From Microbacterium esteraromaticum (GTDB taxonomy: Bacteria > Actinomycetota > Actinomycetes > Actinomycetales > Microbacteriaceae): a DNA stretch of 64,000 bases. The stretch covers positions 558,001 through 622,000 of the forward strand of contig NZ_CP043732.1 in NCBI RefSeq assembly GCF_014084045.1, given 5' to 3'. The notes below the pieces were generated by a model. It saw only the letters and a program-made list of their open reading frames with translations. It searched no databases and was not told where the DNA came from. A program made the position numbers and the translations under genes. Below, piece after piece: positions 1 to 64,000 of the stretch (positions are counted from its first letter, which is position 1; each line of letters starts with the position of its first letter).

Positions 1-269
1 GCGAGTGTCGCGAGCGCCTGGGCGAGGATCACCGGGTGGTATCGCTGCCCTGGCGCGGTGACGACGCCGATGCGGAAACTCGTGAGGGCGAGGGCGGCGC
101 CGAGCCACGACCAGGCGTGACCGGACTGACCCTGCGACTTCAGCCAGGGTGCGAGGTGGTCTGAGCACATCGCCTCGTCGAATCCGATGCGCTCGGCGTG
201 AGTGAGATCGCGCAGCAGCCTGCCCGGCGCATGCTGCTCGTGCGAGGCGTGGAACCCGATGCGAGTCAT
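1..269 (-). CDS. LLM-class flavin-dependent oxidoreductase, N-terminal part
   Basis: The minus strand reads from an ATG at 269 to the window edge without a stop, giving 89 residues that begin MTRIGFHASHEQHAPGRLL. This matches the N-terminus of bacterial luciferase-like (F420 or FMN dependent) monooxygenases: the first beta strand (TRIGFHASHEQ), the helix with the ERIGFDEAMCSDHL segment, and the strand FRIGVVTAP. A purine-rich AGGATC lies just upstream of the ATG. The substrate cannot be inferred and the C-terminus lies outside the window. The family assignment rests on the pattern of the first barrel strands. Confidence 0.8.
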   Translation of the reverse strand, partial: MTRIGFHASHEQHAPGRLLRDLTHAERIGFDEAMCSDHLAPWLKSQGQSGHAWSWLGAALALTSFRIGVVTAPGQRYHPVILAQALATL

Positions 270-367
270 TGGGGGATCCTCTCGTCGGAGGACAGCAGGT
301 TAGGCAGCGGCGGCACGACGGCACACGGGGTTGACCATCCGGTCAGCCCCGTGCAAAGCCGATGCGA

Positions 368-691
368 TCAGCCCTCGGCACCCGCGTTCGGGTCTTCCGG
401 CGGCTCGGGCACCATGTGCAGACCGGTCGGGGTGTTCGCCGTGTACGCGAGAGCCTCGATCCAGGCGCGGTTGATGGCCGGCTGGCGGCTGCCGAAGTAC
501 TTGAACACCAGCGAGCTGCTGGGCTGCACCCAGACAGTGGTGCGTCCTCCGCCCACGCTGGCGTCCTCGCGCCAGCTGAACGGGAACGGCTCTCCGCGAC
601 GCAGCTTCGCCGTGATGACGAGCTGCAGATGAGTCAGGGCGCGGTCCTCGATCTCGGTCTTCACCGAGCCTTCATAGACGAACTTTCCCAA
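368..691 (-). CDS. DUF7882-type small protein (paralogue 1)
   Basis: 107 residues from a TTG start at 691 chosen because GAGAGG sits 9 bases upstream and because the product then begins LGKFVYEG like its relatives. The longer reading frame that starts near 1120 runs antisense through the neighbouring paralogue and is rejected. Visible conserved pieces are VKTEIEDRALTHLQLVI, LRRGEPFPFSW, GRTTVWVQPSSSL and the C-terminal GLHMVPEPPE. In Microbacteriaceae this family is often labelled 'ATP-dependent DNA ligase', but at about 105 residues it has no ligase motif (no KxDG), so that name is not supported. Function unknown; cytoplasmic, without signal or membrane segment. Confidence 0.8.
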   Translation of the reverse strand: MGKFVYEGSVKTEIEDRALTHLQLVITAKLRRGEPFPFSWREDASVGGGRTTVWVQPSSSLVFKYFGSRQPAINRAWIEALAYTANTPTGLHMVPEPPEDPNAGAEG

Positions 692-760
692 GGAAGTGGA
701 CCTCTCAGACGTACGGAACTGCGTGTGGCATCCCCTGTCCCCCGGGGCTAGCTTAGTCAG

Positions 761-1072
761 ATGGGCATGCTCTTCTACGGCGGCAGTACGGTCCCCATCG
801 AAATCGAGGACCGTGCGCTCGCCCACCTGAAGGTCGTCATCGCGATGAAGCTGCGACGCAACGAGTCGTTCACCCTGTCCTGGCAGCATCCTCCCGTCGA
901 TCCGACCGGCAGGACGACCATCTGGCTGCACCCGTCGATACCGCTGCAGTTCGTGTTCGATGCGCCGGAGCCGCCCGAGCTGAGCACGGAGTGGATCACC
1001 GCGCTGGGGAACTCCGCCAACACCAGCGGCGGCATCAGGCTTCTGCCGGAGCACCTCGACCACGGCGATTGA
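761..1072 (+). CDS. DUF7882-type small protein (paralogue 2)
   Basis: 103 residues, transcribed divergently from paralogue 1 about 70 bases away. The two share EIEDRALAHL(K/Q)VVI, the (K)LRR(N/G)E motif, an aromatic SW, GRTT(I/V)W(L/V) and the C-terminal (A)NT..G segment, so they come from a duplication. A second in-frame ATG lies two codons downstream and could be the true start. No catalytic motif is visible. The divergent pair shares one short promoter region, which suggests joint regulation. Confidence 0.8.
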   Translation: MGMLFYGGSTVPIEIEDRALAHLKVVIAMKLRRNESFTLSWQHPPVDPTGRTTIWLHPSIPLQFVFDAPEPPELSTEWITALGNSANTSGGIRLLPEHLDHGD

Positions 1073-1116
1073 GTTCGACGCGACTGAGCCGGCGGCGGCT
1101 CGGTCACGGCTCCCGA

Positions 1117-1800
1117 TCATTTCGACTCCTCGGCCGACACCATGTGCGCCAGCCCCACCGGCTTCGACTCCGACGAGCCGCGCTGACGAAGGAAGATCGA
1201 GAACGCGACCATCGTCCCCACGGCGAGGAACTCGCTCTGCCAGTTCTGAAGCGTGCGATCCCAGAACTCCGGTGACACGACGTACTGGCCCCAGGTGATC
1301 GCGGGTTCGCCATGCTGCGTGTTCTCCTCATTCATCACGACCACGCCGCTCAGCGACTGCAGCAGCCATGACGTGAGGAAGATCGCGCCCATCACGAGGG
1401 CGAGGGAGTTCTCGTACACCGTGCGACGCCAGCCGCCCACTCGCGCCCAGCGCGGCCCGTCAGCGGGGGCGTGCGCACCGACCTTCTGGTTCTCATCGGA
1501 GTCCACCCCCTCGTCGCCGGGCTTCTTCGACTCGGGCGACCCACGCTGCACAAGCCAGACCGTGGCCGTGATGAAGAGCAGGAACTGCAGGAACTCGCTC
1601 TGCCAGTTCTCGGCGACATCGACCACGAAGTCGCTCGAGAAGACGAATGAGAGGTAGGTCTCGGCCGGCTGACCGTGCTGCGCGAGCTCGTCGTTGGTGC
1701 GCAGCAGTCCCGCAACCGACTGCCCGATCAGAGCGAGCACGAAGAGGGCGAAGAAGAACAGGCTCAGCCCGTTGTCGCGCAGCGAGCTCCGCACCGTCAT
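1117..1800 (-). CDS. DUF6766-family membrane protein with internal duplication
   Basis: 227 residues from the ATG at 1800, which overlaps the stop of the upstream 40-residue gene (ATGA). The protein has four hydrophobic segments arranged as two repeats. Each repeat runs: a membrane segment, a loop with QHG(Q/E)PA, an ENWQSEFL or QNWQSEFL motif, a second membrane segment, and a cytoplasmic tail beginning QRGS(P/S)ESK. The two halves are joined by a polar linker at about residues 105-130. This fits the DUF6766 family, whose function is unknown. A longer in-frame extension upstream of 1800 would swallow the small gene and is not used. Confidence 0.8.
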   Translation of the reverse strand: MTVRSSLRDNGLSLFFFALFVLALIGQSVAGLLRTNDELAQHGQPAETYLSFVFSSDFVVDVAENWQSEFLQFLLFITATVWLVQRGSPESKKPGDEGVDSDENQKVGAHAPADGPRWARVGGWRRTVYENSLALVMGAIFLTSWLLQSLSGVVVMNEENTQHGEPAITWGQYVVSPEFWDRTLQNWQSEFLAVGTMVAFSIFLRQRGSSESKPVGLAHMVSAEESK

Positions 1801-1919
1801 CGCCCGCTTCCGATCACGCCGACCATGACCGCGAAACCGATCACGATCGTCCCCGCCCACATCCAGAACACGACCTGTGCGCCGAGAGTGCTCCTCCCCG
1901 GCTGGTGCTGCTGTGACAT
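1797..1919 (-). CDS. 40-residue single-pass membrane peptide
   Basis: A short gene beginning MSQQHQPGRSTLGAQ followed by one hydrophobic segment (about residues 16-37, VVFWMWAGTIVIGFAVMVG) and ending GSGR. It has an excellent ribosome binding site, AGGAGGAG, about 6 bases before the ATG. Its stop overlaps the start of the DUF6766 gene as ATGA, so the two are translationally coupled. No family is recognised; it may be an accessory subunit of the DUF6766 protein. Confidence 0.7.
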   Translation of the reverse strand: MSQQHQPGRSTLGAQVVFWMWAGTIVIGFAVMVGVIGSGR

Positions 1920-2102
1920 CCGCGGCTCCTCCTCGTCGGGCCATCCCTCTTCGGATGCTGGCGCGGCATCGCCCTGGCGGGAACGGGGTTGACGAGCGCC
2001 TGACCACCTGTCAACCCCATTAGCGGCCGGGCAGGCGCTGTCTAGCGTCGAGGCAGAAGATCGAGAACAGGTGAGGACGAGAAGTGGGAGAGGAACGGGA
2101 AC

Positions 2103-2516
2103 ATGACCCGGACGCGAGACATCATGACACCCAACGCACAGTGCATCGGCGAGAACGATGCGCTCTCGATCGCCGCCGAGCGGATGCGCGAGCTCGACGT
2201 CGGAGCACTACCCATCTGCGGTGAGGACGGTCGCCTGAAGGGGATGCTCACCGACCGCGACATCGTCGTGAAGGCGGTCGCGGCAGGCCTCAACCCCGAG
2301 ACGACGAATGCCGGCCGGCTGGCCAACGGAGTGCCGGTGATGGCATCGCCCGACGACGACATCGAGAGAGTGCTCGCCCTCATGCGCGAGCACCGGATCC
2401 GCCGGGTGCCCGTGCTGGAGGAGCACCGCCTGGTGGGCATGATCAGCCAGGCCGACATCGCCCGCCATCTCGAGCCGTCGACCACCGGCGAGACCGTCGA
2501 GGTCATCTCGCGCTGA
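2103..2516 (+). CDS. Two-CBS-domain protein
   Basis: 137 residues consisting almost entirely of a tandem CBS pair (a Bateman module). CBS1 covers about residues 7-60 with MTPNAQCIGEND and the LKGMLTDRDIV strand; CBS2 covers about 75-128 with MASPDDDIERVLALMREHRIRRVPV and LVGMISQADIA. Such stand-alone modules bind adenine nucleotides and are common in actinobacterial stress or dormancy regulons. GAGAGGAA about 8 bases before the ATG is the ribosome binding site. The FHA gene follows in the same direction after 62 bases and may share its transcript. Confidence 0.9.
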   Translation: MTRTRDIMTPNAQCIGENDALSIAAERMRELDVGALPICGEDGRLKGMLTDRDIVVKAVAAGLNPETTNAGRLANGVPVMASPDDDIERVLALMREHRIRRVPVLEEHRLVGMISQADIARHLEPSTTGETVEVISR

Positions 2517-2578
2517 CAGTCGAGGAGCGCCGGACGACATCCGCCAGACACGCACAGCCCCTGACAGAGGAGGACCCC

Positions 2579-3139
2579 ATGACCGATCAGACCGACGGCA
2601 GGACCCCGGCGAGCAGCGCCCCGCCGATCGACGAGAAGATCGAGCAGATCCAGCAGTCCGACGGCCAGCAGCCCACCACCACGCACGCCGAGTGGGGCGC
2701 CGGCGATCCGCACCTGCGCATCACCAGCCCCGAGGAGGACCGCACGGTGTTCGCCCTTCGGGAGGATCGGGTGACCATCGGCTCGGGCTCGGACTGCTCG
2801 CTGCGCATCCCGGATGCCGATGCCGTGCACGCCACGATCGTGCACGATGAGCGCGACGAGTACGTGCTGACCCTTCACGGGGCGGGCGAGATGAATGCGA
2901 ATCCCACGCCTGGCGAAGAGGGCGACCGCAGTGAGATCCTGCGCACCGGCGCCCATTTCACCATCGCAGGATGGCAGCTCGTGTTCGGCCGCGAGGAGTA
3001 CGCCGATCATGGCCGACCCTTCGGCGGTCGTGAGGGGGGCGAGCTCGACGACCAGCCGCCGCAGCCGGTGCGTCCCGACTACATCGCCGAACGCCGCGAC
3101 GACGAGCCGCATGGCGGCCTCGAGGTGAAGGACGGCTGA
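2579..3139 (+). CDS. FHA-like domain protein
   Basis: 186 residues. The central part (about 55-130) has the forkhead-associated pattern of a short loop with VTIGSGSDCSLRI followed by DADAVHATIVHDERDEYVLTL, which resembles the GR..S..I and SR.HA..... motifs of phosphothreonine-binding domains, although the usual Arg/Ser/His residues are only partly kept. The ends are polar and probably disordered. GAGGAGG stands 5 bases before the ATG. A perfect inverted repeat after the stop ends the transcript. Its partner is unknown. Confidence 0.7.
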   Translation: MTDQTDGRTPASSAPPIDEKIEQIQQSDGQQPTTTHAEWGAGDPHLRITSPEEDRTVFALREDRVTIGSGSDCSLRIPDADAVHATIVHDERDEYVLTLHGAGEMNANPTPGEEGDRSEILRTGAHFTIAGWQLVFGREEYADHGRPFGGREGGELDDQPPQPVRPDYIAERRDDEPHGGLEVKDG

Positions 3140-3153
3140 GCCCCCGGAGGGTG

Positions 3154-3190
3154 CGAAGGGCGAGGGGACACCGTGCCCCCTCGCCCTTCG
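3154..3190 (+). terminator. Hairpin terminator after the FHA gene
   Basis: A perfect 14-base stem, CGAAGGGCGAGGGG at 3154-3167 pairing with 3177-3190 around a 9-base loop. It starts 15 bases after the FHA stop codon. There is no T-run, as is common for actinobacterial terminators. Confidence 0.7.
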
Positions 3191-3238
3191 TGTGCGCTCC
3201 CGGCGGACGATGGTAGCGTCGGCTGCGAAGGAGGGGCG

Positions 3239-3523
3239 ATGATCGAGGCGATCGGGATGCTGCTGCGGGTTCTGCTCGCGGCGCTCGGCGCCGTGCCGCT
3301 TCCGGACGGTCTGAGCGCCGGCGGAATGCTGAGCATCGCCGCCGTCCTCGTCGCGGCGGCCGTGCTCGCGATCGCCCTCGCGCTGCTGACCCCTCGTTCC
3401 GGCATCCGCTCGGCACCACATCCGCGGCGCGCCATCGACGTGTCCACGCTGCTCGCGCAGAGCGATCCGGACGCAGCGGGCCACCCGCGCCCGCGAGCGC
3501 CTGGCGTCGCGCCCGCCGCCTGA
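3239..3523 (+). CDS. DUF6412-family membrane protein
   Basis: 94 residues from the ATG at 3239, preceded by AAGGAGGGG; a longer frame from 3173 overlaps the terminator and is rejected. Two hydrophobic stretches (about residues 5-22 and 29-52) flank a PDGLSAGG turn, followed by a basic cytoplasmic tail that contains HPRRAIDVS. The position directly before a yidC-like gene is typical for DUF6412 proteins in Microbacteriaceae. Its role is unknown, but the context points to membrane protein insertion. Confidence 0.75.
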   Translation: MIEAIGMLLRVLLAALGAVPLPDGLSAGGMLSIAAVLVAAAVLAIALALLTPRSGIRSAPHPRRAIDVSTLLAQSDPDAAGHPRPRAPGVAPAA

Positions 3524-3588
3524 TCCGTCCCCGCGGGGCGGGTCGCGCGGCCGAAGGCCGACCCCATCCCTCCTGCGAACGGACACCC

Positions 3589-4329
3589 ATGGACATCTTC
3601 GCCATCCCTCCACTGACCCTTCTTCTCGACGCCGCATACTCGGCGCTTCTCGCCCTCTCCACCCTGCTCGAGCCCGTCGCGGGCTCGGCGGCTGCCGCCC
3701 TGGCCGTCGTGCTCGTCACGCTGGTCGTGCGGGGGCTGCTCATCCCCGTCGGCGTCTCCCAGGCAAAGGCCGAGCAGCTGCGCGCCAGGCTCGCGCCGCG
3801 GCTGCGCACTCTGCAGCAGAGGCACGGCAACGACCGCGAGCGGCTGCAGCGCGAGACGATGGCTCTGTACCGCGACGAGCAGGCATCGCCGCTGGCGGGC
3901 TGCCTGCCCCTCGCCGTGCAGGCCGCCGTCGTCGGCATCCTCTACACGCTGTTCCTGCGCACCGAGATCGCAGGGCACCCGAACGCCCTCCTGACTCATG
4001 ACCTGTTCGGCGCGCCGCTCGGGGAATCGCTGTTCGCCGCAGCCGGTGCCGGCCTCGACGCGCCGACCGCCCTGGTCTGGGCGGCGGTGCTCGCCGTCAT
4101 CGTGGTCGTCGCCGACATCACCCGGCGGGTCTTCCGCCCGCAGGTCCCCGCCGACGGGCCGCTTGCCACCCCCGCCATGCTCGGCGTGGTGAACGGGCTG
4201 CACTACCTGACGGCTGCCTTCGCGGTGTTCGTGCCCCTCGCCGCCGCCCTCTATCTCGTCGTCACCGTGACCTGGACGCTCGTGCAGCGGTGGGCGCTGC
4301 GACGCAGATACCCACTCCCGGCCGCATGA
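3589..4329 (+). CDS. YidC/Oxa1-family membrane insertase paralogue
   Basis: 246 residues with the YidC core and no large periplasmic domain. Hydrophobic segments lie at about 1-25, 35-55, 100-125, 155-175 and 200-235. The second segment holds the conserved groove arginine (LVTLVVRGLLIPVGVSQAKA), followed by the amphipathic coiled hairpin with LRTLQQRHGNDRERLQRE and the LYRDEQASPLAGCLP motif. Short length and position away from rpmH/rnpA suggest this is an additional paralogue rather than the main YidC. It inserts proteins into the cytoplasmic membrane. Confidence 0.85.
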   Translation: MDIFAIPPLTLLLDAAYSALLALSTLLEPVAGSAAAALAVVLVTLVVRGLLIPVGVSQAKAEQLRARLAPRLRTLQQRHGNDRERLQRETMALYRDEQASPLAGCLPLAVQAAVVGILYTLFLRTEIAGHPNALLTHDLFGAPLGESLFAAAGAGLDAPTALVWAAVLAVIVVVADITRRVFRPQVPADGPLATPAMLGVVNGLHYLTAAFAVFVPLAAALYLVVTVTWTLVQRWALRRRYPLPAA

Positions 4330-4351
4330 GCGGCCGGGCACGGCGCGGGCA

Positions 4352-5398
4352 CTAGCGCGCGACGACCCCGATCCGCGGCGCGGCATCGGGCGCGGCGGCG
4401 AGTGCGATCGCCTGGTCGAGGTCGGCGAGGGGATGCACGGTGCCGACCATCTCGGCGAAGGGGAACGCCCGTCCCCGTCCGGCGAGGAAGGCGACCGCGT
4501 CGGCGAGCTCGGCGCCGGTGTAGTTGTGCACGCCCGTCACCGTGATCATCCGTCGCACCATCGATTCCGCGTCCAGCGGGACTGGGTCGGCGGGGAAGAC
4601 GCTGCCGATAAGCACCACCGTTCCGCCGACGGCGACGTCCGAGATCGCGGAGGCGACAGCGTGTCCCGATGCCTCGATGGCGATCTCGGGATCGGCGGAG
4701 GAGGCATCCGGCTCGGCGCCGAAGCGCGTCGCGAGACGCCGGCGCGCGGCGTTCGGGTCGACGACGTCGACGACCGCCCCCTCCGCCGCGGCGATCGCGA
4801 CCGCCGACAGCCCGACCAGCCCCGCGCCGTACACCCGCACCCGCACGCCGTCGAGGTCGCGTCCGGCCGCGCCGCGGCGCACGGCAGCGTACGCGGTCGC
4901 CGTGGCGCACGAGGCGGGCGCGAGCGCCGTGGCGGGCAGAGCCTCGGGCACGCGCACGATCGTCGTGCCCCGGCGCAGCTGCACGTGGCTCGCGAAGGCT
5001 CCGGTCAGCTCACGATGCGGGGCGACCCTCTCGTGGCCGTACTTGCCGAGCTCGCGGCACTTCTGCGTCATCCCCGCCGCACAGCGGTCGCACGTCCCGC
5101 ACGAGACGGTGACCGACCACACCACGCGGTCGCCGATGCGCAGGGGCGTGCCGTCTTCGGCGTCCGCGCCCGACTCTCCCAGCGCGATCACCCGGCCGAC
5201 GCTCTCGTGGCCGAGGACGAGCGGCACGGGCGCGGATCTGCGCCCGTGCACGGTGTGCACGTCGGAGCCGCAGATCGTCGACAGCTCGACGGCCACGAGC
5301 ACGTCGTCGGCTGCGAGGGCGACGCCGGGCACGGCGATGGTCTCGTGCGGATGCCCTTCGCCGAGGAACGCCATGGCGACGGCCGACGGGCGGAGCAC
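4352..5398 (-). CDS. Zinc-dependent alcohol dehydrogenase of the phosphonate operon (TIGR03366 type)
   Basis: About 348 residues of the medium-chain dehydrogenase family. Visible are the catalytic zinc site (CGSDVH and GHESVG), the structural zinc loop (CGTCDRCAAGMTQKC) and the NAD-binding strand VRVYGAGLVGLSAVA. It closes an operon with phosphonate import and a phosphonatase-like enzyme, which fits the group proposed to handle an alcohol or aldehyde product of phosphonate breakdown. The start is uncertain: GTG at 5398 gives the usual family length, with AGGAGGAG 15 bases upstream; a GTG at 5473 just past the previous stop is the alternative. Confidence 0.8.
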   Translation of the reverse strand: MLRPSAVAMAFLGEGHPHETIAVPGVALAADDVLVAVELSTICGSDVHTVHGRRSAPVPLVLGHESVGRVIALGESGADAEDGTPLRIGDRVVWSVTVSCGTCDRCAAGMTQKCRELGKYGHERVAPHRELTGAFASHVQLRRGTTIVRVPEALPATALAPASCATATAYAAVRRGAAGRDLDGVRVRVYGAGLVGLSAVAIAAAEGAVVDVVDPNAARRRLATRFGAEPDASSADPEIAIEASGHAVASAISDVAVGGTVVLIGSVFPADPVPLDAESMVRRMITVTGVHNYTGAELADAVAFLAGRGRAFPFAEMVGTVHPLADLDQAIALAAAPDAAPRIGVVAR

Positions 5399-5474
5399 GA
5401 CGTCGGTGCGCGTCTCCTCCTGCGGATCAGGGCGGTGCGTCAGCGACGGTGCTGGCGCGAGCAGCGGGCGCACC

Positions 5475-6176
5475 TCAGCTCGCCGCAGCGGTGAGCAGCT
5501 CGCGAGCGGCGAGTGCGTCGTGCAGATCGACGACGCTCGGCAGTGCGGCATGGGCACCCGCGGCGAGGAGCGCGTCCGCGGCGTGCGCCCCGGTGAGCAC
5601 CCCGGCCACGAAGCCGGCGCCTGCGCGCAGTCCCGAGCGCACGTCGCTGACCGTGTCGCCGGCGACGGCGACGGCCTGCACCGACGACGTGCCCGTGCGC
5701 ATCAGCGCGGTCAGCACGAGGTCGGGGTGCGGGCGTCCGCGGCCGGCATCCACCGGAGACAGGGCGACGTCGATCAGGTCGCGCCAGCCGAGGGCATCCA
5801 GCAGCGCGTCGCGCGTGACGGGAGCGAAGCCGGTGGTCAGCGCGACCCGGGCGCCGTCCGCCTTGAGCCGCTCGATCGCGGCGCGAGCGCCGGGGATCTC
5901 CTCGGCTCCGTGCTCTGCGACGATCTCGTCGTAGGCGCTCTCGAACGCGGCCGTGGCTCGTTCGGCGGCGGCGCGGTCGCCGCCGGAGAGGTGGGTGAAG
6001 ACCTCGATCTTCGACTGTCCCATCGTGTCTCGCACGTACTGCAGAGCGTCGTCCCACGGCATCCGGTCGGCGACGCCGGTGCGCTCGGCTGCGCGCTGGA
6101 ACGCCTGCTCGACGACGCCGTCGTCGAGGACGGTCGTGCCTGCCATGTCGAGGACGACGAGTTCGATGCTGGTCAT
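5475..6176 (-). CDS. Phosphonatase-like HAD hydrolase (TIGR03351 type)
   Basis: 233 residues of the haloacid dehalogenase superfamily. The nucleophile motif is LDMAGTT (Asp10), the cap region has MGQSKIEVF with Lys56 in the place of the Schiff-base lysine of phosphonoacetaldehyde hydrolase, and the metal motif is AGDTVSDV near residue 180. In this operon it is the obvious candidate for C-P bond cleavage of an activated phosphonate such as phosphonoacetaldehyde. The ATG overlaps the stop of the FAD oxidoreductase (ATGA). The Lys56 match is by eye; if wrong, the enzyme would be a plain phosphatase. Confidence 0.85.
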   Translation of the reverse strand: MTSIELVVLDMAGTTVLDDGVVEQAFQRAAERTGVADRMPWDDALQYVRDTMGQSKIEVFTHLSGGDRAAAERATAAFESAYDEIVAEHGAEEIPGARAAIERLKADGARVALTTGFAPVTRDALLDALGWRDLIDVALSPVDAGRGRPHPDLVLTALMRTGTSSVQAVAVAGDTVSDVRSGLRAGAGFVAGVLTGAHAADALLAAGAHAALPSVVDLHDALAARELLTAAAS

Positions 6177-7315
6177 GAGAGAGCCTCCGTGAGGGTGGTG
6201 GGGATGAGTGCGTCGGCCATGGCGGATTCGGCGAGGCCGAGTCCGCAGGTCATGCCGATGCCTGTGGTGGCGGCGATCACGATGACGCCGTCTGCGGGCG
6301 TCTCGCGCAGGAACTCCTGCGGGCCGGACGCGTACACGCCCTGCCATCGCTCGAGCACACGCACGCGGTCGACGTCGAAGAGCTCGACCGCCTCGTCGAG
6401 GAACGACTCGAACGCGGCCTCCGGCTGGAACGGACCGGGCTGGACTGCTTTGGCGTGCGAGTCTCCGAGGATCAGCGAGCCGTCGGGCAGCTGCGTGTAC
6501 ATCTGGTTGAGGTCGAGCGCGGCGAGCTCGGGTCGCTGAGCATGCAGCCTGCGGCGCAGGGCGGCGGTCTCGTCGAGGGCCGCGAAGCGGCCGTAGCGCA
6601 CGAGAGACCACCCGGTCAGCAGTGGCGCCTCGAGCGGGCCAGGCAGGTCGGCCGCGACGCGCATCATGTCGAGCGTGCAGCGCACGATGCCGACGCGCTC
6701 GGCGATCTCGGGCATCAGCTGATCGATGTCGTGGTTGACCGCGACGACGACCTGGCCGGCATCGATCGGGCCGCGGGTCGTCTCGATCCGGCCCGGCACG
6801 ACGGCCGTGACCGACGTCCGGAAGCGGAAGCCGACCCCGGCGGATGCCAGGTGACGCACGATGGCGCCCACGGCCTCGCGCGGGTCGACCTGCAGGTCGG
6901 GCGCGATCACGGCACCGCCGCGCAGCGCCTCGGGGCGCAGCGGAGCGCGGCGAAGCACCTCGTCGGCGTCGATCAGGCGGATGTCGCCGCGGCCGTCGCG
7001 CGTCGCCGCGTCGAGCACGGCCAGCTCGTCGTCGTGCCTGGCGGCGATGAGGGTGCCGGATTCGCGGAGCCAGAATCCGGCATCCGTCGCCAGGCGCAGC
7101 CAGAGCTCGCGGGCGAGGTCGGCGTACTCCCTCGCCTCGCCCGTCTGAGCGCCGATGCACAGGTGGCCGAAGTTGCGGATGCTCGAGCCCACCGGCGTCT
7201 CGGTGCGGTCGACGACGATCACGCTCAGCCCGCGGCGCACCGACGCATACGCCGCGCCGAGACCGACGATGCCCGATCCGACGACGACGACGACGTCGGC
7301 CCGCGCCGCGCTCAA
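6173..7315 (-). CDS. FAD-dependent oxidoreductase of the phosphonate operon (TIGR03364 type)
   Basis: 380 residues of the DAO family (glycine/sarcosine oxidase-like). The N-terminal dinucleotide fold is VVVVVGSGIVGLGAAY (Gly13, Gly15, Gly18), followed by RNFGHLC, where many DAO members attach or contact FAD. The C-terminus carries the second FAD contact ATTGIGMTCGLGLAE. The TTG start at 7315 overlaps the stop of the permease gene (TTGA), so it is coupled to it. Members next to phosphonate transporters are thought to oxidise an amino- or N-methyl-aminophosphonate to phosphonoacetaldehyde, the substrate of the HAD enzyme that follows. Confidence 0.85.
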   Translation of the reverse strand: MSAARADVVVVVGSGIVGLGAAYASVRRGLSVIVVDRTETPVGSSIRNFGHLCIGAQTGEAREYADLARELWLRLATDAGFWLRESGTLIAARHDDELAVLDAATRDGRGDIRLIDADEVLRRAPLRPEALRGGAVIAPDLQVDPREAVGAIVRHLASAGVGFRFRTSVTAVVPGRIETTRGPIDAGQVVVAVNHDIDQLMPEIAERVGIVRCTLDMMRVAADLPGPLEAPLLTGWSLVRYGRFAALDETAALRRRLHAQRPELAALDLNQMYTQLPDGSLILGDSHAKAVQPGPFQPEAAFESFLDEAVELFDVDRVRVLERWQGVYASGPQEFLRETPADGVIVIAATTGIGMTCGLGLAESAMADALIPTTLTEALS

Positions 7316-9045
7316 CGGAACACCTTCCGCATCCACATCGCGAGGCCTTCGACGGCGAGCACGGTGACCAGGATCATGATCACGATGCTGGCGACGAGGG
7401 GGTAGTTCGAGCCCTGGCCCGCGTTGAGCAGGTAGTAGCCGACGCCGCCGCCCCCGACGATGCCCAGCAGGGTCGCCGCCCGCACGTTGGTGTCGAGCAT
7501 GTAGAAGGTGTGCCCGATCAGGGCGCGTGAGCCCTGCGGGAAGGTCGCCGCGGCGTACATCTGCAGGCGGGTCGCTCCGGTGGCGAGCAGCGCGCGCTCC
7601 GGTCCGCGCGGAACCTCTTCGAACGAGTCGGCGATGAGCTTGCCGAGCAGCCCGATCCCTCCGATCGCGAGCGCGATGGTGCCTGCCTGCGGACCGAGGC
7701 CCGTGATGATGATCAGCACGATCGCGAGGATCAGTTCGGGGATGCCCCTGATGATCACCAGCAGCAGCCGGAACCCGCCCTGGGTGGCGCGGTTCGGTGC
7801 CACGTTGCGCGCGGCGAACGAGCCGATCACCAGGGAGAGCACCAGGGTGATGAGCGTGGCTGCGAGGGCGATCCTGATCGTGTCGAGCATCGCGGCGCCG
7901 ATGACCTCGAAGCCGTAGCTGCCGAAGTCCGGCGGCCAGAACTGGGCGGCGACCTCGGGGATGCGCACCCAGAAGGTGAGGAGGTCGCTCCACACGATCT
8001 CGCTCACGACCACGGAGGCGACGACGACGAGCACCGCGATCCAGCCCGCGATGGCGCTGCGCACCCGCTGAGCCGTCCACGGTCGGTGAAGTGCCTCCTC
8101 GACGCTCGCGAACCGGCGCGTCGTCGGCGCGGCGTGTGCCGTGCGGCTCTTCCTGGTGAGCAGCCGCACGAAGACGCCCTTGCCTGCATCCTTCTCCCCC
8201 AGCATCGACACGCGCACGGCGCTGGAGATGATCTCCATGGCCACGCAGAGCAGGAAGATGACGAGGGCGTACCCGAGACCGAGTCCGTAGTTCAGCGATT
8301 TGAACGCGTGCGACATCTCGAGACCGAGCCCCGCGACGCCGACGTAGCCGAGAACGACCGAACCGCGCAGATTGATGTCGTTGCGGTGCAGCACGGTGGC
8401 CACCCAGCTGGGCAGCACCTGCGGCAGCACGCCGGCGAAGAACTCCTGCGAGCGGGTGCCTCCCGCGGCGCGGATGGCGAGGCGGGGACCCTCGTCGATC
8501 TGCTCGATCGCGTCGGCGAACATCTTCGAGATCATGCCGATCGAGTGAATGCCGATCGCGAGGATGCCGGGCAGCGTGCCCAGCGAGAACATCAGCACGA
8601 ACACCATCGCGAGCACCACGTCGGGCAGCGCACGGGTGAAGACGCCGATGAAGCGGGCGACCCCGCGCAGCGTGTGGTGCGGGGTCGTGTTCGATGCCGC
8701 GAGATACGCGATGGGCACGGAGAGCGCAGCGGCGAGCAGGGTGCCGGTGAGCACGAGACCGACGGTGAGCACGGTGAGCTCGAGCAGCTCGGCGGGCTCG
8801 GGGAACCGCAGCCCGCCGACCCGGGCGAAGAAGTTCTGCGCGTTGCCGAGGCTGTCGCCGATGCTGGCGAGGCTGATCTGCAGGTCGATCAGTGACATCA
8901 CCGCGACGACCGCGATGACCGCGAGCGTCAGCGAGGCGCAGATGCGCTCGGGGCTGAGACGCCGACGCGGGGCGCGAGCGAAGATGTCGTCGCCGTGGGC
9001 GGGTGCGCCGGCGGCGGACTCGGGGCGCGTGGCGGCGATCGTCAT
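7312..9045 (-). CDS. phnE: Phosphonate ABC permease, PhnE-PhnE fusion
   Basis: 577 residues, about twice the length of a normal PhnE. It contains two complete permease domains, at about residues 30-275 and 335-575, each with a coupling motif (EQIDEGPRLAIRAAGGTRSQEF and EEVPRGPERALLATGATRLQ). Both carry the PhnE-like HSIGM.SKM.ADAIE or GIGLLGKLIADS segment. Many phosphonate importers use two permease copies; here they are one polypeptide. It overlaps the ATPase gene upstream and the oxidoreductase downstream by four bases each. Confidence 0.9.
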   Translation of the reverse strand: MTIAATRPESAAGAPAHGDDIFARAPRRRLSPERICASLTLAVIAVVAVMSLIDLQISLASIGDSLGNAQNFFARVGGLRFPEPAELLELTVLTVGLVLTGTLLAAALSVPIAYLAASNTTPHHTLRGVARFIGVFTRALPDVVLAMVFVLMFSLGTLPGILAIGIHSIGMISKMFADAIEQIDEGPRLAIRAAGGTRSQEFFAGVLPQVLPSWVATVLHRNDINLRGSVVLGYVGVAGLGLEMSHAFKSLNYGLGLGYALVIFLLCVAMEIISSAVRVSMLGEKDAGKGVFVRLLTRKSRTAHAAPTTRRFASVEEALHRPWTAQRVRSAIAGWIAVLVVVASVVVSEIVWSDLLTFWVRIPEVAAQFWPPDFGSYGFEVIGAAMLDTIRIALAATLITLVLSLVIGSFAARNVAPNRATQGGFRLLLVIIRGIPELILAIVLIIITGLGPQAGTIALAIGGIGLLGKLIADSFEEVPRGPERALLATGATRLQMYAAATFPQGSRALIGHTFYMLDTNVRAATLLGIVGGGGVGYYLLNAGQGSNYPLVASIVIMILVTVLAVEGLAMWMRKVFR

Positions 9046-9854
9046 GCCACGGGCTCCGCGACCCTCAGTTCGGCCTCGAGCGTCTGGATCTCGGCCGTGC
9101 TGGTGGCGACGCGGCCGTAGATCTCCATGACCTGCGCCTTGTCGAGGCCGGAGGTGGTGGTGTCGAGCACCACCTCGCCGTGACGCAGGCCGACGATGCG
9201 GTCGGCCCAGTCGATGGCCAGGTCGACCTGGTGCAGACTGCACAGCACGGTCAGTCCGTCGTCGGCGGCGATCTCGCGGATGAGCGCCATCACCTGCGAG
9301 CTCGACTCCGGGTCGAGCGAGGCCACGGGCTCGTCGGCGAGCAGCACCTCGGGATTCTGCATGAGAGCCCTGGCGATCGCCACCCGCTGCTGCTGACCGC
9401 CGGAGAGGGTGTCGGCGCGCTGGTACGCGCGGTCGAGCAGACCGACGCGGTCGAGATGCCCGAGGGCGCGCAGCTTGTGCGCGCGGGAATAGGCGAACAG
9501 CCCGAGCCGAGGTCCGCGGAGCCCGGCGAGCGAGCCCGCGAGCACGTTCTCCAGCACGGAGAGCGAGCCGACCAGCTCGAACTGCTGGAAGATGAAGCCG
9601 ACGCGGCTGCGGAGACGGCGCAGGGCTCGGCCGCGCAGCGCCGGCACGTTCTCGCCCAGCACGCTGACGCGGCCGCCGGTCGGGGTCTCGAGGGCGTCGA
9701 TGTGACGCAGCAGGGTCGACTTGCCCGAGCCGGAGAGGCCGAGCAGCACGACGATCTCACCGCGGTCGACGGTGAGGTCGACGCCGGACAGCGCTGTGGT
9801 CGAGTCGAAGCGCTTGGTGAGCGAGTCGATGCGGACGACGGTTTCAGGGCTCAT
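9042..9854 (-). CDS. phnC: Phosphonate ABC transporter ATPase
   Basis: 270 residues with all ABC ATPase motifs: Walker A GLSGSGKST (residues 39-47), Q-loop around Gln90, signature LSGGQQQR (150-157), Walker B LLADEP (171-176) and the switch histidine in LCSLHQVD. The insert with SRAHKLRALGHLDRVGLLDRA is characteristic of PhnC-type ATPases. It powers the PhnE fusion and shares its operon with PhnD. ATG at 9854; the stop overlaps the phnE start (ATGA). Confidence 0.93.
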   Translation of the reverse strand: MSPETVVRIDSLTKRFDSTTALSGVDLTVDRGEIVVLLGLSGSGKSTLLRHIDALETPTGGRVSVLGENVPALRGRALRRLRSRVGFIFQQFELVGSLSVLENVLAGSLAGLRGPRLGLFAYSRAHKLRALGHLDRVGLLDRAYQRADTLSGGQQQRVAIARALMQNPEVLLADEPVASLDPESSSQVMALIREIAADDGLTVLCSLHQVDLAIDWADRIVGLRHGEVVLDTTTSGLDKAQVMEIYGRVATSTAEIQTLEAELRVAEPVA

Positions 9855-9882
9855 GTCTGTTCTCTCTTCGTGCGGGCGGGCT

Positions 9883-9912
9883 GGGGGCGCCACGTGAGAA
9901 CGTGACGCCCCC
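9883..9912 (-). terminator. Hairpin between phnD and phnC
   Basis: GGGGGCG-C-CACGT and its complement around a GAGA loop form a strong stem in the 148-base gap between phnD and phnC. It may stabilise the phnD message or partly terminate transcription, so that the binding protein is made in excess of the membrane parts. No T-run follows. Confidence 0.5.
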
Positions 9913-10002
9913 GCATCTCGACTCCGCGGCTTCGCCGCGTCGCTCGATGACCGTTCCGACGGGCGCAACGCGGCGTCGCCGCGGGGCTCGTCGGTCAGGG
10001 CA

Positions 10003-10929
10003 TCAGGACTGGCACTGGGTCGCGTTGGTCTTCTTGCAGATGTCGCGGATCAGGTCGTAGTACTCGTCGTCGACCGGCTTGGTGGCGTAGAACACCGAGC
10101 GGAACGCGTCGGAGTCGGCGCTCTCGATGCCCGCGGCGATGATGTCGTCGATGGTGACCTCGGCGAGCGAGTCGGTCAGCACGGTGACGACGTCTTCGGG
10201 GAGGGTGTTGGAGTAGACGAGCGGGGCGCCGGGGACCATGGTCTCGGCGACGACCTTCACCTTGTCGGACTTCGCGGCCTCGCTGTCTTCGGCGAAGCCC
10301 ACCTCGCACTCCTTGCCCTCGCCGGTCTTGGCGACGCTGACGTCGTGCTTGCCTGCGAACACCGGGGTGATGTCCTTCTCGGGGTCGATGCCCGCTTCGA
10401 GCAGGTTGTACGAGGGGAACAGGTAGCCGGAGGTCGACGACGGGTCGACGAAGCAGACCTTCTTGCCCGCGAAGTCCTCGATTCCGTCGACGTCGGAGCC
10501 TGCGGGTGCGATGGCCTGGGAGTAGTAGCCGGGCTCCTGGCCCTCCTTGGTCACGATCGACGAGATCGGGGTGAGCTCGGCGCCGTTGTTGGTGGCGGTG
10601 ACGTAGGTGAAGCCCGAGAACGAGGCGACGTCGACCTTGCCTGCGATGGCGGCCTCGATCAGGGCGGCGTAGTCGGTCGACTCGTGGTACTCGACCGACT
10701 TGCCCGTCTTCTCGGCGATGTAGTCCATCAGCGGCTGGTAGTTGGTCTCGGTGTCGACCGAGTCGGGCACGACGCCGAACACGAGGGTGTTCTCGTCGAC
10801 CGCGTAGCCGCCGGCCTTGTCGGCGGGTGCGTCACTGCCTGGCGCCGCACCGGCGGGGCCGGAGCATGCGGCGAGGCCGAGCGCCAGCAGGGCGGCGCCG
10901 GCGATGGCGGGGAGAGCACGAAGCTTCAT
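10003..10929 (-). CDS. phnD: Phosphonate-binding lipoprotein
   Basis: 308 residues. The N-terminus is a lipoprotein signal (MKLRALPAIAGAALLALGLAAC), with Cys22 as the lipid anchor. The mature part is a type II periplasmic-binding fold of the PhnD/PtxB group, with VFGVVPDS, YMDYIAEKTGKSVEYHESTDYAALIEA-like N-lobe elements, and the CFVDPSSTSGYLFPSYNLLEAGI hinge typical of phosphate and phosphonate analogue binders. It is the first gene of the operon and is divergent from the GntR gene. Confidence 0.9.
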   Translation of the reverse strand: MKLRALPAIAGAALLALGLAACSGPAGAAPGSDAPADKAGGYAVDENTLVFGVVPDSVDTETNYQPLMDYIAEKTGKSVEYHESTDYAALIEAAIAGKVDVASFSGFTYVTATNNGAELTPISSIVTKEGQEPGYYSQAIAPAGSDVDGIEDFAGKKVCFVDPSSTSGYLFPSYNLLEAGIDPEKDITPVFAGKHDVSVAKTGEGKECEVGFAEDSEAAKSDKVKVVAETMVPGAPLVYSNTLPEDVVTVLTDSLAEVTIDDIIAAGIESADSDAFRSVFYATKPVDDEYYDLIRDICKKTNATQCQS

Positions 10930-10985
10930 GAGGACCTTTCAGGGGGTGTCGGGAAGGTGTCCGAGAGAGACTCTGACAGGCCGGA

Positions 10986-11011
10986 TGCCGAGAAATGTAC
11001 CTATCTCGGCA
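10986..11011. promoter_or_regulatory. Inverted repeat in the phnD/GntR divergent promoter
   Basis: TGCCGAGA at 10986-10993 and its exact complement TCTCGGCA at 11004-11011 flank a 10-base AT-richer centre. It lies between phnD and the divergent GntR gene, where an operator for that regulator is expected. It could also fold as a leader hairpin of phnD. Confidence 0.45.
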
Positions 11012-11101
11012 GTGTTCGCCGCTCGTTCACCAAGGATTTCCCTGGATGAACATCCGAGAAACGAGCCACCCGCGTCACACGTGCGCAAGTAATATGCCTA
11101 T

Positions 11102-11845
11102 GTGTCCCGAGCTGTGTACATCGACATCGCCGACGATCTGCGTGCGCGGATCGCGTCAGGCGAACTGCGCCCTGGTGACGACGTGCCGACCGAGGCCGAG
11201 CTCGCCGAGCGGTGGCAGACCTCGCGCGGTCCCATCCGCAACGCCCTCGCGGCGCTGCGCTCCGAGGGCCTGGTCGAGACGACGCGCGGACGCCCCGCGA
11301 GAGTCGTCTCGGTGAAGGCGACGCAGGCCGTCGACATGTCGGTGCCCTTCACGCGCTGGGCTCGCGACCTCGGCCTGGAGCCGGGAGCGCAGACCCAGGA
11401 GGTGAGCCTGCGCCGCGCCGCCGAACTGGCGGAGCCCCTCGGCATCGCCCCCGAGGGGCAGATCGTGAGCGTGCTGCGGCTGCGGCTGCTCGACGGACGC
11501 CCCACGATGGTCGAGCGACTGAACTACACCGAGGACGTGGGGCGCCTGCTGTTCCAGGTCGACACCGACGCGGTGTCGATCACGGAGTACCTCGGCTCAC
11601 ACGGGCATCCGATCGTCGGCGTGCAGCACGAGATCGACGCCATCGCAGCCGACGAACGCGATGCCGCCCTGCTGCGTGTGCCGCAGGGCACCCCGCTGCT
11701 GAGGCTGAGCCGCATCTCTCGCGACGCGGACGGCCGCGTCTTCGAAGCCTCGCAGGACCGCTACCTCGGCGACGTCGTCCGCTTCACCGTCGCGGGCTCG
11801 GGCATCGCCGCCGACGGCCAGTACCTGCGGGCCGTCGGCGGCTGA
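11102..11845 (+). CDS. GntR-family regulator with UTRA domain, probable phosphonate regulator
   Basis: 247 residues. The N-terminal winged helix-turn-helix (about 1-70) has the GntR pattern IADDLRARIASGELRPGDDVPTE followed by LAERWQTSRGPIRNALAALRSEGL. The C-terminal part (about 85-240) is a UTRA effector domain with FTRWARDLGLEPGAQTQ and VQHEIDAIAADERDAALLRVP. It is divergent from the phosphonate operon, so a phosphonate metabolite is the likely effector. The GTG start lacks a clear ribosome binding site; a leaderless message or the GTG four codons downstream is possible. Confidence 0.85.
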   Translation: MSRAVYIDIADDLRARIASGELRPGDDVPTEAELAERWQTSRGPIRNALAALRSEGLVETTRGRPARVVSVKATQAVDMSVPFTRWARDLGLEPGAQTQEVSLRRAAELAEPLGIAPEGQIVSVLRLRLLDGRPTMVERLNYTEDVGRLLFQVDTDAVSITEYLGSHGHPIVGVQHEIDAIAADERDAALLRVPQGTPLLRLSRISRDADGRVFEASQDRYLGDVVRFTVAGSGIAADGQYLRAVGG

Positions 11846-11871
11846 GTGCGTCTCGCGAACAGGTGATTCAC

Positions 11872-11927
11872 CGAGAACAGGATCCTCTCGTGCATTCCGT
11901 CCTGTACTCGCACGTTCTCCTGTTCTC
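11872..11927. repeat. Interspersed palindromic repeat, copy A
   Basis: CGAGAACAGGA at 11872-11882 pairs with TCCTGTTCTC at 11918-11927. The inner part has CATTCCGTCCTGTACTCGCACG, close to the loops of copies at 13080 and 34583. It lies between the 3' ends of the convergent GntR and EamA genes. Confidence 0.6.
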
Positions 11928-11992
11928 AGGCAGCGAATCGACCGATGCACCGGGCGAAACGGCATGCCGATTCGGAGTGCGATCATGCCGTT

Positions 11993-12856
11993 TCAGAGTG
12001 CGATCAGCACTACTCCGCCGACCACCACGACCGAGGCCGCCACTCGCCACGCTGGCCGCGATTCGCGCAGCACGAACGCGCCGAACAGGCTCACCAGCAC
12101 CACGCTCACCTCGCGCAGCGGCGCGATGAGCGCCACCGGTGCGAGCGTGATCGCCTGCAGGACGAGGATGTACGACAGCGGCGAGAGGATGCCGAAGGCG
12201 AGGATCCGCCGCCACTCGCGGCGTCCGAGCTCGCGCACGACACCCCACCTGCGGCGCACGACGATCGTGTAGAAGGGCAGCTGCGCCAGCGTCGTGCCCA
12301 CCATGAATGCGACCGGCGACAGACTCCACTCGCGCACGGCATGCGCGTCCCAGATCGTGTACGTCGCGATCATCACCCCGGTGAGCAATCCGAACAGCAC
12401 GGCCGGGTCGATGCCCCGTCGTTCGCCCGCCGCGGGCCTGTCGACGAAACCAACGGCGACGACGCCGACGATCACCAGCCCCACGCCGATCAGCGCCGCA
12501 GGCGACGGTCGCTCGCCGAGCAGCAGCATGGCCACGATGACCGCGAGGAACGGGCCGCTGCCTCGCGCGGTCGCGTAGACGGTCGAGAGGTTGCCCAGCT
12601 GGTACCCGCGCTGCAGCACCGACATGTACAGCACGTGCAGCACCGCCGAGACGGCGACGCCGAGCGCGAAACCGGCGATGTCGTCGGTGCCGAGCCCTCC
12701 CGTGAACGGGATGACCCCGATCCACAGCATCGTGCTCGCGACGGCACCCCACCACAGGAAGGGCGCGCCGGCGCGGCTCACGTTGTGCGCGATGACGTTC
12801 CAGGCGGCGTGCGCGACAGCGGCGCCGAGCGCCAGGACGATGGCTAGGACGGACAT
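11993..12856 (-). CDS. EamA/DMT-superfamily transporter under a ykkC-type riboswitch
   Basis: 287 residues with ten hydrophobic segments in two EamA halves (about 1-140 and 150-287). The halves show AHAAWNVIAH and ARGSGPFLAVIVAMLLLGERPS in the first, and ITLAPVALIAPLREVSVVLVSLFGAFVLRES in the second. It resembles inner-membrane metabolite exporters. The 5' leader contains a ykkC-family aptamer, whose guanidine-I class typically controls guanidine exporters and carboxylases. An export role for guanidine or a related compound is therefore inferred. The ATG at 12856 is chosen because it begins the first membrane segment; a longer frame runs through the riboswitch and is rejected. Confidence 0.85.
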   Translation of the reverse strand: MSVLAIVLALGAAVAHAAWNVIAHNVSRAGAPFLWWGAVASTMLWIGVIPFTGGLGTDDIAGFALGVAVSAVLHVLYMSVLQRGYQLGNLSTVYATARGSGPFLAVIVAMLLLGERPSPAALIGVGLVIVGVVAVGFVDRPAAGERRGIDPAVLFGLLTGVMIATYTIWDAHAVREWSLSPVAFMVGTTLAQLPFYTIVVRRRWGVVRELGRREWRRILAFGILSPLSYILVLQAITLAPVALIAPLREVSVVLVSLFGAFVLRESRPAWRVAASVVVVGGVVLIAL

Positions 12857-12891
12857 CCGAAGACCCTTCTGCCCGCCGCGGGCGCGACGAA

Positions 12892-12992
12892 CGGGTCCTC
12901 CAGGCTTTTGTCCGTTCAGATGACGGCCCCGCCGCGGGGCGATGCCGTGGCGCCGCTCGGACCAGTCGGGCGGATGCCCCGGAACCCTAGGC
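12892..12992 (-). promoter_or_regulatory. ykkC-family riboswitch (guanidine-I type likely)
   Basis: The minus-strand leader of the EamA gene holds, in order, CCTAGGGTTCCG (12991 to 12980), GACTGGTCCGAG (12967 to 12956), ACGG, and GGACAAAAGCC (about 12913 to 12903) followed by TGGAGGA. This order and spacing are the hallmark conserved blocks of the ykkC aptamer. Downstream, GCGCCCGCGGCGGGC before the start codon can form an expression-platform hairpin. Assigning guanidine rather than the ppGpp or PRPP variants of ykkC needs alignment of the subtype-specific positions. Confidence 0.85.
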
Positions 12993-13079
12993 GCTGTCGA
13001 CACCCACCCTAACCGCTCCGCCGCGGCGAGGCATCCGCCCGCCCGTCATCAGCTGCGCGCCGCCGCGGGCGACGCTCAC

Positions 13080-13154
13080 CGAGAACAGGAGATCACGCGA
13101 GAACAGGCCCTTACACGAGATTCCAGCCTGTGCTCGCATTTTCTCCTGTTCTCG
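13080..13154. repeat. Interspersed palindromic repeat, copy B
   Basis: CGAGAACAGGA at 13080-13090 pairs exactly with TCCTGTTCTCG at 13144-13154. An additional GAGAACAGG arm lies at about 13099. The inner segment ATTCCAGCCTGTGCTCGCAT is close to copies A and C. It sits in the 365-base gap between the EamA leader and the M18 peptidase. Confidence 0.6.
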
Positions 13155-13221
13155 TGCGGTGCGCGGGCGGCGCGAAGCGCGACGGCGGCCGCGCGAGGGG
13201 CATCCGGATAGGCTCGAACAC

Positions 13222-14505
13222 ATGCCCGCTGTCTCCGCCGCCCACACGCATGCCGCTGATCTCGCCGACTTCGTCGCCGCGTCCCCGTCGAGCTACCACG
13301 CCGCCGAAGAGGTCGCCCGCCGACTCGAAGACGCCGGGTTCACCCGCCTCGACGAGACGGCCGAGTGGCCGACGCAGGCCGGTGGCCGATTCGTCGTCGT
13401 GCGCGACGGCGCGGCGATCGCCTGGGCCGTGCCGGCGGATGCCGCCGCGATCACACCCGTTCACGTGCTCGGTGCGCACACCGATTCCCCCGGCTTCAAG
13501 CTCAAGCCCAAGCCGACGACCGGGTCGCGCGGCTGGCTGCAGGCCGCCGTCGAGGTCTACGGCGGGCCGCTGCTGAATTCGTGGCTCGACCGCGAGCTGC
13601 GTCTCGCCGGACGCCTGGCACTGGCCGACGGCCGAGTCGTGCTCGCCGCCACCGGTCCGCTGCTGCGTCTGCCGCAGCTCGCGATCCACCTCGACCGCGG
13701 CGTGAACGACGGACTCGCACTCGACAAGCAGACCGGCACGCAGCCGGTGTGGGGCCTCGGCGACGCCGAATCCGCCGACATCCTCGCCGAGCTCGCGGCA
13801 TCGGCCGGAGTCGACCCGGCCGACATCCGCGGTTTCGACGCGGTGGTGGCGGATGCCGCCCGCGGCGCGGTCTTCGGCAAGGACGACGCGTTCTTCGCGT
13901 CAGGCCGCCTCGACGACCTCGCCTCCGTGCATGCGGGAGTGGTCGCGCTGATCGAAGCGTCTGCGGATGCGAGCGGCGTCATCCCCGTGCTCGCCGCCTT
14001 CGACCACGAGGAGCTCGGGTCGGAATCGCGCTCGGGAGCGGCCGGCCCCTTCCTCGAGGACGTCCTCGTGCGCGTGTACGCATCGCTCGGCGCCGATGCC
14101 ACCGAGCAGCGCCGGGCGTTCGCGGCATCCTGGCACCTGTCGAGCGATGTCGGCCACTCGGTGCACCCGAACTACCCGCACAAGCACGACCCCGTCGTGC
14201 AGCCGCTGCTCGGGTCGGGCCCGATCCTCAAGATCAACGCCAATCAGCGCTACGCGACCGACGCCGTCGGCGCCGCCGCCTGGGCGGCATGGTGCGACAC
14301 CGCCGGCGTGCGGTCGCAGGAGTTCGTCTCGAACAACGCCGTACCCTGCGGGTCGACGATCGGCCCGATCACGGCGACGCGTCTCGGCATCAGGACGGTC
14401 GACGTCGGCATCCCGATCCTGTCGATGCACTCCGCCCGCGAGCTCGCGGGTGTGAGCGACCTCTACGACCTGTCGCGCGTCGCGCGGGCCTTCTTCGCCG
14501 GCTGA
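13222..14505 (+). CDS. M18-family aminopeptidase
   Basis: 427 residues, the normal length for M18 peptidases, which are dodecameric cytoplasmic zinc enzymes that release N-terminal (often acidic) residues. Metal and catalytic motifs are GAHTDSPGFKLKP (His86, Asp88), FDHEELGSES with the catalytic Glu pair, SSDVGHSVHPNY, and SMHSARE near the C-terminus. The ATG at 13222 begins the typical N-terminal FVAASPSSYHA helix; an extension to 13159 overlaps the upstream gap and is not used. The gene stands alone. Confidence 0.93.
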   Translation: MPAVSAAHTHAADLADFVAASPSSYHAAEEVARRLEDAGFTRLDETAEWPTQAGGRFVVVRDGAAIAWAVPADAAAITPVHVLGAHTDSPGFKLKPKPTTGSRGWLQAAVEVYGGPLLNSWLDRELRLAGRLALADGRVVLAATGPLLRLPQLAIHLDRGVNDGLALDKQTGTQPVWGLGDAESADILAELAASAGVDPADIRGFDAVVADAARGAVFGKDDAFFASGRLDDLASVHAGVVALIEASADASGVIPVLAAFDHEELGSESRSGAAGPFLEDVLVRVYASLGADATEQRRAFAASWHLSSDVGHSVHPNYPHKHDPVVQPLLGSGPILKINANQRYATDAVGAAAWAAWCDTAGVRSQEFVSNNAVPCGSTIGPITATRLGIRTVDVGIPILSMHSARELAGVSDLYDLSRVARAFFAG

Positions 14506-14544
14506 GCGCACCCCAGGGCAGCGGCTCGGGCCGACCCGCCGAGG

Positions 14545-15849
14545 TCAGCCCGCGACGACGGGGCGAGCACCGAGCTGAATGAGCGAGGGCGCGGATCCGC
14601 AGCATCCACCCGCGTCCTCGCCGAAGTCTCCTGAGCCGCCGCAGACGCCGGTGTCGGGCAGCACGAGCTCGGTGCGCGCAGCCGCCTCGGAGTCGCCCGC
14701 CAGGTGCGCGGCGACGCTGCGCACCTGCTCGAAGCCGGTCAGGGCGAGGAAGGTCGGCGCCCTGCCGTACGACTTCGCGCCGACGATGAAGAAGTCCTGC
14801 TCCGGCTGCGCGAGCTGGCGCGCCCCGGTCGCCGACACCGAGCCGCAGGAATGGATGTTCGGGTCGATCTCGGACGCGATCCCGGCCACGGCGTCGAGGG
14901 AGGCGTCGAGATCGATGCGCAGCTCTCGGAGGATGCCGGTGTCCGGGCGGAACCCGGTGAGCGCGAAGACGTGATCCACGCCCGCGATCTCGCCGCCCGC
15001 CTCGGAGAGGATCGTCAGCCCCGCGGCGTCGTCTCGGATCTCGGCGACGCGGAACCCCGTGATCACTTCGACGACGCCGGTCTCGATCACCTTGCGAGCG
15101 CGCGTGCCGAGCACCGCCCGCTCGGCGAGCTCATCGCCGTCTCCCCCTCCGAACAGCTTCGCCGTGCTTCCGCGACGCAGCAGCCAGGTGATCCTCGTGC
15201 CGCCGTCTCGGCGGGCGAGCTCGCTCAGGCGAAGCACCGTGTGCGTCGCGGAGTGCCCGGCGCCGACGACCACGACGTGGGCTCCGGCGAACGACGAGAC
15301 ATCGTCGGGGATGCGGTACGAGATGCGGTCGGATGCGGCGGTCTCGCCCACCGCGGGGAACCCGTCGGCGCCGGCCGGGTTGGGCCGGCCCCAGGTTCCG
15401 CTCGCATCGATCACGGCGCGGGCGACGATCCGCTCGTCGCGCCCCTGCGCATCGGTCGCATGCACCACGAACGGCTGACTCCTCCGCCCGCTGTCGACGA
15501 CCTTGTCCCGTCCGCGGCGAGCGATGCCCGTCACTGCCGTGCCGTAGCGGATACGGGTCCCCAGGGCATCCGCCAGGGGCTGCAGGTACCGGCTCACCCA
15601 CTCCGCGCCCGTCGGGTATCCGCGGTCGGGAGCATCCCACCCCGTCCTCTCGAGCAGGCGCCGCGCCGCTGCGTCGATGAGCTCCGGCCAGGCCGAGAAG
15701 AGCCGGACGTGCCCCCACTCCGACACGGCGGCACCGGGGCCCGTTCCGCGTTCGACGACGAGGGCGTCCACGCCGCGCTCGGTCAGGTGGGCTGCGGCGG
15801 CAAGGCCCTGCGGGCCGGCGCCGATGATGACGACGGGTGATTCCGGCAT
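14545..15849 (-). CDS. ArsO-like flavin monooxygenase / thioredoxin reductase-like protein
   Basis: 434 residues. FAD-binding motif VVIIGAGPQGLAAAAHL at the N-terminus, a second NAD(P)H-binding motif VVVVGAGHSATHTVL near residue 190, and a C-terminal FALTGFRPDT motif. The tail is unusual: CGGSGDFGEDAGGCCGSAPS offers three cysteines that could bind arsenite. It is divergent from an ArsR gene, and flavoproteins of this kind (ArsO) occur in actinobacterial arsenic operons. GAGGAG precedes the ATG. No arsenite pump or reductase is adjacent, so the physiological substrate is open. Confidence 0.75.
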   Translation of the reverse strand: MPESPVVIIGAGPQGLAAAAHLTERGVDALVVERGTGPGAAVSEWGHVRLFSAWPELIDAAARRLLERTGWDAPDRGYPTGAEWVSRYLQPLADALGTRIRYGTAVTGIARRGRDKVVDSGRRSQPFVVHATDAQGRDERIVARAVIDASGTWGRPNPAGADGFPAVGETAASDRISYRIPDDVSSFAGAHVVVVGAGHSATHTVLRLSELARRDGGTRITWLLRRGSTAKLFGGGDGDELAERAVLGTRARKVIETGVVEVITGFRVAEIRDDAAGLTILSEAGGEIAGVDHVFALTGFRPDTGILRELRIDLDASLDAVAGIASEIDPNIHSCGSVSATGARQLAQPEQDFFIVGAKSYGRAPTFLALTGFEQVRSVAAHLAGDSEAAARTELVLPDTGVCGGSGDFGEDAGGCCGSAPSLIQLGARPVVAG

Positions 15850-15872
15850 CGGATCTCCTCAGATCGAAGAAC

Positions 15873-15922
15873 GTCAATATGAGAACCGTGTCTCACCTAT
15901 CGAAGTTTGTCAATACGTGAGA
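15873..15922. promoter_or_regulatory. Probable ArsR operator region
   Basis: The 83-base gap between the flavoprotein and arsR contains a direct repeat, GTCAATATGAGA (15873-15884) and GTCAATACGTGAGA (15909-15922), and an inverted repeat TGAGA-N6-TCTCA (15880-15895). Such AT-richer repeats between divergent genes are where ArsR-type repressors bind. Confidence 0.6.
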
Positions 15923-15932
15923 GGATATCGGC

Positions 15933-16274
15933 GTGAGCCTTCCTGCGACCATCGAGCGATCGGCGTGCTGCGCACCGCGCGTGACCTCGTCACTCATGCC
16001 GGAGCAGGCCGATGGCCTCGCCCGCGTGTTCAAGGCTCTCGGGGATCCCACCCGCGTCCACCTGCTCTCCCTCATCGCCCGCAGCGAAGGCGGCGAGGCA
16101 TGCATCTGCGACCTCACCGAGCCGGTCGGCCTCTCTCAGGCCACGGTGTCGCATCACATGAAGCTTCTCGCCGAGGCAGGACTCGTGACGCGCGAGCAGC
16201 GGGGAAGATGGGCCTATTTCGCCGTGAACGGCGAGGCGCTGGCTGCCGCCGCCGACGCCCTGCGTCCGCTCTGA
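15933..16274 (+). CDS. arsR: ArsR/SmtB-family metalloregulator
   Basis: 113 residues with a winged helix-turn-helix. The recognition region is EPVGLSQATVSHHMKLLAEAGLV, and the metal motif EACICDL holds Cys57 and Cys59, as in arsenite sensors (ELCVCDL). A CC pair at Cys12-Cys13 near the N-terminus could provide further ligands. It should repress itself and the divergent flavoprotein until As(III) or Sb(III) binds. GTG start with GAGAGGA about 8 bases upstream. Confidence 0.9.
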   Translation: MSLPATIERSACCAPRVTSSLMPEQADGLARVFKALGDPTRVHLLSLIARSEGGEACICDLTEPVGLSQATVSHHMKLLAEAGLVTREQRGRWAYFAVNGEALAAAADALRPL

Positions 16275-16344
16275 CCGCGATCCATGCTGACGCCGAGGCG
16301 ACGGTGGTGCCAGGATGAGCACATCCCGTCACCTCGGAGGCATC

Positions 16345-17814
16345 GTGTCCATTTCTGAATCGCAGAGCCCTTCCTCGTCCCCGAGCTCCACCCTGATCGA
16401 GCGCACCGGCATCGAGATAATCCCCGAGTCCGAGCGCACCGCGAAGCCTCGCGACCTGTTCTGGCCCTGGTTCGCCGCGAACGTGTCGGTGTTCGGCATG
16501 TCTTACGGCTCATTCGTGCTCGACTTCGGCATCTCGTTCTACCAGGCGACGGTCGTGGCGATCATCGGCATCGTCGTGTCGTTCCTGCTCTGCGGACTGA
16601 TCGCGATCGCAGGCAAGCGCGGATCGACGCCGACCATGGTGCTCTCGCGTGCGGCGTTCGGCGTGCACGGGCAGAAGGTGCCAGGCATCGTGTCGTGGCT
16701 GACGTCGATCGGATGGGAGACCTTCCTCGCGATCATGGCCGTGCTCGCCACCGCGACCGTGATCACCCGGCTCGGCGGAGACGGAGACAGCGTCACGCTC
16801 AAGATCATCGCGACGGTGATCGTCGCGGCCCTCATCGTCACCGCCTCGGTGCTCGGCTATCACACGATCATGAAGCTGCAGTCGGTGCTCACCTGGATCA
16901 CCGGCGTCGTCACGATCCTCTACGTCATCCTCGCCGCACCCAGCATCGACCTCGCGGACGTGCTCTCGCAGCCGAAGGGCAGCGCAGGTCAGGTCATCGG
17001 CGCACTGGTGATGGTCATGACCGGATTCGGGCTCGGCTGGATCAACATCGCCGCGGACTGGTCTCGCTACCAGAAGCGCACGGCATCCGACGGCGCGATC
17101 GTGTTCTGGAACACGTTCGGCGGGGCCATCGCCCCCGTGATCCTCGTCACCTTCGGCGTGCTGCTCGCCGGGTCCGACCCCGAGCTGAGGGCCGCCGTCG
17201 CCGCCGATCCGATCGGCGCCCTCGCCTCGATCCTGCCGCTCTGGGTGCTCGTGCCCTTCCTGCTCACCGCCGTGCTCGCCCTCGTCTCGGGCGCGGTGCT
17301 CGGCATCTACTCCTCCGGCCTCACCCTGCTCAGCCTCGGCATCCGGATCCCGCGGCCCGCGGCAGCGGGCATCGACGGCCTCATCCTCACCGTCGTGACG
17401 ATCCTCGTCGTGTTCGGCGACCAGGGCTTCCTCGGCCCGTTCCAGTCGTTCCTCATCACGCTCGGCGTGCCCCTCGCCTCGTGGGCGGGCATCCTGATCG
17501 CCGACATCCTGAGGCGTCGCCGCGACTACGACGAAGCCGCGCTGTTCGATCCGAACGGACGCTACGGCGCCTGGGACTGGACCTCGATCGGAACGATGAT
17601 CGTCGCCTCGATCATCGGCTGGGGCTTCGTCGTCAACCTCTTCGCAGAGGACGCCGCCTGGAACAACTGGCAGGGCTACCTGCTGCCGCTGATCGGCGGC
17701 AAGGACGGCGAGTGGGCATACGCGAACCTCGGCGTCTTCTTCGCCCTCGTGCTCTCGTTCGTCGTCACGTGGTTCGCCCGCGCAGGGCGCATCCGTCGCC
17801 AGGAGCAGGGGTGA
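16345..17814 (+). CDS. NCS1-family purine/cytosine permease
   Basis: 489 residues with about 12 membrane segments. Family motifs visible are the N-terminal FWPWFAANVSVFGMSYGS, the KRGSTPTMVLSRAAFG loop, GFGLGWINIAADWSRY, and DQGFLGPFQSFLITLGVPL. It imports a nucleobase or related compound by cation symport. The start GTG at 16345 has GGAGG 4 bases upstream; an ATG at 16315 would add ten residues. Its stop overlaps the start of the cysteine hydrolase (GTGA), so the two act together, probably uptake followed by hydrolysis of a nitrogen heterocycle derivative. Confidence 0.88.
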   Translation: MSISESQSPSSSPSSTLIERTGIEIIPESERTAKPRDLFWPWFAANVSVFGMSYGSFVLDFGISFYQATVVAIIGIVVSFLLCGLIAIAGKRGSTPTMVLSRAAFGVHGQKVPGIVSWLTSIGWETFLAIMAVLATATVITRLGGDGDSVTLKIIATVIVAALIVTASVLGYHTIMKLQSVLTWITGVVTILYVILAAPSIDLADVLSQPKGSAGQVIGALVMVMTGFGLGWINIAADWSRYQKRTASDGAIVFWNTFGGAIAPVILVTFGVLLAGSDPELRAAVAADPIGALASILPLWVLVPFLLTAVLALVSGAVLGIYSSGLTLLSLGIRIPRPAAAGIDGLILTVVTILVVFGDQGFLGPFQSFLITLGVPLASWAGILIADILRRRRDYDEAALFDPNGRYGAWDWTSIGTMIVASIIGWGFVVNLFAEDAAWNNWQGYLLPLIGGKDGEWAYANLGVFFALVLSFVVTWFARAGRIRRQEQG

Positions 17815-18353
17815 GCAGAGGATGGCTGGTCGTCATCGACCCGCAGAACATCTTCGCCTCTCCTGATTCGGAATGGGGCTCGCCGTTCTTCGCAGCGGCG
17901 ATGGAGAACATCCGGCTGCTCGCCGAGCGCTTCGGCGAGCGGGTGCTGGTGACCAGGTGGATGCCGACGGCTGACCGGTCGACGTCATGGGGCGAGTACT
18001 TCGCCGCGTGGCCGTTCGCCGACCAGCCGCCGACGGATGCCCTCTTCGACCTCGTGCCGGAGGCCACGGGCCTCTCGCCGCGAGCGACGCTCGACCTTCC
18101 GACGTTCGGCAAGTGGGGCGGCGAGATCGAGAGCGTCGTCGGCCCAGGCGCGCATATCGTGCTCACAGGGGTCTCGACCGACTGCTGCGTGCTGTCGACC
18201 GCGCTGGCGGCGGCGGATGCCGGGGCGCACCTCACCATCGTCACCGACGCCTGCGCGGGATCGACCGCCGAGAACCATGCGGCCGCACTGCACGTGATGG
18301 GACTGTACCCACCGCAGATCACGCTGCAGACGACCGCAGAGACTCTGGGCTGA
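17811..18353 (+). CDS. Isochorismatase-like cysteine hydrolase
   Basis: 180 residues of the isochorismatase-like hydrolase fold. The catalytic triad is visible as Asp10 (VVIDPQNIF), Lys101 (FGKWGGE) and Cys126 (VSTDCCVLST). Family members hydrolyse amides and N-carbamoyl compounds (nicotinamidase, carbamoylsarcosine or ureidoacrylate amidohydrolase). Translational overlap with the NCS1 permease suggests its substrate enters by that permease or derives from it, for example in pyrimidine or creatinine breakdown. The exact substrate cannot be read from the sequence. Confidence 0.85.
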   Translation: MSRGWLVVIDPQNIFASPDSEWGSPFFAAAMENIRLLAERFGERVLVTRWMPTADRSTSWGEYFAAWPFADQPPTDALFDLVPEATGLSPRATLDLPTFGKWGGEIESVVGPGAHIVLTGVSTDCCVLSTALAAADAGAHLTIVTDACAGSTAENHAAALHVMGLYPPQITLQTTAETLG

Positions 18354-18371
18354 CCCGCGCCGGTTCGCGGG

Positions 18372-19868
18372 TCAGGGCTCCCAGGTGTGCACCGGTTCGC
18401 CGGAGTGCATCCGCTCGAGATAGTCGGCGAGCATGCCGTGCAGCGCCTGCGAGCGCGACTCGCCGGCCGCCTCGCGAGCCGCCACGTGCGACCGCTGCCA
18501 GGTGGCTCCGTTGCGGCCGGTCAGGCAGCGCTGCTCGATGATGCCGAGGTAGCGGTCGCGCACCTCGGAGGTCGCGCCATAGGCATCCAGCCCCTCGGCG
18601 GCGAGCGGCAGCAGCCGCCGCAGCACCAGCTCGCGCGGGCCGACCCAGCCGACACCCGGCCAGTACAGCCGCGACTCGATGCCGTCGCGCGCCGCGGAAT
18701 GCAGGTTCTCCTCGGCGGCGTCGAAGGTCATCTGCGTCCACAGCGGGCGATCGGCCTCCGCGAGCGAGCGCACGAGCCCGTAGTAGAACGCCGCGTCGGC
18801 GAGCACATCGGCGATGCTGGGCCCCGCGGGCAGCACGCGGTTCTCGAGCCGCAGGTGGTAGCCGCCGTCCTGCGTGTCGTAGATGGGCCGGTTCCAGCGG
18901 TAGACCGTGCCGTTGTGCATCCGCAGCTCCGAGAGCGACGGGATGCCTCCGCCGGCGAGCACCTCGAACGGGTCCTCGTCGCTCGACACGGGCAGCAGGG
19001 CGGGGAAGTACCGGGAGTTCTCCTCGAACAGGTCGAAGATCGAGGTGATCCAGCGCTCGCCGAACCAGACCCTTGGGCGCACGCCCTGGTTCTTCAGCTC
19101 CTGAGAGCGGGTGTCTGTGGCCTGCTCGAACATCGGGATGCGCGTCTCATGCCAGAGCGCCCGCCCGGCGAAGAAGGGCGAGTTCGCGGCGAGCGCGACC
19201 TGCACGCCGGCGATCGCCTGCGCCGAGTTCCAATACGACGCGAACTCCTCCGGCGGCACCTGAAGGTGCAGCTGCACAGACGTGCACGCGGCCTCGGGCA
19301 GGATCGTGTCGCACACGATGTCGAGGACCTCGCGGGGTCCGCCGTCGGTGAGCGCGCCGCCGTCGAGACGCAGCTCGATGTCCTCGCCGCGGGCGGCGAG
19401 GACCTGCTGACCGAGCAGGCTGTAGCGCGGGTCGGCGGAGATCCACTCCTCGGTGAAGTGGTGCTCGTCGAGCGTCGGCAGCATTCCGATCATCGCCAGC
19501 CCGCAGCCCACCTCGTGCGCCCGGTCGTCGGCGGCATTGAGGGCGGCGCGCAGCACGTTCTCGAGCTCCTGGATGCTGCCGGTCGCGATGGGGCGAGGCG
19601 CGACGTTGATCTCGACGTTGAACTGGCCGAGCTCGGTCTGGAACGCCGGGCTCGCGATCGCCTCGAGCACCTTCTCGTTCGACATCGCCGGCTCGCACTT
19701 GTCATTGACGAGATTCAGCTCGATCTCGAGGCCGAGCTGCGGCTCGGATACGTCGAACTGCCCGTCGGCGAGCATCGAGGCGAGGGCGTCGAGGCATCGT
19801 CGAACCCTGCTGCGGAACAGGGTTCGATCCTGACGCGAGAAGCTCTGAGCGGCGACGCTGTCTCCCAT
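18372..19868 (-). CDS. GCS2-family glutamate-cysteine ligase-like protein
   Basis: 498 residues, the length of actinobacterial GCS2 proteins. The N-terminal region has LGLEIELNLVNDKCEPAMSN with the conserved Glu of the ATP-grasp-like ligase core, then FQTELGQFNVEINVAPRP, followed by GMLPTL and PRVWFGERWI. The C-terminus has ENLHSAARDGIESRLYWPG. These enzymes form gamma-glutamyl amide bonds; some make gamma-glutamylcysteine, but actinobacteria lacking glutathione also carry homologues of unknown substrate. The gene is divergent from the kyn operon and converges on the hydrolase gene. Confidence 0.8.
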   Translation of the reverse strand: MGDSVAAQSFSRQDRTLFRSRVRRCLDALASMLADGQFDVSEPQLGLEIELNLVNDKCEPAMSNEKVLEAIASPAFQTELGQFNVEINVAPRPIATGSIQELENVLRAALNAADDRAHEVGCGLAMIGMLPTLDEHHFTEEWISADPRYSLLGQQVLAARGEDIELRLDGGALTDGGPREVLDIVCDTILPEAACTSVQLHLQVPPEEFASYWNSAQAIAGVQVALAANSPFFAGRALWHETRIPMFEQATDTRSQELKNQGVRPRVWFGERWITSIFDLFEENSRYFPALLPVSSDEDPFEVLAGGGIPSLSELRMHNGTVYRWNRPIYDTQDGGYHLRLENRVLPAGPSIADVLADAAFYYGLVRSLAEADRPLWTQMTFDAAEENLHSAARDGIESRLYWPGVGWVGPRELVLRRLLPLAAEGLDAYGATSEVRDRYLGIIEQRCLTGRNGATWQRSHVAAREAAGESRSQALHGMLADYLERMHSGEPVHTWEP

Positions 19869-19905
19869 GGCGAGAAACTAGCCCCGCGTTCCGACGCGCG
19901 TCCAA

Positions 19906-19934
19906 TCGAATACGATTCGATTTCACAATTGTGA
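19906..19934. promoter_or_regulatory. Two palindromes in the kyn operon promoter
   Basis: TCGAATACGATTCGA (19906-19920, six-base arms around ACG) is followed directly by the perfect 12-base palindrome TCACAATTGTGA (19923-19934), 31 bases before kynA. One may bind the PaaX-like regulator encoded at the end of the operon; the first resembles the TGATTC core of PaaX operators. Confidence 0.5.
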
Positions 19935-19964
19935 CGCCCGACACGCTGCTGATACATTCAGGTC

Positions 19965-20819
19965 ATGGCCACCGGCGACAACGAACGCACGCTCGAAGAC
20001 GGCATCGTCACCGACCTCAAGGATCGGATGACCTACGGGTCGTACCTCGACCTCGACCGGCTCCTCAGCTCTCAGCATCCGGTCTCGCAGCCCGAGCACC
20101 ACGACGAGATGCTGTTCATCATCCAGCACCAGACGACCGAGCTCTGGCTCAAGCTCGTGCAGCACGAGCTGGGCACAGCGCGTGACCGCCTCGCCGACGA
20201 CGACCTGCGTTCGGCGCTCAAGCACATCGCCCGCGTCAAGCACATCCAGGAGGTGCTGACGCAGCAGTGGTCGGTGCTCGCCACCCTCACTCCCACCGAG
20301 TACGCGCAGTTCCGCGGCGACCTGGGCAATTCGTCTGGCTTCCAGTCGGTGCAGTACCGCGCTGTGGAGTTCGCGCTCGGCAACAAGAACGAGCGGATGC
20401 TCAGCGTCTTCCGTGATCACCCCGAGAACCTCGCCATGCTCACCGCCGAATGGGAGCGCCCGACCCTGTACGACGAGTTCCTGCGCTACGCCTCGCGCCG
20501 CGGTCTGCCCATTCCGCAGGAGATCCTCGACCGCGACGTGCGCCAGCCCTACCGCGAGCACCCCGAGCTCGTGCAGGCGATCCGCGAGATCTATGAGCAC
20601 CCCCACGAGCACTGGGACCTCTACGAGGCCTGCGAGGAGCTCGTCGACGTCGAGGACAACTTCCAGTTCTGGCGCTTCCGTCACCTGCGCACCGTCACTC
20701 GCACCATCGGCATGAAGGTCGGCACCGGCGGCTCCAGCGGTGTGAGCTTCCTGCAGCGGGCACTGGATCTGACGTTCTTCCCCGAGCTCTACAGCGTGCG
20801 CACCGAGATCGGCCGCTGA
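19965..20819 (+). CDS. kynA: Tryptophan 2,3-dioxygenase
   Basis: 284 residues, standard length. It converts L-tryptophan to N-formylkynurenine with haem and O2. Motifs: MTYGSYLDLDRLLSSQHP, DEMLFIIQHQTTELWLKL, FRGDLGNSSGFQSVQYR and the C-terminal GTGGSSGVSFLQRAL. The cytoplasmic tetrameric enzyme starts the kynurenine route; the following two genes are adjacent with gaps of 0 and 1 base. The ribosome binding site is weak (CAGG), so the message may have a very short leader. Confidence 0.95.
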   Translation: MATGDNERTLEDGIVTDLKDRMTYGSYLDLDRLLSSQHPVSQPEHHDEMLFIIQHQTTELWLKLVQHELGTARDRLADDDLRSALKHIARVKHIQEVLTQQWSVLATLTPTEYAQFRGDLGNSSGFQSVQYRAVEFALGNKNERMLSVFRDHPENLAMLTAEWERPTLYDEFLRYASRRGLPIPQEILDRDVRQPYREHPELVQAIREIYEHPHEHWDLYEACEELVDVEDNFQFWRFRHLRTVTRTIGMKVGTGGSSGVSFLQRALDLTFFPELYSVRTEIGR

Positions 20820-21761
20820 ATGCGGTCGGTCACGTTCTTCGACGGAGAGGGCCTGCGCGAGGGCACGGTCGTCGCGCGCGACCGCGCGCCGCAGCTGTTC
20901 GACAGGCCCGCGCCTGCCGGCACGGCGCGCCTCGACGGCGTGGTGACCGGGCTCTTCACAGACCACCACGTGCATCTGCAGCTCGTCGATCACGCGCTGC
21001 TGGCGGCCTCACGGCTCGGCCGGGTGGTCGATCTCGGCGCCGATCCGAACTGGATCTCCGACGTCCCGGGCCCGGTCGTCGTCGGCTATGCCGGTCCCTT
21101 CCTCACCGCGCCAGGCGGCTATCCCTCGGATCGGGCCTGGGCGCCTCCGGGTTCGGTGCGGGAGATCCCGGATGCCGAGCACGCCGCTCGTGCGGTCGAC
21201 GAACTCGCCGCATTCGGAGTGTCGTTCATCAAGGTCGTCGCGCACGGCGAGGCCGGCCCCGTCCTCGACGATGACGCCTTCCGTGCTGTCGTGCGTCAGG
21301 CGGCCGTGCATCGCATACCCGTCGTTGCGCACGCCGAGGGCCGTGGTCAGGCGCAGCGCGCTGTGCGCCTCGGCGCCACCCGCCTCGCGCACGCCCCGTT
21401 CAGCGAGCCGTTGAGCGATGCCGAGATAGCGGCTCAAGCGGCATCCGCGTCGTGGATCTCGACCATGGCCGTCCACGACGGCGCGGCGCGTTCGATCGCC
21501 GTCGACAACGTGCGCCGGTTCGCCGCCGCCGGAGGCGAGATCCTCTACGGCACCGACATGGGCAACGGGCCCACCCCCGTCGACCTGCGCGAGGCCGAGG
21601 TCGACGCGCTGCGCGCCGCGGGCATCGACGGGGTCGACCTGCTGGCATCCCTCTCCCCCGCCGACCCGCTCGACGGCGGCCCCCTGCTTCTGCTTCCCCA
21701 CGGCGATCCGAACCGGGCTCGCCGCCTGACCCTCGCTGACATCGACATCACGGAGCCGTGA
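20820..21761 (+). CDS. Amidohydrolase-superfamily protein in the kyn operon, candidate formylkynurenine formamidase
   Basis: 313 residues starting immediately after the kynA stop. Metal-dependent amidohydrolase features: DHHVHLQ (the HxH motif), SFIKVVAHGEAGP with a possible bridging lysine, VVAHAEGRGQ, RLAHAPFSE, and the metal aspartate in LYGTDMGNGP. The pathway needs a formamidase between kynA and kynU, and neither a KynB-type (cyclase-like) nor an alpha/beta-hydrolase formamidase is present here. Position and fold make this protein the best candidate for that step. The function is inferred from context only. Confidence 0.7.
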   Translation: MRSVTFFDGEGLREGTVVARDRAPQLFDRPAPAGTARLDGVVTGLFTDHHVHLQLVDHALLAASRLGRVVDLGADPNWISDVPGPVVVGYAGPFLTAPGGYPSDRAWAPPGSVREIPDAEHAARAVDELAAFGVSFIKVVAHGEAGPVLDDDAFRAVVRQAAVHRIPVVAHAEGRGQAQRAVRLGATRLAHAPFSEPLSDAEIAAQAASASWISTMAVHDGAARSIAVDNVRRFAAAGGEILYGTDMGNGPTPVDLREAEVDALRAAGIDGVDLLASLSPADPLDGGPLLLLPHGDPNRARRLTLADIDITEP

Positions 21762-21762
21762 C

Positions 21763-22989
21763 ATGACCGACATCACCGCCGACCTGCTCGCCGAGGCCCG
21801 CAAGCTCGACCAGGCCGATCCGCTCGCCCATCACCTCAGCGCGTTCGCCGACGCTCCTGGCGTCGTCGCATACCTCGACGGCAACTCCCTCGGCCGACCG
21901 CTGCGCGACCTGCCCGAGAAGGCGGCCGCGTTCATCCGCGACGACTGGGGCACGCGGCTGATCCGCTCGTGGGACGAGCAGTGGATGGCGCTGCCGATGA
22001 GCCTCGGCGACCGGATCGGCGCGATCGCCCTGGGCGCCGCGAAAGGACAGACCGTGGTCGCCGACTCGACCAGTGTGATGCTCTACAAGCTCATGCGGGC
22101 TGCGATGGCGGCGCGCCCCGGCCGCAGCGAGATCGTCATCGAGGCGGGCAACTTCCCCACCGACCGCTTCATCGCCGCCGGGGTCGCGAACGAGACCGGC
22201 GCGACGCTGCGCTGGGTGGAGCCCGACCCGATCTCCGGCGTGAGCGCAGAGCAGGTCGCCGCCGCGGTGTCCGAGCGCACTGCGCTCGTCGCGCTCAGCC
22301 ACGTCGACTACCGCTCGGGCTCGCTCGCGCAGATGCCCGAGATCACCGCCGTGGTGAAGGATGCCGGCGGGCTGATGCTCTGGGATCTGTGCCACTCCGT
22401 CGGCGTCGTGCCCGTGCAGCTCGACGAGTGGGGCGTCGACATGGCGGTCGGGTGCACCTACAAGTACCTGAACGGCGGGCCGGGCTCTCCCGCTTTCGGC
22501 TACCTGCGGGCCGAGCATCACGGCGCCGTGACGCAGCCGATCCACGGCTGGTGGGGCGCGGCCGACATCTTCGCGATGGGACCGGAGTACGCCCCGGTCG
22601 CGGGCATCCGGCAGCTGCTCAGCGGCACCCCTCCCGTGCTGTCCATGCTCGCGATGCAGGGCATGCTCGACCTGATCGAGGCCGAGGGCATCACCGCCCT
22701 CCGGGCGAAGTCGATCACGCTCACCGACTTCGCGATCCGCGCCTACGATGCGCTGCTCGCCCCGCTCGGCGTGCGACTGCTGTCGCCGCGCGAGGCGTCG
22801 CGCCGTGGCGGGCACGTGACCATCGGGCACGACTCGTTCCAGGAGGTCACGAAGCGGCTGTGGGCCGACGGCGTGATCCCCGACTTCCGGTTCCCCGACG
22901 GCATCCGCCTCGGCCTGTCGCCCCTGAGCACCTCGCACGAGGAGACCCTGCGCGGTGTCATCGCCGTGCGCGACGCGCTGCAGTCATGA
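21763..22989 (+). CDS. kynU: Kynureninase
   Basis: 408 residues of the PLP-dependent class V aminotransferase fold. It cleaves kynurenine to anthranilate and alanine. Motifs: YLDGNSLGRPL near the N-terminus, the cofactor region VADSTSVMLYKL, LWDLCHSVGVVPVQL with the PLP-binding aspartate, and the Schiff-base lysine in GCTYKYLNGGPGSPAF. The C-terminal RLGLSPLSTSHEE is typical. It starts one base after the amidohydrolase stop and overlaps the PaaX-like gene by four bases, if that gene starts at 22986. Confidence 0.95.
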   Translation: MTDITADLLAEARKLDQADPLAHHLSAFADAPGVVAYLDGNSLGRPLRDLPEKAAAFIRDDWGTRLIRSWDEQWMALPMSLGDRIGAIALGAAKGQTVVADSTSVMLYKLMRAAMAARPGRSEIVIEAGNFPTDRFIAAGVANETGATLRWVEPDPISGVSAEQVAAAVSERTALVALSHVDYRSGSLAQMPEITAVVKDAGGLMLWDLCHSVGVVPVQLDEWGVDMAVGCTYKYLNGGPGSPAFGYLRAEHHGAVTQPIHGWWGAADIFAMGPEYAPVAGIRQLLSGTPPVLSMLAMQGMLDLIEAEGITALRAKSITLTDFAIRAYDALLAPLGVRLLSPREASRRGGHVTIGHDSFQEVTKRLWADGVIPDFRFPDGIRLGLSPLSTSHEETLRGVIAVRDALQS

Positions 22990-23915
22990 GTCCTTCCTCG
23001 CCGACACCCCTACCTGGTGCCGAGACCCCCACGTACGGGCGTCCGCAGCCGGGGGTGTCGGCGCGAAGTGGGGGTGTCGGCGATGACGGGGTCGTGCTCG
23101 GCGGGGGTGAGAGGGTCGTGCTCGATGACATCGAGGCGCGGCCCGGCAGCACCACCTCGCTGCTGCGCACCCTGATCGGGCTGTATCTGCGCCCGCTCGG
23201 CGGACGCATCTCGTCTGCCGCGCTCGTGCGCCTGGCGGGCGACCTGGGCATCCCCGCGGCGCGGGCGCGCACGGCGATCACCCGGCTCAAGCAGCGCGGC
23301 CTGCTGATCGCGACTGCGGACGCCGGGTACGCGCTCAACCCGGCCGCGCTGCCGATGCTCGAGCGCGGCGACAGGCGCATCTTCTCGGTGCGCACGATGG
23401 CGGCGGGCGATGAGTGGATGCTCGTGTCGGCCACCATCCCCGAGACGCGCAGAGACCTCAGGCACCAGCTGCGACGACGGCTGCAGTTCCTCGGCGCCGG
23501 AGCGGTGACGGCGGGGCTCTGGATCCTGCCCGGCCACCTCGCCGGCGAGGTCGATCAGCTGCTGGCGGAGCTGGACGCTCGTTCCTACGCGACGCTCTTC
23601 CGCACCAGCGATCCGATGCCGGCCGAGCCGCTGCCCGACGCCGCCGCACGATGGTGGGATCTGGAGGCGCTGCGCGCCGAGCACGAGCGCTTCCTGGCCT
23701 CGCTCGTCGACCTCGACCGCGCCGAGCCGTTCGCCGCCTATGTGCGCCTGATCGACAGCTGGCGAGTGCTGCCCTACGTCGACCCCGGGCTGCCCGCGTC
23801 GCTGCTGCCCGAGGACTGGCCCGGCGAGCGCAGCGTGCAGGAGTTCGAGCGGCTGTCGTCGGCGCTGACCTCGCAGGCGCTGGCTCATGCGCGCGGCGCC
23901 GTCGGCCGAAGCTGA
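22986..23915 (+). CDS. PaaX-like transcriptional regulator
   Basis: Up to 309 residues. From about residue 50 the protein matches the PaaX pattern: N-terminal winged helix (SLLRTLIGLYLRPLGGRISSAALVRLAGDLGI, then ARTAITRLKQRGLL), a middle ferredoxin-like domain, and a C-terminal all-helical part with YVRLIDSWRVLPYVDPGLPASLLP. PaaX-type repressors sense an aromatic pathway intermediate; here an anthranilate-pathway compound is plausible. The start is uncertain: the first 45 codons cover a repeat-rich, low-complexity stretch, and in-frame GTG codons at 23094 and 23118 would give a normal N-terminus. Confidence 0.8.
   Translation: MSPSSPTPLPGAETPTYGRPQPGVSARSGGVGDDGVVLGGGERVVLDDIEARPGSTTSLLRTLIGLYLRPLGGRISSAALVRLAGDLGIPAARARTAITRLKQRGLLIATADAGYALNPAALPMLERGDRRIFSVRTMAAGDEWMLVSATIPETRRDLRHQLRRRLQFLGAGAVTAGLWILPGHLAGEVDQLLAELDARSYATLFRTSDPMPAEPLPDAAARWWDLEALRAEHERFLASLVDLDRAEPFAAYVRLIDSWRVLPYVDPGLPASLLPEDWPGERSVQEFERLSSALTSQALAHARGAVGRS
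22999..23082. repeat. GGGGTGTCGGCG inverted and direct repeats at the 5' end of the PaaX-like gene
   Basis: CGCCGACACCCC at 22999-23010 has two complementary arms downstream, at 23051-23063 and 23070-23082, both containing GGGGTGTCGGCG. The arrangement can form alternative hairpins or serve as operator sites. It lies inside the longest version of the paaX-like frame, which supports a later start codon. Confidence 0.6.
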
Positions 23916-23927
23916 CAGGATCGAAGC

Positions 23928-24572
23928 ATGAAGAACTCCGTCAAGGCCGTCATCATCACGGGCGGCCTGATCATGGTGCTGCTGATCGGTCTGCTCGTGT
24001 ACGCCGTCGCACAGCGCGCCGAGTCCGAGAACGACCCGAAGCCGCAGGTGCTGCGCGAGGAGTCGCACGTGCTCGATGACGCCGGGCCGGACGCGGTGAC
24101 CGTGGTGGAGTTCCTCGACTTCGAGTGCGAGGCGTGCGGCGCCTACTACCCCGTGGTCGAAGACCTGCGACAGAAGTACGCCGGGCAGATCACCTATGCG
24201 GTGCGCTACTTCCCCCTGCCCGGGCACGTGAACTCGATGAACGCGGCCCTCGCCGCCGAGGCGGCCGCCCAGCAGGGTGAGTTCGAGGCGATGTACCAGC
24301 ACCTCTTCGAGACGCAGGCCGAGTGGGGCGGGGCCGCCGAGCCGAACGCCGAGACGTTCCGCGCTCTCGCCGAGGAGGTGGGCCTCGACATGGACGCGTA
24401 CGACGCTGCGGTCGACGACCCCGCCACGGCGGAGCGGGTGCGCCGCGACAAGTCGGAGGGAACCTTCCTCGGCGTCGAGGGGACTCCCACGTTCTTCGTC
24501 GACGGGCGGAAGGTCACCATCACGAGATGGGGCGATCTGGAGAAGGCGATCATCGAAGCGCAGTCGCGCTGA
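23928..24572 (+). CDS. DsbA-family thiol oxidoreductase, membrane anchored
   Basis: 214 residues. An N-terminal membrane anchor (about residues 6-28) is followed by a thioredoxin-fold domain facing outside. The active site is FECEAC (Cys67 and Cys70), and the cis-proline loop is VEGTPTFFVDG. The helical insert at about 95-160 matches the DsbA/DsbG-like group (Thioredoxin_4). It probably introduces disulfides in exported proteins. It follows the PaaX-like gene by 12 bases and ends in a strong hairpin. Confidence 0.88.
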   Translation: MKNSVKAVIITGGLIMVLLIGLLVYAVAQRAESENDPKPQVLREESHVLDDAGPDAVTVVEFLDFECEACGAYYPVVEDLRQKYAGQITYAVRYFPLPGHVNSMNAALAAEAAAQQGEFEAMYQHLFETQAEWGGAAEPNAETFRALAEEVGLDMDAYDAAVDDPATAERVRRDKSEGTFLGVEGTPTFFVDGRKVTITRWGDLEKAIIEAQSR

Positions 24573-24596
24573 CGGAGGGGTCTGGCCCCTCCGTCA
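24570..24596. terminator. Bidirectional hairpin between dsbA-like and FBP genes
   Basis: TGACGGAGGGG (24570-24580, beginning with the dsbA-like stop codon) pairs perfectly with CCCCTCCGTCA (24586-24596) around TCTGG. It separates two convergent genes and can stop both. There is no T-run. Confidence 0.7.
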
Positions 24597-24603
24597 GCGG
24601 ATC

Positions 24604-25086
24604 TCAGCCGAGTTCGCGCACGAATGCGTCGACGTGCTCGCGCAGCCGGAGCATGCGCAGCTCGCGCGCGAGCTCGCGGTCGTACCCCTCGTATGCGAGC
24701 GGAGGCAGCCGGCGCACATTGGCCGAGCAGCCGAAGTTCTCGCAGATCAGCGTGCCGATCGTGTCGCCGTTGCGACCGGCGCCACCGGCCTTGCGCGCCG
24801 AGAAGAACTGCACGTCGTTGCGCAGAGTGACGTCGTCGCACCACGAGCACTGCGCGCGCCTGCGAGTGCGCTGCTCTGTGCGCTGCAGCAGTACGCCGAC
24901 GGGCTCGCCGTCGACCTCGGTGACCACGTACGCGCGGCGGGGCATCTTCGGGTCGAACCAGCCGAGGTAGTCGAGCCGTTCGAAGTCGATCGCGTCGAAG
25001 TCGGGTGGGAGGGTGAGCGATGAGGCCTCCTTGCGAGAGGCGTTGCGGAAGGACGCGCGGATGGCGCGCTCGTCGATGGGACGCAT
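24604..25086 (-). CDS. FBP-type elongation factor G-binding protein
   Basis: 160 residues. A helical N-terminal part (IRASFRNASRKEASSLTLPPDFD) is followed by a treble-clef zinc finger: CSWCDD near residue 90 and CENFGC near residue 126. This architecture matches the FBP/FusB family, which binds EF-G and helps it leave stalled ribosomes; FusB homologues give fusidic acid resistance. Whether this protein protects against fusidic acid is unknown. Confidence 0.8.
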   Translation of the reverse strand: MRPIDERAIRASFRNASRKEASSLTLPPDFDAIDFERLDYLGWFDPKMPRRAYVVTEVDGEPVGVLLQRTEQRTRRRAQCSWCDDVTLRNDVQFFSARKAGGAGRNGDTIGTLICENFGCSANVRRLPPLAYEGYDRELARELRMLRLREHVDAFVRELG

Positions 25087-25217
25087 GGCAGTGCTTTCTT
25101 GTCGAGGTGCCGACGACGGTCGGCGGGAGAGTGAGGCGCATCCTTCAGATCGGATGCCGGATACCACGAGACACCGGTGACGGGGGTTCCGCCGCCGGAT
25201 CGCTCTCAGCCTCTGCC

Positions 25218-25238
25218 GTCGGCGCGTGATGCGCCGAC
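25218..25238. other. Hairpin in the gap 25087-25397
   Basis: GTCGGCGC at 25218-25225 pairs perfectly with GCGCCGAC at 25231-25238 around GTGAT. It is the only clear structure in the 311-base gap between the FBP gene (leftward) and the small hypothetical gene (rightward), which must hold both promoters. I see no convincing reading frame in the gap. Confidence 0.4.
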
Positions 25239-25397
25239 GATCACCTCTCGCGCCTGGACGGCGCACTCTGCAGACAACACGGCGTCAAGTGTACGCCGCC
25301 GATCGCATCGCCAATGTGTCGCCGCATGTCGGCCTCGGTCGACGCGCGGTCGGGTCGGACGTACTCTCGGTTCATCCCGACCCGTGAGGAGAACCAC

Positions 25398-25742
25398 GTG
25401 AACACGCCGCTGACCCGCCTTTCGCCCCTCGAGGTGCGTGAGCGTGCGGCGTGCATGTGCGACCACGGCGACGTGTGCTCCTCGTACGCACCGGGACACG
25501 CGCTGCATCTGATCCAGGCGCGGATGGCTTCTGCCACGCCGCTGAGCTGGGTGGATGCCGTCGTGGAGACGGCCGATGCGGCATCCGGATCCCTCACCCT
25601 GCGCACGCTTCAGGGCGACGTGCTCTCGATCTGGAGCGCAGGCGGGGCCGCGCTCGAGGCGCCTGCCGGCACGCCCGTCGCGCTGCATGCGGCCTACGAC
25701 GTGCTGGCGGTCGGCCGCGTGCTGTACAACGTCGCCCGCTGA
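25398..25742 (+). CDS. Hypothetical protein
   Basis: 114 residues from a GTG at 25398, chosen because GAGGAG sits 6 bases upstream; an extension to 25314 has no such signal. The N-terminal part is rich in Cys and His (ACMCDHGDVCSSYAPGHALH), which might bind a metal. The rest looks like a small beta domain (SLTLRTLQGDVLSIW, TPVALHAAYDVLAVG). No family recognised. Confidence 0.6.
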   Translation: MNTPLTRLSPLEVRERAACMCDHGDVCSSYAPGHALHLIQARMASATPLSWVDAVVETADAASGSLTLRTLQGDVLSIWSAGGAALEAPAGTPVALHAAYDVLAVGRVLYNVAR

Positions 25743-25800
25743 CTCGTCAGCACGCGTCGCGAACGCTTCCGAGTCGCTCGAGCATCTATATTGGTCACAT

Positions 25801-25812
25801 CTAACCGATTGG
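25801..25812. promoter_or_regulatory. Probable operator in front of the LacI-type gene
   Basis: CTAACCGATTGG, embedded in CTAACCGATT-G-GATGG, nearly matches the sequence CTAACCGATTAGATGG found at 30979 in the ABC/sulfatase promoter. A -10-like TATATT lies just upstream at 25787-25792, so binding would block the regulator's own promoter. Confidence 0.7.
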
Positions 25813-25822
25813 ATGGGGCGTC

Positions 25823-26806
25823 ATGGCTACGGGAAAAGATGTCGCCGACCTGGCGGGCACCTCCACCGCCGTGGTGAGCTACGTCTTCAACAACGGCCCG
25901 CGCAACGTCTCGCCGAACACACGCGAACGCGTGCTGCAGGCCGCGGCCCGATTGAACTATCGCCCCAATGCTCTCGCCCGCGCGCTGAGCCACGGGCGTA
26001 CGGCGTCGATCGGACTGGTCGTCCCCGACATCGCCAACCGATTCTTCGGTGAACTGGCGCGCGCGCTGCAAGGGGCCGCAGCGACGCTGGGCGACCTGCT
26101 GCTGATCGGAGACTCGGGGCTCGATGCCGAACGGGAGCGGGCGCACATCGCGGCCTTCGCCGAACGCCGCGTCGACGCGACCGTTCTGGTGTCGCTCAGC
26201 GACGAGCCCGACATCGCACCGCTGACCGACGCAGGAGTACCGGTGCTCGCGCTGCAGCCGGTGCCCGCCGGCAGCCGGCTCTCATCCCTCTCCGTCGACT
26301 ACCGTCGCGCTGCGCGGGCTATGACGATGCACCTGATCGACCACGGCTATGACTCCATCGCCCTGCTCAGCAGCGACGGAGACTCGGCTGGTGTGCGTCA
26401 GCACCGCAGCGGCTTCCGCGCGGCGGTCCGTGCGGCCGGAAGGGAGCTCACAGCCACCGAGATCCGCAGCCCGATCAGCCGCGCCGAGACCGCCGAGGTG
26501 TTCGCGGCGGTGCTCTCCAGCGGGCACCACCCGCGGGCGGTCTACTGCACGACCGACGAGCAGGCGCACGGTGTGCTCTTCGCGTGCGCCCGCGCAGGCC
26601 TGCGCGTTCCGGCCGATGTCGCGGTGACGGGCTTCGATGCGACCGAGCACTCGGCGTTCTCCTGGCCCCCGCTCACGTCGGTGCGCCAGCCCATCGACGA
26701 TCTGGCCGAGAGCGCGCTGGAGATGCTTCGTCGCGGCCCGGAGCCGACCCACGGGACTGTTCCGTTCGAGCTCGTCGTGCGCGATTCCTGCGGCCCCCAC
26801 GACTGA
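25823..26806 (+). CDS. LacI-family transcriptional regulator
   Basis: 327 residues. The N-terminal helix-turn-helix is ATGKDVADLAGTSTAVVSYV with the hinge RLNYRPNALARAL, followed by a periplasmic-binding-like effector domain (SIGLVVPDIANRFFGELARAL through VTGFDATEHSAFSWPPLTSV). It precedes and converges on a nucleoside hydrolase/ABC import operon. Near-identical operators in front of itself and of the 30.97-kb divergent promoter indicate that it represses both. The inducer is presumably the sugar or nucleoside imported. Confidence 0.9.
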   Translation: MATGKDVADLAGTSTAVVSYVFNNGPRNVSPNTRERVLQAAARLNYRPNALARALSHGRTASIGLVVPDIANRFFGELARALQGAAATLGDLLLIGDSGLDAERERAHIAAFAERRVDATVLVSLSDEPDIAPLTDAGVPVLALQPVPAGSRLSSLSVDYRRAARAMTMHLIDHGYDSIALLSSDGDSAGVRQHRSGFRAAVRAAGRELTATEIRSPISRAETAEVFAAVLSSGHHPRAVYCTTDEQAHGVLFACARAGLRVPADVAVTGFDATEHSAFSWPPLTSVRQPIDDLAESALEMLRRGPEPTHGTVPFELVVRDSCGPHD

Positions 26807-26824
26807 TCGCGGGGGCCGCCTGCC

Positions 26825-27703
26825 TCACGTCCGGGCCTGGATCGAGGCGATGCCCGAGATGATCCGCCCTGCCACTGCGGCCGCATCCGCCCCGATGGCC
26901 ACGCGCACGGCGCCGCCGCCCTCGTGGAAGGCAGACGCGCCGTCGATCGCGTTCACGCTCAACGTGCCGGGTGCGCTGAAGCGGAACAGCTCGGGCGCGG
27001 TCATGGTGAGCACCGTCACCGGGTCGTGCGGGACATTCCATTCCGTCCCCCAGAACGCCCACCACTGCCGAATCTCGGCCTCGATCAGGCGCCCCAGCGG
27101 CCCGCTGCCCGCGATGGCGGCGACTCCGTCGGAGCCGATGTTGATCAGTCGGGTGATCTCGAGCCCCGTCACTGTGGTGGGGATGCCGGAGGCGAATACG
27201 ATGCCTGCGGCGGCGGTGTCGCTGCGGAAGTTGTGCTCGGGCTCATGCGCCCCGAAAGAGCCGCCCATGATCCACAGATGGCGCACCGCGCCCGCAAAGC
27301 GCGGTTCGTGCTGGATCGCGGCGGCCACGTTCGTCAGCGGCCCGATCGCGATCAGGTCTATTCGCCCGGGTGCTGCGAGCACTGCGGACACCAGGTGCGC
27401 GACTGCGTCATCAGACGCGATCGTCTCATTCTCGAGGCCCTCGTGCAGGGCGCCCTCGTGCCCGGCCCACCACACCTCCTTGCCCGAGAGCGGGTGCGCG
27501 CGTCCGGCGTGCACGGGGACGTCCGCTCCAGCGACGCCGAGGATCCGTGCGGCCAGGCGCGCGCGCAGCACCGTGTCGCCGTAGACGGTGGTGACGCTGT
27601 GCAGGTCGATCCCTGGGTCGCCGAGGATCAGGGCGAGTGCCAGCAGGTCGTCGACATCTGTCCCGATGTCGGTGTCGAGGATCACGGTGCGTGTTTCGGT
27701 CAT
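26825..27703 (-). CDS. Nucleoside hydrolase (IunH/RihA family)
   Basis: 292 residues. The hallmark calcium site DTDIGTDVDD is at residues 10-19. Also present are the second metal region AIGPLTNVAAAI, the WIMGGSF segment, EHNFRSDTAAA with a metal-binding position, and NVPHDPVTVL with the catalytic histidine. The enzyme splits N-ribosides into base and ribose. It is the last gene of the ABC import operon, 84 bases after the permease, which suggests that the imported compound is a nucleoside or becomes one. Confidence 0.92.
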   Translation of the reverse strand: MTETRTVILDTDIGTDVDDLLALALILGDPGIDLHSVTTVYGDTVLRARLAARILGVAGADVPVHAGRAHPLSGKEVWWAGHEGALHEGLENETIASDDAVAHLVSAVLAAPGRIDLIAIGPLTNVAAAIQHEPRFAGAVRHLWIMGGSFGAHEPEHNFRSDTAAAGIVFASGIPTTVTGLEITRLINIGSDGVAAIAGSGPLGRLIEAEIRQWWAFWGTEWNVPHDPVTVLTMTAPELFRFSAPGTLSVNAIDGASAFHEGGGAVRVAIGADAAAVAGRIISGIASIQART

Positions 27704-27787
27704 AGTGCCTTCTCGTTCAGAGGTGCGGTGAGTATCGGGGCGCGCCGGCTCGCCCGGTGTCCGCTGACCCGGCTGCGCTCGCCACGG

Positions 27788-28654
27788 CTACTTCATTCCG
27801 GAGGTTGATACGGAGTGGATGAAGTAGCGCTGCAGGCTCATGATGATCACGAGCGGGATCACGGTGAGCACGATCGCCCCGGCGAAGAGCACGCCGTAGT
27901 CGACCGAGAACTCGCCTTCGAGGCCGGCCAGCGCGACCGGCCCGACAGTGTGCTGCGTGTCGGTGCCGATCAGCAGCGGCCACATGTACGACTGCCACTG
28001 GAACAGGAAGAGGGTCAGCCCGGCGCCGATCAGCGGAGGCACCGACAGCGGCAGGTGGATGCGGCGGAACACGCCGAACCAGCCCAGGCCGTCGAGGGTC
28101 GCCGCCTCGACGAGCTCCTTGGGTATCGCGAGGAAGAACTGCCTCAGCATGAAGATGGCCAGGCCGTTGCCGATGCCGGGAAGGATCAGCGCGGTGTACG
28201 TGTTCTGCAGCTGCCAGTCGCGAAACAGATCGGCGAGCGGGATGGCGATCGCGTCGAACGGGATCAGGAAGCTCAGCACGATGATGCCGAACACGGCGCC
28301 GCGCCCGCGGAAGGGGATGGCAGCCAGTGCGAACGCAGCCGCTGCGCAGACGACGAGGCCGAACAGCACCGTGACGAACGAGACGATCAGCGAGTTCAGG
28401 ATGCCGATGCCGAGCTTCGTCTCGAGCAGGGCGACGTAGTTGTCGAAGGTCAGCGCCGATGGCACGAACGTGTGCCACTGCAGCGGGTTGAGGAAGCGAA
28501 GCACCTCGGCGCCGGGGCGCAGCGAGCTGATCAGCGCCCACAGCAGGGGCAGCACGAAGAGCAACCCGATGGCGGCGCCGAGGACACTCGAGATCACGTA
28601 CGCGCGCTGCGGCCGCGACCGGCGCGTGCTGGTGTTCGTGCGTGTGCTCGTCAT
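27788..28654 (-). CDS. ABC sugar-type permease, MalG-like
   Basis: 288 residues with six membrane segments. The coupling motif is KELVEAATLDGLGWFGVFRRIHLPLSVPPL (EAA loop), and VPLADLF-type loop residues and a C-terminal RYFIHSVSTSGMK tail match the carbohydrate uptake CUT1 family. It pairs with the preceding permease. The ATG overlaps that gene's stop (ATGA). No ATPase gene lies in this operon; such systems usually borrow a shared MsiK/MalK-like ATPase. Confidence 0.9.
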   Translation of the reverse strand: MTSTRTNTSTRRSRPQRAYVISSVLGAAIGLLFVLPLLWALISSLRPGAEVLRFLNPLQWHTFVPSALTFDNYVALLETKLGIGILNSLIVSFVTVLFGLVVCAAAAFALAAIPFRGRGAVFGIIVLSFLIPFDAIAIPLADLFRDWQLQNTYTALILPGIGNGLAIFMLRQFFLAIPKELVEAATLDGLGWFGVFRRIHLPLSVPPLIGAGLTLFLFQWQSYMWPLLIGTDTQHTVGPVALAGLEGEFSVDYGVLFAGAIVLTVIPLVIIMSLQRYFIHSVSTSGMK

Positions 28655-29574
28655 GCTCGTTCCTTCTCTCCGCCGAGGAGGCGGAACTGCGCCAGCACGA
28701 CGAGCAGGGTGATGACCACCAGCACCACGACCTCGGCGTTCGCTGCGTTCGTGTCGCCGAGGGTGTACGCGCGCTCGTAGATGTCGTACATCAGCAGGTC
28801 GGTGGATCCCTGCGGCCCGCCCTGTGTGAGGATCTGCACCGGCGCGAAGACGAGAAAATTGTGCACGGTGTCGGCCACCAGCACGAACGCCAGCGGGCGC
28901 CTGCACATCGGCAGCGTGATGTGCCACAGCTTGTGCCACGCGCTGGCTCCGTCGATGGACGCGGCCTCGTACAGCTCGGCGGGGATGTCGTTGATGCCCG
29001 CGATGAGGAACAGCATGTAGTAGCCGACAGCCGTCCACGACAGCAGCACGATGATCGCGGCGAGCGACTGGTCGGGAGAGTTCAGGAAGGGCTGTGCGGG
29101 AATGCCGAACACGGCGAGCAGTGCGTTGGCCAGACCGTCTGGACGGTAGATGACGCTCCATACGACGGCGGCCACCGCTGCCGGTGCGGCGATCGGCAGG
29201 ATCACGAAAGAGCGCCAGATGCGCGACCCGGCCGCGCGGCGCGTGTACAGGTACGCGAGCAGGAATGCCGCACCGACCTGCAGCGGGTTGATGATGATCG
29301 CGAAGACGAGCGTCACCTGCAGGGAGTTGAGGAAGTCGGGGCTCGTGAAGAGCTCGGCGTACCGTTCGAACCCGACGAAGATCTCGCCGCCGCCGAAGAA
29401 GCTGCGTGCGAAGAAGCTCTCCCTCACCGCGAGGCCGGCAGGGAGCAGCCGCAGCAGGATCAGCGCGGCGAGCGCCGGCGCGAGGAATGCCAGTGCCGCG
29501 AGCGCGGTGCCCCTGCGGCGCCGACGCCCCCGGTTCGGGGCGGCGACATGGTCGCCGCCCCGAACGCTCGTCAT
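28651..29574 (-). CDS. ABC sugar-type permease, MalF-like
   Basis: 307 residues with six membrane segments and the coupling loop AELYEAASIDGASAWHKLWHITLP. The start at 29574 overlaps the binding-protein stop (ATGA); an ATG five codons upstream (29589) with AAGGA before it is the alternative. With the MalG-like partner it forms the membrane channel of a CUT1-type importer. Confidence 0.9.
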   Translation of the reverse strand: MTSVRGGDHVAAPNRGRRRRRGTALAALAFLAPALAALILLRLLPAGLAVRESFFARSFFGGGEIFVGFERYAELFTSPDFLNSLQVTLVFAIIINPLQVGAAFLLAYLYTRRAAGSRIWRSFVILPIAAPAAVAAVVWSVIYRPDGLANALLAVFGIPAQPFLNSPDQSLAAIIVLLSWTAVGYYMLFLIAGINDIPAELYEAASIDGASAWHKLWHITLPMCRRPLAFVLVADTVHNFLVFAPVQILTQGGPQGSTDLLMYDIYERAYTLGDTNAANAEVVVLVVITLLVVLAQFRLLGGEKERA

Positions 29575-30872
29575 CTGATCGCGGACCATGCGTCCTTGAG
29601 CTCCTCCTGCGCCTTGTCCAGGCGCTCCTTCACATCGGCGCCGTTCGCGATGTCGCTGAAAGCCTTGTTCACGATCTGCTCGAACTGCAGATAGCCGACG
29701 GTGGTCGGTCGCGCGACGGCCGTCTCCTCGCTGGCGTCGGCGATGATCGCGGCCGTTCCGGCACTTCGCTCACCGGCTCTGCCGTCGAGCTCGGCGAGGA
29801 AGTCGGACATCGCCTCGAGGTTCGACGGGATGATCGTCGTCACCTCGGTGGTGGCGCGATTGCCCTCGGGGTTCAGCGAGCCGAACTCGATGAACTTCTT
29901 CGCCGCCTCCTGGTGCTTGGAGTAGGGGCTGATGCCCCACGACCACGAGCCCGTCGGAGTGACCCGCTCACCCTCGGCGAAGTATGGGAAGGGCGCCACG
30001 CCCCACTCGACCTCCGAGTCGGCGAAGATCCCGACGTCCCATGGCCCGCCCACGTAGAACGCTGCGTTGCTGTCCATGAAGTAGGTCTGGCCCTGCAGCG
30101 ACGGGAGCCGCTCGGAGACGCCGTCGGTGTACAGGCTCTGGTACCACTCCATCGCCTTCACCCAGCCGGCATTGGCGATGTCGGCCTCCAGCATTCCGGA
30201 GCCGGTCACCCCCGAACCGCCGCCGAGCGACTCGGCGAGGGGCTGCAGGCCGTAGTACGTCTCCGCCTCGATCGTGAGACCGGACGCCGCGCCGGTGGCC
30301 TGCTGCACCTGCGTGCCCAGCGTGACCACCTGCTCCCAGGTCATCGCCTCGGCCGGGTCAGCGGAGGGGAACGCGACCCCCGCCTGTTCGAGCAGGTCCT
30401 TGTTGTAGAACAGCAGCTGCGTGGAGGTCCAGACCGGCAGGGCCCAGAGCTTCTCGTCGTAGAAGCCGACGTCGTACTGATCGGCGGGCACCAGCGGCTC
30501 CAGCTCTTCGGAATATGCCGACAGGTCGACCAGGAATCCCTGGGCGGCGTTGGATGCGATGTTGGGCTGATTCACCGTGTAGACGTCAACGGTGTCGTCC
30601 TTCGAACTCAGGCGCTGCTGCATCGCCGTCGAGAAGCTGTCGAGCGGGATCTGGGTGTATTCGACCGTGATGTCGGGGTTCTCCGCCTCGAAGGCGTCGA
30701 TGACCGGGGCGTACGTCTCGGGGTTGTCGGCGCCGACGAAGCTCAGGGTGACAGGACCCTCCTCCTGCGGGGCCGACGGCGCCGCGTCACCGCCGGCGGC
30801 GCACCCGACGAGCACGATGCCGGCCAGCGCCGCCGAGGACACACCTGCCGCTCTGCGGACGTTCTTCTTCAT
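29571..30872 (-). CDS. Extracellular solute-binding lipoprotein (CUT1 type)
   Basis: 433 residues. The lipoprotein signal ends at VLVGC (lipid-anchored Cys23), followed by a type I extracellular binding domain with VTLSFVGADNPETYAPVIDAF and later AAFYVGGPWDVGIF and GSWSWGISPYSKHQEAAKKFIEF. It delivers a ligand to the two permeases. The gene is divergent from the sulfatase across a promoter with two operators. The ligand is unknown; the neighbours suggest a sulfated glycoside or nucleoside. Confidence 0.9.
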   Translation of the reverse strand: MKKNVRRAAGVSSAALAGIVLVGCAAGGDAAPSAPQEEGPVTLSFVGADNPETYAPVIDAFEAENPDITVEYTQIPLDSFSTAMQQRLSSKDDTVDVYTVNQPNIASNAAQGFLVDLSAYSEELEPLVPADQYDVGFYDEKLWALPVWTSTQLLFYNKDLLEQAGVAFPSADPAEAMTWEQVVTLGTQVQQATGAASGLTIEAETYYGLQPLAESLGGGSGVTGSGMLEADIANAGWVKAMEWYQSLYTDGVSERLPSLQGQTYFMDSNAAFYVGGPWDVGIFADSEVEWGVAPFPYFAEGERVTPTGSWSWGISPYSKHQEAAKKFIEFGSLNPEGNRATTEVTTIIPSNLEAMSDFLAELDGRAGERSAGTAAIIADASEETAVARPTTVGYLQFEQIVNKAFSDIANGADVKERLDKAQEELKDAWSAIR

Positions 30873-30964
30873 GGGGTCTTCCTTCCGGGTGGGCTCGTGC
30901 TCACGGGGTGCTGAACCGATGCCGACGCCGCTTCGCGCCGGGCGACTTTTCCTGGAACTCGAGA

Positions 30965-30990
30965 TCTAAGGGCTTAGACTAACCGATTAG
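30965..30990. promoter_or_regulatory. Tandem LacI-type operators, ABC operon/sulfatase divergent promoter
   Basis: Two adjacent palindromes: TCTAAGGGCTTAGA (30965-30978, perfect five-base arms) and CTAACCGATTAG (30979-30990). The second matches the site in front of the LacI gene at 25801. They lie about 90 bases from each divergent gene start, so one repressor can control both. Confidence 0.8.
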
Positions 30991-31079
30991 ATGGCAGATT
31001 ATCAGCATGCCGACGGTGCGACAACCGCCGGCTTGGAGAGACTTCGTCATGCCGCACAGGCAGGAAGGAACGACCCGCC

Positions 31080-32537
31080 ATGTCTCGACCGAACATCCTG
31101 GTCATCATGTCCGACGACCACGCGCAGTGGGCAGCCGGCTGCTACGGCAACGCCGATGTCGACACGCCCAACCTCGACTACCTGGCGAAGACGGGGGTGC
31201 GCTTCGCCAACGCGTTCACGACGTCACCGGTGTGCTCGCCCGCTCGCGCATCGTTCTTCAGCGGGCGGCTTCCTTCTCAGCACGGCATGCACGACTACCT
31301 GAACGAGCTCGACGAGGAGGTGCGCGCGACGCGGTGGCTGCCGAAGGAGAGGCTCCTGCCCGAGATCCTGCACGAACAGGGCTACACGACCGGACTGTCC
31401 GGCAAATGGCACCTGGGCCACGACGATGCCGCGCCCTCCGGGTTCGATTTCTGGTACTCGCATTCCATCGAGATCTCCCGGCCAGACGGATACACGGCGC
31501 CGTGGCCGACCGAGACGCCGAGCGGCCCGGGGTACGACCGGCACGCGATCACCGACAAGGCCGTCGAGTTCCTGCGCCGACGCGATCACACGAAGCCGTT
31601 CTTCCTGTTCGTGGGGCACATCGCCACGCACAGCCCCTGGGACAACGCCCCCGACCGTCTCGTCGAGCGCTACCGCGAGCGCGCGCTGCACCCGGTGCAC
31701 GACGACTTCACGTACCCGTTCGGCCGCCTGCGCTCGGAGTCGCTGTACGCCTCCCGTGACGATCCGCGTGAAGCGCTCGCACAGTACTACGCGTCCGTGA
31801 CAGACATCGACGACCAGGTGGGACGCCTGATCGACGAACTCGAACTCCAGGGGCTGAGCGAGTCGACGGTCGTCGTCTACACGAGCGATCACGGGCTCAA
31901 CGCCGGACAGCACGGAATCTGGGGCAAGGGCAATGGAACGATCCCCTACAACGTCGTCGACGAGTCGATCCGCGTGCCGCTGATCGTCAGTTTCCCCACG
32001 GGCATCCTGGGCCGACAGCACCGGGTCGAGAACGTCGACCATACCGACACGTTCGCGACGCTCCTCGAGCTCGCAGGCACGACACCTCCCACAGACCTTC
32101 ATCCGACCCCTTACCCGGGCCGGTCGTACGTCGGCCCGCTGATGGGCCGGCCCCAGGAAGAATGCGCCGACGCCGTGTTCGTGGAATACGGCAATCTGCG
32201 GATGACCCGCACCTCGACGATGAAGCTGGTGAAGCGATACCCCGACGGACCCGACGAGCTGTTCGCGCTCGAACACGACCCGCGCGAAAGTGCCGACGTC
32301 TGGGATCGGCCGGAGTTCCGTGCTGTCCGCGACGAGCTCGAAGCGACCCTGACGTCTTACTTCGCGCGCTACGACGAGTCCGACACCTCCGGCCTCCGCG
32401 TCGAGGATCTGCCCCGGCACAACCTCGACGAGGCCTGGCGCGATCCGGGGCCAGCGGCGATCGCGGCAGACGGGGCATGGATGCACCGCCTTGAAGCGCG
32501 GATCCAGAACGAGAGGCAGCGGGGAGAGAACCCGTAG
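31080..32537 (+). CDS. Type I sulfatase (arylsulfatase family)
   Basis: 485 residues. The N-terminus has the metal site NILVIMSDDHAQWAAGCYG and the sulfatase signature CSPAR (Cys52 to Arg56), in which Cys52 would be converted to formylglycine. Further active-site pieces are SGKWHLGHDD and YTSDHGLNAGQHGIWGKGN. It removes sulfate from an organic sulfate ester. No signal peptide is visible, so it appears cytoplasmic and would act after import by the divergent ABC system. AGGAAGGAA precedes the ATG. A formylglycine-generating enzyme must be encoded elsewhere. Confidence 0.92.
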   Translation: MSRPNILVIMSDDHAQWAAGCYGNADVDTPNLDYLAKTGVRFANAFTTSPVCSPARASFFSGRLPSQHGMHDYLNELDEEVRATRWLPKERLLPEILHEQGYTTGLSGKWHLGHDDAAPSGFDFWYSHSIEISRPDGYTAPWPTETPSGPGYDRHAITDKAVEFLRRRDHTKPFFLFVGHIATHSPWDNAPDRLVERYRERALHPVHDDFTYPFGRLRSESLYASRDDPREALAQYYASVTDIDDQVGRLIDELELQGLSESTVVVYTSDHGLNAGQHGIWGKGNGTIPYNVVDESIRVPLIVSFPTGILGRQHRVENVDHTDTFATLLELAGTTPPTDLHPTPYPGRSYVGPLMGRPQEECADAVFVEYGNLRMTRTSTMKLVKRYPDGPDELFALEHDPRESADVWDRPEFRAVRDELEATLTSYFARYDESDTSGLRVEDLPRHNLDEAWRDPGPAAIAADGAWMHRLEARIQNERQRGENP

Positions 32538-32609
32538 AACGCCAGCCCCCTCCCCGGGCTCGTCCGCCCCCATCCGCGTCGCGGCACCGATCCGGAGAAG
32601 GCTGACTCG

Positions 32610-33011
32610 TCAGGACGCCATCTTCATCATCATGTCGCGCATCGACATGCACGCGTCCATGCATGCTTTGCAGGCCTGAGCGCACATCCGGCAGACGTCG
32701 CTGTGCTCGGCGTGCGCCATGCACTCGTCCATGCACATGCGGCACATCGCGATGCAGGCGTCGAGCATCGACATCATCACCGCGGGGGTCATGCCCTGCA
32801 TCCGCAGCATCGAGCGCATCATCGTGCCGCACATGTCTGCGCAGTTCATGCAGGCCACGCTGCAGTCCATCATCTGCGTCGAACAGACCGTGCACGCCTG
32901 CTCGCAGGCGGCACAGGCATCCATGCAGGCCTGCATGACCGACATGTCCATCATCTCCATGCCGGAGGTCTTCATCTCGGACGCCATCGCGTCCATCATC
33001 ATCGAATCCAT
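32610..33011 (-). CDS. Cys/Met-rich four-helix-bundle copper-binding protein
   Basis: 133 residues, extremely rich in Met and Cys. Repeated CxxxC pairs such as ACMDACAACEQACTVC, DCSVACMNCADMC and CRMCAQACKACMDAC lie on predicted helices, as in DUF326/Csp-type copper-storage proteins whose inward cysteines hold many Cu(I) ions. No secretion signal is visible, so storage would be cytosolic (Csp3-like). The ATG at 33011 is preferred over a GTG three codons earlier because it fits AAGG spacing and the MDSMMMDAM N-terminus. Confidence 0.85.
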   Translation of the reverse strand: MDSMMMDAMASEMKTSGMEMMDMSVMQACMDACAACEQACTVCSTQMMDCSVACMNCADMCGTMMRSMLRMQGMTPAVMMSMLDACIAMCRMCMDECMAHAEHSDVCRMCAQACKACMDACMSMRDMMMKMAS

Positions 33012-33130
33012 CGCTCGCACCGCCTTCGTCTTCGGCTCGCACCGGGGCTGAGACGGGGCAGGTCGTCCCGCCTGCGGCCAGAGTACGCCTGCACGCGCCG
33101 CACGTCGACAGCCGGGAGTAGGGTCGCCCT

Positions 33131-34498
33131 GTGCCCACGTTCACCCCTCTGCAGCGACTGGTCGTCGCGGTCGCCGTGCTGGCTTCCTTCGTCACCTTCC
33201 TCGACGGCACGGTGGTCACCGTCGCGCTGCCTGCGATCAGCCGCGAGCTCGGCGGCGGCATCGTCACCCAGCAGTGGGTGGTCGATGCGTACCTCATCAC
33301 CCTCAGCGCGCTGATCCTGCTCGCCGGCTCGCTGTCGGATGCATACGGCCGCGTTCGCGTGATGCGGATAGGGCTGATCGCCTTCGGCATCGCCTCGATC
33401 GCCGTCGCAGCCGCACCCGACCCGCTCGTGCTCATCGTCGCTCGCGCGGCCCAGGGTGCCGCGGGCGCGCTGCTCGTGCCCAGCTCGCTCGCGCTGATCA
33501 CCGCGATGATGCGCGGCGAGCTGCAATCCAGGGCGATCGGGGTGTGGACAGCGTTCACCACCGCAGCCCAGCTGGTCGGCCCCCTCATGGGCGGACTGTT
33601 CGTCGACCTTCTCTCGTGGCGCTTCGTCTTCGTCATCAACGTGCTGCCGATCGCGGTGAACCTCGTGCTGCTCGGCCGGCTGCGCCTGCCGGAGCACGAG
33701 CGCGATGTGCGGGTCGACTGGACGAGCGGCATCCTCTGCGCGCTCGGGCTGGGCGCGGTCGTCTTCGCGCTGATCGAGCAGGAGCGGTTCGGCTGGGGCT
33801 CCCCCGCGATCTGGATGCCCGGGCTGCTGGGTCTCGTGCTGCTCGCGGTGTTCGTGTGGCGTCAGGCCCGCTCGCCGCATCCGCTGCTGCCGCTCTCGAT
33901 GTTCACGGTGCGCAACTTCGGCTGGGGCAACATCTCGACGCTCTTCATCTACGCGGCGCTGTCGCTCAACGGCTTCGTGGTCGGCGTGTATCTGCAGCAG
34001 GGCCCTGGGCTCAGCGCCACCGCGGCGGGGCTCGCCAGCCTGCCGATCACCGTGCTGATGATCCTGCTGTCGTCGCGTGCCGGCGCGTGGGCCGGGCGGC
34101 TCGGCCCACGGCTGTTCATGTCCGTCGGGCCGCTGCTCATGTCGATCGGCGCTCTGCTGCTGCTCACGGTCGGCGATGCCTTCGACTACTGGTGGCAGGT
34201 GCTGCCGTCCATGATCGTGCTCGGCCTCGGTCTCGCGCTGACCGTCGCGCCCCTGACCTCGGCGATCCTCGGCGCGATCGACGAACGTCGCAGCGGCATC
34301 GCCTCCGCGGTGAACAACGCCGTGTCACGAGTGGCCGGGCTGCTCGTGGTCGCGCTGCTGTCGACCATCGTGGGCGGCTCCCTCGACCTCGACGGGTTCC
34401 ACAGCGCGGCGCTCGTCACCGCCGCGCTGTTCGCCGCCGGCGGGGTGGTGTCGTGGATAGGCATCCGGCGCAACCCCGCCGAGCCGTCCGCGGACTGA
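33131..34498 (+). CDS. MFS drug/metabolite exporter (DHA2, EmrB/QacA type)
   Basis: 455 residues with 12-14 membrane segments. Motifs: FLDGTVVTVALPAISRELG in the first segment (the D-x-T-x-x-x-x-A-L-P pattern of DHA2), LAGSLSDAYGRVRVMRIG (motif A), and LVPSSLALITAMMRGELQSRAIGVWTAFTTAAQLVGPLMGGL (motif C region). It probably expels toxic organic compounds by proton antiport. The GTG start follows GGGAGTAGGG. No regulator is adjacent. Confidence 0.9.
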   Translation: MPTFTPLQRLVVAVAVLASFVTFLDGTVVTVALPAISRELGGGIVTQQWVVDAYLITLSALILLAGSLSDAYGRVRVMRIGLIAFGIASIAVAAAPDPLVLIVARAAQGAAGALLVPSSLALITAMMRGELQSRAIGVWTAFTTAAQLVGPLMGGLFVDLLSWRFVFVINVLPIAVNLVLLGRLRLPEHERDVRVDWTSGILCALGLGAVVFALIEQERFGWGSPAIWMPGLLGLVLLAVFVWRQARSPHPLLPLSMFTVRNFGWGNISTLFIYAALSLNGFVVGVYLQQGPGLSATAAGLASLPITVLMILLSSRAGAWAGRLGPRLFMSVGPLLMSIGALLLLTVGDAFDYWWQVLPSMIVLGLGLALTVAPLTSAILGAIDERRSGIASAVNNAVSRVAGLLVVALLSTIVGGSLDLDGFHSAALVTAALFAAGGVVSWIGIRRNPAEPSAD

Positions 34499-34582
34499 CC
34501 CGGCGGCGGATGGTTCGCTGGCCGGTCGCCACGAGATGGGCCGGCTGGTCGCCCGAGCCGCTCACGAGCACAGGCGAACGCC

Positions 34583-34639
34583 CGAGAACAGGACGATCTG
34601 CGCCGAATCAGCCTGCGCTCGCATGTTCTCCTGTTCTCG
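34583..34639. repeat. Interspersed palindromic repeat, copy C
   Basis: CGAGAACAGGA (34583-34593) pairs perfectly with TCCTGTTCTCG (34629-34639). The loop contains GAATCAGCCTGCGCTCGCATG, similar to copies A and B. It lies in the 211-base gap after the MFS gene. Confidence 0.6.
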
Positions 34640-34709
34640 GTGACTGCCGCGCAGCCGGGGCGAGCGCAACCCCTCGCGCCGGATGCCTGCGGCGTGGTGT
34701 GCTGATCCC

Positions 34710-35072
34710 ATGACACGCAGGCGGCCGACAGTGAAGCACCGGCATCCGTCGTCCGCCGCGTTCCTGGCATCCGGGCTCTGCTACGCGGCCAACTGCGCGC
34801 TCGGCACCGCCGTCGCAGCGCGCCTGATCGACACCAAGCGGTTCCGCTGGGTGCATCACGCGCTCTACATCGCGACCGTCTCGACGACGATCGTGGCGCT
34901 GGTCACGGGCATCCGGAGCGACCGCCGCGCTGCGCTGGCGCTCTCGCCTTCGCTGGTTCCGCTCGCGATCATCCCGTACGCGGGCACGCGCACCCGCCGC
35001 CACCCCGCCATCGCCCTCGCCGCCGCGCCGTTCATCGTCGCCGGCGTCGCCATCTCCCGCCGAAGCCGATAG
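34710..35072 (+). CDS. Putative small membrane protein
   Basis: 120 residues starting [17 protein letters not shown]. There are four hydrophobic stretches (about 15-35, 48-66, 75-90, 100-115) separated by short basic loops such as DTKRFRW and RSDRRAA. It ends seven bases before the nitroreductase gene and probably shares its transcript. No family recognised. Confidence 0.65.
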
Positions 35073-35079
35073 GAGCACC

Positions 35080-35868
35080 ATGGAATTCCTCGACGTCATC
35101 CGCCGACGCAAGACGACCAACGGACCGTTCCTGCCCGACCCGGTCAGCGAGGAGCACCAGCGACTGCTGCTCGAAGCCGCCGGACGGGCGCCGTCGCAGC
35201 TGAACAGCCAGCCGTGGCGCTTCGTCGTGGTCGAGGACCGCTCGACCATCGAGCGGATCGCGCAGATCTCGGGCGAGAGCATGACCGAGGTGATGTCGAA
35301 CGGCACCTTCTTCGAGCGGTACAAGCCGTACTTCCGCTTCAGCGAGGCCGAGATGGAGGAGAAGCGCAGCGGGATGCTGTTCGACAAGCTGCCCGCTGTG
35401 CTGCGTCCCTTCACGAGCCAGGTGTTCACCTCGCGCGGCCAGAAGCTCATGAACTCGCTCGGGGTGCCGAAGACCCTCGGGGCGGAGAACCGCAAGCTCG
35501 TCTCCGGCTCCCCCCTGCTGCTCGGCGTGATGCTGGACCGCAGCGAGTACCGGCCTGGCGAACTGTCTTCGTTCTACTCGGTGTTCAGCATGGGCGCGGC
35601 GATGGAGAACGTCTGGCTCACGACCGTCGAACTGGGGATGGGCATCCAGTTCATCTCGTTCCCCATGGAGGCGCCGGGCCGCTGGGAGGAGATCATCGAG
35701 CTGCTGCACGTGCCAGACGATCTCGAGCTGATGGCGGTGTACCGGCTCGGCTATCTGCCGCCCGAGCAGCGTCGCCCGGCGATCGACTGGTCGAGCTCGC
35801 AGCGCAAGCTCCCCTCGCAGTACGTGTTCCGCGAGACGTGCGAGACGCCTCAGGAGGGGTGGGACTGA
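35080..35868 (+). CDS. Nitroreductase-family protein
   Basis: 262 residues. FMN-binding pattern at the N-terminus [19 protein letters not shown] and [24 protein letters not shown], and the typical helix [32 protein letters not shown], followed by [11 protein letters not shown]. These NAD(P)H-dependent flavoenzymes reduce nitro groups, quinones or similar compounds. AGGAG stands 6 bases before the ATG. Substrate unknown. Confidence 0.88.
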
Positions 35869-35910
35869 GCCGCGTCGCCCGGCTCTGCGAGCGCAGCGAA
35901 CACGCCGAGG

Positions 35911-35962
35911 TCGGAGAAACCACGCGGAATCGACCTGCCTCCGCGTGTTCGCCTGCCTCCGA
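35911..35962. repeat. Diverged copy D of the palindromic repeat
   Basis: TCGGAG (35911-35916) pairs with CTCCGA (35957-35962). The interior GAATCGACCTGCCTCCGCG aligns with copy C over 36 bases at about two-thirds identity, with both stem arms changed together. It lies 43 bases after the nitroreductase stop, in the 273-base gap before the next gene; I see nothing else in that gap. Confidence 0.4.
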
Positions 35963-36141
35963 TGAGTGGGCGCTCAGGCGACGCCGAACAGCTCTCCGTG
36001 GTCTGCGCGAGCAGCTCGCGCGCGGCTGGCCCGCGGCCGCTCGTGGAGGTGCGAGCCGGTGCGCGACGGCGCATGGTACTCGCCGCAGGTCTCGTCGTCA
36101 CTGCCCTGCCCAAGCACGCCCAGGCGGAGTGCAATGACGGG

Positions 36142-36402
36142 ATGACTCACCACGACGGAGACCACGACGAGCACCACCACGACGCAGCAGCCGACGCCGC
36201 CCAGGCGGCGGGCGGTGCGCACGGAGATCCCCAGACGGCCGACGAGGCGCTGCCCGACGGCCAGTTCGACGATCAGAAGATGCCGACCACCGACGGCGAG
36301 CCCGCCGACGACCACGACCCCGCCGCGAGTGCGGGGGCCGAGTCCCAGGAGGAGGGCGACGCCGCGATGCGGGCGGCGGAAGAGGCCACGAAGAACGACT
36401 GA
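36142..36402 (+). CDS. Small acidic His/Asp-rich protein
   Basis: 86 residues, strongly acidic, with an N-terminal run of His and Asp (MTHHDGDHDEHHHD) and the rest rich in Ala, Asp and Glu. It is predicted to be disordered and may bind metal ions. Codon use (high GC at third positions) supports a real gene. The reverse-strand frame opposite it is a shadow. No family recognised. Confidence 0.6.
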   Translation: MTHHDGDHDEHHHDAAADAAQAAGGAHGDPQTADEALPDGQFDDQKMPTTDGEPADDHDPAASAGAESQEEGDAAMRAAEEATKND

Positions 36403-36435
36403 GGGCCCGAGCCCCCGGCCGAGCGCGCGTGCGCG

Positions 36436-37326
36436 TCAGTCGAGGCGTCCCCAGCGCAGCCCGAGCACGCCAGGGCCGAAGCCGTGGCGCATCGCATGCG
36501 CGACGAGACCGCGCATCGCAGCCGGCCTGGTCGTCTCGTCGCCGTCGACCTCGACATACTCCTCGCACCAGTCCGGCTCGCCACCCGGTGGGAAGTGCAC
36601 GGAGATCACGGTCTCCTTCGACGCGCGGGCGGTCGCATGCCAGGCCGTGCGGCGTCGCGGGTAGCCGGGCGGGTAGACCTCGGCGAACTCGAAGAGCACC
36701 GTCTCGCCTGCCGCGGCGGGCTCGTCGAACGCGATCACGATGCCCGACAGCCGCCCGCCAGGGTGCCGGTACTCGCGATCCAGGCGCCCGCCGACGACAT
36801 CCACGATCTGCAGCGTGGCGTCTGTCGCCTCCTCGTCGATGTCGATCAGCGGCAACTCCGCCACCACACCTTCGGTGACCTGCACGATGCACCGGTAGAC
36901 GGTGCGGTCGATGGCCCCGTCGGCGCCGACCGTCACGGTCATATGCGTGGAGAGATCGCGGATCGAGACCTGCGGAGCGGCGCCGAGCGCAGCGAACGTC
37001 TCCTCCGTCTCCCTGCGCTCGCGCTCTTCGTCGAAGGGGACCCTGGGCGCGTTCAGAGGGCCCATCCGCAGCGGCTGGACGATGCGATCGGTCAGGGCGC
37101 CGGCCGGCATGCCGAGGATCCTCTCGAGGTCGTCGACTGCGCTGAGCGAGGCAGCTCCCTCGGGACGCCGCTCCCCCGATCTCCAGTAGCTGAGGGTGGC
37201 CATCGATACGGGGTTGCCGTGCTCGCGCAGGCGGTTGTGGATCTGGGTGAGCGACAGCCTGCTGCGCTCGATCGCCCCTCGCAGCACATCCGCGAATGCG
37301 CTGGGCTGCTCGAGTTCTTCCGACAT
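36436..37326 (-). CDS. XRE-like helix-turn-helix protein with C-terminal unknown domain
   Basis: 296 residues. The N-terminal 80 residues form a Cro/CI-type domain (AIERSRLSLTQIHNRLREHGNPVSMATLSYWRSGERRPE) with LERILGMPAGAL. The C-terminal part (about 115-290) is beta-rich with many acidic residues and no recognised family; it contains YPPGYPRRRTAWHATARASKE. The start at 37326 has GGGGAG 7 bases upstream. It could be a regulator sensing a ligand by the C-terminal domain. Confidence 0.65.
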   Translation of the reverse strand: MSEELEQPSAFADVLRGAIERSRLSLTQIHNRLREHGNPVSMATLSYWRSGERRPEGAASLSAVDDLERILGMPAGALTDRIVQPLRMGPLNAPRVPFDEERERRETEETFAALGAAPQVSIRDLSTHMTVTVGADGAIDRTVYRCIVQVTEGVVAELPLIDIDEEATDATLQIVDVVGGRLDREYRHPGGRLSGIVIAFDEPAAAGETVLFEFAEVYPPGYPRRRTAWHATARASKETVISVHFPPGGEPDWCEEYVEVDGDETTRPAAMRGLVAHAMRHGFGPGVLGLRWGRLD

Positions 37327-37530
37327 CTTCACACTCCCCCGATCTGTGTGAAACCTGGTTCCCTAAGCTCAGGCTACGCCCGGTCGAACCTCTGATCGTC
37401 CGGCGTCGCGGTGCGGCTCGGGGGAGCTGCACCACTCACCCGCCGAGGAGCCGCAGGCGCCCCTGACACGCGGCTCCTCGGCGTCGGGCGCGCATCGTGG
37501 CGCGAGCGGCGAGCGGGTAAGGTCGCTCGC

Positions 37531-38364
37531 ATGAGCGAAGCGGGCGAACTCGAGACCATCGCCGCCGAGCTGTACTCCGGGCCGCCTGACGCGTTCATCG
37601 CAGCGCGCGGCGAGCGCGCGAAGAAGACCGTAGATCCGGAGCTCGCCGCCGCCGTGCGCGCCCTTCGCAAGCCGAGCGTCGCAGCGTGGGTGGTGAACCT
37701 CTTCGCCGCCGAGCGCGTCGCCCGGCTGGGGCAGGCGCTGCAGCTGGCCGCCGAGCTGCGCGAGGCGCAGGAGGATCTCGATGCCGCCACGCTGTCGCAG
37801 CTCGGCCGGCAGCGCAGGGCGCTGACGAACCAGCTCGCCGCAGAAGCCGCCTCCCTGGCGGCCGCGCAGGGGGCGCGGGTCACCGACGCCACGCTCGAAG
37901 CCGTGCGTCAGACCATCTCGGCCGCGTTCTTCGATCCCGATGCGGCCGCAGCCGTGGCATCCGGACGCCTGGTGCGCGACCTCGAGCCGACGACGCCGGT
38001 CGACCTCGACGCGGTGGTCGGCGGTGGCCCGCCCACGCCCCCTGCCGCGCCTGCGCCCGTCGCCGACGAGGTGGCCGCACGGAGGGAGCGACGAAAGGCC
38101 GAGCAGGAGCGGCGCGACGCCGAGAAGGCGAGGGAGCGGGCCGAGCGGTCGGTCGAGAAGGCGGATCGGGATGCCCGTTCCGCGCGCGGCCGTCTGGATC
38201 AGCTGGCCGCCCGGATCGCGGAGGTCGAGAAGGAGCTGACCCGGCTGCGACAGGACCGCGAGCAGGCCGAGCGGGATGCCGAGGAGGCCGACGCGTCGCG
38301 GGCCGAGGCCGCCGACGCGCTGGACGAGGCGCAGGACCGACTGGATGCCCTGCGCACGGAGTGA
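37531..38364 (+). CDS. Hypothetical protein with C-terminal coiled coil
   Basis: 277 residues. The N-terminal half (1-150) is helical, with ALRKPSVAAWVVNLFAAER and LGQALQLAAELREAQEDL. A proline-rich linker is at about 165-185. The C-terminal 90 residues are a charged coiled coil with heptads (ERAERSVEKADRDARSARGR, then LTRLRQDREQAERDAEEAD). The ATG at 37531 is preferred over an upstream frame without ribosome binding site. Function unknown. Confidence 0.7.
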   Translation: MSEAGELETIAAELYSGPPDAFIAARGERAKKTVDPELAAAVRALRKPSVAAWVVNLFAAERVARLGQALQLAAELREAQEDLDAATLSQLGRQRRALTNQLAAEAASLAAAQGARVTDATLEAVRQTISAAFFDPDAAAAVASGRLVRDLEPTTPVDLDAVVGGGPPTPPAAPAPVADEVAARRERRKAEQERRDAEKARERAERSVEKADRDARSARGRLDQLAARIAEVEKELTRLRQDREQAERDAEEADASRAEAADALDEAQDRLDALRTE

Positions 38365-38373
38365 ACGCTGCGC

Positions 38374-38916
38374 TCAGGCGCGGATCGGCTGCTCGTGGAC
38401 GGTCGTGCTCAGGTGCGTGCCGTTGAGCTCGAGGTAGAGCTGGCGCTCGGTCACCGAGACGGTCATCGTGTTGCGGCGGGCGAGCGCGGCGGCGGCGTCA
38501 TCGAGGAATCCGGCGTCGAAGCTGTGCAGCACGATGGCATCGGCGTCGTGGATGGTCTTGCCCGCCCAGTTCGCGATGATCTTCTCCGGGTCGCGGTACG
38601 TGTAGACGACCGTGCGATCGGCGAGCTTGCTGCCGTAGTGCAGTCGGGTGGCGTCGGGAGCGCCGACCTCGATCCAGGCCGTGACGCGACCGGTGAGGTC
38701 GCGCACCAGCACGGCAGGCTCGTCGGTGGCGGCGACGCCCTCGGTGAACGCGATGCCGTCCTCGTACTCGAGGCAGTAGGCAAGCAGCCGGGTGAGCATG
38801 TACGCATCGGTCTCGGACGGGTGACGAGCGACGCGCAGCGAGAGGTCGTCGTAGACGCCGCGGTCGACGTCGGCCAGCTGCACATCGAAGGTGTGGATCG
38901 TCGCGCCTGCCGCCAT
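38374..38916 (-). CDS. yaeQ: YaeQ-family protein
   Basis: 180 residues, standard YaeQ length. Diagnostic segments are TIHTFDVQLADVDRGVYDDLSLRVARHPSET, LTRLLAYCLEYEDGIAFT, TAWIEVGAPDATRLHYGSKLADRTVVYTY and the C-terminal LNGTHLSTTVHEQ. The fold is related to PD-(D/E)XK nucleases, but the cellular function is unknown. It converges on the coiled-coil gene with a 9-base gap. Confidence 0.92.
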   Translation of the reverse strand: MAAGATIHTFDVQLADVDRGVYDDLSLRVARHPSETDAYMLTRLLAYCLEYEDGIAFTEGVAATDEPAVLVRDLTGRVTAWIEVGAPDATRLHYGSKLADRTVVYTYRDPEKIIANWAGKTIHDADAIVLHSFDAGFLDDAAAALARRNTMTVSVTERQLYLELNGTHLSTTVHEQPIRA

Positions 38917-38927
38917 GGGAATCGAGC

Positions 38928-39890
38928 TTACGCGGCCTCACGCACCCACGTGGTCGTCCCCTTGCGCTCATGACGCACGACGAGGCCTGCGAGCTGGAGC
39001 GAACGGCGCACGAATCTCGGCAGCGACGGAAGCGCCGCCGCCGTCCCCTTCGGCACCCGGGCGAGGCCGGCGACGAGTGAGATCTCGGCCACGTCGGTGT
39101 GCAGCTCGATGCGCGCCTCCTCGCTGTCGGTGCGCCAGCGCAGCATCCGGATGCTGGCCAGAGGGGTCTCGATGACCTCCGCCCCGTACGCGACGCGGAT
39201 CCGGTCGGAGTCGAACCATACCGAGGCGGCTACCGTGCGCCGCCGGTAGCTCTCACTGAGGGTGAGATAGGCCGGAAAACCGACGATCAGCCCGAGCAGC
39301 ACGAGCAGCATCCTCGGGCCGAAGACGAAGATGTCGAGCACGATCATCAGCGCGATCACCGCTCCGCCTCCGAGCAGTACGACCGCGACGATCATGACGT
39401 ACAGCTCGCGCAATCGCATCGGCACCGCCGGGAAGCGCACGATCGACCCGCCGTCTTCACGGCTCCAGCTCGGGACGAGCATCTCGGTGCGGGGCCGGCT
39501 GACAGACGCCGACAGCCGCCCCAGCAGGCCGAGCCATATCCAGCCGAGGGCCGGTATCGATGCCATCTGCACCAGCAACGCCACGGCGCGCCCGGAGCCG
39601 GGCAGGCTCTCGACGAAGGGCGGGCGCCCGGCGGTGACCGCCCACAGCAGCACCCCGCCTGTCACTGTGACGGCGATATGGAAGACGGCTCCGAGCCGCT
39701 CACGCCGCATCCTCAGGGTGGCGTTGACGAACCAGAATCCGAGCGCCCACCCGCCGACGAGGGCCAGCAACAGGGGAGGCAGATCGAGCCCGTGTCCGGC
39801 GAGATACCAAGGCAGCGCGAGGGCCAGCAGCGCCACGCCCCATAGCCAGGCGCTGCGCCATGGGCGCCATGAGACATCAGAAGCTGGCAT
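38928..39890 (-). CDS. Membrane protein with PH-like cytoplasmic region
   Basis: 320 residues with hydrophobic segments at about 15-33, 37-55, 70-90, 100-120, 163-185 and 190-205. The C-terminal third looks like a PH/bPH-type beta domain (VWFDSDRIRVAYGAEVIETPLASIRMLRW). The start at 39890 follows GGGGGA closely; an ATG five codons earlier is in frame. No family recognised beyond this layout. It ends 12 bases before the yaeQ start side, in the same direction. Confidence 0.65.
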   Translation of the reverse strand: MPASDVSWRPWRSAWLWGVALLALALPWYLAGHGLDLPPLLLALVGGWALGFWFVNATLRMRRERLGAVFHIAVTVTGGVLLWAVTAGRPPFVESLPGSGRAVALLVQMASIPALGWIWLGLLGRLSASVSRPRTEMLVPSWSREDGGSIVRFPAVPMRLRELYVMIVAVVLLGGGAVIALMIVLDIFVFGPRMLLVLLGLIVGFPAYLTLSESYRRRTVAASVWFDSDRIRVAYGAEVIETPLASIRMLRWRTDSEEARIELHTDVAEISLVAGLARVPKGTAAALPSLPRFVRRSLQLAGLVVRHERKGTTTWVREAA

Positions 39891-39962
39891 GATCCCCCGG
39901 GTCACTGTCGAGCGGCCGCGCAGACCGGCCCGAAGCGCATCGTACCTGCGACGATCCGCCCT

Positions 39963-40496
39963 CTACTGCTCCGACCCGGCTGTCGGTGTGTCGACGGATG
40001 CGGGACGGAGGTCGAGAGCCCACTCGTTCATGGTGAGCTCCTTCTCGCGGAACACCTCCGTGAAGGTGCCGTGCAGGGTGAACCCGTTGCGGCGGCAGAC
40101 GCCGTTCGACGCCGCGTTGTCGATGCCCGGGAAAGCGGTGAGCATGCGTCTCTCATCGCGGTGCTCCCTGGCATCCGGGATGACGAGTGCCAGGGCGGCC
40201 GACGCGATCCCCCTCCCCTGCGCATCGGGAAGCACGAACCAGCCGGTCTCGAGCGCCGGCTGATCGCGCCAGATCGTCCGCCAGTACCCGATCGAGCCGA
40301 CCGGATGCCCGCCGTCGACGATCACGAACAGGCGCGACTCGCCCGACGCGACGTGCCGCAGGTAGCGCTCGTGCCTCGCGACCACCTGCTGCTCGGTCTC
40401 CGGACCGTTGAGGTGCGCCGTCATCTCCGGGGTGTTGGCCTGCTGCAGCAGCGGAAGGTCGGTCTCGGCCCATAGACGGAGGGTGAGGGATGCCAT
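39963..40496 (-). CDS. GNAT-family N-acetyltransferase
   Basis: 177 residues of the RimJ/RimL-like GNAT group. The acetyl-CoA motif is GWFVLPDAQGRGIASAALALV, followed by RMLTAFPGIDNAASNGVCRRNGF with the conserved Asn and the RNGF end typical of ribosomal-protein or small-molecule acetyltransferases. Substrate unknown. Confidence 0.88.
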   Translation of the reverse strand: MASLTLRLWAETDLPLLQQANTPEMTAHLNGPETEQQVVARHERYLRHVASGESRLFVIVDGGHPVGSIGYWRTIWRDQPALETGWFVLPDAQGRGIASAALALVIPDAREHRDERRMLTAFPGIDNAASNGVCRRNGFTLHGTFTEVFREKELTMNEWALDLRPASVDTPTAGSEQ

Positions 40497-40643
40497 CTCC
40501 GCAGTCTCCCACCCGGTGCCGACAGCGACGGTGAACGCCGTGCGAGTGGGACTGTCACGGGGGCTCGCGGCTGAGTAGGCTCAGCGGCATCGGCTGCGCG
40601 ACCCCACCGATGCGGTCGCTCTCGCCCGCTGCGGGCGGCCGAT

Positions 40644-40666
40644 CCGTCGACTGAAACCGTCGACGG
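40644..40666 (+). other. Leader hairpin of the secreted subtilase gene
   Basis: CCGTCGAC (40644-40651) pairs with GTCGACGG (40659-40666) around TGAAACC, 30 bases before the subtilase ATG. It lies in the 5' untranslated region and might stabilise the message. GTGGAG follows as ribosome binding site. Confidence 0.4.
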
Positions 40667-40695
40667 CTTACTCCTCACAACGAAGTGGAGACAAG

Positions 40696-42135
40696 ATGAA
40701 ATTCCGCAGAATGATCGGCGCTGCCTCGGCGGGTGCACTCGCCGTCGGCATCATGGGACTCGCGGCCGCTCCGGCCTCGGCGACCGGTCCTGAGACGACC
40801 TATCTCGTGCTCGCACCGCAGGGGGCCGGCACCCAGGCCGCCGCGCAGCGCGTGGCGTCGGCGGGCGGCAGCGTGGTCGCCGCCTACGACCAGATCGGCG
40901 TTCTCGTCGCGAAGTCGACCAGCTCGGCGTTCTCGACCCGCGTCGTGGGCAGCGGCGTGGAGTCGGCCGCCCCGACCTCCGGCCTCGGCACCACGCTCAT
41001 CGACGACGACATCACCGAAGCCGTCGCGGCGGCAGCCGTTCAGGCGACGGGAGACCCGACCGGCGAGCCGCTCTGGTCGAACCAGTGGGACATGGAGCAG
41101 ATCGACGTCCCCGCGGCGCATGCGATCACGACCGGTGATCCGTCGATCGTGGTCGGCGTTCTCGACTCGGGCATCGACGCCACCCACCCCGACCTGGCGA
41201 CCCAGGTCGCGAAGGATCAGAGCGCTTCGTGCATCGGCGGCGTCGCCGATACGAGCCAGGCCGCGTGGAGCCCGACGACGTCGTCGCACGGCACGCACGT
41301 CGCCGGCACGATCGCGGCGGCGATCAACGGCGTCGGCATCGCCGGCGTCGCACCCGGCGTGAAGGTCGCCTCGGTGAAGGTCGTGAACGACGACGGCTTC
41401 ATCTACCCCGAGGCCGCGATCTGCGCGTACCTGTGGGCGGCGGAGCACGGCATGCCCATCACCAACAACAGCTACTTCATCGACCCGTGGGAGTTCAACT
41501 GCATCAATGACGAGCGCCAGCGCCCCGTCTGGCTCGCCGTTCAGCGCGCGCTGCGCTACTCGTCGGCTCAGGGCACGCTGACCGTCGCCTCGGCCGGCAA
41601 CAGCAACGTCGACCTCCAGCACAAGTTCACCGACTCCTCGAGCCCCAATGACGGCAGCTATCCCGTCGAGGACCGCACGATCACCGGCGCATGCCGTGAC
41701 CTGCCCGCCGAGGCGCCCGGCGTCGTGACCGTGTCGGCCGTCGGCCCGACCGAGCAGAAGAGCTACTACTCGTCCTACGGTCAGGGCGTCGTCGACGTGA
41801 CGGCTCCTGGCGGTGACACCCGCTTCCGCACGGGCGGCGCGTCATCGACGATCACCGATGCCGTCCTCTCGACGGTTCCCGGCGGCTGGGGCTGGTCGCA
41901 GGGCACGTCGATGGCCGGACCGCACGCCGCAGGCGTCGCGGCGCTCGCGCTGTCGGCGCACCCGAACATGTCGACGGGTCAGCTCGCGTCGTTCCTCGAG
42001 CGCACGGCGACGCCGATCGCCTGCCCCGACGGCGTCTACGAACCCCGTCCCGGCTACCCGGCCACCTGCACCGGCGGCCAGCGCAACGGGTTCTACGGCG
42101 CAGGCAACGTCAACGCGTACAACGTCGTGAAGTGA
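40696..42135 (+). CDS. Secreted S8-family subtilisin-like protease
   Basis: 479 residues. A signal peptide (MKFRRMIGAASAGALAVGIM, cleavage near APASA, residue 29) is followed by a propeptide region (about 30-120) and the catalytic domain. The triad is Asp157 (VGVLDSGID), His198 (SSHGTHVAG) and Ser405 (SQGTSMAGPH), with Asn302 as oxyanion residue (ASAGN). A disulfide is likely between cysteines near 179 and 269 or 333. It is exported and probably degrades extracellular protein. A terminator follows. Confidence 0.95.
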   Translation: MKFRRMIGAASAGALAVGIMGLAAAPASATGPETTYLVLAPQGAGTQAAAQRVASAGGSVVAAYDQIGVLVAKSTSSAFSTRVVGSGVESAAPTSGLGTTLIDDDITEAVAAAAVQATGDPTGEPLWSNQWDMEQIDVPAAHAITTGDPSIVVGVLDSGIDATHPDLATQVAKDQSASCIGGVADTSQAAWSPTTSSHGTHVAGTIAAAINGVGIAGVAPGVKVASVKVVNDDGFIYPEAAICAYLWAAEHGMPITNNSYFIDPWEFNCINDERQRPVWLAVQRALRYSSAQGTLTVASAGNSNVDLQHKFTDSSSPNDGSYPVEDRTITGACRDLPAEAPGVVTVSAVGPTEQKSYYSSYGQGVVDVTAPGGDTRFRTGGASSTITDAVLSTVPGGWGWSQGTSMAGPHAAGVAALALSAHPNMSTGQLASFLERTATPIACPDGVYEPRPGYPATCTGGQRNGFYGAGNVNAYNVVK

Positions 42136-42156
42136 CGCGCTGACCCTGCAGTGAGC

Positions 42157-42185
42157 GAGGGGCCGGTCCGGTGGGCCGGCCCCTC
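42157..42185. terminator. Terminator after the subtilase gene
   Basis: GAGGGGCCGG (42157-42166) pairs with CCGGCCCCTC (42176-42185) across a 9-base loop, 21 bases after the subtilase stop. It separates this gene from the convergent glpX-like gene. Confidence 0.7.
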
Positions 42186-42255
42186 ATGCTGAACTGCTCG
42201 AACTCCTCGCCGCCCAGCGCGTAGTGCTCCTACGAGCTGGCGCCCGGGGACACGA

Positions 42256-43266
42256 CTATAGCCACTTGCTTGCGACGTGGTCGGCGACCACTCGGCGGAC
42301 GGTTCCCGACTGCGAACGAAGCACGATGCTCTCCGTCCGGATACCGCGCCCTCGACGACGCACTCCGCTGACGAGGTTGCCATCGGTGACCCCGGTCGCC
42401 ACGAACACCGTGTTCTCGCTCGTCACGAGCTCGGTGGCGTCGTACACGTAGCCGAAACGGAGCCCGGCTGCTTCACCGCGGCGTCTCTCATCGTCGCCGC
42501 TGGGCGCGAGGCGCGCCTGCATGAACCCACCGAGAGCCCGGATCGCGCAGGCGGTCGCAACCCCCTCGGGGCTCCCGCCGACGCCGACACAGAGGTCCAG
42601 CGCTCCATCGAACGACGCAGCCTGGATGCCGCCGGCGACATCGCCATCGAGAAGAAGGCGGGTTGCGGCACCGGCTGCGCGGATCTCCTCGATGAGGGTC
42701 TCGTGACGAGGCCTGTCAAGGACCCCGACCTGGATCTCGTCCACCGGCTTGCCGAGAGCAGAGGCCAGCGCATGAATGTTGTCAGCGATGGGTGCAGCGA
42801 GGTCCAGGTGTCCACGGGCTTCGGGGCCGGCCACGATCTTCTGCATATAGAAGACCTGCGAAGCGTCGAGCATGCTGCCCCGGTCAGCGGCCGCAATCAT
42901 CGAGATCGCATTGCGGCGCCCCGATGCGGCGAGCGACGTGCCGTCGATGGGATCCACAGCGATGTCATACGCCGGCCCGTCTCCGGTGCCTACCTGCTCA
43001 CCGTTGTAGAGCATCGGCGCCTGGTCCTTCTCGCCCTCCCCGATGACGACGGTACCGGCGAACTTCACGGTACTGAGGAACTTCCGCATGGCGTCCACCG
43101 CCGCGCCGTCCGCACCGTTCTTGTCACCTCGACCGACGAACGGCGATGCGCGGATGGCAGCCGCCTCCGTCGCCCGGACCAGCTCGAGTGCGAGGTTCCG
43201 ATCCGGGTGGTTGTAGAGCGGCGCGTCGTGGTTCTCGGTCGCTGTGACAGTCTCGACGGAGGTCAC
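42256..43266 (-). CDS. glpX: GlpX-type class II fructose-1,6-bisphosphatase
   Basis: 336 residues. Motifs: RATEAAAIRASPFVGRGDKNGAD, TVVIGEGEKDQAPML (metal-binding Glu), the DPIDGTS phosphatase motif, and RNAISMIAAADRGSM. It normally makes fructose 6-phosphate in gluconeogenesis. Here it ends an operon for uptake and oxidation of a polyol or sugar, so it may be a dedicated isozyme acting on a ketose bisphosphate of this pathway. The GTG start overlaps the dehydrogenase stop (GTGA). Confidence 0.9.
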   Translation of the reverse strand: MTSVETVTATENHDAPLYNHPDRNLALELVRATEAAAIRASPFVGRGDKNGADGAAVDAMRKFLSTVKFAGTVVIGEGEKDQAPMLYNGEQVGTGDGPAYDIAVDPIDGTSLAASGRRNAISMIAAADRGSMLDASQVFYMQKIVAGPEARGHLDLAAPIADNIHALASALGKPVDEIQVGVLDRPRHETLIEEIRAAGAATRLLLDGDVAGGIQAASFDGALDLCVGVGGSPEGVATACAIRALGGFMQARLAPSGDDERRRGEAAGLRFGYVYDATELVTSENTVFVATGVTDGNLVSGVRRRGRGIRTESIVLRSQSGTVRRVVADHVASKWL

Positions 43267-44264
43267 ACCACAACCTGGATCTTGATCTGGTCGGGGCTCG
43301 TGGCCGCCTTCAGGGCCTGCGCATACTCTTCCAGCGAGAAGGTCGCGGTGACGAGGCTGGTGAGCTCGCTCTGCAGATCCACCATTCGGGCGGCGGACTC
43401 TTGGTACTTCTCCGCAAGGGAGTTGGAGCCGATGATGCTCAGCTCCTTGGCGAACACCGCATAAGGGCTGAGCGCGACGGTCGCCGTCGGTGAGGCGACA
43501 CCCATCTGCACCAGACGCCCGCGGTTGCCGAGGGACTCGATGGCCTGCGTGATGGCGACCGGGTGACCGCTCGCGTCGAGAGCGAGGTCGAACTCGCCGC
43601 GGTCGAGCTCGTCGGCGGAGGCGACCGCCTGTGCGGCTCCCAGCTCGAGAGCCGCTGCGCGGCGGGCCGCGTTCGGCTCAACGACACGGACGCCTGTCGC
43701 GCCCTCGGCCCTGGCGAGGATGATGGCCATGAGGCCGATGGATCCGGCCCCGAAGATGGCCATCTCCTGGTCCCGCCAGTCCGGCACGCGCTCGAGGGCG
43801 TGCAGGACGCATGCGAACGGCTCGATGAGAGGCGCCGATTGGTGGGTGATGCGCTTGTCGAGCGGGAATACGATGCGCTCAGGCACCGCCACGTACTCAG
43901 CGACCGATCCGTCAACGGCCACGCCCACCGGCAGGATGTTGACGCAGAGGTTGGTCGCACCGCGCAGACACCAGGTGCACTCGCCACACGAGATGTTGGG
44001 GTTCACTCCGACGTAGTCGCCCTCCTTCAGGGCGGTCACCCCCGCGCCGACTTCGGTGACGTATCCGGCGAACTCGTGGCCGGGGACGACGGGGAAACGG
44101 CCGTGCGGATAGTCTCCCTGAACGAGGTGCAGGTCCGTGCCGCAGACGCCCGTGCCCACTGGGGCGATCACCACCCATCCGTGTTTCGCGGCTGGGATCG
44201 GCAGGTCGCGGATCTCGACCCCTCCGTTTCCGTCAGCAACAGCGGCACGCATGGTGTTGGTCAT
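43263..44264 (-). CDS. Zinc-dependent polyol dehydrogenase (MDR family)
   Basis: 333 residues of the sorbitol/threonine dehydrogenase type. Catalytic zinc ligands Cys41 (CGTDLH), His63 and Glu64 (GHEFAG); structural zinc cysteines 93, 96, 99 and 107 (CGECTWCLRGATNLC); and NAD-binding strand EMAIFGAGSIGLMAIILAR. It likely oxidises the imported polyol to a ketose. The ATG overlaps the permease stop (AAATGA). The substrate is not determined by sequence. Confidence 0.9.
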   Translation of the reverse strand: MTNTMRAAVADGNGGVEIRDLPIPAAKHGWVVIAPVGTGVCGTDLHLVQGDYPHGRFPVVPGHEFAGYVTEVGAGVTALKEGDYVGVNPNISCGECTWCLRGATNLCVNILPVGVAVDGSVAEYVAVPERIVFPLDKRITHQSAPLIEPFACVLHALERVPDWRDQEMAIFGAGSIGLMAIILARAEGATGVRVVEPNAARRAAALELGAAQAVASADELDRGEFDLALDASGHPVAITQAIESLGNRGRLVQMGVASPTATVALSPYAVFAKELSIIGSNSLAEKYQESAARMVDLQSELTSLVTATFSLEEYAQALKAATSPDQIKIQVVV

Positions 44265-45148
44265 TTCACGGCTCCGAACAATAGGCCACGGACAAGGGAC
44301 TTCTGAGCGATCCAACCGGCGATGACGACGGGGATGCTCACGATAGTTGCCACGGCGGCCACCTGTGCGGTGTAGAGCTCACCGAAGCTCAGGAACTTCT
44401 GCAGGAATAGCGGCAGGGTGCTGTTCGAGTTGGTCAGGTTGGCAGCGAAGAAATACTCGTTCCAGCTGAACACCGCGCACAGCAGTGCGGTCGATGCGAT
44501 GCCTGGACGCATCAGCGGCAATACGACGGACCAGCCGATGCGCCAACCGCCGGCGCCGTCGACTTGGGCTGCCTCGATGATCTCCAACGGGATCTCCTGC
44601 ATGAATGAACGCAGCATCCAGATGCCCAGAGGCAGGTTCATGCCGAGGTGCATGATGATGAGGATCTGCGTCGTGTTCAGAAGCTCGAGGTTCGTCGCCA
44701 CCACGTAGATGGGGATGATTCCTGCAGCAATCGGCATCATCTTCGTGGAGATGAAGAAGAACAGCGAGTCCTGCGGGTTCTGGATCGCGCGAACCGACAA
44801 CGCCCATGCTGCAGGAAGCGCGAGGGCGATGACGATGAGCGTGGAGACACCCGTCACGATCACGGAGTTGAGCGCGTAGGGCCAGATGCCCTGGTCGAAT
44901 GTCTCGACATAGTGCTCGAAGGTCGGGACGAAGAAGAACTGCGGCGTGGCAGACGCGGCCACAGTCTCCGTCTGGAAGCTCTTCATCACCATGTATGCGA
45001 CAGGGAAGAAGAGGATGAGGCTCGATGCCCAGCCGAGGACGCCCATGGTGATGCGGGTGGCCCGTCCGCGAGTTCGACGTGGTCTGGGCTGCGGGGTCTT
45101 GTTGCGCGTGACGACAGCCCGGGTATTGAGCGAAGCCGTGGTGGTCAT
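44261..45148 (-). CDS. ABC polyol/sugar permease, MalG-like
   Basis: 295 residues with six membrane segments. The coupling loop is PLEIIEAAQVDGAGGWRIGWSVVLPLMRPGI, and the N-terminus has the MTTTAS polar tail and RGRATRITMGVLGWASSLILFFPVAYMVMKSF. MalG-type permeases with this WNEYFFAANLT segment are often polyol (sorbitol/mannitol) transporters. It overlaps both neighbours by four bases. Confidence 0.9.
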   Translation of the reverse strand: MTTTASLNTRAVVTRNKTPQPRPRRTRGRATRITMGVLGWASSLILFFPVAYMVMKSFQTETVAASATPQFFFVPTFEHYVETFDQGIWPYALNSVIVTGVSTLIVIALALPAAWALSVRAIQNPQDSLFFFISTKMMPIAAGIIPIYVVATNLELLNTTQILIIMHLGMNLPLGIWMLRSFMQEIPLEIIEAAQVDGAGGWRIGWSVVLPLMRPGIASTALLCAVFSWNEYFFAANLTNSNSTLPLFLQKFLSFGELYTAQVAAVATIVSIPVVIAGWIAQKSLVRGLLFGAVK

Positions 45149-46068
45149 CGCCGTCCCTCCGTTCGGAAGATGCCCGACAGAAGTCGCAGCATCGGCAGGA
45201 TCAGCGCGATGGTGAGGATCAGCGAGACGATGCCCAGAGCGGATGCCATGCCGAAATCGAACGCGTTGAACGCCTTGAGGTAGATGTAATAGGTGATGTT
45301 CGTCGTGCCGTATGCGGGTCCACCGGCGGTGAGCATCGCGATCTCGCCGAACGTCTGGATGAGGTTCATCGCGAGCAGCAGGGCTGCGAGCTCGATGAAC
45401 GGCCGGAGGTGCGGGAGGGTCACGTTCGTGAAGCGGCGCCAGATGCCGGCACCGTCCATCTGCGCGGCTTCGAGCTGGTCTTGCGGTGCGGACTGGAGTC
45501 CGGCGACGAGGATGAGCATGGCGAACGGGACGAAGCGCCACGTCAGCAAGATGATGAGCGCGGCCATCGGGTGCTCGGACAGCCATGACACCGGCGGCAG
45601 TCCGAGAGAGCGTGCGATGAACCCGAACAGCCCGAAGCTGGGGTCGAACATCGCCGACTTCCAGAACAGCGTCACCGCGACCGGCATCACGAAGAACGGT
45701 GTGATGGCGAGAGTACGCGCGATTCCCCTGCCGGGGAACGAGTGGTTCATGAAGATCGCGACGAGGAGGCCGATGACCAGACAGGCCAGGGTCGTGCCAA
45801 CGGTCATGACGATGGTGTTGCCGACGGACTTCCAGAACACCTCGTCCTGGACGACGGCGACATAGTTCTCCACGCCGCGGAACTCGCTGTCGTTGCCGCT
45901 GAGGAGCAACCAACGCTGGGTGCTGAAGACCAGGGTGAAGACGAACGGGATCTGCGTGAGCAGGAGGGTGAAGACGAGGGCCGGGAGGAGGGGGCCGCGG
46001 CGCTTCCAGCGTTCGGCCCGCGGCATCAGCGGCGGTTTGGTGATGGCGGAGCGGGTTTTGGTGGCCAT
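45145..46068 (-). CDS. ABC polyol/sugar permease, MalF-like
   Basis: 307 residues with six membrane segments. Coupling loop QDQLEAAQMDGAGIWRRFTNVTLPHLRPFI and the ITPFFVMPVAVTLFWKSAMFDPSFGL segment are typical of polyol/mannitol-type MalF proteins. It follows the binding protein and is coupled to the next permease by an ATGA overlap. Confidence 0.9.
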   Translation of the reverse strand: MATKTRSAITKPPLMPRAERWKRRGPLLPALVFTLLLTQIPFVFTLVFSTQRWLLLSGNDSEFRGVENYVAVVQDEVFWKSVGNTIVMTVGTTLACLVIGLLVAIFMNHSFPGRGIARTLAITPFFVMPVAVTLFWKSAMFDPSFGLFGFIARSLGLPPVSWLSEHPMAALIILLTWRFVPFAMLILVAGLQSAPQDQLEAAQMDGAGIWRRFTNVTLPHLRPFIELAALLLAMNLIQTFGEIAMLTAGGPAYGTTNITYYIYLKAFNAFDFGMASALGIVSLILTIALILPMLRLLSGIFRTEGRR

Positions 46069-46132
46069 GTGGTCTGCGCTTCTCGAAGCAGAGCTGCCCC
46101 CGGTTGCCCGGGGGCAGCTCTGGATGGTTCGA

Positions 46133-47503
46133 CTACTTCAGGTAACCGGCGTCGGTGACGGCCTTGAGTGCGTACTCCTGGCTCTTCTCCAGCGCCTCAT
46201 CGACCGTCTGGGTGCCGCTGATGGCACCTGCGATCTGCTGGGAGACGAAGTCTCCGATCTCGACGAACTCCGGGATTTGGACGTACTGCACGCCGGTGTA
46301 GGGCACCGGGTCCACGGTCGGCTGCAGCGGGTCGGCCGCTTCGATGGACTTCACGGTGAGGTCCGCGTATCGGTTGGCCGCCTCGAGGTACTCCGGGATC
46401 TCGTAGGTGGATGCCCGGGAGCCGGGAGGGATGGAGTCCCACCCTGCTTCCTCACCGGCGAGCTTGATGTAGTCCTCGCTGGTGACCCAGGAGATGAACT
46501 TCCACGCGGCGTCCTTGTTCTTGCTCGACTCGGTGATTCCGAGGCCCCACGACCACAGCCACCCGGACGCCAGGTCGGCGGGTCCGGTCGGAGCCATCGC
46601 GAAGGCGATGTTCGGCTCCACCTCAGGCGTCGCCTGGTCGAGTGCGGAACCGGCGAACACGGTGTCGTCGTACCAGATGGCGGTCTTGCCCTGGCTGAAC
46701 TGCTGCAAGCAGCCCTCCCAGCCATCCTTGGCAGCGTCGGGCTGGCCGTAGTCGCGGAGGCTGTCCACGTAGAACTGGACGGCTTCCTTCGTCTCCGGGC
46801 TGGTCAGCTGCGGCTCCCAGTCCTCGTTGAACCAGCTGCCGCCGAAGGTGTTGATGACAGTGGTGACAGCGGCGAGGTTCTGACCCCATCCTGGAAGTCC
46901 GCGAAGACACAGACCGGAGATTCCGGCTGCCTCGTCCTCCATCGCTGCGGCCGCGGCCTGGACTTCCTCCCAGGTCGGGGTCTCGCTGATGGTGACGCCG
47001 GCCTTCTCCGCAAGATCCTTGCGGTAGAAGAGGAAGGACGAGGAGCCGTAGAACGGCGAGGCGTAGAGGACGTCGTCCTTGGACACGATGTTCTTGATGG
47101 GCTCGAGGAGGTCTGCCTCGTTCCAGTCGGCGTCTTCCTCGGCGTAGTCGTCGAGCGGCACGATCCAGCCGCGGTCGGCCCAGATCGGAACCTCGTAGCT
47201 GCCGATCATCGCGACATCGAACTGGCCGGCTTTGGTTGCCACGTCCTTCGTGACTGCGGGGCGAAGCTCGTTCTCGGGCAGCGTGGTGAACGTGACCTTG
47301 ATGCCGGGGTTCTTCTCCTCGAAGTCCGAGATGAGCGACTCCGCCGTCTTCATCTGCGGGTTGGCGGCCAGAGCGACGTTGATGGTGATCTCTCCATCTG
47401 CACCGCCCCCGCTGTCCCCGGTGGAACATCCAGCGAGCAAGCCGGCCGTGATGGCAGCGATGCCGAGCCCAGCGATGCCTCGCTTCAGATTGATGTGCGC
47501 CAC
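46133..47503 (-). CDS. Extracellular solute-binding lipoprotein, polyol/sugar type
   Basis: 456 residues from a GTG at 47503 with AAGGAGG 6 bases upstream; the longer frame to 47584 is rejected. The lipoprotein signal ends AITAGLLAGC, followed by a binding domain with KVTFTTLPENELRPAVTKDVATKAGQFD and GLCLRGLPGWGQNLA. The CLRGLPGWG segment is often seen in mannitol/sorbitol-binding proteins. First gene of the import operon, divergent from the GntR gene. Confidence 0.9.
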   Translation of the reverse strand: MAHINLKRGIAGLGIAAITAGLLAGCSTGDSGGGADGEITINVALAANPQMKTAESLISDFEEKNPGIKVTFTTLPENELRPAVTKDVATKAGQFDVAMIGSYEVPIWADRGWIVPLDDYAEEDADWNEADLLEPIKNIVSKDDVLYASPFYGSSSFLFYRKDLAEKAGVTISETPTWEEVQAAAAAMEDEAAGISGLCLRGLPGWGQNLAAVTTVINTFGGSWFNEDWEPQLTSPETKEAVQFYVDSLRDYGQPDAAKDGWEGCLQQFSQGKTAIWYDDTVFAGSALDQATPEVEPNIAFAMAPTGPADLASGWLWSWGLGITESSKNKDAAWKFISWVTSEDYIKLAGEEAGWDSIPPGSRASTYEIPEYLEAANRYADLTVKSIEAADPLQPTVDPVPYTGVQYVQIPEFVEIGDFVSQQIAGAISGTQTVDEALEKSQEYALKAVTDAGYLK

Positions 47504-47611
47504 GCGCAACCTCCTTGTTGTGTGCCGTGACCGCTCTCGTTCGGGTGCCCGAGTGCGATGCGCCCTACATTGGCGTGGCTTCACGCTATTACATACTGTC
47601 CGTGTTGTCTA

Positions 47612-47627
47612 GTCTGTACGTACAATA
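47612..47627. promoter_or_regulatory. Operator with TGTACGTACA, GntR/ABC divergent promoter
   Basis: GTCTGTACGTACAATA (47612-47627) contains the perfect palindrome TGTACGTACA. The same 16 bases occur in reverse orientation at 55154-55169 in front of the MFS permease. TACAAT may also serve as the -10 element for the regulator gene. It is the probable binding site of the GntR protein encoded next to it. Confidence 0.85.
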
Positions 47628-47683
47628 GGGTCCATAAGGCGAAGACGGGCAGGTTGTACGATGGCGCACGAAGGAGTGTGGCA

Positions 47684-48438
47684 GTGTCGCAGATAATTGA
47701 GCGGACCTCGCCGGTCCCCTATTACGAACAGCTCTACTCGATCCTGAAAGACCGGATCGTTCGGGCGAGTTCCCGGTGGATGAGCGCCTTCCGAGCGAAT
47801 TGGAGCTGTGCCGCGACTTCGGTCTGTCCCGCGCGACGGTTCGCCAGACGCTGTCAAAGCTGGAAGCCGATGGGTACGCGCGACGCGTCGCCCGCCGCGG
47901 AGTGTTCGCCGCGACTCCTGAGGAGACCAGCGGCTGGACGCTGCAGGACACCGATGGCTTCCTGGAGTATCAGCTCCGCCATGGGCGTACAGGCGTCCGC
48001 ACGGAGGTGGTCGACGCCGGTTTCATCGCGCCGCCTTCACACGTGGCAGAGGCGCTGCGCGTACCGGAGGGTACCGACGTGTTCGCGCTGAAGCGCGTGC
48101 GCTACCTCGACGGCGAGATCGCACTGTTCAGCACCAACTGGTTCCCCCGCCAGATCGGCGATGTCGTCGCGGGAGCGACAGATGTCCTCGACGGTTCCGG
48201 TTCGTTGAACAGCACCCTCCGCCAGGCTGGCCACACGCTGAACAGCGCCCAGCGCGTAATCCACGCACTCTCCGCGCCGCCAGAGGTCGCGGAGAACCTG
48301 AAGGTCGCTGATGACCAGGCGGTGCTCCGCATCCGCTCACGTTCGTGGGATCAGAACGATGTCCTGTTCGATTACTACGAGACCTGGGTCCTCACCGACG
48401 TCGTTCCACTCGAAGTGAAGGTGGCGGCTGCGAACTGA
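47684..48438 (+). pseudogene. GntR-family regulator, frameshifted
   Basis: Reading starts at GTG 47684 (AAGGAG 7 bases upstream) with SQIIERTSPVPYYEQLYSIL, KDRIV, the start of a GntR winged helix. Near 47760 the frame breaks and the rest continues one frame over as GEFPVDERLPSELELCRDFG, then LSRATVRQTLSKLEADGYAR and a full UTRA domain ending at 48438. Adding one base in GATCGTTCGGG restores DRIVSGEF, so a single base is missing. It would regulate the flanking polyol operons. Either a true mutation or a sequence error; a product starting at 47776 would lack the first DNA-binding helix. Confidence 0.85.
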
Positions 48439-49755
48439 CCCCGAGGGAGAGGTGCGGGTCGGGATCCCAGCCCAGCGCCGCCGCCGCGAGCAGGGCGGTC
48501 CCGACGGCGGTGACCTCCGGCTCGAGGATCGGGATCGTCGGGTAGGTGTTGACCGTCGCCTTGATGCTCAACCAACCCGCCGCGCGCACCCATCCACCGG
48601 CAAGCCGCACTTCACTGGGGCGTCCGAGCCCCCGAGAACGGCGCCTACGGCGTCTCGGCCGAGGTGAGCCAACGCGCCGAGCACGGCGGATGCCCGCGCA
48701 TGCGGGTCCTTGGGCGCGTCGAGAGCGTAAGAAGGCAGCTGGCCTCCCCTCGTCCCGGGTACGAAGTACCCGGAGTCGAGCACGGGCGCGGGCTCCATGG
48801 CACCATCCATGAGCGTCCTGATGGCGACCGCAACGTCGGGGTCCTGAGCAGCCCAGTTGAGATTCCGTGAGAGTTCTTCGACTCTGAGCAGTGTTGTCCC
48901 CGAGGACAGGATGCCAGGTGCGACTTCAAGGTGACTGGCGCGATCGATGCGCCCATTCGGTGACTGCGCAACGACGACCTCAGCCGTACCCATCGAATCG
49001 AGCACAGCTCCTGGCGCGAGCTGATCCGCAGCCCATCCACCAATGGGATGGTCATGACCGCCGGCGACCACCAGCGCCTCAGGATCAAGCACGTCCGCCG
49101 CCCTCAGCGTAGGTGAATCAAGGTGCCCCACGACGCTGCCTGATGGCACGACAGGCGGTAGAAGGTCAGTGGCGCCGAGGGTGAGCATGACGCGATCTTC
49201 TGCCCAGCGGCGGTCGAGTGAGCGCCACGCACCGGTGCGCGATGCGAGGGTGTCGCTCATGAAGGCGGAACCGCTCCACAGCGCGCCGGCGAAGTCTGCG
49301 ATGGCCACCCAACTGCGGGCTTCACCTTGCACGGCCTGCACGCGCGCCCATGCCCATCCGACGAGCGTGCGCACGGCGTCGCTTTCCGCGTCGAAGCTCT
49401 CATCGGAACCGAGGGACGGACGGAGCGCACGGAAGATGCGATGCCGACGCGGGTCGAACCATGCGAGGGCTTGGGTAAGCGGTCGCAGACGTTCGTCCAC
49501 GAGGACTCCGTCCTCGCCCACGCCGGAGCAGCTCACGGCTGCAAGGAGGAACCGGTCGCCGCACACCTCGACGAGCATCTCTTCGATAGACGCGAAGAGC
49601 ACCGCCGCGTCGATGGACAGCTGCTCTTCGTCACGAGGCGTCGGCCTGCTCGCGCGTGCCACGATGTGGCCCGCGGAGTCGAGCGCGATGACCTTGACGT
49701 TGGTCGAGCCGATGTCCACGCCGCATGCGACAGAGAGGCGGCGATTCCCACTCAC
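48392..49755 (-). pseudogene. FGGY-family carbohydrate kinase, frameshifted near the C-terminus
   Basis: From GTG 49755, with ATP/sugar kinase motifs VACGVDIGSTNVKVIALD, AAVSCSGVGEDGVLVDE and VVAGGHDHPIGG. It runs 395 residues to a stop at 48568. The expected C-terminal motif continues instead one frame over from about 48612: VRLAGGWVRAAGWLSIKA, then PILEPEVTAVGTALLAAAALG, to a stop at 48392. One missing base in GTGAAGTGCGG explains it. As read, the kinase loses the adenosine-binding C-terminal helix, so it would probably be inactive. It is last in the kinase operon and converges on the GntR gene. Confidence 0.85.
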
Positions 49756-49847
49756 GGGCAGCGCCTCCTCGAGTCAGCGGAAGCCGACGGCTGTCGGGCA
49801 CTTCATACGATAGTCACCCGCCCGGCGACGCCGTCGTGGCCAGCAGC

Positions 49848-51287
49848 TCACGCGGTCTCGACCACCGGAGTGAGGTAGCCCATCGACCGCATCGCGTCCG
49901 TGTGCTGCTCCTCGATCTGCGGTTCATGACCCGTTCGGGGAAGCTCGGCCACCGCGACCACCCACTCGGGGAACTCTCCGTTGAGCGCCGCGGCGGCCTG
50001 CATCGCCGCCCCCTTGGTCACGTACTCGTCGAGCTCGGGGACCACGACCGGCATCTCCACCATCTGCGTGAGGACCGTCTGCACCGCGGCACTTTGGGCT
50101 GCACCTCCGATGAGGAGGAGGCGCTCAGCGTGAATGTCGCATGCCGAGAGCGGTTCGAGCATCGCTACCTGGGTGGCGAGTGTTCCTTCGATGACCGCGC
50201 GTGCGAAGTTGGCGCGAGTGAAGTTCGACAACGACGCAGCATGCAAGGACGCGCGGGCATGCGGAAGGTCGGGGGTGCGCTCTCCTTCGAAGAAAGGCAG
50301 AAGCGTCAGACCCTCCGCCCCGGGGCGGGCTTGGAGGGCGAGATCCGAGAGCTCGTCGTAGGTGCAGCCGAGGAGATTCGCGCCGACATCGAAGTTCCGG
50401 GCCGCGTTCAGCGTGGCCACGAGAGGAAGGTGGTCGCCTGTGGCATCGGCGTAGCTGCACACGTAGCCGGCGTAGTCGTGCACCGGGGTGGCGGAGCGGG
50501 TGTAGACGACCCCCGATGTGCCGAGCGAGAGGACGACGTCGCCCTGCGCGATTCCCAGGGCGACAGCAGCTGCGGCATTGTCGCCGCTGCCTACTCCGAT
50601 GGGGATTCCGGAAGGGATGCCGGGAATCCCGGATGCGGTCAGGCCTGCGCGGTCATGGGGTCCGAGAACCTGAGGCAGGATGGCACGTTTCCCGAGCGCG
50701 TGTTCGAACAGGTCCTCGGTGTACTCCTCGGTCTCCCCCGACCAGTACCCGGTGCCACTCGCTTCGGAGCGATCCGTCGTGAGGCGTTCGATGCCTCCGG
50801 CTTCGGGGCCGTATCCCATCAGGCGCCAGGTCAACCAGTCGTGGACGACGGCGACGGCTGCCGTGCGATGAGCGGACTCGGCATCTGTGTCCCGGAGCCA
50901 CCGGAGTTTGGTCACGGTGTCGGAGAGCGTGAGAGGCAGGCCGGTACGGCGGATCCATTCATCGCGTCCGACTTCCCGGTTCAGGTCCATCATGTGCGAA
51001 TGGGACCCGACATCGTTCCACAGCGGTGACGAGCAGACGACCGCTCCACGGGCATCGAGGAAGATGGGCGTGTGCTGCTGCCCGCTGACGGAGATGGCCA
51101 CGACATCGTCCAAGCCGCCCGCCCTGCGCACCGCGGTGAGAAGCGCATCCCACCACCGGTCCGGGTGCACGATGGTATCGGCGGGGTGTGACGCCTTGCC
51201 TTCGCGTAGCTGCGCCCCCGTCTCCAGGTCCCGGACGGTGACCTTGCAACTCTGCGTGGATGAGTCGATGCCGGCGACAAGGGTCAT
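49848..51287 (-). CDS. xylB: FGGY-family kinase, xylulokinase-like
   Basis: 479 residues, typical xylulokinase length. Motifs: LVAGIDSSTQSCKVTV, ISVSGQQHTPIFLDARG, PLWNDVGSHSHM, GVGSGDNAAAAVALGIAQGDVVLSLGTSGVVY, and the C-terminal LLIGGAAQSAAVQTVL. The QQH and the SxDN motif match D-xylulose kinases. In this operon it may phosphorylate D-xylulose from D-arabitol or xylitol, or another ketose. The frame is intact, unlike the third kinase. Confidence 0.88.
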   Translation of the reverse strand: MTLVAGIDSSTQSCKVTVRDLETGAQLREGKASHPADTIVHPDRWWDALLTAVRRAGGLDDVVAISVSGQQHTPIFLDARGAVVCSSPLWNDVGSHSHMMDLNREVGRDEWIRRTGLPLTLSDTVTKLRWLRDTDAESAHRTAAVAVVHDWLTWRLMGYGPEAGGIERLTTDRSEASGTGYWSGETEEYTEDLFEHALGKRAILPQVLGPHDRAGLTASGIPGIPSGIPIGVGSGDNAAAAVALGIAQGDVVLSLGTSGVVYTRSATPVHDYAGYVCSYADATGDHLPLVATLNAARNFDVGANLLGCTYDELSDLALQARPGAEGLTLLPFFEGERTPDLPHARASLHAASLSNFTRANFARAVIEGTLATQVAMLEPLSACDIHAERLLLIGGAAQSAAVQTVLTQMVEMPVVVPELDEYVTKGAAMQAAAALNGEFPEWVVAVAELPRTGHEPQIEEQHTDAMRSMGYLTPVVETA

Positions 51288-51321
51288 GAGTGGATCTCCG
51301 GTCGCGGACGAGTGTGTCGGG

Positions 51322-52767
51322 TCATGCGGGGAAGCCCTTCACGTACTCCCACTGCCTGCGTACTCCGTCGAACCACGCCTCGAGGCGGGCGGAGCGCTCG
51401 GCGTCGGGATGCACGTCGAATGGTGCGGTCTGCACCCAATCGGCGCGTGCCGCCGACGCCAGTGCCTGAGCGCCCCGTGAGACGACCTCGGGGAATGCGG
51501 AGACGCTGAGGGGAGTGGCGAGGAGGTCTGCCTTGAGCTGCAGCCAGAGTGGGTTCTTGCTCGCGGGTCCGATGACCTTCACCTGTCGCGCGGTCGTGGG
51601 GAACAGATCGAGGACGTCCCTATACTGCAGCACCATGCCGAGGAAGGCTCCGAAGATGACCTCCGACAGCTCAGTGTCCGTCCGCAGCCCGGTGATGATC
51701 CCGCGTGCCGCAGCGTTCTTCGTGGGCGGTGGAGCGCCCCGGAACTGTGGAAGCACGAGGGGCGTGCGCGTGATGTCAATATCCCCGGACAGGTACTTCT
51801 GGTGCAGGAGGTCGATCTGGCCCGTCAGCTGCTCACCGTCGAGTCCGAGGATGCTTTGCAAGGTGGCGAACGCAGATCCTCCGGTGGGGATCGACGCGAA
51901 CAGCGTGTAGCCCTCGCCACCGCACGCGATGCCGTTGGCCAGCTTTGCGCGCCGTGCATCCGGACTCAGGTGTGGCGAGGAGGAGGTGAAGAGCAGTCCC
52001 TCGGTGGTGCCCGTGGAGTTCAGCAGGTCTCCATCACGGAGATCTGCTCCGACGCCTCCGACCATGTGATCGTGGCCAGCGACGTGTACGAGCACGTCGG
52101 CCGATAGTCCAGTCGAGTGCGCGAATGCGGTGGTGACGGCGACGCCATCACGCGCAGAGCGCAACATGGGGAAGACTGCGGGGTCGATGCCCACGAAACC
52201 GCAGACCTCGCCTGACCACTCCCTCGTGGTGAGGTCGAGGGCGAGAGTGCGGCTCGCGAGAGTGTGTTCTGCGTACCGTTCGCCGGTCATCAGCCCGGCG
52301 ACGTACTCGGCGATGTTCAGCCACACCGCACCGGGTGCGTTGCCTCCTGCGCTGTCGAGCGCCCATGCGACCTTCGACAGGCCATAGTTCGCGTTCACGG
52401 GGAGGCCGGTGACCTCATAGATTCGAGCGCGCTGCTCCGGGGTGAGCACGCTGAAGTAGCGTGCTCCGCGATGGTCGTGCCAGAGGATCATGGGCGAGGC
52501 CAGGCGCAGGTCCGGGAGCACCAGTCCCCCGGACTCGCCGACACCGGTGATGGCGATGCGTTTCACGAGTGCGCGTTGCCAGGCCTCGAGGCCTCCGATG
52601 AAACCCGTGATGAGCTCGGTCAGGCCTTCGATGTCGTAGATCTCGGCCCACTCATCCCTGTGCACGGGCGTCGGTTGCCGCGCAGAGGCGAGTAGACGCG
52701 CCTCGTCGTCGAAGACGCACAGCTTGACGCTGGTCGTTCCGATGTCGACGGTGATAGCGGAGAGCAC
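51322..52767 (-). CDS. FGGY-family carbohydrate kinase
   Basis: 481 residues. Kinase fold motifs SAITVDIGTTSVKLCVFDDE, RIAITGVGESGGLVLPD, VHVAGHDHMVGGVGADLRDGDLLNSTGTTEG and the C-terminal VIGPASKNPLWLQLKADLLATP with SRGAQALASAARA. It is closer to gluconate/unknown FGGY kinases than to xylulokinase (GVGESGG instead of SGQQH). It lies 11 bases downstream of the aldolase gene, so a product of this kinase is a likely aldolase substrate or precursor. Confidence 0.88.
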   Translation of the reverse strand: MLSAITVDIGTTSVKLCVFDDEARLLASARQPTPVHRDEWAEIYDIEGLTELITGFIGGLEAWQRALVKRIAITGVGESGGLVLPDLRLASPMILWHDHRGARYFSVLTPEQRARIYEVTGLPVNANYGLSKVAWALDSAGGNAPGAVWLNIAEYVAGLMTGERYAEHTLASRTLALDLTTREWSGEVCGFVGIDPAVFPMLRSARDGVAVTTAFAHSTGLSADVLVHVAGHDHMVGGVGADLRDGDLLNSTGTTEGLLFTSSSPHLSPDARRAKLANGIACGGEGYTLFASIPTGGSAFATLQSILGLDGEQLTGQIDLLHQKYLSGDIDITRTPLVLPQFRGAPPPTKNAAARGIITGLRTDTELSEVIFGAFLGMVLQYRDVLDLFPTTARQVKVIGPASKNPLWLQLKADLLATPLSVSAFPEVVSRGAQALASAARADWVQTAPFDVHPDAERSARLEAWFDGVRRQWEYVKGFPA

Positions 52768-52778
52768 GGGACTCTCGC

Positions 52779-53618
52779 CTACTTGACAGACGGGTTGAAC
52801 TGGCGAATGCGACGCTCGACGACATCCGCGATGGCGGTCACCGCATTGCGCGACACCTTGATGAGAGAGTGCTCGTGGGGGTTTGCCACGTACGCCTCCC
52901 CGAAGGTGCGGATCATCGCGTTGCGGAGGTCACTGGCGATGTTGACCTTGACGACGCCGAACTCGTGGAATCGGGCGAACTGCTCGACGGGAAGGCCGGA
53001 GCCTCCGTGGATGACGAGCGGGACCGAGCTTTGCTCCTGCACCCGGCGGAGCAGGTCGAAGTCGATGCGCGCGTCAGGCGCGTAGCCGTGCACGTTGCCG
53101 ACCGAGACAGCGAGCATGTCGCACTTCGTGCGGGCGACGAAGTCTGCGACCTGTTCGGGGCTGGTACCGGACGCCTCGTCGGGCCCGATCTCGTCTTCCT
53201 TGCCGCCGATGGCTCCGAGCTCGGCCTCGACGGAGACATCGGCGGGTGCGATCTCTCGGGCCTTCGCGGAGAGGTGGACGTTCTCCTCGTACTCTTCCTC
53301 GGAGGTGTCGATCATCACGGAGGTGAAGTCCGCAGCGAGCGAGTCCTGGACCGCCTGCAGGTTCTTGCCATGGTCGAGATGAAGAGCGACCGGGACCTTC
53401 GTCTTCTCCAGACGACGGGACACCATGTCGTAGATGTACTCGTAGCCGGAGAGGGCGACGTTCGTGGGCGCGACCTGAACGAAGGTCGGAACCCCCACAC
53501 GCTCGATGGCGTCGACGATGCCCATCGTCGTCTCGATGTTCGTCGTGTTGAATGCTCCCGCGACGAGGCCGCGGGAGGTGCACTGCTCGATGACGTCGAA
53601 GCCGCTTACCAGTGGCAT
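52779..53618 (-). CDS. Class II fructose/tagatose-bisphosphate aldolase family
   Basis: 279 residues of the KbaY/GatY/FbaA group. Visible are the N-terminal GLVAGAFNTTNIETTMGIVDA, catalytic Asp82 and zinc His83 in ALHLDHG, VSVEAELGAIGG with a zinc Glu, GNVHGYA with a zinc His, and HGGSGLP. It cleaves a ketose phosphate by zinc catalysis into dihydroxyacetone phosphate and an aldehyde. AAGGAC lies before the ATG at 53618. The substrate could be a ketose 1-phosphate or 1,6-bisphosphate. Confidence 0.9.
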   Translation of the reverse strand: MPLVSGFDVIEQCTSRGLVAGAFNTTNIETTMGIVDAIERVGVPTFVQVAPTNVALSGYEYIYDMVSRRLEKTKVPVALHLDHGKNLQAVQDSLAADFTSVMIDTSEEEYEENVHLSAKAREIAPADVSVEAELGAIGGKEDEIGPDEASGTSPEQVADFVARTKCDMLAVSVGNVHGYAPDARIDFDLLRRVQEQSSVPLVIHGGSGLPVEQFARFHEFGVVKVNIASDLRNAMIRTFGEAYVANPHEHSLIKVSRNAVTAIADVVERRIRQFNPSVK

Positions 53619-53712
53619 GAGAGTCCTTTCGTGCCGGCATTCCGGCTGGTATGGATAGATCTGGCTGTCCGTACCAAAAAGGGCACGGAAGACACGACGA
53701 TCTGATTGCGCG

Positions 53713-55059
53713 TCAATCCCTCGTGATGCGCTGCGTCGCGGCGTCGGGGTTGACGAGCCCGTCGAGGGTCCCGCCTTCGGCGACGACGCGCTGTGCCTCG
53801 TCTGGTACGTGGAGCCAGCGCACCGAGATGCCTGCGAGGACATACAGGGCGGCGAAGATGATGGTGACTCCGCCGGCGCCGAGCGGTGCGAGGAAGAGGG
53901 CCACGATGAGCGGGCCGACGAAGGTGGCAGCTCCCGCGCCGAGGTTGAGCACGGCGATGGAGTTGCCCTTCTGGCCGGGCGCCATCAGGGACATGAGCAC
54001 GGAGATGGGCGTGAACCCCGCGAGGCTGATCCCGAAAAGTGTTGCACAAACCGCGGAGACCCAGTACTGACCGGAGACGTACTGCGGGATGAAGTAGAAC
54101 GCGAGCACGCTGACGGCAGATCCGATGCATCCGAACCAGCGCAGGGTGCGGTGCCATCCGAGGCGGTCGCTGAGGACTCCGAAGAAGAGATTGGCGAAGA
54201 TGTTGGCGGCGCCGAGGATGAACACCAACTGCAGCCACCCGGCGGTTCCGAAGCCGAGCTCCACAGCGAAGACGGTCGGAAAGAAGACGAACAGGCCGAA
54301 CTGGGGCGCGGTGTTGACGACGCGAACGAGGCAGCCGAGTCCGATGCGTGGGTTCGTGAAGGCGATGGCAACGCTGTTGATGAGGCTGCGACCGGTGGTG
54401 ACGTCAGACGCTGCGAGGCGCCCGCCACCCTTGGCCTTGCGCAGCCCGATGAGCGACACGAGGCCGCCGAGGATGACGAGTCCGAGCGAGACCCAGAATG
54501 TCAGGTACTCGCCAATCAGGGGCTGCGTGCCGCTGGCGACGAGGGAACCGAGGGTGGGAAGGCCGCCGGTGAAGGCGAAATAGAACCAGCCGACGGCGGA
54601 TCCGAGGCGATTCGCGGGGCTGGCGCCGAGCACCCAGACGAGGAACCCGTAGGCGAAGAACGGGTAGGCGATGCCGCGGAGCCCGTAGATCATGAGCATG
54701 AGTGTGAAGTTTTCGGCGGGTAGCGCCACACCGAGGAACAGCACCTGGAGCACCGACCAGAGGACGAGGCCGATGATCATGACGCGCCGCGGACCCCAGA
54801 CGTCGGAGAGCGCTCCGGACAGCCATGAACCGATGGTGACCATCAGGCCATATACGGAGATGATGACGGCTGCATTCGTCTCGGAGCCTGCGCCATGGGC
54901 CGCAAGGTACGGGGCGATGTATCCGGATTCGACTCCGTCCCCGATCATGAAGAGCAGGAGGCCTACGAAACCCCAGATCAAAGGCTTGGGCAGCCCGAGC
55001 TTCTCGACGAAGCCGTGAGCTTCCTTTCCGCCGGAGCGGATTGCCGTCGTCGCTGACAT
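53713..55059 (-). CDS. MFS polyol permease (RbtT/DalT type)
   Basis: 448 residues with 12 membrane segments. The N-terminal segment LLFMIGDGVESGYIAPYLA is characteristic of the polyol permease group (ribitol and D-arabitol transporters). Motif A is LSGALSDVWGPRRVM and its repeat FGVLSDRLGWHRTLRW. The ATG at 55059 is chosen; upstream sequence in frame crosses the operator. First gene of the aldolase/kinase operon; with the ABC importer it gives the locus two uptake routes. Confidence 0.9.
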   Translation of the reverse strand: MSATTAIRSGGKEAHGFVEKLGLPKPLIWGFVGLLLFMIGDGVESGYIAPYLAAHGAGSETNAAVIISVYGLMVTIGSWLSGALSDVWGPRRVMIIGLVLWSVLQVLFLGVALPAENFTLMLMIYGLRGIAYPFFAYGFLVWVLGASPANRLGSAVGWFYFAFTGGLPTLGSLVASGTQPLIGEYLTFWVSLGLVILGGLVSLIGLRKAKGGGRLAASDVTTGRSLINSVAIAFTNPRIGLGCLVRVVNTAPQFGLFVFFPTVFAVELGFGTAGWLQLVFILGAANIFANLFFGVLSDRLGWHRTLRWFGCIGSAVSVLAFYFIPQYVSGQYWVSAVCATLFGISLAGFTPISVLMSLMAPGQKGNSIAVLNLGAGAATFVGPLIVALFLAPLGAGGVTIIFAALYVLAGISVRWLHVPDEAQRVVAEGGTLDGLVNPDAATQRITRD

Positions 55060-55153
55060 TGATGGTCCTTCACTTGCCGCCGCCCCACAGACACTGCGGG
55101 GATGAGCGTGCAGACATTCTCGTCGGTGTGATCCAACACGGAGCGATTGCTCG

Positions 55154-55169
55154 TATTGTACGTACAGAC
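55154..55169. promoter_or_regulatory. Second TGTACGTACA operator, polyol MFS promoter
   Basis: TATTGTACGTACAGAC is the exact reverse complement of the site at 47612-47627. It lies 95 bases before the MFS start codon and, read on the minus strand, TACAAT is a possible -10 element. This ties the kinase/aldolase operon to the same GntR regulator. Confidence 0.85.
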
Positions 55170-55256
55170 AGTACCAGAGAATCTTGAAACAGGAGCGTTT
55201 GACTGCCTCCCGCACTCCCCAGCAGGCGTTCACGCGCCCCGAAGTCCTCGGCACTC

Positions 55257-55385
55257 ATGCTCACGCTCATCCTCATCCACGACCACGACGTCGCCGTCAG
55301 CAGCATGGCGGCAAGGGAGGTCATCGCCGAGTTCACCGTCGACCCCGCTCCGCGCGCCAACGCCCCAGCCACAAAAAAGTCCTGA
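55257..55385 (+). CDS. Possible 42-residue peptide
   Basis: An open frame beginning MLTLILIHDHDVAVSSMAAR and ending TKKS just inside the terminator stem. It has no clear ribosome binding site and no recognised family. It may be a remnant of an older gene next to the tRNA locus. Confidence 0.25.
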   Translation: MLTLILIHDHDVAVSSMAAREVIAEFTVDPAPRANAPATKKS

Positions 55386-55423
55386 GCCGCGACCTCGATG
55401 CAATCGGGGTCGCGGCTCAGGAC
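55373..55423 (-). terminator. Terminator of the interrupted tRNA gene
   Basis: A perfect 16-base stem, GTCCTGAGCCGCGACC (55379-55394) with its complement at 55408-55423, followed on the minus strand by a six-base T-run (AAAAAA at 55373-55378). It stands just past the 3' end of the tRNA fragment and would end transcription of the original tRNA gene. Confidence 0.85.
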
Positions 55424-55426
55424 AGA

Positions 55427-55462
55427 TGGCGGTGACGGTGGGATTTGAACCCACGTCGTACG
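55427..55462 (-). other. 3' end of a class II tRNA (probably Ser): attachment site of the element
   Basis: On the minus strand: T-arm GTGGG-TTCAAAT-CCCAC, acceptor strand CGTCACC, discriminator G and CCA. The matching 5' acceptor GGTGACG is absent within the 100 bases upstream, where element DNA begins. This is therefore the duplicated tRNA 3' end left at one border of an integrated element, with the integrase gene 89 bases away. The full tRNA should be rebuilt at the far border outside the window. Confidence 0.8.
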
Positions 55463-55550
55463 CCAAGTGCCGCGGTTGCCTTCCCTGAGAACCCGGAGAT
55501 CACGCGGAATCGGCACCCATCTGCACACACCGCCACACAGGCGCTCGCAA

Positions 55551-56720
55551 CTATTCGGCTGTCGGATGTTTGTCGGATTCGACAGCTGCCAGACTCACCG
55601 CTCGATGTCGGTCGAGGGCTACCGCCACCTCATCCAGATCGTCCTCAAACAAGTCGGCATACGTATCGAGGGTCATCGCGGCGCTGGCGTGCCCGAGCAT
55701 TCTCTGCACGGCTTTTACGTTCGCCCCGGCACTGATTGCGAGCGAAGCAGCCGTGTGACGCAGGTCGTGCGGAGTCACCCTCGGCATGATCCGCGGCTCG
55801 TCCTCGCCGTGCTTCATCGCATCAGCCACAGCATCGAGATTCTCTGCACGGACCCGCTTCACGGCCCCGGCGAACCACCCCGAGACGGCGTTGCCAGGGC
55901 GCAGGTAGCCGCCTTCCTCGGCCGGCCATAGCAGCGCCTCAGGGGGCTTACCTGTGCTCGCCCGATCGATCGCGTTGTCTAGGAACGCCGGGTAAGGAAC
56001 GGTCCGCCGCTCGTGGGTCTTCGGCGTGCCGACCTGCACATGGCCGTTGACGGTTACCGCACTCTCCTCGACGCTCACCCGACGGCGCTTCCGATCGAGG
56101 TGCTTGACTCGCAGACCCGCCACCTCCCCCCAGCGCAGCCCGGTGTATGCGACAAACCGGAGAAGATCCGGATATCGCGACGCCGCCGCGAGCCGTTCAA
56201 CCTCCAGGTGCGTGAGGTACGCCCGCGGGTTCGCGGTCTTCCGCGGCGTCTTCACTTCGCGCGCCGGGTTGGACGTGATGCGCCGGTCGCGCACAGCGCC
56301 ATCGAGAATTGCCGCGAGGACCCCATGGCATCGTTTCACCGTTGTCGGTGATTTCTCCTTGCTCAGCTCCGCCACCCAGGTAGCGACCTCGGTGTGCCTG
56401 ACCGAGCCGACCTTGCGCTTGCCCCACTTCGGTTCGACGTGGATCCGCCACGCGCTCTCATCGCTGTGGGCTGTGGAAGGCTTCACCGCTGCTGTGTGCG
56501 AATTTAGCCAGTCGCGCCCGAGCGTGCCGACAGTGACCAGTGCATCGCTCTCGGCGATGTAAGCACCTTGTCGTTTGGACACTTCAACCGAGTCCGCGAA
56601 TGCTTGCGCGTCACGTTTGAGCCGGAACCCGCCCTTGGAGGTTTTCGACCCGTCTGGACGCCGGTAGGACACCCGATAGGCGGTGCCCTTCACTCGCGGA
56701 TCTCTGCTGACGCTCGCCAT
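55551..56720 (-). CDS. int: Tyrosine-type site-specific integrase
   Basis: 389 residues. N-terminal arm-binding AP2-like part (about 10-60, YRVSYRRPDGSKTSKGGF), SAM-like core-binding domain (about 65-150), and catalytic domain. Catalytic residues: Arg196 (TGLRWGEV), Lys234, His318 and Arg321 (HDLRHTAA), His344 and nucleophile Tyr354 (GHASAAMTLDTYADL). It recombines the element with the tRNA 3' end. Intact. Confidence 0.95.
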   Translation of the reverse strand: MASVSRDPRVKGTAYRVSYRRPDGSKTSKGGFRLKRDAQAFADSVEVSKRQGAYIAESDALVTVGTLGRDWLNSHTAAVKPSTAHSDESAWRIHVEPKWGKRKVGSVRHTEVATWVAELSKEKSPTTVKRCHGVLAAILDGAVRDRRITSNPAREVKTPRKTANPRAYLTHLEVERLAAASRYPDLLRFVAYTGLRWGEVAGLRVKHLDRKRRRVSVEESAVTVNGHVQVGTPKTHERRTVPYPAFLDNAIDRASTGKPPEALLWPAEEGGYLRPGNAVSGWFAGAVKRVRAENLDAVADAMKHGEDEPRIMPRVTPHDLRHTAASLAISAGANVKAVQRMLGHASAAMTLDTYADLFEDDLDEVAVALDRHRAVSLAAVESDKHPTAE

Positions 56721-56812
56721 CGGTACTCCTCGTGGTCCGATTCACCTGTGCGTAAATGTGAGCCTAACGTCCGCCCACGACATGAAACCGTCTGCTAAGG
56801 TTGCGGCTACCG

Positions 56813-56850
56813 ATCCTCTCGAGAAGAGGATGCACACCCCGATAGGGGTG
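56813..56850. other. Two hairpins between int and the small DNA-binding gene
   Basis: ATCCTCT (56813-56819) pairs with AGAGGAT (56825-56831), and CACCCC (56835-56840) pairs with GGGGTG (56845-56850) around GATA. They stand in the 162-base divergent gap and may be binding sites for the DNA-binding protein or part of a recombination or replication site. Confidence 0.45.
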
Positions 56851-56882
56851 GGTGTCCCCGTTTCTCGAAAGTTGGATCGTTC

Positions 56883-57182
56883 GTGATCACCTCTGCATCT
56901 CTTTCAGACTCGCTCGCCGAGCTACTTGCTCGCGTTGACCATCTTGAGCGTCGTCTCGCTGGTCCTGCGGCCCCGGTTCTCGACAGCCTGCTCTCTCCCC
57001 CCACAGTCGCGGCGCGTCTGAAAGTCACTGAGCGCACGCTCGCCGAATGGAGGGTGAGCCCTCCCGGGACAGGCCCTGCCTACCTCCGTGTAGGTCGCGG
57101 CGTTCGCTACCTCCCCAGTTCGATCGACTCCTGGCTGCTCGCGCAGGAGCATGCCTCGACGGTTGAGGAGACCCGCGCATGA
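56883..57182 (+). CDS. Excisionase-like helix-turn-helix protein
   Basis: 99 residues from a GTG start. A short N-terminal helix (SLAELLARVDHLERRLAG) is followed by a MerR/Xis-type winged helix: LLSPPTVAARLKVTERTLAEWR, GTGPAYLRVGRGVRYLPSSIDSWL. Such proteins in integrative elements direct excision or control rep. Its stop overlaps the start of the Rep gene (ATGA), and it is divergent from int. Confidence 0.8.
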   Translation: MITSASLSDSLAELLARVDHLERRLAGPAAPVLDSLLSPPTVAARLKVTERTLAEWRVSPPGTGPAYLRVGRGVRYLPSSIDSWLLAQEHASTVEETRA

Positions 57183-58033
57183 CCGCCGCCTCCTCCTCCG
57201 CCGAGCTGCTCGATGCGCCTCCGGCGGGCGGGCAGCCGACCGCTCACTTCGCCGAGAACGGAGCCGAATACGGCCCTTCGGTCGCCGAGCACGAGACCGG
57301 CAACAAATCCCGCAATCCCGTCAAACAGCTTTCGGAGCACTCCTCTGATCTTGCTGCAGACTCCACCCCTCCCCCGACCGACCAGGATTTTTCGGTGCAT
57401 GCGCGCGCGGGGGAACCCTTGGGTCCCCCGCGCTTTGGGCTTACGGGATTCTCTTCCGGGATAGCTATCCCGGAAGAGAACCCCGGGTCCGAAACCACTC
57501 CAGTCGCCACACCAGCCACTCCGGTGGGTCGCGGCTTTCTCGTCGTTACCTCCTCGCGCGAGGAGATCGAAGGCGCCCGCGCCTTCTTCAAGGAGTGGAA
57601 GGACAAGGAGACTGGGGGACAGAAAGCTCATGCGCGGGAGCGCAGCACGGTGTTCTCGCTCATGCAGTACCGCCGACACCCGGAGACGGGCGCGGTGATC
57701 TGGACGCAGGAGCAGTTCGACAAGCTGATCGCTGCGCTGGATAGGGATGAGATCCTCGACCGCGCCGCCGCGATATGGCAAGACTCTGACACCGACGACG
57801 AAGGAACGCCGGTGCCGGTCCACATGCATGCGGCTATCAAGCTAAAGGCGGGCGCTGAGAAGAGCATTCGGTGGATCTCGGATCGTGCCGAGATGCCGGC
57901 GTCTCGCATCCAGACACCGAAGGAGCTCCGCGCCGCCGAGGGCAAGTCCGTGGAGTTCGGGCCGATGGCCGCGGAGCGTGCTTTTTGGGATTTTTGCTCG
58001 TACTTGACTCACGAGCACAAGGGCGGTGCGTGA
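57179..58033 (+). CDS. rep: Rolling-circle replication initiator, HUH endonuclease part
   Basis: 284 residues. Residues 1-115 are proline-rich and probably disordered; the rest matches Rep_2-type endonucleases of pMV158-like plasmids. The metal-binding HUH motif is VPVHMHAAIKLK (His215, His217), and the catalytic tyrosine is Tyr275 in CSYLTHEHK, equal to YLTHES of RepB. The frame stops right after HKGGA. In relatives the chain goes on with KHVY, and exactly this (MTKHVYPRGEV) begins the next frame, so the initiator looks split by one missing base or is made as two coupled proteins (TGATG overlap). Confidence 0.8.
   Translation: MTAASSSAELLDAPPAGGQPTAHFAENGAEYGPSVAEHETGNKSRNPVKQLSEHSSDLAADSTPPPTDQDFSVHARAGEPLGPPRFGLTGFSSGIAIPEENPGSETTPVATPATPVGRGFLVVTSSREEIEGARAFFKEWKDKETGGQKAHARERSTVFSLMQYRRHPETGAVIWTQEQFDKLIAALDRDEILDRAAAIWQDSDTDDEGTPVPVHMHAAIKLKAGAEKSIRWISDRAEMPASRIQTPKELRAAEGKSVEFGPMAAERAFWDFCSYLTHEHKGGA
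57405..57485. repeat. Two large palindromes inside rep, candidate replication origin
   Basis: Hairpin 1 at 57405-57433 (GCGCGGGGG arm with CCCCCGCGC). Hairpin 2 is a perfect 32-base palindrome at 57449-57480: TTCTCTTCCGGGATAG followed at once by its reverse complement. With one mismatch it extends to 57444-57485. Both lie in the part of rep that codes for the disordered N-terminal region (residues about 76-103). Origins of rolling-circle replicons often lie in or before rep and form cruciforms. Confidence 0.75.
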
Positions 58034-59331
58034 TGACCAAGCACGTCTACCCGCGCGGTGAGGTCTGGGCAAGCCCCGGATTCGACTTCTACGCATTCCT
58101 CGCAGCCGGTCGACCGGGTGGCAAGGGGAAGGGCAGTCGCTCGGGCGGCCTCCCCAGCCGCATCCATGAGTTGCGTCGTTTCGTCGGTTTGGAGGGAGGG
58201 TCGCTCGCCGAGGCGCGGAAGCGCGACTTTGAAGCCTACGCCGCCGACCTGCCACGACTTAGGCAACTGGCGGAGGATCATGCGGCGCAGCCCGAGAACG
58301 CTCCGCAGCTCGGCGATAGTCGGCGCAAGGGTTCCGCGCTTTTCCTGGGGCGCTCGCGGGCGGGTAAAGACACGTTAGTCGAGTGCACCGCCGCGGAATT
58401 GGTGAGGCTCGCAGGCCTCGCCGGGCTCGCGTGGTCGGTGGTGCGGCCCGCCGGCGAGCATGCGAGCGAGAACATCGGCACAGCCGAAGTGGTGCACCAT
58501 GAGGACCTGCGTTTTCAATTCTCGCGGTCATACGACGACGCACTGCGCTATCTAGATCCAAATCGTGCGACGTTCACCGCCGCGCGGAACAAGAACCTGC
58601 CGCCGGTCGCGCCTCGGGCAATTCTGATGACCAGCTCCGAGACACTGGGGTCCTTGGCGCTCTCGATGAAAGCCCGCAAGTCATCGGAAGACCTCGCCAC
58701 AACCGCCGACAAATTCGGCGCCGTGAACGTCGACGAGTTCCTCTTCCGGCTTGGCTTCGTCGTGGAGGTGACCAAGCCGACCTCCATCGCACTCGACGAC
58801 CGGGACGGCACGAAGCGCGAGATGCTCGTCGCGATCTCACGCGTCGAGATGGTGCCGGACAGCCGCATCGAAGAAGTGCAGAACCGCGACGGTGACGCAC
58901 GCCTGGGACATATCCGCACTTCGCACACGCTCGAACCCATCGCAATCGTCAAGGGTTGCGACCCCGCGGCCCGGTTCCTCGCACATGAGATCATGGCGCA
59001 TTTCAGCCCCGACGTTGCAGCAAAGATCCCCGAGGCAATGCAGGCGTTCGCACCAGAACGACAGGCGATCGAGGAGGCTCATCGGGCGATCCTCGACCAG
59101 CGCGCCCGCGATCACGAAGCGGCCATGGTCGCAGCCGCCGAGGCCGAGTACGGCCCAGACTACGCGGCGCACTTCGCGGCGAATCACCTCGACGGCGATA
59201 GGTCACCCAACCCGCTGGGGGTGCCGATCCTCTCCGACGCTTGGCGCGGCCAATTCAGGTTCCCCTGCTGCATCGCTACACGCGCAATCTCGAAGACCCT
59301 AACCGCCGCACCCGCCGTCTACCGCGGCTGA
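58033..59331 (+). CDS. Rolling-circle replication initiator, C-terminal helicase part
   Basis: 432 residues from an ATG that shares its A with the stop of the endonuclease part. It begins MTKHVYPRGEVWASPGFDFY, the continuation of the RepB-like domain, followed by a superfamily 3-type helicase region: Walker A GRSRAGKDT (residues 106-114), a Walker B-like VVHHEDLRF, and motif C-like AILMTSSE. HUH plus SF3-like helicase is the architecture of CRESS-type replicons. Frame analysis suggests it is the second half of a single Rep protein. Confidence 0.7.
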   Translation: MTKHVYPRGEVWASPGFDFYAFLAAGRPGGKGKGSRSGGLPSRIHELRRFVGLEGGSLAEARKRDFEAYAADLPRLRQLAEDHAAQPENAPQLGDSRRKGSALFLGRSRAGKDTLVECTAAELVRLAGLAGLAWSVVRPAGEHASENIGTAEVVHHEDLRFQFSRSYDDALRYLDPNRATFTAARNKNLPPVAPRAILMTSSETLGSLALSMKARKSSEDLATTADKFGAVNVDEFLFRLGFVVEVTKPTSIALDDRDGTKREMLVAISRVEMVPDSRIEEVQNRDGDARLGHIRTSHTLEPIAIVKGCDPAARFLAHEIMAHFSPDVAAKIPEAMQAFAPERQAIEEAHRAILDQRARDHEAAMVAAAEAEYGPDYAAHFAANHLDGDRSPNPLGVPILSDAWRGQFRFPCCIATRAISKTLTAAPAVYRG

Positions 59332-59344
59332 AAGGAACACAAAC

Positions 59345-59410
59345 ATGACCACCAGTTATGACGCCATCGACGAGGCACTGCGCTCTGTCGCTCTGGGTGA
59401 TTGCGCATGA
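59345..59410 (+). CDS. 21-residue peptide coupled to the next gene
   Basis: MTTSYDAIDEALRSVALGD-CA, with AAAGGA about 9 bases before its ATG. Its stop overlaps the next gene's ATG as ATGA. Probably a leader that delivers ribosomes to the downstream gene. Confidence 0.45.
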   Translation: MTTSYDAIDEALRSVALGDCA

Positions 59411-59670
59411 CGGCCGTCGCCGACGAGATCGTCGCAGCCAGAGCAGCAGCCAATGCTCGCCTCGCTCGGCTCCGAGCGCGGCAGCGCCGGGAGCAAGAGC
59501 GGTTCGATGCGCGGGTGCTCGACATCCTGCGTGGTCGCATCAGGTCAGATGCGCTCGCGGCTATCGAGGCTGAAGCTCGCCGGCAACTCGACGCCGAAAG
59601 GGCAAGGCGCTCCGAGCGCGCTCGCGCGGCTCGAAAAGCGCATGGTGCGGGCCAAGAAGGGCGGCCGTGA
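59407..59670 (+). CDS. Small Arg-rich coiled-coil protein
   Basis: 87 residues, MTAVADEIVAARAAANARLA followed by a strongly basic helix (RARQRREQERFDARVLDILRG, then RRQLDAERARRSERARAAR). It looks like a DNA-binding or structural accessory protein of the mobilisation region. No family recognised. Starts by overlap with the 21-residue frame. Confidence 0.55.
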   Translation: MTAVADEIVAARAAANARLARLRARQRREQERFDARVLDILRGRIRSDALAAIEAEARRQLDAERARRSERARAARKAHGAGQEGRP

Positions 59671-59822
59671 TGCGCTCCGCACTTCTCCAAGGGGTCGAGG
59701 GGGCGGTGCCCCAACGCAAGAAGTCGTGTTGGACCCGGTGCGGTAGCGCCGTGGTCCGCGCGGCCTGCTTGCGTTCTTCTTACTTCGACCGCGACATGCT
59801 CAACGATCCGAAGGGAACATGA
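59670..59822 (+). CDS. Possible 50-residue basic peptide overlapping the putative oriT
   Basis: The ATG shares its A with the previous stop (TGATG). The product MRSALLQGVEGAVPQRKKSC is followed by WTRCGSAVVRAACLRSSYFD and ends DPKGT. There is no family match, and the DNA also carries hairpins typical of a transfer origin, so the frame may be accidental. Confidence 0.3.
   Translation: MRSALLQGVEGAVPQRKKSCWTRCGSAVVRAACLRSSYFDRDMLNDPKGT
59700..59732. other. Candidate transfer origin (oriT)
   Basis: GGGGC-GGT-GCCCC (59700-59712) is followed by CCAAC and GTTGG (59711-59715 with 59728-59732). Nested inverted repeats directly upstream of mobC and the relaxase gene are where an oriT is expected. 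The nick site cannot be assigned by eye. Confidence 0.4.
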
Positions 59823-59825
59823 CCA

Positions 59826-60215
59826 ATGCCGCGCGCAGACATGCAGCATCGCCCGCCCGTGAAGTCCTCCACAGTCAAGACACGAATGACGCCCGCCGAG
59901 GTCGCCGATGTCAAGAAGGCCGCGGAGCGCGTCGGTCTGCCGATCGCTACCTGGATTCGCTCCGTTGCCCTCGACGCAGCCGCGGTCACTCCGACACCTA
60001 CCGCAGAACCTGCGAAGCCAGCTCTAACCAACATCGATCACCGCGCCCTCGCTGAAACACGCACGGCCATCGCCCGGACCGGAGGATTGGCTAATCAGCT
60101 CGTCCGCGAGGTACACCGTGGCGTCATCCGCGAAGCCGCGCTCGGCGACGCGGTCCGCGACCTGTCGGCGATCTGCCGCGAACTCGTCGGCAAGCTTGGC
60201 GGGCGTTCATGGTGA
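59826..60215 (+). CDS. mobC: MobC-family relaxosome protein
   Basis: 129 residues. An N-terminal ribbon-helix-helix (STVKTRMTPAEVADVKKAAE, RVGLPIATWIRSVAL) and the C-terminal MobC helix ALAETRTAIARTGGLANQLVREVHRGVI match mobilisation proteins that open oriT for the relaxase. Its last codons overlap the relaxase start, so both are made together. Confidence 0.85.
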   Translation: MPRADMQHRPPVKSSTVKTRMTPAEVADVKKAAERVGLPIATWIRSVALDAAAVTPTPTAEPAKPALTNIDHRALAETRTAIARTGGLANQLVREVHRGVIREAALGDAVRDLSAICRELVGKLGGRSW

Positions 60216-61525
60216 CCATCCAAGTCGCCCCTGTCTACGACCTCGACGTCCGAGCCACTTACCTGACGCTCGGTGTCGGCGAACGCCGCAAGAGTCACGA
60301 GACAGCGGGTACTGACCGCTTGCAGCCGGGCAGCTTCATCGACGCAGCCGACATGGCCGAGTTCGTCGCGCTCGGCAAACGCTTGACCAATGGTCGGCGA
60401 GTAAAGGCCCAATCTCTCGTGGTCAGTTTCAGCCCCTCGGAAATTGACAAGAGCACCGCCGACGACCAGCGCCTCGTCGGCGCGGCCGCCACAGAGATCG
60501 CCCGACGTGCCTTCCCCGGCGCACTCATCGCCGTCGTTGTCCACAGCGACGGCGGTGCGCCACATGCACATGTGTTAGCCCTCAATGACATCGACGGCCA
60601 TGCAATCCGCGAGAACCGCACGCATTGGAAGCTCAAGCACATCGCGGACGACGTCGCGCGCGAGAACGGCCTCAGCACGATCGAGAAGCCGCGTGCGAAG
60701 ACTGCTGTGCCCGCGTGGGCGGAGCGGCGCGACAACGTTTCCGCCTTCGACCGCCAACTCGGCGACGCCATTGCTGAGGTGCTGGCTGACAAGTCGATCA
60801 CCTCGTGGGCAGCATTCAGGACGGCGCTCGAAGCCAACGGAATCACGCTCGACATCCGCGAGGAGGCCCAGCGGCGCGGCCCCCGGGCCAGCCAGACCGT
60901 CACGGGCTTGACCTTCCGCGCACTGGACGAGACTGGGCAGGGCAAGCATCGTGTCCGCCGCCGCAAGGCTTCGTCGCTCTCGCAGAGCTTCAGCCATTCG
61001 GCCATCACGACGGCACTGGAGGCGCGCCGTGCGGCGGCCTCGGATCGCCCGTCGCAGTCACCCGTCCCGTCTACCGCCCGGGCCATCGGAAACGTGATCC
61101 AGTCCGGTCACTCATCTCAACGCAACGATCTGGTCCGCATCCTCGACCGCACCTTGACTGCAGGGCTCTTCTTATCCCTCGATGGGTGGGCTCTCACGCT
61201 CGCCCGTGTTGGTGTCACCGTTCTGCGTGCGCAGCATCGCGAGCAGCGCGGTCGACAGTCCCTTCTCATATACCGCCACCAAGGCGAGACATTCCCCGAG
61301 GACGTGCTGCCCGACCACTTCAATGGCAAGGCCGTCGAGCGGCAGGCCCGCGAGATTGCTGCTCTCCGACGTATCGCACCCGAGCATGCCAAGGCACTGC
61401 CCGTCCCACAGCTCATTGACGTGGTTGCCGACGAGCGGCCGCGCCGTAGGCGGCGTAGCGGTCCTGTCCTGCCACAGTCTCCCGCGCGTGAGCGGCACTT
61501 GCAGCGGGGCCTCGAACTCGGCTGA
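60209..61525 (+). CDS. mobA: Relaxase/mobilisation nuclease
   Basis: 438 residues. The metal-binding motif III is VHSDGGAPHAHVLALND (His112, His119, His121). The catalytic tyrosine is probably one of Tyr10 or Tyr18 in the N-terminal 20 residues (APVYDLDVRATYLT), an unusual layout because the usual motif I is short here. The C-terminal half is basic with no recognised domain. It nicks oriT and leads the strand into a conjugation channel supplied by another element. Confidence 0.85.
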   Translation: MVTIQVAPVYDLDVRATYLTLGVGERRKSHETAGTDRLQPGSFIDAADMAEFVALGKRLTNGRRVKAQSLVVSFSPSEIDKSTADDQRLVGAAATEIARRAFPGALIAVVVHSDGGAPHAHVLALNDIDGHAIRENRTHWKLKHIADDVARENGLSTIEKPRAKTAVPAWAERRDNVSAFDRQLGDAIAEVLADKSITSWAAFRTALEANGITLDIREEAQRRGPRASQTVTGLTFRALDETGQGKHRVRRRKASSLSQSFSHSAITTALEARRAAASDRPSQSPVPSTARAIGNVIQSGHSSQRNDLVRILDRTLTAGLFLSLDGWALTLARVGVTVLRAQHREQRGRQSLLIYRHQGETFPEDVLPDHFNGKAVERQAREIAALRRIAPEHAKALPVPQLIDVVADERPRRRRRSGPVLPQSPARERHLQRGLELG

Positions 61526-61561
61526 CCACCCGGTCCGCCGATCATAGAAAGAGGAACACCA

Positions 61562-62500
61562 ATGTCCATCACCGAACGCTTTCCCAACTCAGATGCCGCC
61601 AAGGCGGCCCGTGTGGGTGCAGGAGTCTACGAGCGCACCGTAATCGCGCTGCTCGGCTCGCTGCCCACCTCGGCACTGGATTCGCGCGTCCTCCGTGGCG
61701 CGGGACTCGCGATTCGCCACCTCGACGCCGATGCGATTGGTTTCCGGCCGGTTGGGCCGGGACCCGATCTGTCGCTCACCGTCCACCGCCTTGATCGCCT
61801 CGGCGCCGCTTCAACGCTGGCCGCGGTCGCCAAGCGTCAGCGCCGGGAGGCGGCAGACCTTGGCTCCACCCGCGACTGGCTCGCGACGACTCGCCTGCGT
61901 GGCCTAGACAGCCGCGAGCAGCGCGACGCGGGTGCCGACTACCTCCGCGATGCCCTGGACCTGTTCCGAGCACTCATTCTTCTGTACAGCGACGTCACGC
62001 CGGCGCTCAAAGCGTTCGGCGACGCCGTGGGCTTCGACGTTGTCGGCGATGGCTTCGCGGTGCTCGACCCCGACGGGATCCAGATTGGTGCCCCCTTCGG
62101 TGTCAGCGAGCTTGGCGCGCAGTACAGCCCGGAGAGTCTGCGTTCGCGCATCGCATCCAACGTCGCGGCATTCCACACGTTCCGCAACGAGATCATCGAC
62201 CTGATCGCCGAAGCACTCATCGCACCTGCGGACGGCCACGAGTCCGACGGAACCCTGCGCGCGGCGGCATCGTTGCCTACGCTGCCCCGCTCCGTTCAGC
62301 GCCGCGTCGCTCAGAGGCTCGCTGCGGACGAGGACACTGAGGATCTGCATCGGAAAGCGGCCCGTCGTCACCACGGCCGTGCGCTCGGCCAGCCCGCCGT
62401 CCGACGGGACGTTGCGCGTAGATATGAACTCGCGCAGCTCGCAAACGGTGGATCCTGGTTTGACACTCCTGACCAGGACGGCGACGACTTCTCGCTGTGA
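61562..62500 (+). CDS. Hypothetical protein of the element
   Basis: 312 residues starting MSITERFPNSDAAKAARVGA, with GAAAGAGGA before the ATG. The sequence is mostly helical, with VAKRQRREAADLGSTRDWL and LRDALDLFRALILLYSD, and an acidic C-terminus (DTPDQDGDDFSL). It contains no membrane segment or known motif. Position after the relaxase suggests a role in mobilisation or maintenance, but nothing in the sequence proves it. Confidence 0.65.
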   Translation: MSITERFPNSDAAKAARVGAGVYERTVIALLGSLPTSALDSRVLRGAGLAIRHLDADAIGFRPVGPGPDLSLTVHRLDRLGAASTLAAVAKRQRREAADLGSTRDWLATTRLRGLDSREQRDAGADYLRDALDLFRALILLYSDVTPALKAFGDAVGFDVVGDGFAVLDPDGIQIGAPFGVSELGAQYSPESLRSRIASNVAAFHTFRNEIIDLIAEALIAPADGHESDGTLRAAASLPTLPRSVQRRVAQRLAADEDTEDLHRKAARRHHGRALGQPAVRRDVARRYELAQLANGGSWFDTPDQDGDDFSL

Positions 62501-62580
62501 TCTACGACAGTGGGGTCGCGGGAACGTTCCTGCGGCCCCTCGCCGTCATACTCACCGAAACGCGTAGTCGGGGCCCACGT

Positions 62581-64000
62581 TCACCCTGCGATCCGCCGGC
62601 TGCCCTTACTCTGGAACAGCTCGTCGAGAGAGACGTCGGGATCATTGAGCGCCTCGCGAATGGACGGCTTCGATAGGTCCAGCCCCCAGTCCGTCTCACC
62701 GATCCGCACCACGGCAACCGCGCGCCGGATGACGTCTGAGTGATCTGCCGCGTACTCCGCGAGTCCCCGCCACTTGTCGCGCGAGTCTCCGTGGTCGAGG
62801 TGTGGGTCGATGATGTCGACCACCAGAGCTCCGTCGATCTCCCGAACGAAGATGAAGTCTGGGTGCATGAGCATCAGCTGTCGCCTAGCACCGCTGCCCT
62901 TGTAGTAGGGGACCGATAGAGCTGCTCTGCCTGACCCGGGATTGCGGTACCAGCCGACAACCTTGCGCGAGGGCTCCAGCTCTAGGTCGAGCGCAGCAGC
63001 CTCCCAGCTATTGCCGCTACCCGGGTATACCCACGCGCCCCGCGCTCGAACGCCCACACGTGCTTTTCGGCCAGCGGATAATTGGTGATTTCGACCTCGG
63101 TACCCTTCTTGCGGGCGCGCTGCGTGGCAACTCGACCTGGATTGGCGAGCAGAAGCTTGGCGTCGACCGGTTTCGTAGGTGGGAACCAGATGCTCTTGAA
63201 TTGCTCGGAGAGTCCGGCAGTCTCGACGCGGTCCTCATAGTCCTTTTGCATCTCTTCGATCTGACCTTCGGCGACCGTGTTGAGCAGCTTCTTGACGTCG
63301 GCGATCTCGGCGAGAGCCGCAACGCGCATCTTGGCCTTCTTACCGGGACTGCCGTCAGCGATCAGCGCAGAGTAGTACCAAGTGCCGGTTCCGCCGGGCA
63401 GTCTGCGCTTCGCATCTTCGAAGTAGCCATCCAAGTCGCGGAAGTGCACCGTTTTGCTTCGGATATCACCCTCGTCCTCATGGTCTGTCTCCGTTCCCGC
63501 GTACTGGAAGTCCCGGCGAAGGGTGTCGATCTCTAGGAGGTCCTTCACGCGTTGATCAACCTGCTTTTTATGGGCGCCGTCGATGCGCTTCATTTCCGCG
63601 ACCAGAAGGCCGCGCAGGACGTCCTCCGGTGTCGCCTCGTCTTCGTTTACGCTGACGATCCCTCGGTCGACCAGCTTCTCCGCGAGGTCGGATGCGCGCT
63701 CAACGTCATCCGGGTAGTCCTGCTTGGGCTTGCTGTACTTGGGAAGCCCATTGATCTTGTCGAAAACTTCCTCCGCCAGAGCGGGGTTCTTCTCTGTCGG
63801 TTCGCTCGCGAGATCGATGCCCAGGGTTCCCTCGGTGTCCTTCGCAATCTCGTCGACGACCTTCTTCACCTCGGTTTGGCTGTAGTAAGGGAGGTAGAGC
63901 ATCACGCTCTCCAGCCGAGGGTCTGGAGCGTGCGTCGCCCCGGGGGTCCGGATCATGCGGCCCACGAGCTGCGCAATAGTCGTCGCGTCCTTTGCCGGGC
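62581..64000 (-). pseudogene. DEAD/DEAH (SF2) helicase of type III restriction style, C-terminal part, frameshifted
   Basis: The gene enters from beyond the right edge; the first visible residues AQLVGRMIRTPG are helicase motif VI. The frame continues through KKVVDEIAKDTEGTLGI and DVERASDLAEKLVDRGI to AEKHVWAFERGA near 63035. It is then out of frame and continues one frame over as WVYPGSGNSWEAAALDLELE, VVGWYRNPGSG and HPDFIFVREIDGALVVDIID, a nuclease-like C-terminal domain, to 62581. One missing base explains the break. Cargo of the element, plausibly anti-phage defence. Confidence 0.8.

Follow-up and report, generated by a model that had tools for sequence, protein, structure and literature searches.

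The leader RNA in front of an EamA/DMT transporter gene of Microbacterium esteraromaticum belongs, as a new member, to ykkC subtype 2d, an orphan riboswitch class, and this combination of RNA and gene has already been published. It was found in a 64,000-nt stretch of contig NZ_CP043732.1, the whole of which is referred to as the window. We consider it likely that this 2d leader acts as a translational ON switch of an EamA exporter, responding to a compound from the aminophosphonate pathway of Microbacteriaceae rather than to guanidine. According to the accessible parts of the literature, EamA genes (phn_DUF6) are targets of subtype 2d, a class of unknown ligand (PMC7266159, PMC5912903), as are TauE genes (PMC7266159), and a small, charged and toxic compound was proposed as its ligand in 2018 (PMC5912903). 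Newly added to subtype 2d are an expression platform, a promoter position and a tie to one group of PbfD enzymes in Microbacteriaceae, as well as a second group, variant in its core and associated with a different EamA family. The features of the window are collected in Table 1.

Table 1 Features of the riboswitch locus and its gene neighbourhood (window coordinates)
Feature	Position	Strand	Basis
HpnZ, phosphonate-associated alcohol dehydrogenase, start approximate	4352..5557	-	TIGR03366, 343.4 bits, cut-off 328.1
PhnX-like HAD hydrolase	5475..6167	-	TIGR03351, 218.9 bits, equal to its cut-off
PbfD-type FAD oxidase (predicted)	6173..7294	-	TIGR03364, 356.9 bits (358.9 in the family-wide search), cut-off 285.1
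PhnE permease, two stretches in one ORF, start approximate	7312..9243	-	TIGR01097, 411.3 bits
PhnC ATPase, start approximate	9042..9968	-	TIGR02315, 293.2 bits, cut-off 266.1
PhnD-type substrate-binding protein	10003..10929	-	TIGR01098, 156.8 bits, cut-off 112
GntR/UTRA regulator, PhnF-like, divergent from phnD	11102..11845	+	TIGR02325, 96.7 bits, below cut-off 156.8
EamA/DMT transporter gene, 287 aa, controlled gene	11993..12856	-	PF00892
Platform helix 3' strand GGGUCU, overlaps Shine-Dalgarno	12861..12866	-	covariation
Shine-Dalgarno-like GAAGG	12865..12869	-	sequence, spacing to ATG 12856
Platform helix 5' strand GGACCC, its GGA also the aptamer 3' end	12893..12898	-	covariation with 12861-12866
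ykkC-type aptamer, assigned to subtype 2d from its J2/3 signature and the gene it precedes	12896..13001	-	RF00442, covariation
P3 hairpin GGACAAAAGCC	12903..12913	-	RF00442 match, homologue alignment
J2/3 signature CAUCUGA	12916..12922	-	alignment to RF00442 consensus
P1 3' strand GGCGC	12950..12954	-	alignment, covariation
P1 5' strand GCGCC	12990..12994	-	alignment, covariation
-10-like box TAGGGT (predicted), first base 10 nt upstream of aptamer position 1	13006..13011	-	sequence

The original prediction of a ykkC-type RNA before an EamA/DMT gene was borne out on the minus strand, where all ykkC blocks it had named are present in order. RF00442 matches window positions 13001-12896 over model positions 1-107 with 47.0 bits, equivalent to E-values of 2.1e-7 for the 451-nt piece searched and 3.8e-7 for the whole 3.37-Mb genome, in which it is the sole match at E ≤ 0.001. 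The match is thus significant and covers the full model, though a default Rfam scan is silent on this aptamer because 47 bits fall short of the gathering score of 63. The span of 12856-12995 given originally does include the expression platform down to the start codon, but omits the first few aptamer nucleotides. With R1, a covariance model built from Microbacteriaceae homologues, the window aptamer, itself part of the R1 training set, scores 108.7 bits.

Searches of 249 Microbacteriaceae genomes with RF00442 detected the RNA in 24 of them, one copy each, in agreement with the R1 search. As none of these RNAs reaches the Rfam cut-off, routine annotation overlooks all 24. In their alignment the core hardly varies; P1 belongs to this conserved part, as does CGUCAU...GGA.A.AAGCC in the 3' half. 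The helices carry compensatory changes, such as C-G to U-A at P1 pair 9-61 in three of the 24 homologues. Two-sided changes amount to 45 cells against a mean of 13.6 in shuffled alignments (0 of 500 shuffles as high), and nine pairs have a two-sided change against a shuffled mean of 6.3 (9 of 500 as high), in a shuffle control of 24 sequences which keeps no relatedness. Hence, that the leader is merely a decayed or chance ykkC-like sequence devoid of function, for which its score under the Rfam threshold could be quoted, is barely credible in view of the compensatory changes, the near-invariance of the core across 24 genomes, the genome-wide E-value and the conservation of platform and promoter.

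A 336-aa ORF running from GTG 13003 through the RNA was rejected, since the start codons of relatives coincide with ATG 12856. An inverted repeat of approximately 65 nt (window 13084-13150, AACAGGAGA ... TCTCCTGTT), possibly a bidirectional terminator, is located between the riboswitch promoter and the ORF beyond it; miRNA models match it spuriously on both strands. Accordingly, mir-3622 and other weak Rfam matches at this place were discarded as chance family matches to an inverted repeat.

The window RNA shares P1, P2, P3, the CUAGGGUUCCG and CUGGUCCGAG blocks and the AAAAGCC loop with guanidine-I riboswitches (RF00442, subtype 1), but differs from them in its score, in its target gene and in J2/3, where alignment to the RF00442 consensus (CAC-GG) places CAUCUGA instead of CACGG. 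The ACGG block listed in the original prediction is indeed present, as the P2 5' strand and again before the P3 loop, yet it is not the guanidine-I J2/3 CACGG, which is absent from its expected position. Among the 24 Microbacteriaceae members, J2/3 reads CAUCUGA in 20, CAUCUCA in three and CAUUCGC in one (L022 of genome G096, which has a deviant core and was retained in all counts), and CACGG in none. An unselected sample of 396 genomes of the phylum contained 17 with an R1 match, and by-eye assignment of J2/3 classes, with the downstream ORFs in view, gave nine CAYCUNA, six CACGG and two RNAs without core. EamA or TauE was found downstream of all nine CAYCUNA RNAs, of none of the six CACGG RNAs and of neither coreless one (tblastn with four queries; four Microbacteriaceae checked separately). 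Loci L061 and L062 (34 and 30 bits) were set apart, as the ykkC core is absent by eye.

Thus, a guanidine-I riboswitch governing an EamA-type guanidine exporter is very unlikely here because the guanidine-I consensus segment of J2/3 is replaced. Such a switch would agree with the same fold, with RF00442 as best Rfam match and with the placement of phn_DUF6 proteins and guanidine transporters in one superfamily, as stated in the accessible text of PMC5912903. CACGG is, however, missing from all Microbacteriaceae members, EamA and TauE are missing behind the CACGG-type RNAs of the phylum sample, and subtype 2 is separated from guanidine binders by pocket changes according to the available passages of PMC7266159. 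With both J2/3 and target genes differing, the guanidine-I assignment was rejected, and of the two ligands initially proposed, that of a ykkC variant class is the better choice and guanidine the improbable one.

A pattern scan of a genome collection, blind to the downstream gene, returned at least 120 stretches; since the pattern was derived from RNAs already found, class size is not countable from this number. The 120 stretches listed comprise 113 distinct 55-nt cores, four of them shared with the Microbacteriaceae set, and include the repeats L070 (= L051) and L150 (= L060). Five of the 120 have at most 192 nt downstream and 115 are therefore assessable; in all 115 assessable loci among the matches listed, the CAYCUNA RNA precedes EamA or TauE. 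EamA is the next gene in 105 of the 120 listed loci, of which 94 are best matched by the window protein and 11 by a second family, while TauE is next in 10 (Pfam was applied to two of them; for L073 the match spans just 32 residues). The window gene is EamA by Pfam (PF00892, 67.3 bits against a cut-off of 28.2) and thereby of the kind expected downstream of subtype 2d, EamA/phn_DUF6-type or TauE. Over its whole length, its best NCBIfam model is TIGR03340 (phn_DUF6), but because its 114.9 bits are far below the cut-off of 288.15, it was not filed as a TIGR03340 equivalog.

The assignment to subtype 2d is made from the J2/3 signature and the associated genes. The accessible descriptions of published 2d RNAs (PMC7266159, PMC5912903) agree with the window RNA in EamA (phn_DUF6)/TauE targets and ykkC architecture and place the subtype nearest to guanidine-I, from which it departs around the pocket; no difference was found in this comparison by description. 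The riboswitches for ppGpp (2a), PRPP (2b) and (d)NDP (2c) have the ykkC scaffold in common with it, but are described in the sources at hand as controlling amino-acid, purine and NUDIX/HAD genes, unlike the target in the window, and were set apart by target genes alone.

A TAnnnT box begins 9-10 nt before aptamer position 1 in all 24 Microbacteriaceae homologues, and judging from this -10 box, transcription would start at or near the first aptamer nucleotides. The start codon ATG 12856 sits 39 nt past the aptamer, and a six-pair helix can form between the aptamer 3' edge and the Shine-Dalgarno region. This helix is fully paired in 83 of 98 loci whose 3' end reads GGAGGA, compared to 33% when partners are swapped between loci of different 5' strand; after removal of duplicates, 74 of 89 loci remain fully paired against 31.5% in the swapped control. 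Helix types include GGACCC/GGGUCC, GGAACC/GGUUCC, GGAGCC/GGCUCC, GGAUCC/GGAUCC and GGAACU/AGUUCC, and only in a GGACCG group of eight loci are just five of the six pairs formed.

A covarying helix over the Shine-Dalgarno sequence suggests a translational ON switch. Without ligand, GGACCC at the aptamer 3' edge would pair with GGGUCU and cover the Shine-Dalgarno sequence, a step backed by the covariation of this helix. Ligand binding would then retain the conserved 3' GGAGGA in the aptamer and leave the ribosome-binding site free, whereby the EamA transporter would be switched on. We infer this ON direction from the arrangement of the leader. In favour of the reverse case, in which the platform helix forms with ligand and eamA is shut off, direction is unreadable from sequence itself and the EamA protein could be an importer. 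This reverse case is nonetheless improbable: validated ykkC classes turn genes on, according to the passages seen of PMC7266159, and the Shine-Dalgarno-covering helix uses aptamer nucleotides, which fits mutually exclusive pairing and hence an ON switch.

All 24 Microbacteriaceae RNAs lie directly upstream of an EamA homologue, and the 23 homologues other than that of the window share 43-72% identity with the window protein (in G106, EamA is split over two overlapping ORFs). The transporter can stay where the RNA is absent, as in G045, where an EamA protein of 62% identity occupies the same operon place without a ykkC core (L270, 12541-11669). In the window, eamA is followed by a PhnF-like regulator gene in opposite orientation and, behind this, by an operon in the order PhnD-PhnC-PhnE-PbfD-type-PhnX-like-HpnZ-type. 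By score, the window oxidase belongs to the PbfD family TIGR03364 and is predicted to be such an enzyme. According to the available text of a study published in 2023, PbfC and PbfD enzymes oxidise N-methyl-aminoethylphosphonate to phosphonoacetaldehyde and methylamine, and one oxidase of that study is annotated TIGR03364 (PMC10590968). phnD and phnC are found on the same strand within approximately 6 kb downstream in 17 of the 24 carriers, and eamA is solitary in the other seven. Two Microbacterium loci, L065 and L127, have RNA, eamA, pbfD, a phnX-like gene and a dehydrogenase gene on one strand with no phnDCE in between, and about 140 nt separate the eamA and pbfD ORFs in L127; this array is a candidate riboswitch-controlled catabolic operon. 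Elsewhere in the window (19965-22989), ORFs resembling tryptophan 2,3-dioxygenase, amidohydrolase and kynureninase stand in a row by eye.

The co-occurrence of this RNA with PbfD in Microbacteriaceae is a new result. TIGR03364, the N-methyl-aminoethylphosphonate oxidase family, scores over its cut-off in 68 of the 249 genomes, and these include all 24 RNA carriers, but only 44 of 225 non-carriers (Fisher p 9e-16). Stratification by the 14 genera with carriers (54 genomes, 30 PbfD-positive, 24 carriers) still leaves an exact p of 7.5e-7; residual relatedness within genera is ignored here, as in the comparison of PbfD groups below. In a PbfD tree with 70 rows, which represent all 68 genomes with two of them twice and are rooted for drawing only, a branch of 100/100 support divides off 42 rows, among which are 23 of the 25 carrier rows; the two remaining carrier rows both originate from G208. 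The RNA is present in 23 of 41 genomes of that PbfD group (18 lack it) and in one of 27 other PbfD genomes (p 4.9e-6, for a grouping chosen after the labels were seen). Reconciling the RNA label with the well-supported branches of the tree takes no fewer than 10 changes, so that the pairing recurs and does not reflect one inheritance. Part of the association is co-inheritance, as RNA and operon are linked in 17 of 24 carriers. Linkage is not the whole explanation either, because six of the seven solitary-eamA carriers encode the same PbfD group elsewhere in the genome. PhnC and PhnX-like proteins of these six share 71-78% and 53-61% identity, respectively, with those of the window, and three of the six (G050, G175, G224) belong to one genus.

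Outside the family, the link is incomplete. PbfD exceeds its cut-off in 24 of 44 non-Microbacteriaceae genomes behind named 2d loci, which were picked by name among 80 listed loci, leaving out L115 (unclassified), L117 (L116 record series) and L143-L182. The corresponding 16 of 396 genomes in the phylum sample are not lineage-matched to these 44, for which kinship and completeness are not given. Within the phylum sample, PbfD occurs in four of nine RNA carriers, all four being Microbacteriaceae. Genus g91 of this sample has PbfD in five of its 11 genomes and an R1 match in none. Sorted by target, one of 10 genomes tested of the EamA_B group and two of six of the TauE group are PbfD-positive. 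The PbfD-negative carriers number 25 (20 out of the set of 44, and five phylum-sample genomes; 24 distinct, as G596 and G643 give identical matches), and among them PhnE is over cut-off in 10, PEP mutase in two, and PhnW and PhnX-like in none. All four markers are under cut-off in 14 of the 25, although five of those 14 come near one marker cut-off (G647, G650, G651, G655, G663). Given this incomplete link and the PbfD genomes without RNA, PbfD is neither sufficient nor universally needed, and a universal phosphonate requirement of subtype 2d is contradicted by the PbfD-negative, marker-negative carriers.

Searches by blastp with the window operon proteins, HpnZ excepted, did not find a window-type operon beside EamA_B and TauE loci, with a gene caller that drops some genes, and nothing consistent was seen in the surroundings of the TauE loci. 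By eye, the TauE-type 2d RNA L106 of Mycolicibacterium sphagni lies between purL-like and purF-like ORFs, and L183, of the same type, is preceded by a rhodanese-like ORF. Beside L125, likewise by eye, are an SsuA-like binding protein, a permease and a luciferase-like monooxygenase. One MAG series holds two 2d-type RNAs, one before EamA and one before TauE (L116 and L117), so that a single genome may use both EamA and TauE exporters.

The second EamA family (EamA_B; L051, L054, L058, L063, L070, L078, L081, L090, L092, L103, L107, L130, L134, L179) also occurs in Anaerolineae and Bipolaricaulota and is preceded by RNAs with variant cores, e.g., CACCUCA...GCCUCGAG or CACCUGA...GCCGGGAG. Its member at L070 is TIGR00950-like, below cut-off. 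This second group with its variant core possibly represents a separate specificity. Nine further loci (L083, L091, L123, L124, L132, L143, L155, L156, L162) have an ORF of VOC/glyoxalase fold behind eamA, in the same orientation. The cluster of VOC-fold ORFs has 10 members, one being in L141 at +5.8 kb, and the five loci with listed names are from Amycolatopsis or Saccharopolyspora. The one member tested resembles the fosfomycin-resistance transferases FosA/FosK only weakly.

Taken from the co-occurrence, the ligand would be a small compound other than guanidine which the PhnDCE/PbfD/PhnX-like pathway of Microbacteriaceae either takes up or generates, and we infer that the EamA transporter most likely exports it. 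More tentatively, and with rather modest confidence, the 2d ligand could be a substrate, intermediate or by-product of PbfD-type aminophosphonate oxidation which phn_DUF6-type EamA proteins export, with EamA_B maybe a further specificity class. Candidates would then be N-methyl-2-aminoethylphosphonate, phosphonoacetaldehyde and methylammonium; for RNAs with TauE targets, a closely related sulfonate might take their place. Somewhat short of an even chance is that the 2d ligand is a general toxic metabolite unrelated to phosphonates and that the transporter merely travels with the phosphonate island of Microbacteriaceae. Such a ligand would suit the 14 PbfD-negative 2d genomes with none of the four markers over cut-off, the mostly PbfD-negative EamA_B and TauE groups and the blastp result for their surroundings, but sits less well with the solitary-eamA carriers that encode the same PbfD group elsewhere and with an association that survives genus stratification. 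A general metabolite made by one pathway in Microbacteriaceae, or a compound admitted by several importers, is possible as well.

In the accessible part of a 2020 review, subtype 2d is the only ykkC class still lacking a ligand (PMC7266159). Subtype 2d is not mentioned in the passages searched of later reviews, and titles and abstract openings of the literature found, most subscription papers being outside reach, contain no report of its ligand. The activity reported in 2023 for an enzyme annotated as TIGR03364 (PMC10590968) postdates that review. While co-occurrence yields a ligand shortlist and not the ligand, this dependency, seen across genomes, on a single group of enzymes narrows a search without bounds to a few compounds that can be tried on a readily prepared RNA.
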